Source: Candidatus Woesearchaeota archaeon
GTDB lineage: Archaea > Nanobdellota > Nanobdellia > Woesearchaeales > BM511
NCBI GenBank assembly: GCA_002867475.1
Contig: PKTL01000039.1
Location: 1 to 47,101 of the forward strand
DNA: 47,101 bases
Direction: 5' to 3'
Shown here: positions 1 to 47,101 of the stretch, one piece after another
Layout of the letters: every line of letters begins with the position of its first letter
Numbering within the stretch: position 1 is the stretch's first letter
Made by a program: the position numbers and the translations under genes
The notes under the pieces: model-generated
The model's database searches: none
What the model saw: only the letters and a program-made list of their open reading frames with translations
What the model was told of the DNA's origin: nothing

Positions 1-54
1 ACCACTACAAGTGGGATACTAAAAAAGGCCTTACAAAGGCAGCCTAAAAAATAG
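1..54 (+). CDS. Possible 3' end of an upstream CDS (TTTSGILKKALQRQPKK*); reading frame ambiguous
   Basis: Open frame from window edge to TAG at 52-54; the neighbouring frame (HYKWDTKKGLTKAA*) is also open, so the frame is uncertain. Confidence 0.25.
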   Translation, partial: TTTSGILKKALQRQPKK

Positions 55-60
55 GCTTTT
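41..60 (+). terminator. Hairpin plus T-tract upstream of psmA
   Basis: AGCCTA-AAAAA-TAGGCT followed by TTT. Confidence 0.4.
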
Positions 61-80
61 AAAAAACGAGGAAAAAGAAA

Positions 81-812
81 ATGCAACCAATGCAACACCA
101 AATGATGGGTTATGACAGAGCCATCACAATGTTTTCACCAGATGGAAGATTACTACAGGTGGAATACGCAAAAAAAACAGTAAGACAAGGAAGCACAGTA
201 ATAGGGATGATCTGTAAAGATGGAGTATTACTAGTAGCAGATAAAAGGCTTCCAGACAAGCTAATAGTCGCAGAAGGAGTAGAAAAAATATTTCCAATCG
301 ATGATCACTTAGTAGCAACAGCTGCAGGAATAATCAGTGACGCACAGGTACTAGTCGATCACGCACAAGTAAAAGCACAACAGATCAAAGTTACTTATGG
401 AGTTGACTCAGATACATTAAGCATAGTAAAAGATGTATGCAGCCTAAAACAAGTATGCACACAAAGCGGAGGACTGAGGCCATTTGGAGTAAGCTTACTC
501 ATAGCCGGAATAGACAACAACAATTCCAAAAAACTATACAAGACAGATCCAACAGGAATATACTTCCAATACAAAGCAACAGTGATAGGTGAAGGTGAAC
601 CAGAAATAGAACCAATCCTATTCAAAGAGTATAAAGATGACTTATCTGTGGAGCAAGGATTATCCTTATCTATAAAAGCAATGATGAAAGCGTTAAACGA
701 CAAATTTGAATCAGGAAGAATCGACGCGGCATTCGTAAATGCTGAAAATCGAACAATGGAAAGAGTCGATAAAGAAAAGATAAGCAAGCTTATCGAAGAA
801 CACAAAAAATAA
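81..812 (+). CDS. psmA: Proteasome subunit alpha
   Basis: YDRAITMFSPDGRLLQVEYAKKTVRQGSTVIG N-terminal alpha-subunit signature. Confidence 0.97.
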   Translation: MQPMQHQMMGYDRAITMFSPDGRLLQVEYAKKTVRQGSTVIGMICKDGVLLVADKRLPDKLIVAEGVEKIFPIDDHLVATAAGIISDAQVLVDHAQVKAQQIKVTYGVDSDTLSIVKDVCSLKQVCTQSGGLRPFGVSLLIAGIDNNNSKKLYKTDPTGIYFQYKATVIGEGEPEIEPILFKEYKDDLSVEQGLSLSIKAMMKALNDKFESGRIDAAFVNAENRTMERVDKEKISKLIEEHKK

Positions 813-833
813 AACGATAACAAAATAAAATAA

Positions 834-1550
834 ATGAGTAGAATAACTTATGATGCGGAAAAAGTAACATTCAACCTTGCAAAGATAAGAAAAGGTGGAG
901 AAAACTTTGAAGTAGCAATAGATCCAGACTTAATCGTGAATTACAAGTCCGGCAAAGAAACAGATGTAAAAGATATATTGAAAAGTGAAAAAATATTCTT
1001 TGATGTCAAAAAAGGCCAGCTTGCAAGTGAAGATAAACTAAAAGAAGTGTTTGGAACAACAGATGTGTTCTCAGTATCCAAAAGGATATTTGATGAAGGT
1101 GAAATACAGTTCACTGCAGAATACAGGCAAAAGCTACAAGAAGAGAAAAGAAAAAAGATAATTGATCTAATCCACAGGAAAGGAGTAGACCCAAAAACAG
1201 GACTACCTCACCCAACAACAAGGATTGAAAATGCTTTTGAGGAAGCAAAGATAAGAATAGACTACTTCAAGAAAGCAGAGGAGCAAGTCGAAGAGATAGT
1301 AAAAAAGATACGAATAATCTTACCAATAAGGTTCGAGACAAAAAAGATAGAAGTGAAAGTCGGACCAGAGCATTCATCAAAAATATATGGTGTTCTTCAA
1401 AATTATGGAAAGATAATTGAACAGAACTGGTTAAATGATGGAGGGCTCCAATTAATTATTGAGCTTCCAGCAGGAATAGTGCAGGAATTTTTCGACAAGC
1501 TAAACAACATGACTCACGGTCAAAACGAAACAAGAGAAATAGGTGAATAA
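834..1550 (+). CDS. Ribosome maturation protein SBDS/SDO1
   Basis: SBDS-like sequence (KRIFDEGEIQFTAEYRQ, RKGVDPKTGLPHPTTRIENAFEEA) and its usual position between psmA and rrp4. Confidence 0.95.
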   Translation: MSRITYDAEKVTFNLAKIRKGGENFEVAIDPDLIVNYKSGKETDVKDILKSEKIFFDVKKGQLASEDKLKEVFGTTDVFSVSKRIFDEGEIQFTAEYRQKLQEEKRKKIIDLIHRKGVDPKTGLPHPTTRIENAFEEAKIRIDYFKKAEEQVEEIVKKIRIILPIRFETKKIEVKVGPEHSSKIYGVLQNYGKIIEQNWLNDGGLQLIIELPAGIVQEFFDKLNNMTHGQNETREIGE

Positions 1551-2295
1551 ATTGAGCAAACTATTGATAAAAGAAAAAGAAATAGTAGTCCCAGGAGAAA
1601 CACTTGCAACAGGAATGGAATACCTACCAAGTGTTGGGACCTACAGAAAAAATGATGCAATCCTAGCAAACAAATTAGGAATAGCAGTAGTAGATGGAAA
1701 AGTAATAAAGATAATCCCAGTAAGCGGAGCATATCACCCAAAAAGAAATGATACAATAATTGCAAAAGTAATAGATATCAGTATGAGTGGGTGGAGAGTA
1801 GACACAAACTGTGCATACTCAGCAATGCTATCAATGAAAGATGCAACAAGCGACTTCATAAGAAAAGGTGAAGATCTTACAAAATACTTTGACATAGGAG
1901 AATACATGGTCTGTCAGATAACACAAGTAACAAGCCAGAACCTAGTAGACGTAACATTAAGAGGACCAGGACTAAAAAAACTTGGAAAAGGAAGAATAAT
2001 CGAAGTGAGTCCGCATAAGGTTCCAAGAATAATTGGAAAACAAGGTAGCATGGTAAGTCTCATAAAAGACCATACAAATACAAGAATAACTGTAGGACAA
2101 AATGGTATTGTATGGATACAAGGAGAACCAGCAGGGGAGATTCTAGCAATTAAAACAATAAGGATGATTGAAGAACAAAGCCACATCAGTGGACTTACTG
2201 ATAAAATCAAAGAATATTTAGAAAAAAATTCACTAAAAGTCGAAGGTAAAAAAGACGAAAAACAAAAAAGTGAAGACGACCAAGGTGAAGAATAA
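1543..2295 (+). CDS. rrp4: Exosome complex RNA-binding protein Rrp4 (GTG or internal TTG start)
   Basis: S1 and KH regions (KVPRIIGKQGSMVSLIKDHTNTRITVGQNGIVWI); exosome operon context. Confidence 0.95.
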   Translation: MNKLSKLLIKEKEIVVPGETLATGMEYLPSVGTYRKNDAILANKLGIAVVDGKVIKIIPVSGAYHPKRNDTIIAKVIDISMSGWRVDTNCAYSAMLSMKDATSDFIRKGEDLTKYFDIGEYMVCQITQVTSQNLVDVTLRGPGLKKLGKGRIIEVSPHKVPRIIGKQGSMVSLIKDHTNTRITVGQNGIVWIQGEPAGEILAIKTIRMIEEQSHISGLTDKIKEYLEKNSLKVEGKKDEKQKSEDDQGEE

Positions 2296-2296
2296 A

Positions 2297-3007
2297 ATGG
2301 CATACATAAAAAGACACGATGGACGTAAAATGGAAGATTTCAGACCTGTCGAAGCAAAGGTTGGAGTCGTAAAAAGAGCAGATGGCTCAGCAATGTTCAA
2401 AATTGGAGATACTGTAGCATTAGCAACAGTTTATGGGCCAAGAGAACTGCATCCAAGATTCTTACAAAATCCTGAACGAGGAGTATTAAGAGTATCATAC
2501 AACATGATGCCATTTTCAGGACAAGGAGACAGAGTAAGGCCTGGACCAAACAGAAGAGCAAAAGAAATTGCAATGGTAACTGAAAAAGCATTATTCCCTG
2601 TATTAAATCTAGAGAATTATCCAAATGCGGTAGTTGATGTAATGATAGAATTACCTCAGACAGACGCAGGAAGCAGGTGTGCAGGAATCTGTGCAGCAAG
2701 CATGGCTTTAGCAGATGCAGGAATCACTATGAAAGATATGGTTCCAGCAGTAAGCGTTGGAAGAGTAGGAAAACAGATCTTAGTAGATCTTGACTATTAT
2801 GAAGAAGCATATGATGAAGAAACAGTTGCAGATATACCTGTAGCATTAATACCTTCAACAGATGAATTTACACTTCTTCAAATGGATGGAGATGTTACAA
2901 GAGAGCAATTAAAAGAAGCTTTAGAAATGGGAAAATTTGCTTGTAAAAAAATATATGATATACAAAAACAAGCGCTTAAAGACAAATTTGCAGGTGACCT
3001 AAAATGA
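2297..3007 (+). CDS. rrp41: Exosome complex exonuclease Rrp41
   Basis: RNase PH fold protein, MAYIKRHDGRKMEDFRPVEAKVGVVKRADGSAMFKIGDT; start refined from 2270 to ATG 2297, just after the rrp4 stop. Confidence 0.95.
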   Translation: MAYIKRHDGRKMEDFRPVEAKVGVVKRADGSAMFKIGDTVALATVYGPRELHPRFLQNPERGVLRVSYNMMPFSGQGDRVRPGPNRRAKEIAMVTEKALFPVLNLENYPNAVVDVMIELPQTDAGSRCAGICAASMALADAGITMKDMVPAVSVGRVGKQILVDLDYYEEAYDEETVADIPVALIPSTDEFTLLQMDGDVTREQLKEALEMGKFACKKIYDIQKQALKDKFAGDLK

Positions 3008-3792
3008 GTAAAGATAATATGAAAGACTTATTTAGCAAATATCTTGAAACAGGAATCAGGTTTGATGGAAGAAAACTTGATGAATTTAGAGATATATCTA
3101 TAGAAGTTGGAGTTTCAAAAACTGCAGAAGGAAGCGCTCAAGTAAAAATTGGCGACACTGAAGTCATTGCAGGAGTAAAATTATCAATTGGAGCACCATA
3201 CCCAGACACTCCTGAAGAAGGAGCATTAATGGTTGGAGCAGAATTCTTACCAATGAGCAGCCCAGATTTCGAATCAGGACCTCCAGGTATTGAATCAATT
3301 GAATTAGCAAGAGTAATCGACAGAGGTATTAGAGAAAGTCACGCTGTAGACAACAAGAAATTATGCATCACAAAAGGTGAGCAAGTATGGACTGTAAGCG
3401 TTGATATATGCACTGTTAACGATGATGGAAACCTGCTTGATGCTAGTGGACTTGCAACACTTGCAGCACTTATGGACTCTTACTTCCCTGAGTTTGATGG
3501 AGTAGCAGTCGATTATAAGAAGAAAAGCAAGAAAAAGCTTCCAATAGTAAAATATCCAATCCCAATAACAGTATACAAGATTGGAGAAAAGCTTTTTGTA
3601 GACCCAAGCATTGACGAAGCAGATCATTATGATGCTAGACTAACAGTTACAATGTTAGAAAATGACCTTGTTTGCGCACTTCAAAAAGGAGGTTCAGCAC
3701 CACTTACTGCAGAACAAATCGATGAAATGGTTGCATTAGCACAAAAAACAGCACCAAAACTTAGGAAAAAATTACAAGGTAATAAAAAATGA
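3004..3792 (+). CDS. rrp42: Exosome complex component Rrp42
   Basis: Second RNase PH-like protein, overlaps rrp41 by 4 nt (ATGA). Confidence 0.95.
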   Translation: MSKDNMKDLFSKYLETGIRFDGRKLDEFRDISIEVGVSKTAEGSAQVKIGDTEVIAGVKLSIGAPYPDTPEEGALMVGAEFLPMSSPDFESGPPGIESIELARVIDRGIRESHAVDNKKLCITKGEQVWTVSVDICTVNDDGNLLDASGLATLAALMDSYFPEFDGVAVDYKKKSKKKLPIVKYPIPITVYKIGEKLFVDPSIDEADHYDARLTVTMLENDLVCALQKGGSAPLTAEQIDEMVALAQKTAPKLRKKLQGNKK

Positions 3793-4094
3793 GAGAAGTA
3801 GCAACTGACGTTACAACCTTCACAAAATATGAGAAGGCAAGAATGATTGGAAGCAGAGCATTACAGATCTCTATGGGTGCTCCACTTGCTCTTAAGTTTA
3901 AAACAGAAGAGCTGGAAGCAATGAACTACAACCCTGTAGAGATTGCAAAAAAAGAATTTGAAGCTGGAAAGATACCTCTAAAAGTTTTGAGAGATCTTCC
4001 AATGAAGAAATCTGTTGCTAGGGAAGAAGCTGCAAAAGAGGAATCTGTTGCAGAAGAAGCTGCAGAAAAAGTATCTAAAGAAGCAGAAGTATAA
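3789..4094 (+). CDS. rpoK: DNA-directed RNA polymerase subunit K (Rpb6/omega) with acidic C-terminal tail
   Basis: FTKYEKARMIGSRALQISMGAPLAL ... PLKVLRDLP motif. Confidence 0.9.
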   Translation: MREVATDVTTFTKYEKARMIGSRALQISMGAPLALKFKTEELEAMNYNPVEIAKKEFEAGKIPLKVLRDLPMKKSVAREEAAKEESVAEEAAEKVSKEAEV

Positions 4095-4099
4095 GCTTC

Positions 4100-4131
4100 G
4101 ATTTTTTTCTTTTTTTCTTATTTTTTTTAAT
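4100..4131 (+). terminator. Poly-T terminator of the exosome operon
   Basis: Repeated T-tracts (TTTTTTTCTTTTTTTCTTATTTTTTTT) immediately 3' of rpoK. Confidence 0.6.
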
Positions 4132-4173
4132 ATTTAGATAACATTTTTAAACATCTAATCCTATGGTTCTTAT

Positions 4174-4761
4174 ATGGATTTGACAAATGCAGATCTCGAT
4201 GCACTAAAAGAGATTGCAAGTATAGGCTCTGGTAACGCAACAACTTCATTATCAAAGATGATAAACGCACCCATAGATATATCCATGCCTGAGATTCATT
4301 TTGATACTTGTGAAAATGTGATTTCTGAATTTTCTGATTCAGGATATCTTGCATTAGCAGAAATGTTTGGAGATATTGCAGGAAAAATAATATTTCTTTT
4401 CAATAGAAAAGATGTATTGAGGTTTGTTGAGGTTCTTATGGTGAAAGAAAAAGGCACTTTAGAAAACCTTAATGATGTTGAAAAATTAGCATTCGAGGAG
4501 GTTATTAACATAGTTTCAGGAGCGTATATGAATGCTTTAGCAGATTTCTTTGAGATAAGGTTATTACCAAGCCATCCTGAATTCTTAAATTTTTTCGATA
4601 CAACAGATATAGCAAAAATGATAGGGAGAGGACAGAAAGTCTTAGTACTAAAATCTCAATTCATGTCAAATGAGGAGGGTATAAATAATATGTATTTAAT
4701 CTTTAATGAAAAAAATTTAGAATTCTTACTCAATATAATAGAAATGAAAAGAGCAAGTTGA
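4174..4761 (+). CDS. CheC-family phosphatase-like protein
   Basis: Two CheC-type E-x2-N motifs: LKEIASIGSGNATTSLSKMI and FEEVINIVSGAYMNALADFF. Confidence 0.88.
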   Translation: MDLTNADLDALKEIASIGSGNATTSLSKMINAPIDISMPEIHFDTCENVISEFSDSGYLALAEMFGDIAGKIIFLFNRKDVLRFVEVLMVKEKGTLENLNDVEKLAFEEVINIVSGAYMNALADFFEIRLLPSHPEFLNFFDTTDIAKMIGRGQKVLVLKSQFMSNEEGINNMYLIFNEKNLEFLLNIIEMKRAS

Positions 4762-4779
4762 TTATATCTTAAAATAAAT

Positions 4780-6408
4780 TCACATCATTCCTTGTGAAGG
4801 ATCCATAGGTGGACCTTGTGGTTCAACACCTGCAGCGATAACATCATCAATTCTAAGTATCATTATAGCAACTTCTGCAGCGCTGCTTATAGCTTGAGTC
4901 TTTATCCTTAAAGGTTCAATAACACCTTCATTGATAGGATCCATAAGTTTTCCAGTAAAAACATTGATACCTGTTTTTTCATTTTTCTTATGGCTACTTT
5001 TCAATGAAGTAATCACGTCAATCGGATCTAACCCCGCATTTTCTGCCAAAGTTGCAGGAATAACCTCAAGACTTTTAGCAAAAGCTTCAACCGCGAGTTG
5101 CTCTCTACCTTTCAAAGTATCAGCGAACTCTTTCAATCTTAAAACAAGTTCGATCTCTGGAGCACCAGCACCAGGAACGATTTTTCCATCCTTAACGCTA
5201 GCACTAACAACGCCAATGCTATCTTCAAGTGCACGTGCGACTTCATCAATCACATGATCTGTTCCGCCACGAACAAGGATAGTAACGCTTTTTGCACCCT
5301 TGCAACCACCAATCATAACAGTAGGATCATCACCGATTCTTTGTTCTTTAACAACACCTGCTTTTCCAAGGTCATTAACATCAATGCTATCAATGCTTGT
5401 AGCAATCCTTGCGTTTGTCGCTTTAGCAATTTTTTCCATATCGCCCTTTTTCACACGCCTAACAGCAAAAACACAATTTTTAGCAAGAATGTGCTGAGCA
5501 AGATCGTCAATACCTTTCTGGCAAAACACAACATTTGCTCCGCTATCAATAATCTTTTGAGCGATCTTTTTGATCATCTGTTCTTCAAGATCCATGAATT
5601 CCTGCATTCTAGCAGGATCTGTGATTTGAATTTTTGTATCGATCTCATTATCTCGAAGTTCAATTGGTGAATCTATAAGAAGGATCTTAGGTTCTTCAAC
5701 CTTTTTTGGCATTTCAGCATGAACTCTCTCCTTATCAAGGAGGATACCTTCAATAAGTGTTGTGTCTTCAACATTTGCACCTGCCACTTTTTCGATCTTG
5801 ATATCATCAACATCAACATCTATTCTATCCTCTTCTTTACTCATGACATCAAGAACTGCCGATACAACAATCTCGGAAAGCTTAGTTTTAGCATTTTCTG
5901 CACCTTTACCTGTCATAGCTGTTCCTGCAATATTAAGAAGGGTTTTTTTATCATTGATATCTATTTTTTCAGAATAATCTTTTACAACTTCAATAGCTTT
6001 TGAAGCAGCAAGTCTATAACCATTGATTATGACAGTTGGGTGGATCTTATCATCAAGAAGCTCCTCGCTTCGTTTAAGAAGCTCAGCTGCAAGTATAACA
6101 GCAGTAGTAGTACCATCACCAACTTCATTCTCTTGAGTCTTAGCGATCTCAACAAGCATCTTTCCAGCAGGGTGCTCAATATTCATCTCTTTTAGAATCG
6201 TGACTCCATCATTAGTGACTATTATGTCACCAAGCGCATCCACTAGCATCTTATCCATCCCTTTAGGGCCAAGTGTTGTCCTGACTGTTTCACCTACGAG
6301 CTTTGCAGCTAGGATGTTATTTCTTTGAGCGCTTTTACCAGTTTCTCTTTTTGAATCTTCTGGCAAGATATATATTGGTTGTACATTTCCTTGATTATTT
6401 CCATTCAT
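4780..6408 (-). CDS. Thermosome subunit (group II chaperonin)
   Basis: [50 protein letters not shown]. Confidence 0.98.
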
Positions 6409-6481
6409 TAGTAACCCACCTTTTATGTGGTGGAAAAAACACGCTCTTTATTTAAAACTTACGTAAAATTTATTTATGATT

Positions 6482-6889
6482 TTATAACTGGTCTTTGAAT
6501 AATTGTTGGTATATATTACGAGATCCAAATTTTTCAAACTTTTTATTTTTGTCAATCTCAGAATAAAAATTAGTTCCATAAATACTTGTAACTTCTTTAA
6601 CTTTTTCTGAATCAAATAATAATTCTAAAGAATCTTTAGGATTACAACTTGATGAATTTCCCTTATTAATATCTAATAATGTTTTACAGATTCCAGAAAT
6701 ATCTGAAAAATCTTTAAAGTCAGATCCTTCTATTTCTAAATCTATATTTTCAGGATTGAATGAATAAATCAATTTATAACCTTCTATTTTATGTCGGAAA
6801 GTAACTTCTAAAATGTCAGAGGTGTCTGAATTTGTTTTATACACAAAGAATTTATCATTAAAATCAAGTTCTAAATATGTTTCTGCCAT
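6482..6889 (-). CDS. Hypothetical protein
   Basis: Intact ORF, 135 aa. Confidence 0.6.
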   Translation of the reverse strand: MAETYLELDFNDKFFVYKTNSDTSDILEVTFRHKIEGYKLIYSFNPENIDLEIEGSDFKDFSDISGICKTLLDINKGNSSSCNPKDSLELLFDSEKVKEVTSIYGTNFYSEIDKNKKFEKFGSRNIYQQLFKDQL

Positions 6890-6932
6890 ACTCTTAGGAA
6901 AAATAAGTGATTTAAAACCTTTTTGGTCATTA

Positions 6933-7280
6933 TCATATCAATTTTTCATTGTCGAAAAAATTTTTGTGCTTTTTTATTATTCCTCTAGCAAAATATTGTA
7001 CAAAATCAAAATGTGACATTGCATAACTCATAACATACGCATAGCCATGTGCTTTTTCTGAATTTCCAGACATGAATGCATAAGTATAACCTGTTAGTGC
7101 ACCAATTGTTCCACCTCTCAAGAATCCTTTTAAAAGCCCTCTAGATCCAAATCTTAAAACTTCTTTAGCTGTTTGTGATACTTTTGTATCTCCTAATAAG
7201 TTCATCTTATAGAAATCTATGCCTTCAAAATCTCTTTTGAAATCAAGTTGTCTTGTTATAAAGTCTAGTGATTTATTCAT
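6933..7280 (-). CDS. Hypothetical protein with glycine-rich hydrophobic segment
   Basis: Intact ORF, 115 aa. Confidence 0.6.
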   Translation of the reverse strand: MNKSLDFITRQLDFKRDFEGIDFYKMNLLGDTKVSQTAKEVLRFGSRGLLKGFLRGGTIGALTGYTYAFMSGNSEKAHGYAYVMSYAMSHFDFVQYFARGIIKKHKNFFDNEKLI

Positions 7281-7414
7281 AAATTAGGAAACATAATATT
7301 GTTTATATCTTTTTTGAATATTTTATGATTTGCTGGTATTAATTTTTCTTTTAAACATGTCTATTACCAATACATTTATATAGGCACATATACAGATTAA
7401 TAAGAGGTGACAAA

Positions 7415-8239
7415 ATGGCATTACTTGGCGGAACAATCGCATTATTGATATACGTAATAATTATAGTTCTAGTGTTTAAACTAGTAAAGAGTGCAATAAA
7501 GACCCTATTGATAGCAATACTTCTTTTTGGAATCATACTGGCAGGAACAACCTATTTCGTTGTGAAAGACTTAAAAGATATGCAAGAAAACTTCCCAGAC
7601 CAACCAAAATTAATTCTTTTAGGTGATGGAGAAAAACTTCTCGCAGGATTCACAGCAGTGGATATAACTTCAGACAATTTGAGATACTTGTCAGATGAAG
7701 AATTAAGTAAGCTTAGCAATTATTATGTTGAAGAGGATTATGATACTTTACTTGATATAAACTATAAGTTCTTCCTATTTAATTTAAGCATGTACGATGA
7801 AGTGATAGCTGAAGGTGTTGAGATACAAGATATTGGTGAGTCTTTGGTATATCTTTCAGGTGAAAAACTTACTGAAGCATTATATTCAAATAATCCAATA
7901 GATACAATACTTAATATAGTGGTGGATAAAATTGTAGAAGGTCAATTGGAATCAATCCCTAATTCAGATCAGTTAACTGATGAAATGATTGAAGAGCTAA
8001 AAAATCAAGTGATTGAAAATGCAAAAGCAGAACTTGCAAATACTAGTCCAGGTCAATTGAAAGCAATGCTGTTATCCTTGATGCTTAAGGAAAAGATCGA
8101 AAAAGAAGGTCCATCATCTATTTTTATGGATCTAAAGAATGATGAATTCAAAGTGTATCCAGAAACTGCTGTATTCAAATTGATAAAATTCACACCTTCA
8201 AGGTTTATAGAAGGTATAACATCTAAGATGAATATATAA
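7415..8239 (+). CDS. Hypothetical membrane-anchored protein
   Basis: N-terminal hydrophobic helices; SD-like GAGGTGA upstream. Confidence 0.8.
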   Translation: MALLGGTIALLIYVIIIVLVFKLVKSAIKTLLIAILLFGIILAGTTYFVVKDLKDMQENFPDQPKLILLGDGEKLLAGFTAVDITSDNLRYLSDEELSKLSNYYVEEDYDTLLDINYKFFLFNLSMYDEVIAEGVEIQDIGESLVYLSGEKLTEALYSNNPIDTILNIVVDKIVEGQLESIPNSDQLTDEMIEELKNQVIENAKAELANTSPGQLKAMLLSLMLKEKIEKEGPSSIFMDLKNDEFKVYPETAVFKLIKFTPSRFIEGITSKMNI

Positions 8240-8262
8240 TCTTATTTAATGATTGAAAAAAG

Positions 8263-10890
8263 ATGGTGAGAGGTCAAAAGATCCTAATATTGATGATTTT
8301 TCTAGTCAGTTTACCGATCATCTCATATGCACAGGATTATAATGATATAAGTGATGGTGAAATAATCAGTTTTGAAGAGTCTTCACTAAAAATAAATGTG
8401 GTAAGCGATTTAGTAAGGGTTACAAGCCAAGAGATCATAAAGATGCTCTTGATTAGAGAATGTGACACTTTATTTGATATGAAAATATGTCTTAAGAATG
8501 TAACCTATGATTTTGATGTGAGTGCAAACTTAGCTGATATGAACATAACAAACTATGATGCAGATATAGATATAGATAGATCCTTGAAGAATTCCAACCT
8601 TTATGTTGGTGTTGAGAACTCAGTTATTATAAAGATAAAAAATGATGGGATTCATTCCGCTTCAGATGTAACTTATGAAGAAAGATTACCCTCAAATTTC
8701 AAGATATTGGATTGTGAAAATTGTGAGATAGACGGCAACACTGTAATCTTTGACAAGGATATAGAAAAAGGTGGTGAAGAATCATTCGAATACGCTTTCA
8801 AGATACTAAATGGTGAAAGCTATGTATCATCCGGAAAGATGAATTATGTCGCGGTTGAAGATAAAGAGCTTTATTCAGAAGGGTTAGCGTTCAATCCAAA
8901 AACACCTTTCGATATAGATGTTGATTATGGTGATAATAATCTTAATCTTGGTGAAGAAACTTCCTTAAAATTTACATTCACAAACCTTATTGGTGAAGAA
9001 ATAGATTTTGAAAATATCATATTATATGTTCCTGCAAACGCTATGATAAAGAACAATAAAGGACAGCTTATCGAAAGTGGAAAGATTGAAGATCTTGGCT
9101 CATTCAAACTATATACTGAAACAACATATGTGACTGTAAACTATACTGAAGAGGAGATTGTAAATGGATCAACAGTTCTGGTGAACAAAACAAGGGAAGA
9201 TATAGATAAATCAAAAGAAAAAATATTTTATTTCAAGATAATACCAAAAAATGATGATCCTATAAATCTGATCATGGATTTCTATTATGAAGTTGACGAT
9301 GAAGACATAGTTCAATTAGGATACAAGAATAAATATGTTCCAGATAAGCTTGAAGTGAAAGCAACATTTAACATAGTAAAAGGGGATAAGTTTGATGAGG
9401 GATCAAGAAAAGATGTAATATTTCAATTGCTGAATCCTTATGAGAATGCAATTCTAAAAGATGTCATAGCAAGATTCTATTCGCCTTTATTTGGAGAAGA
9501 GAAATTCTTTTTTGAATCTATAGATGAAGGGAGATCAAAAAAATTAATACACAAACCTTTGACGTTTCCAGAACTCAACGAGACAAACCTTAACACATAC
9601 ATAATCTATAATGTAACCTTCTATGACGAATTCGATAATTTTTATGAGATGAACAAGAAGATAGATTTCTCAGTTGTAAAATTACAACCAGTCAAATTAG
9701 AAGTCAAAGGATGCACAAACAAATTGGATTTTGGAGATGCTTGCACTTATGAAGTTATATTGACAAATAATATGAAAGGTGATCTATACAATGTTTTTGT
9801 TGGAGAATCTTATAGTACAGAAAAAGTCATAAAAGAAGGTTATGAATACACAAGTTTCGATCTAAAAAGCGGAGAGAAAAAAACTGCATATAAAGTAAAA
9901 GTTGAATATCCAAAAAATATCAATGACTTCATAGCTTCATTTAACGCGACAACAAAAATATCATATAATTACCTTGGAGAATCATTTGAAGATGAAAAGG
10001 TAAGAACTATAACCTTCAATGAGTTTACAGGCACAAAATCAGAATATGATGTCTCATTCACATCAGCTATAGACTCAACAGATCTTTTCAAAGGAGTAAT
10101 CTATAAAGTTACTCAAACAATAGAAAACAAGGATGAAAATCCAATAAAATATATTAAGATAACATTTGATAATTATGAAAATATAGATTTCTTGGATTTT
10201 GATATGGTAGAAGTGGAGATGCTTTATCCTGGAGAGAAAATATCAAAAACTTTTTTCATAAGATCTAAAGATGATATAAAAACCAATCTTAAATCAAATC
10301 TTTACTTTGAGGATCAACAAGGATTTTCCCATGAAAAAACAAGTGAACTAAAGAATCTAAATTTTAAGGAAAGTTCATTTTCAGGTCCAAATATCAAGAT
10401 AATCATAGGTTCTGATAATCAAACAGTTCCTGGAGAATTTCTACAAGTAGGAATATCAATAACTAATGAAGGTAATGATGAAGCCACAATAAATCTGCAG
10501 CTTTATGATGGGAATATGAGAACCTATACTCTTTCACCAAAAAACTCCATGAACCTAAAATCTGAATATTATATAGGTTACTCAGGTGATATAACTTTAG
10601 ATCCCTTATTTGGAAATTATACATATGCTAATCATGTATATCTTATAAATTCAAACACAATTGAAGTATTATCAGTTATAGAAACAATAAACAAAACTGA
10701 AGATACAGAAATAAACTTAATCGATGAAGATTCTCAAAATATTCGTGATCAAGATGATATCTTAAAACAAAATAATGATTCACAAAACATTAATATAGTT
10801 GAAGGTACTGATGATGAAGAAGACACCAAAAAAGATTCGATGATTTCAAGATTCATTGCAAAAATAAAGACTTGGTTTGGGTTAGGTTGA
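8263..10890 (+). CDS. Large secreted protein with repeated DUF11/CARDB-like beta domains
   Basis: N-terminal signal peptide (ILILMIFLVSLPIISYAQ); NVTYEERLPSNFKILDCENCEI-type repeats. Confidence 0.8.
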   Translation: MVRGQKILILMIFLVSLPIISYAQDYNDISDGEIISFEESSLKINVVSDLVRVTSQEIIKMLLIRECDTLFDMKICLKNVTYDFDVSANLADMNITNYDADIDIDRSLKNSNLYVGVENSVIIKIKNDGIHSASDVTYEERLPSNFKILDCENCEIDGNTVIFDKDIEKGGEESFEYAFKILNGESYVSSGKMNYVAVEDKELYSEGLAFNPKTPFDIDVDYGDNNLNLGEETSLKFTFTNLIGEEIDFENIILYVPANAMIKNNKGQLIESGKIEDLGSFKLYTETTYVTVNYTEEEIVNGSTVLVNKTREDIDKSKEKIFYFKIIPKNDDPINLIMDFYYEVDDEDIVQLGYKNKYVPDKLEVKATFNIVKGDKFDEGSRKDVIFQLLNPYENAILKDVIARFYSPLFGEEKFFFESIDEGRSKKLIHKPLTFPELNETNLNTYIIYNVTFYDEFDNFYEMNKKIDFSVVKLQPVKLEVKGCTNKLDFGDACTYEVILTNNMKGDLYNVFVGESYSTEKVIKEGYEYTSFDLKSGEKKTAYKVKVEYPKNINDFIASFNATTKISYNYLGESFEDEKVRTITFNEFTGTKSEYDVSFTSAIDSTDLFKGVIYKVTQTIENKDENPIKYIKITFDNYENIDFLDFDMVEVEMLYPGEKISKTFFIRSKDDIKTNLKSNLYFEDQQGFSHEKTSELKNLNFKESSFSGPNIKIIIGSDNQTVPGEFLQVGISITNEGNDEATINLQLYDGNMRTYTLSPKNSMNLKSEYYIGYSGDITLDPLFGNYTYANHVYLINSNTIEVLSVIETINKTEDTEINLIDEDSQNIRDQDDILKQNNDSQNINIVEGTDDEEDTKKDSMISRFIAKIKTWFGLG

Positions 10891-10899
10891 GGTGAACAC

Positions 10900-11493
10900 A
10901 TGGGAATAATGGATGTATTCAAGAAAAAAGAGGAAAACTTTGATGATCTTCTAAAAGAACCAGAAGGTGGTTCCTGGGATTCAAATCAATTAGGAGGAAA
11001 TTTAGGTTCAAATCCGGATCCGTTATTAGGATCATCAGGAACATCTCCATTTGGAAATGATATGGGGAACACATCTGATTTCACAAAAGGAATACCTCCA
11101 GAAAACAATTTTAATTCTGAAGTTATGGGATTACCAAATCAATCAAGCAATAGTACTCAAGGATATCCTTCTGATGGAAGCGAAGACATTTTAGGAAATA
11201 ATGGGACAAGTGCATCAAGCCTTGGCCTAGATACAAACTATCCAAGTTCTCCTCCAAATATGAGAAGTAATGATGATGAAAACAATCATGATGAAAGATT
11301 TCAAGCATCAAATAATGAATTTGTGAATAATCAAAACGAAGCTCAAAATCCTAATCAAAATACTATGAATTCAAGAGATATGGATCTGATAATCTCAAAG
11401 CTTGATCTTATAAAGTCAACCTTGCAGCACTTAGATTCAAGAATCTCAAACATCGAACAGAAACTCTACGAAGAAAAACGAGATAGATGGTAA
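10900..11493 (+). CDS. Low-complexity N/S/G-rich protein with C-terminal coiled coil
   Basis: ISKLDLIKSTLQHLDSRISNIEQKLYEEK heptad pattern. Confidence 0.7.
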   Translation: MGIMDVFKKKEENFDDLLKEPEGGSWDSNQLGGNLGSNPDPLLGSSGTSPFGNDMGNTSDFTKGIPPENNFNSEVMGLPNQSSNSTQGYPSDGSEDILGNNGTSASSLGLDTNYPSSPPNMRSNDDENNHDERFQASNNEFVNNQNEAQNPNQNTMNSRDMDLIISKLDLIKSTLQHLDSRISNIEQKLYEEKRDRW

Positions 11494-11942
11494 CTAAAAA
11501 CAAAAATAGATTTATTCTATTGATAATCTTTGGAACCTTAATATTTGATCAACTTACAAAATATTTTACAAGATCCTATAATCCTCATATTGGAGGTTTC
11601 ATATCATTAACATTTGAAAAAAACACTGGTTCAGCATTCAGTTTTCTGTCTGGACAAAACCTTTTATTAGTATTTGTATCCTTAATATTTATTGGTGTTT
11701 TTCTTTTTTTAATCGATAAAATATTTCTTGAAAAAGATTACTATGCATATTTCTTTATTCTTGCAGGTGCCATAGGAAACTTGATAGATAGGATTTTTCT
11801 AGGTTATGTAACAGATATGATAAATGTTGGAACTTTTCCCGTATTCAACATCGCTGATAGTGCAATAACAATCGGTGCTGTGATAATTATCTTTAATGCA
11901 TTAAAAGAAGAATTCTTTAATAAAAAAAAGATTAAGAAATAA
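11487..11942 (+). CDS. lspA: Lipoprotein signal peptidase (signal peptidase II)
   Basis: DQLTKYF; EKNTGSAFSFL; both catalytic Asp motifs GNLIDR and FNIADS; multiple TM helices. Confidence 0.92.
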   Translation: MVTKNKNRFILLIIFGTLIFDQLTKYFTRSYNPHIGGFISLTFEKNTGSAFSFLSGQNLLLVFVSLIFIGVFLFLIDKIFLEKDYYAYFFILAGAIGNLIDRIFLGYVTDMINVGTFPVFNIADSAITIGAVIIIFNALKEEFFNKKKIKK

Positions 11943-11951
11943 TAAAATTTG

Positions 11952-12031
11952 ACACACGAAGAGAATCAAGTTCAACTGAAGAATAAATTCTTCAGTGTTC
12001 AGAAGAAAATTTTCTTCTTGAACTCTTGTGT
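11952..12031. other. Multi-hairpin element with potential three-way junction
   Basis: ACTGAAGAA-TAAA-TTCTTCAGT (11975-11996); GTTCAGAAGAA-AATT-TTCTTCTTGAAC (11997-12023); flanking ACAC(G)AAGAG / CTCTTGTGT. Confidence 0.6.
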
Positions 12032-12056
12032 ATAAAAAACAATTTTTTTACATACA

Positions 12057-12076
12057 TGAAGTATTAAAATACTTCA
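12057..12076. terminator. Perfect 9-bp hairpin in the convergent intergenic region
   Basis: TGAAGTATT-AA-AATACTTCA. Confidence 0.5.
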
Positions 12077-12079
12077 GTC

Positions 12080-12104
12080 GTAAAATATTTTTCAAATATT
12101 TTAC
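12080..12104. terminator. Perfect 11-bp hairpin overlapping the stop codon of the minus-strand gene
   Basis: GTAAAATATTT-TTC-AAATATTTTAC. Confidence 0.55.
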
Positions 12105-13462
12105 ATGTCGTAAAGATATGAATCTCTTTTCTGCTTAGTATAGAAAAAGAAAACCACAAGTAGCAATGCAATAATAATCGCTGCAATACTTAATGTTTTC
12201 TTGCTATCATTAAAGCTTGGAAGTTTTGTTGCAAAACCAGTAAGGAGATTTCCAGTCTTTTCCTTAGTAGTATCAATAATTGAAGGTTCATCAGATTCCT
12301 CTTCTTCAACTATTTCTATTTCTTCATCACTGATAATAGTATCTTCTGAATTCTCATCGCTAGTAACTTCTTCCTCTTCTTCAGCTTCAACATCTTCAGA
12401 ATCTACAATTACTGAACCACTGCTTTCGTCTTCAGCTTCATCATCACCAACATAGATAGTTTCTTCTTCTGTTTCAACCTCAAAATCGCCATAAGTATAT
12501 TCACTTGTTAAGTATTCAAAATATTTATCTTCAACATCAACAATTACTTTGTAAGGACCATTAAGTCCGCTTTTATATATTGTAGCACTAGGAACTGTGA
12601 TATCTGTGCCTGATGTCGTTTCTTGATATAATAGCTCAAGTTCAGTTGTAAAAACACTAATATCTTTTTCACATTCACAAGCGCTTTCAAATGTTATAAG
12701 AAGACCTTCTTCATTTTGTACATCATCAAAGTTTTTTATGATGTCAAAATCATAATTTCCTAAAAAACCATCATATTCTTTAACAAAACCATCAACTTCA
12801 AGAGTGTAGAAATAATAATCTCCATTCTCTTTAGGATAGAACTTGAATGAAACTTTTCCATCACCTAAATCTTCAAGGCTCTCACTCTCATAGATTGAAC
12901 CTTTTGAATTTGTAATCTTCAATACTGCATGGTCAGTATTTAAAGTTGTATCCATATCAAGTATGACATACATTTGTCCATCGTTTACAAGCAATGAGTC
13001 AACGCTTGCTAAAAGGGAGACTCCATTATCAACTTCCACAGTTTCATTTGTCAAAAAAGCAACCAATGAATCATCTTTATATACCATCAATAAGAACTCT
13101 TTTTCTCCACTGAAAACCTTACTGAATTCAAGAGTGAATTCAGCTTCTTCATCTTCCATATAGAAACTGGTTTCATAAGGTACAGTTCCTAAAACTGCTG
13201 AGACTTCATAATTGCCTGGTTCATAGCCTAAACTATAGATCATTATAGTCATATCTATAGTATCTGTCTTGCTAAGTCTTGTCAATTCAACACCTTCTGC
13301 AAGGTAATTGAAATCATATGTCTCTTCTAAATCTTCAACTGTGTCATTTGTCATATTTTCAGCACATGCAAAGCTTAGTGCTAGAATAAAAATCATCATA
13401 ATTGATATTTTTTTAACCATGGTAAAGTGATGAAATATATTTTTATATTTAAATCTTTCCAA
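12101..13462 (-). CDS. Surface protein with signal peptide, acidic stalk and C-terminal TM anchor (start likely MVKKISIMM)
   Basis: Signal peptide ISIMMIFILALSFACA; E/D-rich linker; C-terminal LSIAAIIIALLLVVFFFYTKQKR. Confidence 0.85.
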   Translation of the reverse strand: MERFKYKNIFHHFTMVKKISIMMIFILALSFACAENMTNDTVEDLEETYDFNYLAEGVELTRLSKTDTIDMTIMIYSLGYEPGNYEVSAVLGTVPYETSFYMEDEEAEFTLEFSKVFSGEKEFLLMVYKDDSLVAFLTNETVEVDNGVSLLASVDSLLVNDGQMYVILDMDTTLNTDHAVLKITNSKGSIYESESLEDLGDGKVSFKFYPKENGDYYFYTLEVDGFVKEYDGFLGNYDFDIIKNFDDVQNEEGLLITFESACECEKDISVFTTELELLYQETTSGTDITVPSATIYKSGLNGPYKVIVDVEDKYFEYLTSEYTYGDFEVETEEETIYVGDDEAEDESSGSVIVDSEDVEAEEEEEVTSDENSEDTIISDEEIEIVEEEESDEPSIIDTTKEKTGNLLTGFATKLPSFNDSKKTLSIAAIIIALLLVVFFFYTKQKRDSYLYDM

Positions 13463-13504
13463 GATTACACTTGATTTATGCTTAAAGTTGATAATTTTGA
13501 TAAC

Positions 13505-14146
13505 TTAAGCCTTATGTATTAAGCTTAATAAGTCATCATTTGCTTTAAGAAGTGTTGGATCTGATAAGTATTTCTCTTGAGCAAAAAAACCATCTTCCTT
13601 GCTGATATATCCTTGAATACAATATAATGCTGCTTTTAGACTCATCTGAAACTTATCAAGTTCTTTCACAAATTGACTTTCAGGAGTTTTTTGCTCTTCA
13701 TACTCAAGCATTATAGACATCATATCTTCAGAATTATTCATACCTTCCACAAACATATGTCTTCCAATATTCTCTTTTTCTAATTTTAATGTTTGATCAC
13801 CTATTGGGGGGTGGTCTCCTGAATGGAACTCATGAGAATCATGATATAAGCAAAGTTCTAAAACTTTCAAAAGATCTAGATCTGATCTATAATTATTGAC
13901 AATGTAATGTCCCAACTTTGCCATTTCAAGTGTATGTTCAGCAATGCTTTCACATTCTTCAAAAGGAACTTTTCTACCTCTATTCTCATTCAAGTATCCT
14001 TGCCTGTAAAGCTTTGAAAGTTCACTTGTTCTTAACGAATACTTAATAATATCAGAAAGGTTCTCCATTAAATCGAAATCTAAAGGTCTTGATTTCCATT
14101 TCATGCCTTCGCTATCTTCAAACATTTTATTTATATTTCTCCACAT
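13505..14146 (-). CDS. HD-domain phosphohydrolase (5'-deoxynucleotidase-like)
   Basis: SIAEHTLEMAKLGH ... LCLYHDSHEFHSGD HD signature. Confidence 0.8.
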   Translation of the reverse strand: MWRNINKMFEDSEGMKWKSRPLDFDLMENLSDIIKYSLRTSELSKLYRQGYLNENRGRKVPFEECESIAEHTLEMAKLGHYIVNNYRSDLDLLKVLELCLYHDSHEFHSGDHPPIGDQTLKLEKENIGRHMFVEGMNNSEDMMSIMLEYEEQKTPESQFVKELDKFQMSLKAALYCIQGYISKEDGFFAQEKYLSDPTLLKANDDLLSLIHKA

Positions 14147-14615
14147 CTATTCCAATATCTAAAGGTCCGAATGCTAATGGTAAAAGTTCATTGATAGAAG
14201 TTATAATGATCTTATCTTTTTTAGTGGTTGATAATATTATCTCTAGGTCATTTCCGGTGATCTGTGATGCTTCATAAAGCATCTGTCTGCAACTTCCACA
14301 AGGGGCTGTGACTTCTGTCGTATCAAAATCTGAGCCTCTTGCAATGATTGCTAGGTTGTTGAAAGTCCTATATCCTTTTGCGTTAGCAGCAAGAATTGCT
14401 GATCTTTCAGCACATATTGATGATCCATAAGCTGCATTCTCTACATTTGCACCTTGTATGATGGTTCCATCTGTTGATAAAAGCGCTGCTCCTACAAAAA
14501 ATCCAGAATAAGGATTGTAAGCTTTCTCCATAACTTCTTCAGCTGCTGATAAAAGCTGTTTTTGAAAACTTGGTAAGTCGCTATAATTTATATTTAACAT
14601 TTTTTTAGAAATCAA
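14127..14615 (-). CDS. cdd: Cytidine deaminase
   Basis: YNPYSGFFVGAALLSTDGTIIQGANVENAAYGSSICAERSAI; APCGSCRQML. Confidence 0.95.
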   Translation of the reverse strand: MISKKMLNINYSDLPSFQKQLLSAAEEVMEKAYNPYSGFFVGAALLSTDGTIIQGANVENAAYGSSICAERSAILAANAKGYRTFNNLAIIARGSDFDTTEVTAPCGSCRQMLYEASQITGNDLEIILSTTKKDKIIITSINELLPLAFGPLDIGIDVEKYK

Positions 14616-14660
14616 TAATAATTATATAAAATTAATCATTTTCGAAACTTTAAAATGGTA

Positions 14661-14789
14661 TCAGCTTTTTAGCAAGCCTTTTCCACTTGTGTCGCCAGTA
14701 TAACCGCACGACTTGCATTGATATACTCCATCAGCTATTAGAAAAAGGCTGTTGTTATTTCCGCATCTTGGACAAATTGTAAGTCTCAT
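14661..14789 (-). CDS. Small zinc-ribbon protein, 42 aa (not in the ORF track)
   Basis: Manual translation MRLTICPRCGNNNSLFLIADGVYQCKSCGYTGDTSGKGLLKS*; two CxxC knuckles. Confidence 0.8.
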   Translation of the reverse strand: MRLTICPRCGNNNSLFLIADGVYQCKSCGYTGDTSGKGLLKS

Positions 14790-14949
14790 GGAGTGGAATG
14801 AGGATTTGATTTATTTAATATGTTCGTTTAATGAATATAAATCATACAATTATCATTTTAGAGTGATTATAAAGCTTTATATATTCGAGAGATTGTTTTT
14901 TTCTCTATAAACAGTCATGAAATCTCATGGGGAAAAAGAGGTGTAATTA

Positions 14950-17370
14950 ATGGATAAAGAAAACGCATTCATTCTATGGTTTGATCAATTAGGAATTGAA
15001 GATGTAGGTCTCGTCGGTGGAAAGAACGCGAGCCTAGGAGAAATGTATAGAAATTTAGTACCGAAAGGAGTAAAGATACCAAATGGTTTTGCAGTAACAT
15101 CATACGCATACCACTATCTTCTTGATCACGCAGGAATAAGGGATGATATCCAAAGGATTCTTTCAGACCTAGACACAACAGACATGGATAACCTTGCGGA
15201 AAGAGGTCATAAAGTAAGAGAAACAATACGAAACGCAAATTTTCCTCAAGAATTACAAGATCAGATAGTAAAATCATATTATGACCTTTCATCTCAATAT
15301 GGAGAAAACACTGATGTAGCTGTACGAAGCAGTGCAACAGCAGAAGATCTGCCAGACGCAAGCTTCGCAGGACAGCAAGAAACATATTTGAATATCAAAG
15401 GACCCGAACAATTAATCGATGCATGTAAGAGATGCTTCGCAAGTCTTTTCACAAACAGAGCGATAAGCTATAGAGTAGACAAGAACTTTGATCATTTTTC
15501 AATAGGACTCTCAATAGGAGTTCAAAAAATGGTAAGAAGCGATAAAGCATGCAGTGGGGTTATGTTCTCACTCGATACTGAATCAGGATTCAAAGATGTA
15601 GCATTCATAACAGGCGCATATGGTCTTGGAGAAACAGTTGTTCAAGGAGCAGTAAATCCTGATGAATATTATGTATTCAAACCAACATTAAAACAAGGAA
15701 AAAGACCTATAATCCAAAAGAAAGTAGGAAGCAAACAGATTAAGATGATCTATTCAACGGATGGGGGAAAAAGTCCAACAAAAACCGTGAATGTTGATCC
15801 TGAAGAACAGAAAAAATATGTGTGCACAGATGATGAACTACTAACTCTTGCAAGCTGGGCATCCACAATAGAAGATCATTATTCAGAAAAAGCAGGATAT
15901 CATAAGCCGATGGATATGGAATGGGCAAAAGATGGTGTAACTGGAGACTTATTCATAGTTCAAGCAAGACCTGAAACAGTCCATTCAAGAAAAGATGCTA
16001 ACGTTCTCAAGAAATATGTGATGAAAGAACAAGGCAAAACAATTATCGAAGGAAAATCTATTGGTGAAAAGATAGGTTGTGGTGAAGTCAACGTAATAAA
16101 AGATGTTCATGACATAAACAAGTTCAAGGAAGGACAAGTACTAGTAACAGACATGACAGACCCTGACTGGGAACCTATAATGAAAATAGCAAGCGCGATT
16201 GTTACAAACAGAGGTGGAAGAACCTGTCACGCAGCAATCATAAGCAGAGAACTAGGAATCCCTTGTGTTGTAGGAACATTGAATGGAACAGAAAAACTTG
16301 TGTCAGCACATGAGATAACAGTTGACTGCAGTCAAGGAGACACAGGATATGTTTACAGTGGAAGGCTCCATTATGAGATAGAAGAACATAATCTGGATAA
16401 TCTTCCAGCAACACACACAAAGATAACAATGAATATCGCTCAACCAGACCAAGCATTCGAGCAAAGCTTTATACCTAATGATGGTGTTGGTTTGATGAGA
16501 GAAGAATTTGTAATAAACAGCCATATAAAAGTGCATCAAAGAGCACTGATGGAATACAATAAGCTAACAGATAAGGCAGTGATAGAAAAAATTGATGAGC
16601 TTACCTATAACTATCCAGATAAGAAGCAATTCTTCGTAGATAAACTTGCAGAAGGAGTAGCAATGATTGCAGCTGCTTTCTACCCGAAAAAAGTTATTGT
16701 AAGATTATCAGACTTCAAGAGCAATGAATATGCTAACCTTATTGGTGGAAAGCTTTTCGAACCAGTTGAAGATAATCCTATGATAGGTTGGAGAGGAGCA
16801 TCAAGGTACTATGATGATAATTACAAGCAAGGTTTCGCACTTGAATGCGTAGCATTAAAAAAAGTTAGAGAAGAATTCGGCCTTACAAACTTACAGATAA
16901 TGATACCTTTTTGTAGAACTGTAGATGAAGGAAAAAAGGTTCTAGCAGTAATGGAAGAAAATAATCTAAGGAAGGGCGAAAACGGTCTAGAAGTATATGT
17001 GATGTGTGAGATACCTTCCAACGTCCTTCTAGCTGAAGAATTCTTAGAGCTATTTGACGGATTTAGCATAGGATCAAATGACCTTACTCAATTAACACTT
17101 GGTTTGGATAGGGATTCAGAACTAGTTGCACATGTTTACGATGAACGAAATCCTGCAGTAAAGAAGTTAATAAAAAATGTGATTGAAATTGCTAATAGTA
17201 AAGGAAAATATATAGGTATCTGTGGACAAGCACCAAGTGACTATGAAGACTTCGCACAATTCTTAGTTGAATGTGGTATCCAAGCGATAAGCCTTAACCC
17301 TGACACTGTTATCAAAACAAGATTGAAAATTGCAGAAAAAGAGCAGGAATTAGGAATAAATCCAAATTAA
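14950..17370 (+). CDS. ppsA: Phosphoenolpyruvate synthase
   Basis: LVGGKNASLGEMYRNL; NRGGRTCHAAIISRELGIPCVVG phosphohistidine motif; PEP-utilising C-terminal domain. Confidence 0.95.
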   Translation: MDKENAFILWFDQLGIEDVGLVGGKNASLGEMYRNLVPKGVKIPNGFAVTSYAYHYLLDHAGIRDDIQRILSDLDTTDMDNLAERGHKVRETIRNANFPQELQDQIVKSYYDLSSQYGENTDVAVRSSATAEDLPDASFAGQQETYLNIKGPEQLIDACKRCFASLFTNRAISYRVDKNFDHFSIGLSIGVQKMVRSDKACSGVMFSLDTESGFKDVAFITGAYGLGETVVQGAVNPDEYYVFKPTLKQGKRPIIQKKVGSKQIKMIYSTDGGKSPTKTVNVDPEEQKKYVCTDDELLTLASWASTIEDHYSEKAGYHKPMDMEWAKDGVTGDLFIVQARPETVHSRKDANVLKKYVMKEQGKTIIEGKSIGEKIGCGEVNVIKDVHDINKFKEGQVLVTDMTDPDWEPIMKIASAIVTNRGGRTCHAAIISRELGIPCVVGTLNGTEKLVSAHEITVDCSQGDTGYVYSGRLHYEIEEHNLDNLPATHTKITMNIAQPDQAFEQSFIPNDGVGLMREEFVINSHIKVHQRALMEYNKLTDKAVIEKIDELTYNYPDKKQFFVDKLAEGVAMIAAAFYPKKVIVRLSDFKSNEYANLIGGKLFEPVEDNPMIGWRGASRYYDDNYKQGFALECVALKKVREEFGLTNLQIMIPFCRTVDEGKKVLAVMEENNLRKGENGLEVYVMCEIPSNVLLAEEFLELFDGFSIGSNDLTQLTLGLDRDSELVAHVYDERNPAVKKLIKNVIEIANSKGKYIGICGQAPSDYEDFAQFLVECGIQAISLNPDTVIKTRLKIAEKEQELGINPN

Positions 17371-17388
17371 AACTGAATTGAGATCGAA

Positions 17389-18567
17389 ATGTCTGAGCTA
17401 ATATACTTGACCTACATCGCTGTACTATTAGTGTTTGGTGTAATGGCAAGTGTGGTAAGCAACAGACTTAAGATCTCAAAATATGTTTTTCTTCTTTTTT
17501 TTGGTATAATACTTGGGAACATCAAGTATGGGGGTGTTCCAGTAATAGATTTTTCAAGCACCACTTTTTTGCTTAGTATTTCAACTCTTGCACTGGTCAT
17601 GGTTGTTTTCGATGGAAGCAGCCGTTTTAAATTAAAAGAGCTTGATCATTTTTATGGAGAAGCGCTTAGGCTCGCTATAATATTTTTAGGGTTGTCGATT
17701 TTCATAATAAGTCCTTTAACATATAATTTATTTGGGCTTAATAACATTCTTGCAGCAGTTTTTTTTGCAATAATAATAAGTGGCACAGATCCAACAAGTA
17801 TGTTTGGACTATTTAAGGATAAGACCAATAAGGTTGCAAAGATGATGGAAGTCGAAAGCGTTCTTAACACGCCAATAATAGTTGTTCTTAGCTTTATAGT
17901 TTTAGATATGATCGATATCGGTTTTAATATAGAATCTATCTTACAGCAAAGCACACCTTTATTCTTACAAGTAACTGTTGGTATTGGTACAGGTATGGTT
18001 GTTGGTATAATATTTTTCAAGCAGATGAGAAGGTATTATAATGAGCAGATAAGTCCTTTAGCACTTATCGCTGCAGGTCTTGTAACATATCTTTTAGCAG
18101 AGAACATGGATGGAAATGGTGTTTTAGCAGTGGCAACTCTTGGACTTTTCTTTGGAAACGTTTACATAAAGAAAAAAGATCAATTACAGGAATTTTCAAG
18201 TACATTTGGACGAACACTTGAAATACTAGTATTCATGATGATAGGTATAATGATTGACATAAGCTTTGAACCAATATTCTTGCTTAAATCACTTATATTA
18301 TTCATATTTATCTTACTTGTTAGGTATGTGGCGATAAGGATAGCATTTTTCCATGATGGATTCAATAATAAGGAAAAATTCTTCATGGCACTAAATATAC
18401 CCAAAGGAATAACTATAGCAGTGATAGTATTTAGTGCTGCAATAATTTCTATGGATGTATTGAAAACAGTTCTAGATCTTACAATACTCATAATGATATA
18501 TAGCTTAATTCTTAGTAGCATAATGGCAAGGTATAGTCAATCATTTATTAGGATCAAAGTTGAATAA
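17389..18567 (+). CDS. Cation:proton antiporter (CPA family)
   Basis: Polytopic; FFAIIISGTDPTSMFGLF corresponds to the conserved TDP motif. Confidence 0.85.
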   Translation: MSELIYLTYIAVLLVFGVMASVVSNRLKISKYVFLLFFGIILGNIKYGGVPVIDFSSTTFLLSISTLALVMVVFDGSSRFKLKELDHFYGEALRLAIIFLGLSIFIISPLTYNLFGLNNILAAVFFAIIISGTDPTSMFGLFKDKTNKVAKMMEVESVLNTPIIVVLSFIVLDMIDIGFNIESILQQSTPLFLQVTVGIGTGMVVGIIFFKQMRRYYNEQISPLALIAAGLVTYLLAENMDGNGVLAVATLGLFFGNVYIKKKDQLQEFSSTFGRTLEILVFMMIGIMIDISFEPIFLLKSLILFIFILLVRYVAIRIAFFHDGFNNKEKFFMALNIPKGITIAVIVFSAAIISMDVLKTVLDLTILIMIYSLILSSIMARYSQSFIRIKVE

Positions 18568-18618
18568 ATATATTCTAAAACAAAAGCTTTTTTAAAGAGA
18601 GGCAGAAAATATATTATT

Positions 18619-19374
18619 ATGGATGGGATAAAAAGATTCTGGAAGAATCTAGTCAAGTTCTGGGATTTCATATGGAATGATGATTCAGCACTAAGTTGGG
18701 TACTAAATATTATTGTTGCAGTGATATTGATAAAATTTATAGTGTATCCTGGACTTGGAGTCCTTCTTGGAACACCATACCCTATAGTTGCAGTAGTAAG
18801 CGGAAGCATGGAACATGGATACGCGCCAGAAATAAGCAATTATGGCGGGTATATCGAAAGCGACACCCAAATACAATACAAATTGTGCGATGGCACAAAA
18901 ATGGTTGATAAGAGCTTGATAAATCTAAGAGAATTTGTACCTTTTACGACTTTTTGGAGTGTTTGTGGAGAATACTATGAAGATAGGGGGATAGAAAAAG
19001 AAGAATTTGAAACATTCCCATACAAGAATGGATTCAACACAGGAGATATAATGATTCTGTATGGTTCAAAAGCAGAAAATATAAAAATAGGTGATATAAT
19101 CGTTTTTCAAGGTGCGAGGGTAAATCCTAAACCAGATCCAATAATCCACAGGGTGATAAGCATAAAAAATGGCTCATCAGGATACGTTTTTGGAACCAAA
19201 GGAGACCACAATCATGACACCATAAATAAATGCAATAACAACAGGGATTGCATATATGAATCCGACATTTGGGAATCACAAGTAATCGCTAAAGCGGTGA
19301 TAAGAATTCCATATTTAGGATATATCAAAATCGGAGCTTTTAATCTTTTTACAAAAGTACAAGAGCTATTATAG
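18619..19374 (+). CDS. Signal peptidase I (S26B-like)
   Basis: VVSGSMEHGYAP catalytic Ser region; IIVFQGARVNPKPDPIIHRVISI; FGTKGDHN. Confidence 0.88.
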   Translation: MDGIKRFWKNLVKFWDFIWNDDSALSWVLNIIVAVILIKFIVYPGLGVLLGTPYPIVAVVSGSMEHGYAPEISNYGGYIESDTQIQYKLCDGTKMVDKSLINLREFVPFTTFWSVCGEYYEDRGIEKEEFETFPYKNGFNTGDIMILYGSKAENIKIGDIIVFQGARVNPKPDPIIHRVISIKNGSSGYVFGTKGDHNHDTINKCNNNRDCIYESDIWESQVIAKAVIRIPYLGYIKIGAFNLFTKVQELL

Positions 19375-19387
19375 GAGGAATAATACA

Positions 19388-19435
19388 ATGAATTTAAAAA
19401 CAAATTCAAGCAGATTCCTCCAAGGAGGAATATAA
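19388..19435 (+). CDS. 15-codon mini-ORF (MNLKTNSSRFLQGGI*), candidate leader peptide
   Basis: Own SD (AGGAGGA at 19373-19379) spaced before ATG; stop 1 nt before the TFS ATG. Confidence 0.45.
   Translation: MNLKTNSSRFLQGGI
19414..19431 (+). promoter_or_regulatory. Perfect inverted repeat sequestering the TFS Shine-Dalgarno
   Basis: ATTCCTCC-AA-GGAGGAAT; the 3' arm contains the SD of the gene at 19437. Confidence 0.6.
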
Positions 19436-19436
19436 A

Positions 19437-19751
19437 ATGATGTTTTGTCCAAAATGCAAAAGTTTAATGATGCCAAAAAAAGAAGGTGAAAAAGTACTTA
19501 TGGCATGTTCATGCGGGTATACAAATAAGAAAGCAGAAACAACAACTCTAAAAGAAGAAATGAAAGAAACTGAAGACATTCAAGTTGTAAGTGATGAACC
19601 TGACAATCTTCCTTTAACAGAAGCAGAATGTGAAAAATGCGGGCATGGCAAAGCATACTGGTGGGTACAGCAAACAAGAGCGAGCGACGAACCAGAAACC
19701 AAATTCTTGAAATGTGAAAAGTGCAAGTATACATGGAGAGATTACGACTAA
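19437..19751 (+). CDS. Transcription elongation factor S (TFS/TFIIS-like)
   Basis: N-terminal FCPKCKSLMMP zinc ribbon; C-terminal QQTRASDEPETKFLKCEKCKYTWRDYD. Confidence 0.96.
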   Translation: MMFCPKCKSLMMPKKEGEKVLMACSCGYTNKKAETTTLKEEMKETEDIQVVSDEPDNLPLTEAECEKCGHGKAYWWVQQTRASDEPETKFLKCEKCKYTWRDYD

Positions 19752-19764
19752 ACATATTGATATA

Positions 19765-20103
19765 ATGAAATATCTATATCAATTATCAAGATCATCAAAT
19801 CTATCAGGTTTAGAAGGAGTTTCAACAGATATAACTTCTTTGATGAAAGAAAAGTATAAGACACCTTGCGAAGTTTCAGATAATTTTTTATCAAGAGGAA
19901 GTTCTACTAAAATGTCTTCTTTAAGATATAGGCTTGATAATATCTCTCAATTAAATATCGTCTCTCTTTCTGATGAAGCATCTATCTTCAATCTTGAGAT
20001 GATGATATCTGGAAATGATAAAATTGTTGAAAATCTATCTTATGAACTAGATTTGATTCTAGATTCAAAAAAATACACCTATAGTAAATCTTTATTTGAA
20101 TGA
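19765..20103 (+). CDS. Hypothetical protein
   Basis: ORF with probable start ATG 19765 (MKYLYQLSRSSNLSGLEG). Confidence 0.5.
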   Translation: MKYLYQLSRSSNLSGLEGVSTDITSLMKEKYKTPCEVSDNFLSRGSSTKMSSLRYRLDNISQLNIVSLSDEASIFNLEMMISGNDKIVENLSYELDLILDSKKYTYSKSLFE

Positions 20104-20166
20104 GTCTATAAATTTTTTATTTAATGAAATAGTTACTTTTTTATATTAAATTTCTATTCTTATATC

Positions 20167-20658
20167 ATGCAAAAAGAATCATTAAATGAAATACATGAGA
20201 AATATCTTATAAAAAATTTAGGTTATGTTCCACCAAAAAACCAGATAGAAAATATTAATAAAAATGGTTGGGCATCAGTAGGTTACGAATCTTTAGCATT
20301 TTTTTTAGATATGGCATCAAATTGTGATTTTGAATTTGAGAATATAGAGTCAAAAACTCTAAATGAGGGTCCTATGATGCCTCACACTTTAAAAAATGAT
20401 AATGTGTCTATATATGAAGCATTTATAGTAGAAGGATTTGCAAAAAAAGATTATATCAAAATATTCACTGTAGGGAGAGATATATATGATAGACCAGAAA
20501 CTGTAGATGATATTGATGATCCAAAATTTCGTAGAACAATCCATGTTGGTTTAGAACTAAAAGGACGAAAAGATAAGCTTCAATTCTTCAAATCAATGCT
20601 AGATGACTATATTAAGGAAATGGGTTTTTTAAGTGTTGAATATGAAAAGCTTAATTGA
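20167..20658 (+). CDS. Hypothetical protein
   Basis: Intact 163-aa ORF. Confidence 0.6.
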   Translation: MQKESLNEIHEKYLIKNLGYVPPKNQIENINKNGWASVGYESLAFFLDMASNCDFEFENIESKTLNEGPMMPHTLKNDNVSIYEAFIVEGFAKKDYIKIFTVGRDIYDRPETVDDIDDPKFRRTIHVGLELKGRKDKLQFFKSMLDDYIKEMGFLSVEYEKLN

Positions 20659-20906
20659 AAAAGATGGAATCTGATTTCTCAAAAAAGACCCATATAAAAC
20701 TTTTTGTCAAGACTAATAGTCCAAAAACTGAAATAATAGGATATAATGAAGCTAAAAAAGGATATAAGATCAATGTAAAAGCACAACCTATAGAAGGAAA
20801 AGCCAACATTGAAATAATAAAACATTTTCGAAAAAAATACAAGCTTAGTGTTGAAATAATAAGTGGTTCTACAAGCAAAGAAAAACTATTGAAAATATTA
20901 TCTTAA
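20655..20906 (+). CDS. DUF167 (YggU-like) protein
   Basis: KLFVKTNSPKTEII...INVKAQPIEGKANIEIIKHFRKKYKLSVEIISGSTSKEKLLKI. Confidence 0.9.
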   Translation: MKKMESDFSKKTHIKLFVKTNSPKTEIIGYNEAKKGYKINVKAQPIEGKANIEIIKHFRKKYKLSVEIISGSTSKEKLLKILS

Positions 20907-21457
20907 TTTTTTAGATAATATTCTTCATTCAAACTTTTTAGTTTCTCTAAGAAATCAAAATCATCAATGTGCAAATCATAGAAATAATCAAGACGGACAT
21001 TACAATCATTTAACATGTTCTCAACAGCTCTGTTTCGCTTGATATGAGTGTCTGTTGTTTCTTTCTTTGTCAAGTAAACGACACGTTTGATACCAACCTG
21101 AATTATAGCTTGAGCACAAACATTACAAGGATACTGAGTAACATAGATAGTTCCACCTTTAAGATTATGAGTCATTGCATTGTAGATGGCATTTTTTTCA
21201 GCGTGAACAACATAAGTATGACGACTGTTTTCAAGATCGTCATCATCATCACTCCAATACTGCTTCTTATTATCATCAAGACCTCTTGGAAGTCCATTAT
21301 AACCTATACCAACAATTTTTTTCTCATTATCAGAAATGCAAGCACCATTACTGGTGTGCTTATCCTTGCTTCTAAAACTGCTAAGAATAGCAACACTCAT
21401 AAAATAAGTATCCCAACTCATATACTTGTCTTTTTTTACAACTGGCACCTTCCCCAT
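20903..21457 (-). CDS. dCMP deaminase
   Basis: VVHAEKNAIYNA; YVTQYPCNVCAQAIIQVGIKRVVY zinc deaminase motifs. Confidence 0.9.
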   Translation of the reverse strand: MGKVPVVKKDKYMSWDTYFMSVAILSSFRSKDKHTSNGACISDNEKKIVGIGYNGLPRGLDDNKKQYWSDDDDDLENSRHTYVVHAEKNAIYNAMTHNLKGGTIYVTQYPCNVCAQAIIQVGIKRVVYLTKKETTDTHIKRNRAVENMLNDCNVRLDYFYDLHIDDFDFLEKLKSLNEEYYLKN

Positions 21458-21493
21458 ACATTAAAAAAAATATTTATTATATTTAAGCCTTAC

Positions 21494-22021
21494 TCATAGG
21501 ATTTTTAGAATTTTTTCTCTTAATTCATCAATTGTTCCGTCATTTCTAATCTCAATATCAGCAAGATCTATAGTGTTATTTAATTGTTGATTATTATCAT
21601 TATTCTCCTTATCGAGCTGTTTCAATAATTCAGCTAAAGTTTTAGGATCATTTTCCCTATTTCTTGCTTGTATCCTTCTCAAGCAAACCTTTAAAGGAGC
21701 AGTCACTCGTAAAAGTTTAAAATCAGGAAAATTTTCTTTCAATATCTCAATCTCTTTAGGATGTCTTATGCTGTCAATGATGAAATCCTTGTTTGGGTCT
21801 ATTTTTTCACTTAGCATCTTAGCAAGAACACCTGGACCACCTTTCTCTCTCAATTCCTTAGCGAAACTTGTAAGATTCTCCCTAGTGATATCTGAACCCT
21901 TCTTTTTTAATTCTTCACGAATCACATCGCTAAGACTTGTGTAAATGAAACCCTTTTCTTTCAATATATCTGCAACAGTTCCTTTCCCAGCACCAATGAT
22001 TCCAGTAAGTCCAATAATCAT
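21494..22021 (-). CDS. Small P-loop kinase (dephospho-CoA kinase/dNMP kinase-like)
   Basis: IIGLTGIIGAGKGTVADIL Walker A; small-kinase length. Confidence 0.75.
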   Translation of the reverse strand: MIIGLTGIIGAGKGTVADILKEKGFIYTSLSDVIREELKKKGSDITRENLTSFAKELREKGGPGVLAKMLSEKIDPNKDFIIDSIRHPKEIEILKENFPDFKLLRVTAPLKVCLRRIQARNRENDPKTLAELLKQLDKENNDNNQQLNNTIDLADIEIRNDGTIDELREKILKIL

Positions 22022-22043
22022 AATTTTGTCTGATTCAACAAGA

Positions 22044-22052
22044 TTTATAAAA
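22044..22052 (+). promoter_or_regulatory. Archaeal TATA box
   Basis: TTTATAAAA about 26 nt upstream of ATG 22074. Confidence 0.6.
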
Positions 22053-22073
22053 GTATCTTACTATTTTAAAATC

Positions 22074-22529
22074 ATGGAAAATAAGTTTGATGAAGTCTTT
22101 TTTGCAATCCTAAAAAATATCATGTCTTTTATCAGATCTTATTTTGTATATGTTGGTATAGCTGTAGTTGGTTTAGGCATATCTCTACCTATCTATGTTC
22201 TATTTTTCCCAAGCACACCAGAAGGATGGACATCATTTGACAATCTAACAAGGCTTTACTTCGGTAAATATATGTTTTATGTACCTATAATAATTTTTTT
22301 GCTAGAATCTATAACTTTAAAAATCTACAAAAAGTCCGATGAGCTAAAAGTTGTGATGATACTTCATACAATACTTTTGACATTAATCCTTATAGCTATG
22401 ATAATTCTTTCAATAATATTAAGAGGATTTTCTTTTGACAACATCGGTGGTGCATCAATAATATATGCCTTTTTTGCATCTTTTATGATATTTATATCAA
22501 GATTTAACCATGTTAAAATAGAGATATGA
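22074..22529 (+). CDS. Four-TM hypothetical membrane protein
   Basis: ATG 22074 about 26 nt after TTTATAAAA; several hydrophobic helices. Confidence 0.7.
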   Translation: MENKFDEVFFAILKNIMSFIRSYFVYVGIAVVGLGISLPIYVLFFPSTPEGWTSFDNLTRLYFGKYMFYVPIIIFLLESITLKIYKKSDELKVVMILHTILLTLILIAMIILSIILRGFSFDNIGGASIIYAFFASFMIFISRFNHVKIEI

Positions 22530-22588
22530 ATTAAACTACCAAAAACAATATAAATAAAGAGATTTGTGATTTTTATAGGTGGGGTCAA

Positions 22589-23455
22589 TTGAAAGCATAT
22601 TTAGATATAATACAAAAAATTCTCGATGAAGGTATTGAAAAAGAAGATAGGACTGGAACAGGTACAATAGCTATCGCTGGAGCGATGTTTGAGCATAATA
22701 TGGAAGATGGTTTTCCTCTTCTAACAACTAAAAGAATTCCTTATAGGCTTGTAGCTTCAGAATTAGAGTTCTTTATTAAAGGAATTTCTGACAAGCAATG
22801 GTTAATTGAAAGAGACAATCATATCTGGGATGAATGGTGTAGCCCAGAAATAATTCCCTATGCTCATGATGAAGAAACCAAGAAGAAAATGATGGAAGAA
22901 CGAGATTTAGGTCCGATTTATGGCTGGCAATGGAGACATTTTGGAGCAAAATATGAAGGTTATAATATTGACCATACAGGGAAAGGTGTTGACCAATTAA
23001 AAAGGCTTGTTGATGATTTAAAGAATAAACCTGATTCCAGACAAATGCTTGTTCTCGCATGGAATCCTATGGATAGAGATAAAGTTATACCTCCTTTTTG
23101 CCATTATGGTTTTCAAGTAACAGTTCTTGATGGAAAATTAAATTTAATGTGGAGTCAAAGAAGTGTTGATACCGCACTTGGATTACCTTTCAACATAGCA
23201 AGTTATGCAACTCTTTTACATTTATTAGCTAAAGAAACAGGTTTAAAAGAAGGAAAACTTGTAGGCTTTTTAGGAGATGCTCATATTTATAGCAATCACA
23301 TTGAAGGATTGAAGGAACAATTAAGCAGGACTCCAGGAAAGCTTCCAAAACTAGTAACTGAAAATTTTACAAACATATTCGATTGGGAATACACAGACAG
23401 CAAGGTTGAGGATTATGAGCCTCAACCAAGGATAAAATTTGAGATAGCGGTGTGA
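22589..23455 (+). CDS. thyA: Thymidylate synthase ThyA (TTG start)
   Basis: DRTGTGTIAIAGAMFEHNMEDGFPLLTTKRIPYR; VIPPFCHYGFQV active-site Cys. Confidence 0.96.
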   Translation: MKAYLDIIQKILDEGIEKEDRTGTGTIAIAGAMFEHNMEDGFPLLTTKRIPYRLVASELEFFIKGISDKQWLIERDNHIWDEWCSPEIIPYAHDEETKKKMMEERDLGPIYGWQWRHFGAKYEGYNIDHTGKGVDQLKRLVDDLKNKPDSRQMLVLAWNPMDRDKVIPPFCHYGFQVTVLDGKLNLMWSQRSVDTALGLPFNIASYATLLHLLAKETGLKEGKLVGFLGDAHIYSNHIEGLKEQLSRTPGKLPKLVTENFTNIFDWEYTDSKVEDYEPQPRIKFEIAV

Positions 23456-23459
23456 TAAA

Positions 23460-23960
23460 ATGACTGAGATAATTGTAATAGTTGCTCTCGCGACAAATAA
23501 TTGTATTGGAAAGGATAATGATATCCCTTGGAGAATAAAAAAAGATTTCCAGCACTTCAAGGATAAGACTCTAGGATTTCCTTGCATTATGGGTCAACGA
23601 ACTTATGAAAGCTTACCTGATGGTGCAAGGCCTCTTCCAGGAAGAGAAAACATAGTTTTAACTTTTGATAAGGAATGGTCTGAAAAAGGAATAACAATAA
23701 TGCATGACTTTAATGAAGCAATAAACTATGTAAAAAATAAAGGAATCGAAAAAGCATTCATCACAGGTGGAGCAAGCATATACAAGCTTGGACTGGAAGT
23801 TGCAGATAAACTTGAATTGACAAGGGTACACAAAACTGTTGATGGTGATGTTTTCTTTCCAGAAATAGATTTTTCTAAATTTGAAAAGATAGAATCAAGA
23901 GATGATAGTGAAGGTGAGTTCACTTTTACATTTGAAACATACAAGAGGAAAAATGATTAA
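23460..23960 (+). CDS. folA: Dihydrofolate reductase
   Basis: [44 protein letters not shown]. Confidence 0.96.
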
Positions 23961-25251
23961 GATGGACAGAATGAATGATCTAGAAAAATACGATCCAGAA
24001 ATCGCAAAAGTGTTACGAAATGAGATAAAAAGGCAAGAAGAAGGAGCAGAGATGATCGCAAGCGAGAATTTTGTAAGCAGAGCAGTTCTTCAAGCTATGG
24101 GAAGTGTATTAACAAACAAGTACAGTGAAGGATACCCTGGAAAAAGATATTATGGTGGAAATGAATTCATAGATATAAGTGAGAATTTAGCAATTGAAAG
24201 AGCAAAACAATTATTCAATGCTGAACATGCTAACGTCCAATCTCATTCAGGAAGCCAAGCAAATGCTGCTACATACTTAGCACTTTTAAAACCAGGAGAT
24301 ACAGTTCTTGGGATGTCACTTGACGCAGGAGGGCACTTGACTCATGGAAGTCCGGTCAATTTTAGCGGAAAAACATATAATTTTGTGGCTTATGGCGTTG
24401 ATGAAAATGGTTTCATAGATTATGAAGAATTAAAAAAATTAGCGATTGAACATAAACCTAAACTAATAATTGCAGGTTTTAGTGCGTACCCTGGAGATTT
24501 AGATTTTGAAAAGTTTAGGGAAGCAGCTGAAGCTGGAAATTCTTATTTGATGGCTGACATCGCACATATAGCGGGATTGATCGCTGGGGGCGTACATTCA
24601 AGTCCATTTCCTCATTGTGATGTTGTAACTACGACAACCCATAAGACTTTGAGAGGGCCAAGAGGGGCGATGATCCTTTGCGTAAAAGAGGACAGATTAA
24701 ATCCTGATGCTAAGCGAAATCTTGCACAAAGAATAGATAGTGCAGTTTTCCCAGGAAGTCAAGGCGGACCACTTGATCATGTTATCGCTGCAAAAGCAGT
24801 AGCTTTCAAAGAAGCACTCGAACCAGCTTTCAAAGAATATCAAGAACAGGTTGTAAAAAACGCTAAGACTTTAGCACAAACACTTCTAGATGAAGGTATT
24901 GGAGTGGTTAGTGGTCAAACAACAAACCATTTAGTCTTGATAGATCTGACAAGCCTTGATATTGGTGGGAAAGAAGCAGAAGCAGCGCTTGACAAGGTTC
25001 ATATTTTTACAAACAAGAACATGATACCAAATGATCCAAGAAGTCCATTTGACCCGAGTGGAATAAGGGTTGGAACACCAGCTCTAACAACTAGGGGATT
25101 AAAAGAAGAAGAGATAGTCTATATTGGTCAGTGTATTGCAAAAGCACTAAAGAACACTAAAAACGATGAAGTTCTTGAAGAGACCAAAAAAGCTGTTATG
25201 GATCTGATAAGCAAATATCCTCTTTATCCAAATCTAGATATACTAATTTGA
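23953..25251 (+). CDS. glyA: Serine hydroxymethyltransferase
   Basis: [42 protein letters not shown] lysine. Confidence 0.97.
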
Positions 25252-25322
25252 TTTCATTTTTTGTTTTCTTTTTCTTATTATAACCATTAAATATAAAAAC
25301 CTAAATCTCTCATTATCTATAT

Positions 25323-26735
25323 ATGGGTATTTTTAGCAGATCTCAAAAAGTGAATAAGTATGTACCTTACAAGGTACAAGTGGTAGGAAGAACCCTTCCT
25401 CAAAATAGGCGAAAGCCTTTATACAAACGATTTAGTAATTCAAAATATAAGCTTGAAGATGTGGTGGTGCTTCTTAGACCCATGACTTATGTTATCTCTT
25501 CACCTGCTGCTATAACAAACTATTTCTTGAAAAATTTTAAGATGAATCTTTTTGAGGATGAAGCAAGGCTCATACAAAAACTTGCAAGATCTATAATTGA
25601 CAAAGCAAAAATTGCAATGATATTAATAGCTGCGGGAGTGACAATCGCAGTATCAACACTTTCAAACTATGATTTTGATAAATTCAACTTTGATGATTTT
25701 AAAGCAAAATATTCAATTGAATTAACTCAAGAGTCAGATGATAATCCTATTTCAAGGTCTGATGAAGCGCATGATGCTATAACAAGTCCTCATCAGAACA
25801 ATGGTTCAGTTCAGATATCTGTGGAAGATGTCAAGAAACCAGAATTGACACCTATTGAAAAGTCAGGGATACATCCTTCATTATTGCAAAAAATTCAAGG
25901 TGAAAATAAGGATGGCGTGATTGATGACTTAAGGGAAAATGTCTCTGTTCGAACACTTGTAAAAATTGTAGAAAAAACCGCGAGTGGGCAAGATTTATCT
26001 GCTGCGGATCTAGCAAACGTGAAATCAGCAATTGAAAATGATAAAGAATCTGTTGATTCAATAAAAAGCTCAGGTATCAAGAAAACATTATATGATATTT
26101 ATGAAAGAATACAAAATAAGGAAAAAGCAAAGGAATTGAGGTATAAGGCAAAGAAATTCACTCAAACTTTTGATGGTTATGATCTTGATCTATTGAAATC
26201 AAGAGTAAGAAATGTTGGTTCAAGCTTTAAATATAATTCTGACCTTGGAAAATATATTATAGATGTTGATGAAATAAATTCAAGGCTTGCAAAAGCATTG
26301 TATGATTATTCAATAAATGGAACAATTGAATATCCTCAAGCAAAGATTAATCCTTTCATGGCTTTTTCAATATGTCTTATTGAATCAAATTTTGGAAAAA
26401 GTACAGTAAGTAGGCCCGGTGCAAAGATGCCTATGCAAGTGATGCCAGCAACAAAAAATCTATATTATAAAGGGGATGATAATTGGAACTATGTAAAAGC
26501 CGCGTTCCCTCACATGCATTTTACCGCTGAAGAGCTTGGAATAGATGTCCTGAATCCAACAATGTCTGACTTTGCAATACTTGGAGCAGTATATAACGCA
26601 GGTATAGGTAATGCAAGAAACAGTGTTTCAATATTCAATAAGTTTTCAAAAGAAACAACAGATTATGTAAAGCTTATGCTTACTATAAAAGAGAAAGTCA
26701 TATTCAAACATAATGGAAAACTAATAAGAGCTTAG
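25323..26735 (+). CDS. Membrane-anchored lytic transglycosylase (SLT/GEWL)-like protein
   Basis: Internal TM (IAMILIAAGVTIAVSTL); C-terminal SICLIESNFGKSTVSRPGAKMPMQVMPATKNL and GAVYNAGIGNAR match the SLT motif series. Confidence 0.8.
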   Translation: MGIFSRSQKVNKYVPYKVQVVGRTLPQNRRKPLYKRFSNSKYKLEDVVVLLRPMTYVISSPAAITNYFLKNFKMNLFEDEARLIQKLARSIIDKAKIAMILIAAGVTIAVSTLSNYDFDKFNFDDFKAKYSIELTQESDDNPISRSDEAHDAITSPHQNNGSVQISVEDVKKPELTPIEKSGIHPSLLQKIQGENKDGVIDDLRENVSVRTLVKIVEKTASGQDLSAADLANVKSAIENDKESVDSIKSSGIKKTLYDIYERIQNKEKAKELRYKAKKFTQTFDGYDLDLLKSRVRNVGSSFKYNSDLGKYIIDVDEINSRLAKALYDYSINGTIEYPQAKINPFMAFSICLIESNFGKSTVSRPGAKMPMQVMPATKNLYYKGDDNWNYVKAAFPHMHFTAEELGIDVLNPTMSDFAILGAVYNAGIGNARNSVSIFNKFSKETTDYVKLMLTIKEKVIFKHNGKLIRA

Positions 26736-27148
26736 ATTCTTGATTTTATAGGTGGGAAATAAGATTTCAATATCTGGTAAAATTTTGTTTCATCTTTTGG
26801 ATTGAAATATATTGTTTCAAAAGAAGGTGTATAAAAAGCATCGATGTTTTCAGGATTTCCAAGGTGATCAAGTTCATGACCTTTAAGAAGTATTCTTCCT
26901 TGTTTATCAACACTAACTTTTCTAATAAACGGATCTTTTTCCCCTATACGTTCTTCAAGGGAATCAAATGTTGGTGTTCCTTCTCCAAAAACCCTTAGCG
27001 TGTTCAATTCTAATTTACCGCTTACATCAATAAAATAGTCTATTGCTATATGGGGATTTTTCAGATTATCTCTTGAATCTACAGGGACTCCAACCCTATT
27101 TTTAGGATCTATTCTTCTTATTCCAGGATTTGAATTGATAATGCTCAT
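26732..27148 (-). CDS. MraZ/AbrB-like two-repeat protein
   Basis: GIRRIDPKNRVGVPVD and VSVDKQGRILLKGHELDHLGNPENIDAFYTPSFETIYFN resemble the two MraZ repeats. Confidence 0.55.
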   Translation of the reverse strand: MSIINSNPGIRRIDPKNRVGVPVDSRDNLKNPHIAIDYFIDVSGKLELNTLRVFGEGTPTFDSLEERIGEKDPFIRKVSVDKQGRILLKGHELDHLGNPENIDAFYTPSFETIYFNPKDETKFYQILKSYFPPIKSRI

Positions 27149-27210
27149 AGGAGAAGGTACAATAATTCTTTATATAAATGTTACTACTATTTAGAAATTA
27201 TAAATTTGAT

Positions 27211-27870
27211 TCAGTAGAAAGTTATCTTTCCATCTCTATAAATTCCTTTATCAAGCCTAACAGGTCTCCAAGAGTCTTCAACAAGATTAGCTTCAAGCCA
27301 ACCTGCTAAGGTTTTCTCATTTCCAACAGTTGCAGACAAATAAAGATATTGGCATTTTTTTAGCATTTGGCGAAGAAGAGTTATAACAACCTCAAGAGTC
27401 GGTCCTCTACTTGGGTCATTTAAAAGATGGACCTCATCAACAACTAAAGTAGCAATGCTGAAAATAAAAGGGCTTCTATGTCTAATCAAGCTATCAAGCT
27501 TCTCGCTCGTAGTAAAAATGATATCATATTTTTCAAGATAAGTATCACTTGAATCAGTATCACCAATTGATAATGCAACTTTTAGGTCGGGATAATTTTT
27601 CTTAAACTCCTTATATTTCTCAGATGCAAGAGCTTTCAAAGGAACAACATAAACACCTTTACCTTTTTTATTATAAATATTATTTATCATTGCAAGCTCA
27701 GCAATCAAAGTCTTACCGCTAGCAGTAGGAGTGCAGACAAGAAGATTCTCACCTTTAAGAAGGCCGGAATCAATACTTTTCTTCTGACTAGGACGAAACT
27801 CAACAATCCTTTTAGATAAGTTTTCATAGAACCTTTTATCAATTGAATCTTTAACCTTATTTAGTTTCAT
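27211..27870 (-). CDS. Truncated DEAD/DEAH-box (Hel308-like) helicase, RecA1 domain only
   Basis: TPTASGKT, DEVHLL, LSATVGN present; stop after IYRDGKITFY, no second RecA domain downstream. Confidence 0.8.
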   Translation of the reverse strand: MKLNKVKDSIDKRFYENLSKRIVEFRPSQKKSIDSGLLKGENLLVCTPTASGKTLIAELAMINNIYNKKGKGVYVVPLKALASEKYKEFKKNYPDLKVALSIGDTDSSDTYLEKYDIIFTTSEKLDSLIRHRSPFIFSIATLVVDEVHLLNDPSRGPTLEVVITLLRQMLKKCQYLYLSATVGNEKTLAGWLEANLVEDSWRPVRLDKGIYRDGKITFY

Positions 27871-27889
27871 GGTAATATAAAAAAAACAT

Positions 27890-28414
27890 TTACTTATAAT
27901 CTTTATCTAATTTATCAAGTAAATAATTATGAATCATGTGTTTTTTTACATTTCTAAAAAGATGAATCATTTCATCCAAGGATATATCTGTTATCAGAGT
28001 TTTTTGTTTGTAATGTTTATCAAGCTGATATGAACCTCCAATTCCTTCAAATCTATTCTTATCATTTTCGATTGCAATTGCAGTATCTTTATTGAATAAT
28101 ATTTCAATAGAATAAGGGACTATAATGCTTGATTCAGTATTTATTTTGAATTGACCAAACCAATTGCTTTTGTAAAAAAGATCTTTAAATTCATTTTGAA
28201 ATGTGTGGTTATTTGAAGCGATCACATCATTAAGTTCTTTATTACCAGAAACAATAAAATATGCATATTCTGTTTGTGAAGAAGGATTTTTCTTATGGTG
28301 TGGATTCTTAACATTTCCATTCAATATCTTAAGAAAATCTTTAACATATACTTTATTGGTGACATCAGGTTCGAAATAAGCTTCTAAATCCTTTTTTGAT
28401 ATTCTATCTAGCAT
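27890..28414 (-). CDS. Hypothetical protein
   Basis: Intact 174-aa ORF. Confidence 0.6.
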   Translation of the reverse strand: MLDRISKKDLEAYFEPDVTNKVYVKDFLKILNGNVKNPHHKKNPSSQTEYAYFIVSGNKELNDVIASNNHTFQNEFKDLFYKSNWFGQFKINTESSIIVPYSIEILFNKDTAIAIENDKNRFEGIGGSYQLDKHYKQKTLITDISLDEMIHLFRNVKKHMIHNYLLDKLDKDYK

Positions 28415-28498
28415 AATTAAAGAATTTTGATTTAATATATAATCTTTATTGAAAAGTTAAAGATAAATATTATATAAGCCAAATGAGTGTTTTATGAT

Positions 28499-29545
28499 AT
28501 GAAAAAGATACTAACTATGCTTTTTTTGATAGTTTTTTTATTATTTATAGCTTCATGTGGTGAGAACACTATGAAAAATACAAAAACCAATAAGACTGTT
28601 CCAGAAGGATACAAGGTAGCTACTTTTGCAGGTGGATGTTTTTGGTGTGTTGAATCAGCATTTGAATCTCTTGAAGGAATTGAAGCAATAAGTGGATATG
28701 CTGGTGGAAAAGAATCAAATCCAACTTATAAAGAAGTGAGCAGCGGAATAACAGGGCACAGAGAAGCTATTCAAGTATATTATGATCCAACAAAATACAC
28801 TTATGAAATGTTGCTAAAGACCTTTTGGACTCAAATCGACCCAACAGATGATGGGGGCTCTTTTGTTGATAGAGGATTCCAATATACAAGTGCAATATTT
28901 TATCATGATGAAGAACAAAAAAAACTAGCTGAAGAATCTAAAAAGGAAATCGAAAAAAGTGGCAGATTCAATAAACCAATTGCAACAAAAATAATTCCAT
29001 TTACAACATTTTATCCTGCTGAAGAATATCACCAAGATTACCATAAGAAAAACAGTCTAAGATTCAAGTTTTACAAGGCACAAAGTGGAAGAATGGATTT
29101 CATAGATGGATATTGGAGCGACGAATATCTAATGAAAAAACAACTGACTGATGAACAGTACAAAGTAGCGATTGAAGGAGGTACAGAAATAGCTTTCAAT
29201 AATACGTATTGGGATGAGAAAAGAGAAGGGATATATGTGGATGTAGTAACAGGTGAGCCCTTATTTAGCTCAATAGACAAATTTGATAGTGGAACTGGAT
29301 GGCCAAGTTTTACAAAACCAATAGAAAAAAATAATATTATAGAAAAAGAAGATAACTTATTAACCTATGCTCGAACTGAAGTAAGAACAAACACAACGCA
29401 TTTAGGTCACCTATTTGATGATGGTCCAATCGATGCAGGTGGTATGAGATACTGCATAAACAGTGCAAGTCTTAGGTTTATTCCAAAAGAAGAAATGGAT
29501 AAACTTGGATATGAGGCATATCTTTATTTATTTAATCAATCATAA
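28499..29545 (+). CDS. msrAB: MsrA-MsrB fusion peptide methionine sulfoxide reductase, predicted lipoprotein
   Basis: Lipobox LFIASC; Msr[10 protein letters not shown]; MsrB SGTGWPSF ... [13 protein letters not shown]; start refined to ATG 28499. Confidence 0.95.
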
Positions 29546-29547
29546 AT

Positions 29548-29555
29548 TTTATAAA
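29548..29555 (+). promoter_or_regulatory. Archaeal TATA box
   Basis: TTTATAAA about 28 nt upstream of ATG 29579. Confidence 0.6.
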
Positions 29556-29578
29556 CAATTCTTATAAGTCTTCAATTA

Positions 29579-30226
29579 ATGAAAAAGGAAAATAAAAAAG
29601 AAGGTTTTTTTAATAAAGATTTAGATAAATTATTTGAAAAATTAATAAATGAAAAAAATAAAGGATTAAAAAATTTAGATTCCACAAGAAATAAATTAAC
29701 AAAAAAATTAGATATTCGAATAGATGAACTTAGAAAAAAAAGAAAATTTATTACTGAATATTTCTTATTAAAAAATAAAACACAGACAAAAAAAGTTCCA
29801 GTAAGAAAAAGAATATTATCAAACTCCTTTATAATGAATTTTAGGTATTTAATATCAATACCTTTCATTTATGGGATGCTTTTACCAACTATGATTTTCC
29901 ATATGTTTTTAGAAATATATCATCAGATTTGTTTTAGATTATATAAAATTCCAAGAGTTAGAGCAAAGGATTATTTCTTGTTCGATAGAGAACATTTACC
30001 TTATTTAAATTGGCTTGAAAAAATAAACTGTGCGTATTGTTCATATTTTAATTGTTTAATAGCATACTCAAGGGAAATAGGTGGGCGAACTGAAAAATAT
30101 TGGTGTCCGATAAAACATGAAATAAAAAGAAAAGATGCACACATTCATTATGATGATTTTGTAGATTACTCAAATGAGAAAGATTTACGAAAGAAATGGG
30201 AAAAACTAAGAAAATCTAATGATTAA
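29579..30226 (+). CDS. Conserved uncharacterised membrane protein with Cys motif
   Basis: N-terminal charged coil, TM segment, INCAYCSYFNCLIAYSREIGGRTEKYWCPIKHE. Confidence 0.75.
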   Translation: MKKENKKEGFFNKDLDKLFEKLINEKNKGLKNLDSTRNKLTKKLDIRIDELRKKRKFITEYFLLKNKTQTKKVPVRKRILSNSFIMNFRYLISIPFIYGMLLPTMIFHMFLEIYHQICFRLYKIPRVRAKDYFLFDREHLPYLNWLEKINCAYCSYFNCLIAYSREIGGRTEKYWCPIKHEIKRKDAHIHYDDFVDYSNEKDLRKKWEKLRKSND

Positions 30227-30275
30227 ATATTTTCTAAACTTAAAACTTATAAAAAGAACAAGTTTCTAATTAATT

Positions 30276-31763
30276 ATGAATATAATCTTACTCGATTGTT
30301 ACACTGATGAACCAAGTGGTCTTGGAGTCCCACCTTATCTAGGAACCTATCCAAGGTATATCTATGGAAAAATTATAGAAGAACCAGATAATATTGTCAA
30401 ATATTTGACAATAGACGATGTAAGACTGCTTGAAAAATATGATAATGTCGAGCCAAAACTTAGCGACAAGCAAAAGACAAGAATAGACATATATAATCTT
30501 ACAAAGAACAGTTTTGATGTTAAGAACCTTCTAGAAGATGCTGATCAGATAATAGTTATACTTGGTGTCCATACACCTGGAAAATACTTGTCAGCGATTC
30601 CTGGAACATTAAGGGAGATCCAGAAATATATCAAGGATTACAAAGCAGAAAAGATACTTACAGGACCCGCAGCAAGCGAGCACGGAACACAGCTTGAAGG
30701 CGGAAAACGAAGTGAAAAACCAGATATGGAAATATGGGATGATTGTAATCCAAACCATTTCAACCTAGAATCGTTTAAAGAGATAGATAAATATGCGCCA
30801 AAAGGAGCAGAACTTCTAGATCAACTAAATAATCTTGATAATCACATAATGGAAATAGAGACAAGCACAGGTTGTTTTAGAGATATCGGTTGCAGTTACT
30901 GCGTTGAAGCAAGTAAACCTCAAAATTTTAGAGAACAAGAAGACATACATAAAGAAATTAAAGCATTATGGGAAAAAGGAGCAAGACATTTTAGGCTCGG
31001 AAAACAAACATGCTTCTACAGCTATAAGAAACAAAGTGCTGAAGAGATAGAAAAACTATTGAAACCAATCGCAGAACTAGGTCCAAAAACACTCCATATT
31101 GATAACGCGAATCCTGTCATGGTAAATGAAGAGATAACAAAACTGATAGTCAAATACTGCACTCCAGGAAACATCGCGGCGTTCGGAGTCGAAAGCTTTG
31201 ACGTTGAAGTCATAAAAAAGAATCAACTTAACAGCACGCCACAAACAACGCTAAATGCAATAAGAATAATAAATAAATATGGATCCGAAATTGGCAAAAA
31301 TGGAATGCCAAAATTCCTTCCAGGAATCAACATCTTGTTCGGTCTTGAAGGAGAAAGCAAAAAGACTCAACTAGAAAATATGAAATACTTACATCAAATA
31401 CTTGATGAGGATCTCTTGGTTAGAAGGATAAATATACGAAAAGTTGTACCATTTCCAGGTACACCAATTTATGAAAGGGTTGGAAATAAATTTCTTAGAA
31501 AAAACGAGAAGCATTATTGGAAATGGAGAAACCAGATAAGGCAAGAGATAGACACAGAACTTCTTAAACGAGTAGCACCAATAAACACAATTATTAAAGA
31601 TTGTATTGCTGAAGTCCATGATGGAGGAATCACATTTTGCAGACAACTAGGAACATATCCCTTAATAATAGGTGTGAAAGAACGACTTCAACTTGGAAAA
31701 AGATATAATCTAAAAATCACAGGTCACATGCTAAGAAGCATAACAGGCGAAGTTGTTAATTAA
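30276..31763 (+). CDS. Radical SAM protein with C-terminal TRAM-like region
   Basis: EIETSTGCFRDIGCSYC (CX5CX2C); C-terminal RQLGTYPLIIGVKERLQLGKRYNLKITGHMLRSITGEVV. Confidence 0.85.
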   Translation: MNIILLDCYTDEPSGLGVPPYLGTYPRYIYGKIIEEPDNIVKYLTIDDVRLLEKYDNVEPKLSDKQKTRIDIYNLTKNSFDVKNLLEDADQIIVILGVHTPGKYLSAIPGTLREIQKYIKDYKAEKILTGPAASEHGTQLEGGKRSEKPDMEIWDDCNPNHFNLESFKEIDKYAPKGAELLDQLNNLDNHIMEIETSTGCFRDIGCSYCVEASKPQNFREQEDIHKEIKALWEKGARHFRLGKQTCFYSYKKQSAEEIEKLLKPIAELGPKTLHIDNANPVMVNEEITKLIVKYCTPGNIAAFGVESFDVEVIKKNQLNSTPQTTLNAIRIINKYGSEIGKNGMPKFLPGINILFGLEGESKKTQLENMKYLHQILDEDLLVRRINIRKVVPFPGTPIYERVGNKFLRKNEKHYWKWRNQIRQEIDTELLKRVAPINTIIKDCIAEVHDGGITFCRQLGTYPLIIGVKERLQLGKRYNLKITGHMLRSITGEVVN

Positions 31764-33378
31764 CTTTTTTTAATGCGGCTTTCACAAGTCCTAAAAATAG
31801 AGGAGCAGGGTTTTCAAGTGTTGATTTAAGTTCTGGGTGAGCTTGAGTAGCAATAAAATAAGGATGATTTTTTAATTCAATAAACTCAACAAGTTTCTTG
31901 TCAGGTGACATACCTGAAAGAATCAAACCTTCTTCTTTTAATACTTCGTGATAATTTGGGTTAACCTCATATCTATGTCTATGCCTTTCATGAACCTTAA
32001 CTTGATCATATAATGAATGAGCAATTGTATCTTTAGAAATATTTGCTGTGTATGAACCAAGACGCATAGTTCCTCCTAAATCTTTAACATCTTTTTGTTC
32101 ATCCATTATATCAATAACCTTATTTTTTGAATCTGAATCAAATTCTGTAGAAGTAGCATTTTCAATACTACAAACATTTCTTGCAAACTCAACCACTGCA
32201 AGTTGTAACCCTAAACAAATACCTAAAAAAGGAATATTATTTTCCCGTATATACCTTATAACTTCAATTTTTCCTTCAGTTCCCCTATTACCAAAACCAC
32301 CTGGGATTATCACAGCATTAATATTTTGTAATACTCTTTTCAAGTCAGATTTCCTATTTATATCTGTTGTCTCAATCCATTCAATATTTATCTTTGTATT
32401 ATTATGTGCTCCAGCATGCACAAGTGCTTCTTTTATACTAATATATGAATCTTGAAGCTCAGTATATTTACCACAAATCGCAATATTCACAGTGTTAATT
32501 GGTGATTTTATACTATTAACTAATTCATTCCATTTGTTTAAATCGGGATTTATTTTAAGATCTAAACTTTTAGATAATAGTTTAGAAAAATTTTCTTTCT
32601 CAAAAATAAGAGGTAACTCATAAACTGTTTCAAGATTAGGGTTTGATAAAATATTTTCTTTTTTTAAATTTGAAAAAAGCGCGATTTTTTCTTTTATTTT
32701 CTCATCAAGAATAAAATCGCTTCTACCAATTATGAAATCTGGACTAATGCCTATTTCTTGAAGTATCCTTGTTGATTGTTGTGTTGGTTTAGATTTTTGC
32801 TCACCAACAGAACTAAGAACAGGAACATAAGTTAAATGACAAAAACAAGTATCTTTTTCATCAAAATCTAAAGCCATTTGCCTAGCAGCTTCAAAAAAAA
32901 GACTCATCTCAATATCTCCCGCGGTACCACCAAGTTCAACAATTACAATGTCTGCATTCTCATCATTACCAATCTTAATCCATTTATCTTTAATCTCATT
33001 AGTAACATGGGGGATCATCTGAACAGTTTTACCAAGATAATCTCCTCTTCTTTCTTTATCAATAACTGATTTGAAAATCTTGCCAGAGGTAAGATTCCAA
33101 TCAAATTTACAAGTTATATCATTAAACCTTTCATAATGGCCAAAATCAAGATCTACTTCGCCACCATCATCAAGAACAAAAACTTCTCCATGTTCAACAG
33201 GATTCATAGTTCCAGGATCAATGTTAAGATAACCATCACATTTAATCTGAACTATCTTTTTATTTTTATCTTTTAGAATACGACCAATACTAGCACTCAC
33301 AACGCCTTTACCAAGGCCTGAGAGCACTCCACCTGAAACAAAAATCCATTTTCTATCTGATTTTGTATTCAAGTTCAT
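31756..33378 (-). CDS. pyrG: CTP synthase
   Basis: KWIFVSGGVLSGLGKGVVSASIGRIL; glutaminase GICLGLQLAVVEFARN. Confidence 0.98.
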   Translation of the reverse strand: MNLNTKSDRKWIFVSGGVLSGLGKGVVSASIGRILKDKNKKIVQIKCDGYLNIDPGTMNPVEHGEVFVLDDGGEVDLDFGHYERFNDITCKFDWNLTSGKIFKSVIDKERRGDYLGKTVQMIPHVTNEIKDKWIKIGNDENADIVIVELGGTAGDIEMSLFFEAARQMALDFDEKDTCFCHLTYVPVLSSVGEQKSKPTQQSTRILQEIGISPDFIIGRSDFILDEKIKEKIALFSNLKKENILSNPNLETVYELPLIFEKENFSKLLSKSLDLKINPDLNKWNELVNSIKSPINTVNIAICGKYTELQDSYISIKEALVHAGAHNNTKINIEWIETTDINRKSDLKRVLQNINAVIIPGGFGNRGTEGKIEVIRYIRENNIPFLGICLGLQLAVVEFARNVCSIENATSTEFDSDSKNKVIDIMDEQKDVKDLGGTMRLGSYTANISKDTIAHSLYDQVKVHERHRHRYEVNPNYHEVLKEEGLILSGMSPDKKLVEFIELKNHPYFIATQAHPELKSTLENPAPLFLGLVKAALKKVN

Positions 33379-33591
33379 AATGTATAATTATAACAGTGAC
33401 CCTCTCTTATAAAGATTGTTATCATTGAATAGGTGTTTTCAATAAGAATCCTACAAAGAAAATAAAAAGATTGACTTAATTCATTCGAAATAAAGAAATC
33501 GGTTAGAAGATACCTATTTTTTTTAATTAAACATATTTTTTATAAACACAAAACTCTTTTTATCATGTATAAATTCTTTAGGTGATATAAA

Positions 33592-33960
33592 ATGTTTGAT
33601 AAAACTAAATGTGAAGAGAAAATGCAATATTTTTACCCTGCATTCAGAATCTTGATTGGGGTATTGTTTATGTATCATGGATACATGAAGTTTCCAATGG
33701 GTGCTACAGGGATATTTCTTGTAGCAGGAATAATAGAATTGATAGTTGGTGCATTATTGATAGTTGGTTTCATGTCAAGATATGCAGCTATGCTAGGTGC
33801 AGCTAACATGGTTGGAGCATGGTTTATAGCACATGTTCCAAATGGTTGGAATCCTTTAACAAATGGTGGAGAACCAGCATTACTATTTTTTGCAGCTTTT
33901 TTAGCGATAGTTGCGTATGGAAGTGGGAGTTGTAGCCTTAAAAAATGGGAACCTTGGTAA
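33592..33960 (+). CDS. DoxX family membrane protein
   Basis: RILIGVLFMYHGYMKFP ... GIIELIVGALLIVGF. Confidence 0.85.
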   Translation: MFDKTKCEEKMQYFYPAFRILIGVLFMYHGYMKFPMGATGIFLVAGIIELIVGALLIVGFMSRYAAMLGAANMVGAWFIAHVPNGWNPLTNGGEPALLFFAAFLAIVAYGSGSCSLKKWEPW

Positions 33961-34514
33961 TCTATGCTCATCCAAAAACTCAAGGGCATTGCCCTTGGAT
34001 TTTAAAACAGGTAGAACTCAATCTAAAAAGGATGGATGAAGAATATGAAGTTATAGATCTCTATAAAAGAGGGTACAATTCGGTTCTTAAAGCTGAAGAA
34101 CTCTATACAGCAAAAAAATATGAAGTGTCTGAAGAGAATAAAAAGATCCAAGAAAAGATAAAATCCTCAAAAAAACTCATATTCATCTATCCAGTTTGGT
34201 GGGGAACAATGCCAGCAATATTGAAAGGATTTTTTGATAGAGTATTTGTAGCAAGATATGCGTTCAAATATGTAAAAGGTGTACCAATAGGGTTATTAAA
34301 AGATGTGAAAGCGTTAGTATTTATAACAAGTGGTGCTCATGAGACTCTTTCAAGAATATTTCAAAGCCCAGTGAAGAATATCAAATATGAAATACTCAGA
34401 TTCTGCGGTATCAAAGCAAAAGTGGTCCAATTTGGCAATTCAAGAGAATTAGACGATAAAAGAAAAAATATGATAAACAAGAAGGTAGCTAAGACTATTT
34501 CAAGATTTTATTGA
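33945..34514 (+). CDS. NAD(P)H dehydrogenase (quinone)/flavodoxin-fold protein
   Basis: LVIYAHPKTQGHC; IFIYPVWWGTMPAILKGFFDRVF. Confidence 0.88.
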   Translation: MGTLVIYAHPKTQGHCPWILKQVELNLKRMDEEYEVIDLYKRGYNSVLKAEELYTAKKYEVSEENKKIQEKIKSSKKLIFIYPVWWGTMPAILKGFFDRVFVARYAFKYVKGVPIGLLKDVKALVFITSGAHETLSRIFQSPVKNIKYEILRFCGIKAKVVQFGNSRELDDKRKNMINKKVAKTISRFY

Positions 34515-34573
34515 GTTTAACTCTGCACAATCGCAACTTTTATAAAGAAATTCAAAATCCATTTTTCTATTAA

Positions 34574-34667
34574 GCCCTCATAGCTTAGTAGGTAGAGCGT
34601 GCGGCTGTTATTGGATGCAAATCCAACTGATACCGCAAGGTCACCAGTTCAAGTCTGGTTGAGGGCG
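34574..34667 (+). tRNA. tRNA-Asn(GTT) with 21-nt intron at 34611-34631 (position 37/38); no encoded CCA
   Basis: Acceptor GCCCTCA/TGAGGGC, anticodon stem TGCGG/CCGCA, mature loop CTGTTAA after intron removal, T-arm ACCAG-TTCAAGT-CTGGT. Confidence 0.93.
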
Positions 34668-34697
34668 CCTTTTTTAAATAAAAACCTAAATGGTGAT

Positions 34698-34774
34698 GAG
34701 CCCGTGGCTTAGTCTGGTAGAGCGCACGACTGATAATCGTGTGGTCACGTGTTCAAATCACGTCGGGCTCACCA
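34698..34774 (+). tRNA. tRNA-Ile(GAT), CCA encoded
   Basis: Acceptor GAGCCCG/CGGGCTC, anticodon loop CTGATAA, T-arm ACGTG-TTCAAAT-CACGT, ACCA 3' end. Confidence 0.95.
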
Positions 34775-34781
34775 TTTTTTT

Positions 34782-35552
34782 TTAATTATATCCTTTTATT
34801 TTTGAAAATCCTTCTTTATAATCTAATTTTTGCAGTATATTATCTAATATTTTATTGATTTGTTTACTTTCTTCTTTTTTTAATGAAACCATAAATAAGT
34901 CATTCCACCCATATTTTTCTCTTTTATGGGTGTAGTATTTTGGAGATAAATTATAAGATTTAAGAATATTCATAAGATTTTGAGAAAGTTTTTCAGAGAT
35001 TGTATTATAACAAAACTTATTTTTTAGATATCCATCTGTTATCATCAAACCTAATAAAAAACCTTTGGAGTATTCTGTATTGTTTAAGTTTGATGATTTT
35101 AAACAAACTGAAAGAGATTTATTCTCTGAAAAATCCAGATAATCATAGACAAATTTATAGATATATTTTGAGCTAAAACGAATTAATGCTCTATTTCTTT
35201 CTTCATATCTAACAAAAGTTTTCTTATTGAATAATTCTAATATTATTTTTTGAATAAATTTTATCAATTCTTTATCTTTTGAATGACAACAGATCTTAAT
35301 CCTATATCCTTTATCAATATATTGGGTGCCATCTCCAGCCCAAATACCACAATATAAGCCAATCAATAAGTCATTTTTTGATTTTAGTCCATATATTATA
35401 TTTTTTTCATCAATTTCAATATTATTTTTTTTTAAATATTTTTTAATAGTATTTACAGATATATTTTCTTTTCTAGAAATTTCTCTCATTGACAATCCTA
35501 TTTTAGAATAAGTACAGATATTCTGGATCTGTGAGTTACTAATCTTTTTCAT
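34782..35552 (-). CDS. Free-standing LAGLIDADG homing endonuclease with N-terminal HTH
   Basis: Two motifs LLIGLYCGIWAGDG and FLLGLMITDGYL; N-terminal LSMREISRKENISVNTIKKYL. Confidence 0.85.
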   Translation of the reverse strand: MKKISNSQIQNICTYSKIGLSMREISRKENISVNTIKKYLKKNNIEIDEKNIIYGLKSKNDLLIGLYCGIWAGDGTQYIDKGYRIKICCHSKDKELIKFIQKIILELFNKKTFVRYEERNRALIRFSSKYIYKFVYDYLDFSENKSLSVCLKSSNLNNTEYSKGFLLGLMITDGYLKNKFCYNTISEKLSQNLMNILKSYNLSPKYYTHKREKYGWNDLFMVSLKKEESKQINKILDNILQKLDYKEGFSKIKGYN

Positions 35553-35661
35553 AATAGTTTAATCTTGGAAAAAGCATTATAAATCTCACTACAGAATGTC
35601 CACTGAGTATTTTGTCTAGTGGATAATAGAATTTATAAATAACTTCTTAAGTTCATGTAGG

Positions 35662-37653
35662 ATGATGAAAAAATATTATGGTATAACAAAATCAAACTGG
35701 TTTTTCCTAATGATAATAATTCTCTCATTTCTACTTTTAAAGTTATTATTTTACTCATATACGTTCGTAAACTATGATGAAGGAGTCTATGTTGGCATGG
35801 CAAAATACTATGCGAGCAGTGGCGAAGAAGGTTATTATGAAGAGATAAGGCCTATTGGCGTATCATTACTGATGACTCCATTATACCTATTCTTTAATTC
35901 ATTTATATTAGCAAAAACTATGATATTTCTAGTAAATATAGCTTCCATTATCCTATTGTTTCATATAGTAAGAAAAGAGTTTGATGAAAAAATCGCTAAG
36001 TATTCAACAATGCTTTATGCACTAAGTCCATTTTTTTTAAAATTCTCAGGAATGATATTAAACGATTTGATAGCCTATTTCTTCGTATTTATAGCTTTAT
36101 ATTATGCATGGAACAAGAAGGATTTCCAAGCAGGATTGATGCTCGGAATAAGCTTTCTTTTCAAATTTGTCGGACCTCTTGGAGGTCTTGCAACTTTATC
36201 AGTAATATTATTTAGAGATATAGAAATTGTTCAAAAGATCAAAAGCTCAATATTTCAAGGACTTGGAGGTCTTGTTGGAATAATACCTTTCTTTATCAAT
36301 GCAATAATAAATAATACTGGTACGCTTGTGCAAAAGATAAAAACTCCTTTAATAGATGCATCAAATATAATTCAAGGAGGTGTTTGGATATATGGGCAAT
36401 CAGGTGTTAAAGTTTACTTTTCAGTATTTTTCTCACTTAATATACTGATATTGATAGGACTAATATTTTTCTTAATCAAAAGCAAGAAAGATTTCAAACA
36501 GAATTCCTTAATAATTTTTGCAGCGTCATTTTTCATATACTATTCATTTTTCGTATCAAGATTCGATATCAGATACTTGACATCTTTATTAGTGCCCTTA
36601 TCTATAATTGGTGGGATTGGATTGACAAAGATCAAGATAAGAAAACAGAAATCTCTAAAGAAATATGTTGGCCCAGCAATAACCTTGCTCTTGCTTTTGA
36701 ATATAGTTTTCTCTGCAGATTATTTTCATGAAGATACAAAAACTGATTGGAACTTGATTAGTGAGATAAAGGATAAAGATGTTATGACTAACACGGGTTT
36801 TGCAATGATACATGCAAAAAAAACAGATCTTATAACTTCATCTAATTCGATGCAGATGGATGTTCTTAACTTCTTTAGAAGCAAAGATGAACTATTAATA
36901 TTATCTTTATATGAATATAGATGCAGTAATGATTACTGTAGATTAGAACTGGAAAAAAGATTATCTTCCTTATTCTATAATTTTAATATATCCAATTGTG
37001 GTTATCTCTATGGTCACTCAGTGATGATATTGAATGGTGAAAAAACAATAAGTAATGAAGAATGTAAAAATATATTAGGTCTAGAACTTGAAGAAGTAAG
37101 TAAAGAAAAGGAGATATTTTTCAAGATAAGTGAGATCCATATCAACGATAAAGGTGAAATTTTGCTTATAGATGGATTGAAAAAAGCAGTTGAAATGCTT
37201 GATGGATATAAAGTGATTTTGAGCTTTGTGGATGATGGGAATCTTCCAAATGAAGAAACAAAAGCTGAAATTAAAAATTTATATTCTCAAGATATTGATA
37301 ATATTATTTTTGCAGTAGATAATCTTTATGGTTCCTTATTCAAACACTTTTCAGACAGGTATGGAAACACTTATTACAATCCGCCTTATGATTCAGGAGC
37401 TCCAGCATTAGACCAACTCTGTGTTAATGGTTTTTGGAATCAAGAAACAAAGAATTGTGATCAGATAGATATTTATTTATTAACAGATTGGGAAAACCTA
37501 AAATTCACTCCATCAGTTAAAGTTCAAGATGAACTAACAGTCCTTTTAAAGATGGATGATAAGATAGGGATAGATTTCCCATTATACTCATTAAATGACT
37601 ATAATTTTAATGTACTTAACAGTACTGGTGATTTCCTTAAAGCTTATAAATAA
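35662..37653 (+). CDS. GT-C/GT39-like membrane glycosyltransferase with unusual C-terminal domain
   Basis: NYDEGVYVGMAKYYASSGEEGYYEEIRPIGVSLLMTPLYLF; many TM helices. Confidence 0.8.
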   Translation: MMKKYYGITKSNWFFLMIIILSFLLLKLLFYSYTFVNYDEGVYVGMAKYYASSGEEGYYEEIRPIGVSLLMTPLYLFFNSFILAKTMIFLVNIASIILLFHIVRKEFDEKIAKYSTMLYALSPFFLKFSGMILNDLIAYFFVFIALYYAWNKKDFQAGLMLGISFLFKFVGPLGGLATLSVILFRDIEIVQKIKSSIFQGLGGLVGIIPFFINAIINNTGTLVQKIKTPLIDASNIIQGGVWIYGQSGVKVYFSVFFSLNILILIGLIFFLIKSKKDFKQNSLIIFAASFFIYYSFFVSRFDIRYLTSLLVPLSIIGGIGLTKIKIRKQKSLKKYVGPAITLLLLLNIVFSADYFHEDTKTDWNLISEIKDKDVMTNTGFAMIHAKKTDLITSSNSMQMDVLNFFRSKDELLILSLYEYRCSNDYCRLELEKRLSSLFYNFNISNCGYLYGHSVMILNGEKTISNEECKNILGLELEEVSKEKEIFFKISEIHINDKGEILLIDGLKKAVEMLDGYKVILSFVDDGNLPNEETKAEIKNLYSQDIDNIIFAVDNLYGSLFKHFSDRYGNTYYNPPYDSGAPALDQLCVNGFWNQETKNCDQIDIYLLTDWENLKFTPSVKVQDELTVLLKMDDKIGIDFPLYSLNDYNFNVLNSTGDFLKAYK

Positions 37654-37672
37654 ATAAAAAGAACAAGGAATC

Positions 37673-38520
37673 ATGAAAAACATACTTAAACTGATAAGAG
37701 TGACACAATGGTATAAGAATCTACTTGTATTTGCAGCATTGTTCTTCTCAGGAAATTTTCTAAATATAGATCTCGCAATAACAACATTATTGGGTTTTTT
37801 TCTACTCTCAATAATATCTTCAGCAGGATATATAATGAATGATTTTATTGATAGAAAAAAAGATTCGCTAAATCCGGAAAAGAAAAACAGAGTGCTTGCA
37901 AACGGGAAAGTGAGTATAAAATTAGCATTATCAATATCCTTAATATTCTATTTTTTAGGGTTCATATTATCATATGTTCTTTCAGTGCAATTCTTTTTCA
38001 TAGTATTATTGATAGCACTAATAACTATTATATACAGTCTTTGGCTTAAGCATTGTGAATTTTTAGATATAATATTGATATCATCAAATTTCATATTGCG
38101 TGCACTTGCAGGAGTCGTATTGATAAGTGTGGTTCTTTCACCTTGGTTTTTCCTAGGAATATTTTCACTTGCGTTTTTTTAGTATCTGCAAAAAGATATG
38201 GTGATCTGATTTTTTTAAAAAAGGATGCGAAAAAATACAAGCCAGTACTTGCAAAATATGATACTGAAATATTGAGATCGATGATGCATATGTTCATGAC
38301 AATCTTGGTTTTGATATTTGGATTTTACTCGTTTTTTTCAGGAAAAGAAAAGCTTTTTGTGCTTTACCCCTTACTAATATATTTTCTACTAGTTTATTAT
38401 CAAGGAGTCTTGAAAGGTGAACCATATTCAAGAAATCTAGAAAAAATAATATTTGATAAAAGATTGATGATTACTGGAATCCTATTATTCATCGGATTGA
38501 TAATAGGTGTATATATATGA
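37673..38520 (+). pseudogene. UbiA prenyltransferase family (DPPR-synthase-like), split by a -1 frameshift at a T7 run; may be programmed, sequencing error or real lesion
   Basis: ORF 37673-38182 (NDFIDRKKDSLNPEKKNR, SPWFFLGIFSLAFF*) continues in the -1 frame as LVSAKRYGDLIFLKK ... to 38520. Confidence 0.8.
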
Positions 38521-38957
38521 GTTTAAAAGAAAAGATATTCAAAGAAATAACATTAGCAGGCAGTGGTGCAGCAAACATTCTGATTATAGCAATCCTTCTA
38601 ATAATTGGTGAAACACGAGCATTTATTTTATTGACAGCATGTTTGATAATTTCAATCACCCTAACAGTCCTTATAAGATCTTTTTATTTCAAGAATAGAC
38701 CAAAGAAACAAAAACATAATAATTTTCTTGAAAAGATAGATGCATCAAGCTTTCCAAGCCTCCATTCAATGAGAGTTGCTATGTATCTTTTCATATTCAC
38801 ATCATTATATGGTTATCTTGCATTTATAACATTTTTACCCTTATCCATACTTGTGGTGATTTCTAGACTGATATTAAGAAAGCATGATGTGTATGATGTA
38901 AGCTTTGGATTTATTATAGGCTTGATTATCTCATATGTTTTAGTTTTATTATATTAA
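38517..38957 (+). CDS. PAP2-family phosphatase
   Basis: KNRPKKQ; SSFPSLHSMR; SRLILRKHDVYDV motif series. Confidence 0.88.
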   Translation: MSLKEKIFKEITLAGSGAANILIIAILLIIGETRAFILLTACLIISITLTVLIRSFYFKNRPKKQKHNNFLEKIDASSFPSLHSMRVAMYLFIFTSLYGYLAFITFLPLSILVVISRLILRKHDVYDVSFGFIIGLIISYVLVLLY

Positions 38958-38993
38958 AATATTAAAAAATAAATAATAAGAACCTAATTAGGT

Positions 38994-41900
38994 TCATTTA
39001 AAGAAAGTTATTATAGCTTCCCACTTCCAATAAGTCATTCCTCCAACACCAACAGTTGCTAGTGCTGTAAGCAACCACATCCACCATTTACCTTTATCAT
39101 CAACAGGTGGTTCCTCAAGGAAAGGTTCAGTATCAACAACTAAAGGTCCTGTGCTTTCTGGAACATCCAAGACTTCAACAGGCGGAACATATCTACATTC
39201 CTCAATCTCTATAATTGGGCCTTCTTCACAACCATTCAAGTCAATACATTCTCTAGCTCGATTTCCACTAATAGTGCATTCAGACCATTCGCTACAACTA
39301 ATGTTTGATGTGCATGTTGAGCTTCCGCCACCAAGATAAACTGGTGAATTACTAGTGCTTCCCCCTCCTGTTTTTTTAGTTTCCTCACATGCGTCACCGA
39401 TTCCATCTCCATCTGAATCTAATTGATCAGGGTTATAGACAGTTGGACAATTATCTTCATCATCAGGAACACTATCTCCATCACCATCTGTTATATCACC
39501 AAAATCAACAACGATTGATGGACTACCATTTAGATTAAAATTGACATTATTTGCAGTGGTCGAAGAATAACCTGTCAAATCTTCTTCAATAACAGTATAA
39601 TTCATATATCTATCAAAAACTGTCAAGGTATATCTTCCATAACTGTCTGTCAATACTGAAGTACTATTGAAAATAGATACATTCACATTCATCAATCCAA
39701 GTTCAGTATTATTTCTAAATCCATCTAGGTTCAAATCTTCAAAGACTGTTCCTGTAACAATTCCAAACAAGGAATTAATTGGAGCATTTCCAAAATTAAC
39801 CTCATAACCATTACTAAATAAAACATCAACATAAACCTTGTTTGGTGTAGTGCTGAAGTAATTAGGATTATCAAGTTTTTCAATACTATGAACTCCTTCT
39901 TCAATAATTCCAAAAGTATAACCTCCATAAGCATCAGTAATCACACTTATGTTATCATCAAGGATTATTTCAATACCTGCAATTCCCAATTCTTCAAGAT
40001 CAAAAATGCCATTACCATTAACATCCTTGAAAACTGTCCCAAATATTGATGCATAATTATTCAAAGATCTATTGAAGTCACCAAAATCAACTCTGTATGT
40101 TTCACCAAAAATAAGATTAGCATTCACATCATTAGGTGTGGTAGATGCATAGCCATCAGGATCGATCTCTGTAAAACGATGAACACCTTCAATAGCAACA
40201 TCAAACATGTAATAACCATCCATATCAGTAATTACTGAAACATTAATATCATTATCAAGCATGATTGTCACATTGAATATTCCAGATTCATTAACACCAA
40301 AAACACCATCTCCATTCAAGTCATCGAAAACATAACCTTCAACAAAAGCAATCCTTTCAACAGGAGTTATTGCACATGTATCATTTATTGGTGTGCTTCC
40401 GTCAGGGAATACTGTTGGGTTTTCTGGTGGGTTTTCAACGTTGCTTGCGTTTACGCTTCCTGTGTTTATTATTGATTTATTAGCCGCGTCGCTGTTTATT
40501 GTCGCGTTGACGTAAGCAACAAAAGAGCTACCAACTCCTAATTTTTCTAAATGCCATGTCAAGTTTTCGCATGTCGCGTCATCACTAGCATAAACACATG
40601 TTACATCACTTGGTAAGTTATCAATCATGTAAACGTCGTATGCTGTCGCGTCACCAGTGTTTGTAACAGTCAAAGTATAAGTGATCAAGTCACCAACAAG
40701 AAGATTTGCACCATTTACATCTACACTAGTCTTATCAAAATCAAGTTCTGTATAATCAACAGGTGTAATAGGGCAAACTCCATCAACCGGCAAACTACCA
40801 TCAGGACACACTTCAGGATCATCATTAGAGCCATTTATATTTTCACCTAAAACGTATCCTGTGTTTATGATGGTTGTGTTTGCCGAATCAAAATTGATCG
40901 TAGCATTAATATAAGCAACAAAACTGTCACCTACACCTAATTTATCAATGTGCCAAACAAGATCATTACAAGTAGTGCCTTCACTAACTGTAATACAAGT
41001 AACCTCGCTAGGTAAATTATCATACACTTCTAGGTCATAAGCAGGAACATCACCAACATTAGTCACAGTTAACTCATAAAATATTAGATCTCCAACAAGT
41101 AACATACCTCCATTAACATCCATTGCGGTTTTAGTGAAATCAACATCAGCAAATCCTGTAGGTGTTACTTCACAAGTATCATTTATTGGTGTGCTTCCAT
41201 CAGGGCATACTGTTGGGTTTTCTGGCGGGTTTTCTACGTTGCTTGCGTTTACGCTTCCTGTGTTTATGATTGATTTATTAGCTGCGTCGCTATTTATTGT
41301 AGCGTTTATTGTTGCTGTGAAGCTTTCGCCAGGTAATAAGTGGTCTAAGTACCAGGTTAAGTCTTCGCATGTCGCGTCATCACTAGCATAAACACATGTT
41401 ACATCACTTGGTAAGTTATCAACCATGTAAACGTCGTATGCTGTCGCGTCACCAATGTTTGTAACAGTCAAAGTATAAGTAATCAAGTCACCAACAAGAA
41501 GATGGCCTCCATCAGCATCAACACCGGTTTTTACAAGACTTAAACTTGTATCAACAGCCATATAATCTCCAAAGTTGTATGTGACTTCTTCACTTTTAGA
41601 AACACTAAAACTGTAAGAGTTAGTAGTTGTTGATGTGTATCCTACAGGGTCAGTTTCAACAAGAGAAACATCTCCATGGATCATACAGAAACTATAAAGC
41701 CCATCTGAATCAGTAGTTGTTGATTGCTCATTCATATCAATCTGAACACCTTCAATACCATTTTCATCAGCATAAACTCCATCTCTATCAATATCATCAA
41801 AAACAATACCTGAAACAACGCTACTAGGATATGTATCTGTCAATATCCATTCACCAAGGATACATGTCTTTTCAATCTCAGTACATACATCCAATCTATA

Positions 41901-42656
41901 TATAAAAAGATCCTCATCGACTAAATCATCCTTGTCATTATCCTTATTATCACAGATTTCAATATCGCTATCTTCACAAGCATCTCCTATACCATTCAAA
42001 TTATAATCTGGCTGTGAATCAAAATGAGAAACATCATCCATATCAACCCATTCGCTTACAGGAGGATTATAAACATTAGGACAATTATCCTCATCATTAT
42101 TAACGCCATCTCCATCTATGTCATCATCACATTTATCACCAAAATCATCATCATCAAGATTTATCTGGAAAGGATTGTACAAATTTAGACAATTATCATA
42201 TATATCACAAACACCATCATTATCAAAATCATCACAACAGCTTTCATTACCATTGCTTAAGTTATCACCATCTATAGTGAATGTTTTTGATTTTCCAGCA
42301 GCAGCGGAAGCACCATCAGCATCAACATCATACAATCCATAATCTCCTGGCTTCGTATGATAAATAAGTAGACAAAATTCGCCAGATTCATCAACAGTCC
42401 TATCAAGATTCTCCCAAACTAATATGTCTGCATCACAACCTTTTTTCCCTTCAACAGTTATGTTAATCTTGGAATTAGGTTCAAATCCCGAACCTGCTAA
42501 ATAAACCCATTCATCAGTATCAAAGTGAGGATCGTTACCTGAAATATTTGAACAAGTCTCACTTGATGTAACGAATATGCTTCCCGCATCGGCATAAGAT
42601 AGCGTAGTAAAAGATAATAGCAGAACTATTAAACCTATTAGGTGTGTTTGTCTCAT
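38994..42656 (-). CDS. Giant surface protein: TSP3-type Ca-binding, MopE-like, SdrD-B-like and DUF11 repeats, TSP1-like Cys module, C-terminal TM
   Basis: Signal peptide; DNDGVCDIYDNC, ICDNKDNDKDDLVDED, GYVFDDLNGDGVFG, LVGDLITYTLTVTNIGDA repeats; CSEWSECTISGNRARECID; WWMWLLTALATVGVGGMTYW. Confidence 0.93.
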   Translation of the reverse strand: MRQTHLIGLIVLLLSFTTLSYADAGSIFVTSSETCSNISGNDPHFDTDEWVYLAGSGFEPNSKINITVEGKKGCDADILVWENLDRTVDESGEFCLLIYHTKPGDYGLYDVDADGASAAAGKSKTFTIDGDNLSNGNESCCDDFDNDGVCDIYDNCLNLYNPFQINLDDDDFGDKCDDDIDGDGVNNDEDNCPNVYNPPVSEWVDMDDVSHFDSQPDYNLNGIGDACEDSDIEICDNKDNDKDDLVDEDLFIYRLDVCTEIEKTCILGEWILTDTYPSSVVSGIVFDDIDRDGVYADENGIEGVQIDMNEQSTTTDSDGLYSFCMIHGDVSLVETDPVGYTSTTTNSYSFSVSKSEEVTYNFGDYMAVDTSLSLVKTGVDADGGHLLVGDLITYTLTVTNIGDATAYDVYMVDNLPSDVTCVYASDDATCEDLTWYLDHLLPGESFTATINATINSDAANKSIINTGSVNASNVENPPENPTVCPDGSTPINDTCEVTPTGFADVDFTKTAMDVNGGMLLVGDLIFYELTVTNVGDVPAYDLEVYDNLPSEVTCITVSEGTTCNDLVWHIDKLGVGDSFVAYINATINFDSANTTIINTGYVLGENINGSNDDPEVCPDGSLPVDGVCPITPVDYTELDFDKTSVDVNGANLLVGDLITYTLTVTNTGDATAYDVYMIDNLPSDVTCVYASDDATCENLTWHLEKLGVGSSFVAYVNATINSDAANKSIINTGSVNASNVENPPENPTVFPDGSTPINDTCAITPVERIAFVEGYVFDDLNGDGVFGVNESGIFNVTIMLDNDINVSVITDMDGYYMFDVAIEGVHRFTEIDPDGYASTTPNDVNANLIFGETYRVDFGDFNRSLNNYASIFGTVFKDVNGNGIFDLEELGIAGIEIILDDNISVITDAYGGYTFGIIEEGVHSIEKLDNPNYFSTTPNKVYVDVLFSNGYEVNFGNAPINSLFGIVTGTVFEDLNLDGFRNNTELGLMNVNVSIFNSTSVLTDSYGRYTLTVFDRYMNYTVIEEDLTGYSSTTANNVNFNLNGSPSIVVDFGDITDGDGDSVPDDEDNCPTVYNPDQLDSDGDGIGDACEETKKTGGGSTSNSPVYLGGGSSTCTSNISCSEWSECTISGNRARECIDLNGCEEGPIIEIEECRYVPPVEVLDVPESTGPLVVDTEPFLEEPPVDDKGKWWMWLLTALATVGVGGMTYWKWEAIITFFK
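40381..40705. repeat. Direct DNA repeat copy C within the surface protein gene
   Basis: Near-identical to 41179-41503 at constant offset 798 nt. Confidence 0.8.
41179..41503. repeat. Direct DNA repeat copy A within the surface protein gene
   Basis: Shares long exact stretches with 40381-40705. Confidence 0.8.
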
Positions 42657-42760
42657 TTTGGCTCCCTCCCTTCCCCAAAGGAAAATATTTTGGAAAATAT
42701 AACTTTATATATAAAGGTTTACTATATTTAAATGGTGGCTTGTACTATTAAACAAAGAAT

Positions 42761-43087
42761 TTAATCATCATTAAAATAAGGATCTTCTAAAATTTCTACA
42801 CATTTATTATTTTTACACTCAACACCATAGCTTTGAACACAACCATACACGCAATTAGAATTAAATCCTTCAATCAATTCTTTTATTCTATCACCTTCAG
42901 CTTTATTAACATAAATATAGCATCCAAAAGGACATTTACTTCCAATAAAAAAACAATCATCATCAGAATTGCAATAATTTGCTTGAGTTATCTTTTCTTT
43001 AATATTATTCTCATAATTATCCTGAAAGCAACCAGTAAAAAATGTGGATGATAACATGATAAAAATAAAAATTATTATTTTTTCCAT
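42761..43087 (-). CDS. Small Cys-rich predicted lipoprotein
   Basis: N-terminal MEKIIIFIFIMLSSTFFTGC lipobox-like; eight further Cys. Confidence 0.75.
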   Translation of the reverse strand: MEKIIIFIFIMLSSTFFTGCFQDNYENNIKEKITQANYCNSDDDCFFIGSKCPFGCYIYVNKAEGDRIKELIEGFNSNCVYGCVQSYGVECKNNKCVEILEDPYFNDD

Positions 43088-43150
43088 AAATTAACATATG
43101 TTGCTTTCAATTAAAAATCTTTCTCAATTATTAGGTCTAAACCGTAACCC

Positions 43151-43158
43151 TTATAAAA
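43151..43158 (+). promoter_or_regulatory. Archaeal TATA box
   Basis: TTATAAAA about 25 nt upstream of ATG 43180. Confidence 0.6.
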
Positions 43159-43179
43159 GAGAGGAAAAAAGAGAAAAAC

Positions 43180-43917
43180 ATGATAAAGCAATCGTTCATA
43201 ATTCTTGATAGCGTCACTGAAAATAAAGAAAGGAAGCTTTGGCAGTTATGTAAGGATTGGAATCAATTCTTAAGCAGTGAAGAAGAATTGACAAAAGATT
43301 TTATGATACATAAAAATCAGATTGAAGATGCAAAAAAAGCATTATATGACTTTGATCAAACTCACTTTACGAAGCTTCTTCCACCAAGTATGCATTGGAG
43401 ACTTTATGACCATTTTAAGGATGACGCAGTTTTTCTTGATATTGAAACAACAGGGTTTAGGGGTGGAACAACAGTCGTAGGATTATATGATGGAAAAGAC
43501 ACGCACATATTAGTACGTGACCAAACTCTTGACTCAAAAACTCTCCAAAATCTTATTGACAGATATAAGTTGATAGTAACTTTCAATGGTGCAAGCTTTG
43601 ACCTTCCAGTACTTAGAAATGAATATGGGATTGATTTCACAAAACACCTTCATATGGATCTACGTGGAGTTTGCAGAAAAGTTGGTCTTACTGGAGGACT
43701 AAAAAACATCGAAAAAGAAACAGGAATATCAAGAGATGATGATGTTGAAGGTATAAGTGGAGCTGATGCTGTAGTTCTTTGGAAAAAATATAAAAAAACA
43801 GGAGATGAACAATATTTGAATCTTCTTGTAAAATACAATGAAGAAGATATAATTAATCTTAAACCTCTTGCTGATATGGTTGTTCCAAAACTATGGGAAC
43901 AAGTAAGAAATCTTTAA
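43180..43917 (+). CDS. RNase H-like 3'-5' exonuclease (YprB/RNase_H_2 type)
   Basis: VFLDIETTGF; VTFNGASFDLPVLRNEYG; KYNEEDIINLKPLADM. Confidence 0.88.
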   Translation: MIKQSFIILDSVTENKERKLWQLCKDWNQFLSSEEELTKDFMIHKNQIEDAKKALYDFDQTHFTKLLPPSMHWRLYDHFKDDAVFLDIETTGFRGGTTVVGLYDGKDTHILVRDQTLDSKTLQNLIDRYKLIVTFNGASFDLPVLRNEYGIDFTKHLHMDLRGVCRKVGLTGGLKNIEKETGISRDDDVEGISGADAVVLWKKYKKTGDEQYLNLLVKYNEEDIINLKPLADMVVPKLWEQVRNL

Positions 43918-43956
43918 ATAACTAAAATTCTAATTCTAATCAATTAAAAAAAAGAA

Positions 43957-45633
43957 TTACATTTCTTCGACAACTTCAATATCTAGAAGATTAAGTCCTT
44001 GTTTAATTGTTTCAGCAACTAAACCAATCAAATACATTCTTTTCTCAAAAATGTCCTTTTCTTCTCCGATTATTTTATGATCATTATAGAAGCTTCCAAA
44101 CATTTGTACAAGTTCAATAAGATATCTTGCAATACTTGAAGGCCTAAAGTTTAAAGAAGCATCATTTACAATATCACTAAATAAAGATATTTTTTTTGCT
44201 ATGTTATATTCTTTATCACTAATATTTGAAAAAGATTTAGGTTCAATCTTTTCAATACCTACTTTTCTAAAAATACTTTTTATTCTAGCATAAGCATATT
44301 GAATATAAGGTCCTGTTTCACCTTCAAAGCTCAAGGCGGAATCAATATCAAAATTTATATCAGTCAAAGGATTCACTTTCAAAAATCCAAATACTAGAGC
44401 ACCATAACCAATTATTCGAGACCTTTTCTCAATTTCATCATCATTTAATTCAGGATGCTTTTCCTTCAAGACTTGAACACTTTTTTCTGTGACCATCTCT
44501 AAAAGCTCATCAGCACCAAATGTATTACCTGTCCTGCTACTAAATTTCTTCCCATCCTTATTATAAACATAACCATAAGCAAAATGATAATTCTTTTCAA
44601 CCCCTCCAAAACCAAGTCTATGAAGCAGTTCAAACAATACATCAAAATGATATTTTTGTTCGCTTCCAACAATAAAAACAAGCTTATCCGGATTGAATTT
44701 TTCTTCTTTTAGTTTAGCAAGATAAATATCTTGGGTCATATAAAGTGTGGTTCCATCTCCTCTAAGAAGGAACTTCTTCCCAAGCTTCTTATTTTCAAGA
44801 TCCACAAAAACGGCGCCATCATCTTCTTTGTCAAAACCTTCAATATTTTTATCTAAAGCTTCAAGAACTATATCTTTTCCTTTATCATATATTTTTGATT
44901 CAGAATAAGTGATATCTGTACTGAAATTATAATTTTTATAAGTTTCTTCATAACCTTTGAAAACCCATCCAAGAAAAAGTTCCCAAAGTTCTATTGTTTC
45001 CTTATCACCTTGCTCCCATTTAAGAAGCATATCTTGGGCTAAATTATCCAGATTAGGATCCTCTTTTAATTTTTCACCAAATAAAACATAAAAGTTTTCA
45101 GCAAACTTATCAGGCTTCATACCTTCACTTGTAGGAGTTTTCCCATCACCAAAAAGCTTGTATGTAACCATTGCTTTACATATTGCAATACCTCTATCAT
45201 TATTCAGATTAGTCTTTATCACTTGATTTCCAGCAGCCTTAAGTATTCTAGATAGTGAGTTTCCAAGTAACATGTTTCTAACATGGCCCACATGAAGGCT
45301 TTTATTTGTATTAGGAGAAGGATACTCAACTAATATTTTCTGCTTTTGAGATTTATTAATATCAAGACTAAAATTATTAAAAAAATAGTCTCTATTGATA
45401 TAAAAATTTAGATATGCACCTTTACATTCAATTCTTTCAATAATATCATCAGAAGATATTTTTTTAGAAAATTCTTCAGCAATCGAATTAGGTGCTTTTT
45501 TTAATTCTTTAGCTAATGGAAAGCACGCAAACGCATAATCTCCCATGTCTAAACTTGGAGGGATTTCAAGGTCTACCTTCGAAACACCTAATTTTCCTAA
45601 AATTTCAATAATATGATTCTTAACAAATTCCAT
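43957..45633 (-). CDS. argS: Arginyl-tRNA synthetase
   Basis: VEYPSPNTNKSLHVGHVRNMLLGNSLSRIL; KKFSSRTGN region. Confidence 0.97.
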   Translation of the reverse strand: MEFVKNHIIEILGKLGVSKVDLEIPPSLDMGDYAFACFPLAKELKKAPNSIAEEFSKKISSDDIIERIECKGAYLNFYINRDYFFNNFSLDINKSQKQKILVEYPSPNTNKSLHVGHVRNMLLGNSLSRILKAAGNQVIKTNLNNDRGIAICKAMVTYKLFGDGKTPTSEGMKPDKFAENFYVLFGEKLKEDPNLDNLAQDMLLKWEQGDKETIELWELFLGWVFKGYEETYKNYNFSTDITYSESKIYDKGKDIVLEALDKNIEGFDKEDDGAVFVDLENKKLGKKFLLRGDGTTLYMTQDIYLAKLKEEKFNPDKLVFIVGSEQKYHFDVLFELLHRLGFGGVEKNYHFAYGYVYNKDGKKFSSRTGNTFGADELLEMVTEKSVQVLKEKHPELNDDEIEKRSRIIGYGALVFGFLKVNPLTDINFDIDSALSFEGETGPYIQYAYARIKSIFRKVGIEKIEPKSFSNISDKEYNIAKKISLFSDIVNDASLNFRPSSIARYLIELVQMFGSFYNDHKIIGEEKDIFEKRMYLIGLVAETIKQGLNLLDIEVVEEM

Positions 45634-45670
45634 AAAAAAAAGTGAGAAAAAGATATTTATAAATCTATTT

Positions 45671-45976
45671 CTATTTCCTTGCTTTTTTCAAGTCTTCACG
45701 AAGCATCTTTGTCTCAGCAAGAATATCATGATTCAATTCTTTTAATAGCTTAGTCTCTTCAATATGTTCTTTTATTATCACACCAAGCTCTTCCTTAACA
45801 TCCTCATTAGTTGCACTAAGGATCATTATGAAAAGCAAAGTCAACCAAGAAAATATTGCTACAATTTTAAGGTAACCAGCTTCACTATTAGTACTATTGA
45901 TCATGAAAAAACCAACAACCACAACAAAAATACCAAGTATGAAAACAATTTTTTCAAAAAGATTAGTCTTTCTCAA
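45671..45976 (-). CDS. Small two-TM hypothetical protein
   Basis: Two hydrophobic helices plus charged coil. Confidence 0.65.
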   Translation of the reverse strand: MRKTNLFEKIVFILGIFVVVVGFFMINSTNSEAGYLKIVAIFSWLTLLFIMILSATNEDVKEELGVIIKEHIEETKLLKELNHDILAETKMLREDLKKARK

Positions 45977-46007
45977 TTCTTACACCTCTTCTAGTAGATA
46001 ATGAGCT

Positions 46008-46925
46008 TCATCTTATATATAATTTACTATTTGTAATATCGCTTGTTAAACCTTCACCAATGCTTTTTCCAAAACCGTTTGTGAAACCATAAATCATTTC
46101 ACTAAAGGAGACTTCTCTATGATATTCTTCAAATTGTACTGTCTCATTCAATTTGGTTTCTAAAAAGCTGATAAGTTCAGCTTCACTTCCAAGACTATCA
46201 ACAAAACCAAGCCTGAGCGCTTCCTTACCAAGCCAAACCTCTCCAGTAGCAAAGCTTTCAACTTTTTCAATATTCATATTTCTACCACTGCTTACTTGAT
46301 ATATGAACTCATCACGTAAATCAAAAAGAAGCATTTCAAGCATCTCTTTCTCTTCATCAGTCATCTCTTTGTAAGGACTGCCTAAATCTTTGTAATCTCC
46401 AGCAATCATCCGGTTATAAGTGATGTTATATCTATCAAGAAGACCTTCAAACGAAAGATAAGCGCCAGTTACTCCAATGCTTCCAACAAGACTCATTCGA
46501 TTAGCCATTATGTGATCTGTGCTTGCAGCAATCCAATAAGCACCACTAGCACCAATATCTCTAATATAAGCAATAGTTGTGATATTTAATCCTTTCAAGC
46601 TTTCAATCTTTTGACTTATTTCATCACTAGCAACAGGGCTTCCGCCCCCGCTATTAACTTCAAATACTATAGCTTTAGTATTAGGATTCTTGACAGCTTC
46701 ATTTATTAACCCATTTATTACATCAGGATCTGCGTTACCTGATGACATGAAACTATCATAATTGGATGCAATGACTCCTTTAACATCAATCACTGCAACA
46801 TTTCCTGTTTTAACATCAAAAAATATTACGTCTAATAATATGCCTGTAATCCAAAGTACCAAAAGAAAACTAATGGCTTTTTTCCAATTGAACTTGTTCT
46901 CAATTTTAACATCTTTTTTTTTCAT
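46008..46925 (-). CDS. sppA: Signal peptide peptidase SppA
   Basis: VNSGGGSPVASDEI; GASGAYWIAASTDHIMANRMSLVGSIGV; DYKDLGSPYKEMTDEEKEMLE. Confidence 0.95.
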   Translation of the reverse strand: MKKKDVKIENKFNWKKAISFLLVLWITGILLDVIFFDVKTGNVAVIDVKGVIASNYDSFMSSGNADPDVINGLINEAVKNPNTKAIVFEVNSGGGSPVASDEISQKIESLKGLNITTIAYIRDIGASGAYWIAASTDHIMANRMSLVGSIGVTGAYLSFEGLLDRYNITYNRMIAGDYKDLGSPYKEMTDEEKEMLEMLLFDLRDEFIYQVSSGRNMNIEKVESFATGEVWLGKEALRLGFVDSLGSEAELISFLETKLNETVQFEEYHREVSFSEMIYGFTNGFGKSIGEGLTSDITNSKLYIR

Positions 46926-47033
46926 ATTAAATGCTCCTCCATCAAATAGGAATTCGTTATAACTTCACTAAATCTTTTATTATATATTATAAGATATGCT
47001 ATGTCAATTAAAGGAATAAATATAAAACATTGA

Positions 47034-47101
47034 TTATGATTCTTCAGAAACCTTTATAATCAATTTTCCAGAATGAGAACCGTCAAATAACCTGTTCATG
47101 G
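47034..47101 (-). CDS. C-terminal fragment of a CDS running off the window (possible zinc/quinone oxidoreductase)
   Basis: Minus translation ...MNRLFDGSHSGKLIIKVSEES*; GKLIIKV-type end. Confidence 0.4.
   Translation of the reverse strand, partial: MNRLFDGSHSGKLIIKVSEES

Follow-up and report, generated by a model that had tools for sequence, protein, structure and literature searches.

The lspA gene in a 47,101-nucleotide stretch of a Candidatus Woesearchaeota genome (contig PKTL01000039.1; hereafter the window) encodes a true signal peptidase II. With a probability of about 0.88, this LspA is the second enzyme of a predicted bacterial-type lipoprotein pathway that is native to the archaeal lineage. 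This reading is supported by intact lspA and lgt genes in one archaeal genome, by their joint presence or absence among relatives, by conserved active sites and folds, and by an excess of lipobox proteins. The enzymes themselves are ordinary members of known families. What is new is the stable presence of both in an archaeal phylum without detected bacterial phospholipid synthesis, which is surprising against current statements: recent papers hold that Lgt does not occur in archaea (mBio 2026; J Bacteriol 2025), and according to a 2025 review the bacterial components have no identified archaeal homologues (PMC12186497). The genes lspA and lgt may already carry these names in automated annotation, and the novelty therefore lies in recognising a phylum-wide pathway, not the enzymes. 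Our literature searches, which extended to sources other than the original AliA/AliB paper, did not turn up any account of Lgt or LspA from DPANN archaea. AliA and AliB of Haloferax volcanii likewise lipidate lipobox proteins in an archaeon; in the papers that cite them (PMC13251419, PMC12186497) they are described as non-homologous to the bacterial enzymes, whereas in the Woesearchaeota genome the bacterial enzymes themselves are present. Features are listed in Table 1.

Table 1. Location of lspA, its neighbours, the candidate lipoproteins, and lgt (window positions unless another contig is named).
Feature	Location	Strand	Details
lspA, signal peptidase II	11487..11942	+	intact ORF, 151 aa
lspA-linked small protein	10900..11493	+	197 aa; same-strand gene directly upstream of lspA
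Large secreted protein with DUF11 domain	8263..10890	+	PF01345, 27 bits; between membrane-protein and coiled-coil genes
Membrane protein, three genes upstream of lspA	7415..8239	+	homologues near lspA in 14 relatives; no Pfam family
Archaeal context on lspA contig	81..6408	.	proteasome alpha subunit, SBDS, exosome-like ORFs, thermosome; Pfam: proteasome, SBDS, Cpn60_TCP1
Candidate lipoprotein, MsrA-MsrB methionine sulfoxide reductase	28487..29545	+	PF01625 + PF01641; lipobox LLFIAS|C
Candidate lipoprotein, Cys-rich	42761..43087	-	108 aa; lipobox STFFTG|C; no family match (Pfam, NCBIfam)
lgt, single copy	contig C21, match G000:C21:5591-6307		250 aa; PF01790, 230.6 bits, E 1.2e-68, cut-off 24.9

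The lspA ORF is full length and its product has a confident LspA fold; activity is predicted from these features. The protein matched PF01252 at 105.6 bits in a Pfam profile search (cut-off 25) and the TIGR00077 lspA profile at 84.6 bits (cut-off 73.95), and its sequence matched the PDB LspA chains 6ryo (E = 2e-17), 9emz, and 5dir. All 14 highly conserved residues, taken from the list for S. aureus LspA (PMC6952399), are kept (D21, K25, N46, G48, G94, N98, D101, R102, V108, D110, F120, N121, A123, and D124). The initial annotation had named GNLIDR and FNIADS as the two catalytic aspartate motifs. Both are present, and FNIAD does hold one member of the dyad (D124); the aspartate of GNLIDR (D101), however, is conserved and not catalytic, the partner being D110 in YVTDM. 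D110 and D124 align with Asp118 and Asp136, the catalytic aspartates of S. aureus LspA as identified by mutagenesis (PMC6952399). An AlphaFold2 model (pLDDT 93.6) has the four-helix fold with an extracytoplasmic beta-cradle, and its matches at E<0.001 were five chains, all from the LspA entries 6ryp, 6ryo, and 5dir (TMq 0.70–0.75). Compared to bacterial LspA (PF01252, MEROPS A8; S. aureus 6ryo, P. aeruginosa 5dir), the window copy is alike in length, fold, the 14 conserved residues, and the aspartate dyad; it differs in belonging to an archaeal phylum, in its identity of ~32–33% to the solved bacterial structures, and in its linkage to the phylum's uncharacterised coiled-coil gene.

A Cys-modifying transferase, either Lgt or an archaeal substitute, had been placed outside the window by the initial annotation, which proposed a genome search for lgt. 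That search of the source genome (1.67 Mb, 84 contigs, 95% complete) yielded one Lgt (prolipoprotein diacylglyceryl transferase). The transferase does lie on another contig, and no archaeal substitute is needed. In addition to PF01790, it matched TIGR00544 (195.6 bits, cut-off 118.9) and the E. coli Lgt structure 5azb (E = 3e-36), which was also the sole match of its model at E<0.001 (pLDDT 94, TM 0.82). Residues were compared with those that are essential or part of the catalytic network in E. coli Lgt (PMC4728403): Y21, H99, R139, N142, G150, R211, and R218 correspond to E. coli Y26, H103, R143, N146, G154, R239, and R246, and Y207 is also kept. Across 36 archaeal Lgts the equivalents of Y26, R143, N146, and G154 are invariant, and those of H103, R239, and R246 nearly so. 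By sequence and predicted fold this is a bona fide bacterial-type Lgt, with activity predicted. It shares with bacterial Lgt (PF01790, TIGR00544; E. coli 5azb) the fold, the HGG motif, the GR..NFIN.E..G signature, and the R143 and R239 equivalents. The differences are its occurrence in an archaeal lineage without detected bacterial phospholipid synthesis and the position of E. coli E243, which is Asp215 here and variable in archaea: among the 36 archaeal rows (L002:1480-2229 and 35 others) it is E in 19, D in nine, T in five, and N in two, with one gap, while 73 of 74 bacterial Lgts have E. The E243A, E243Q, and E243R mutants of E. coli Lgt are inactive (PMC4728403). Some archaeal Lgts could accordingly differ in function at this site, though the variation is not proof of a changed donor lipid. 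Several genomes have more than one Lgt-family match (four in G030, three in G036, and six in G107), possibly paralogues with other substrates.

Both enzymes recur throughout the phylum. Of 41 genomes of the order, 34 have LspA and 35 have Lgt; of 194 genomes of the phylum, 154 have LspA and 161 have Lgt. A comparison of the two lists by hand gave 151 genomes with both enzymes, 30 with neither, ten with Lgt only, and three with LspA only. Recognisable LspA had been described as absent from most characterised archaea, and this holds for the four control genomes (Methanocaldococcus, Haloferax, Sulfolobus, and Methanosarcina), where neither enzyme was detected at E 0.001, but not for this phylum.

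Bacterial DNA carrying lspA and lgt in the contig or bin would also place these genes in the assembly, which is fragmented into 84 contigs, and both LspA and Lgt are bacterial hallmarks. We nevertheless regard contamination as wholly improbable and rejected it because of the recurrence of both genes, their synteny, and their occurrence in genomes assembled as one contig. The lspA contig itself carries genes for the proteasome, SBDS, and the thermosome; the gene after lgt encodes an archaeal-type triose-phosphate isomerase and is near lgt in five relatives too; the 151 genomes with both genes include four that are single contigs (G013, G106, G074, and G103); and at 44 of 55 loci lspA has the same archaeal gene ahead of it. 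The possibility of contig contamination, which the initial annotation had itself raised, thus finds no footing in the contig content, the recurrence across the phylum, or the conserved lspA neighbour. The named Lgts closest to that of the genome are 52%, 50%, and 43% identical to it and come from a Nanoarchaeota, a Woesearchaeota, and a second Nanoarchaeota archaeon, respectively, which would place the window in or near Woesearchaeales (Nanobdellota). These relatives were found with an Lgt alignment as query; a single LspA sequence used in this kind of search gave no match. A tree separated the 36 archaeal from 74 bacterial Lgts with support of 100/97. When three Bacillota were added, the free tree mixed Bacillota among the archaea, and a tree with the archaea constrained together had a better likelihood than the free one (p-AU 0.66); a single archaeal Lgt clade is allowed, and not rejected, by this alignment. 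The LspA tree (156 columns, six bacteria) gave no resolution.

The neighbour gene in question is the small coiled-coil gene, whose 3' end shares 7 nt with the start of lspA. It is the same-strand upstream neighbour of lspA in those 44 phylum loci, often overlapping the lspA start. The encoded protein has a short basic N-terminus (FKKK; FWKK in relatives), a low-complexity or disordered linker, and a conserved C-terminal coiled coil, and none of its matches to Pfam or NCBIfam families passed the cut-off. No such gene was seen in the portions covered of three genomes without LspA. The protein is a possible LspA partner. Homologues of the large secreted protein are near lspA in four relatives, and aIF1A-like genes are near it in 21.

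Two proteins of the window had been proposed as lipoprotein clients, and both fit a lipobox pattern, the Cys-rich one less well. The Cys-rich protein (42764-43087) carries Phe at −3, a residue outside the strict G+LPP pattern, and is the weaker candidate of the two. The MsrAB protein may start at GTG 28487 or at the internal ATG 28499. Across 637 kb of this genome (~38%, 555 genes, window included), we counted the proteins in which a lipobox-ready signal peptide is immediately followed by Cys, using a home-made gene caller and pattern, not SignalP. Ten perfect lipobox proteins were observed against 1.5 expected (6.6-fold, P about 3e-6), and under the strict pattern seven against 0.6. The prospect of finding no genome-wide lipobox enrichment, which would have spoken against the idea, is not what these counts bear out. 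Two single-contig genomes with both enzymes had five against 0.8 and eight against 0.65, giving an excess of 6–12 times expectation across the three genomes with both enzymes. Three genomes with neither enzyme had 0, 0, and 1 lipobox proteins against 0.11, 0.18, and 0.53 expected. The pooled comparison under the strict pattern is modest (P = 0.17 for signal-like proteins, 0.003 for all proteins), since the enzyme-less genomes are also poor in signal peptides. One perfect lipobox protein (L242, 7727-8179) occurs in a genome (G003) without detected Lgt or LspA, where lgt and lspA may be missing from the assembly.

Both window candidates are among the ten lipobox proteins of this genome. Pfam searches with seven others returned cupredoxin/COX2-like, beta-propeller, and cyclophilin-like proteins, a weak thioredoxin-like match, and three consecutive unknowns. 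Together these sequences suggest that the clients serve redox and copper functions on the cell surface. The working lipoprotein pathway that had been proposed from the window alone is, as a prediction, largely sustained on the scale of the genome, with Lgt on another contig, Cys enriched at the lipobox, and both genes recurring together across the phylum.

The two enzymes might instead be kept for another job, such as the processing of a few non-lipidated surface proteins, or be decaying remnants. The variable E243 position of archaeal Lgts and the ten genomes with Lgt and no LspA are in keeping with such a history, and the 13 of 194 genomes with one enzyme only were counted against a native pathway. 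We consider this alternative reading very unlikely: active-site residues are conserved although the overall identity of the relatives' enzymes to the copies of this genome is ~30–57%, lspA and lgt are strongly co-inherited, and Cys is enriched exactly at the lipobox position.

In the native pathway, Sec would export the lipoprotein precursor, Lgt would join the thiol of the lipobox Cys to a diradylglyceryl group from a phospholipid, and LspA would cleave before the lipidated Cys by means of D110 and D124, leaving the mature protein anchored to the outside of the membrane. A step by Lnt (apolipoprotein N-acyltransferase), the third of the bacterial pathway, is not expected in this genome, where no LNT_N domain (PF20154) was detected; among the 41 relatives only two had this domain above cut-off. 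Mature proteins should consequently carry the S-linked lipid only. Isolated relatives have the Lnt N-terminal domain or a bacterial PlsY (L286 and L287 in G037 and G039; L269 and L270 in G032 and G035), which may reflect transfer or contamination.

The question of which lipid is attached follows directly, as the enzymes are believed to use bacterial ester phospholipids, yet the lipids expected in these cells are isoprenoid ethers with the opposite stereochemistry, many of them host-derived. A lipid operon in this genome encodes a phosphatidyl/archaetidylserine decarboxylase, an archaetidylserine synthase-like protein, and CarS (CDP-archaeol synthase). GGGPS (PF01884), G1P dehydrogenase (G1PDH, PF13685), and PlsY (PF02660) were not detected in the genome, and 39 of 41 relatives likewise lack PlsY. 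GGGPS matches in five relatives were short and weak, and we set them aside as probably chance TIM-barrel similarity. A Woesearchaeota subgroup without GGGPS and DGGGPS has been published (PMC8421398), as has lipid uptake by a DPANN symbiont (PMC11035636). Because archaeal head-group genes are present while GGGPS, G1PDH, and PlsY were undetected, the donor is probably isoprenoid and built on host-scavenged cores; the likeliest donor is an archaeal ether phospholipid, partly host-derived, in the form of archaetidyl phospholipids.

The main alternative is that Lgt and LspA use a non-archaeal lipid, namely fatty-acyl phospholipids from a bacterial partner. Undetected GGGPS and G1PDH mean that lipid cores are probably scavenged, and the E. 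coli enzyme has been described as having specificity for the head group of phosphatidylglycerol (PMC4728403). We hold a bacterial donor to be doubtful, since the presence of CarS and archaetidylserine synthase-like genes implies that the cell handles archaeal lipids, PlsY is missing from nearly all relatives, and the hosts of all cultivated DPANN are said to be archaeal (PMC11291902). We lean, by a small degree, towards a bacterial-type Lgt of this phylum that has become adapted to move archaeol-type diether lipids (made or scavenged archaetidyl phospholipids with the opposite glycerol stereochemistry) onto the lipobox Cys, with LspA accepting the product. If so, the adapted enzymes would constitute a bacterial pathway operating across the lipid divide. 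The identity of the attached lipid is a direct probe of that divide and is now testable, and the pathway bears on how very small symbionts retain proteins at the cell surface.

Three further genes of the window were recorded. An SppA-type signal peptide peptidase (46008-46925, minus strand) could clear cleaved signal peptides. A weak lytic transglycosylase (SLT) domain (25323-26735, plus strand; 22.7 bits) is odd for a cell expected to be without peptidoglycan. A UbiA-family prenyltransferase (37673-38520, plus strand) is broken into a pair of ORFs that overlap (37673-38182 and 38143-38520) by a frameshift that would be either an assembly error or gene decay.
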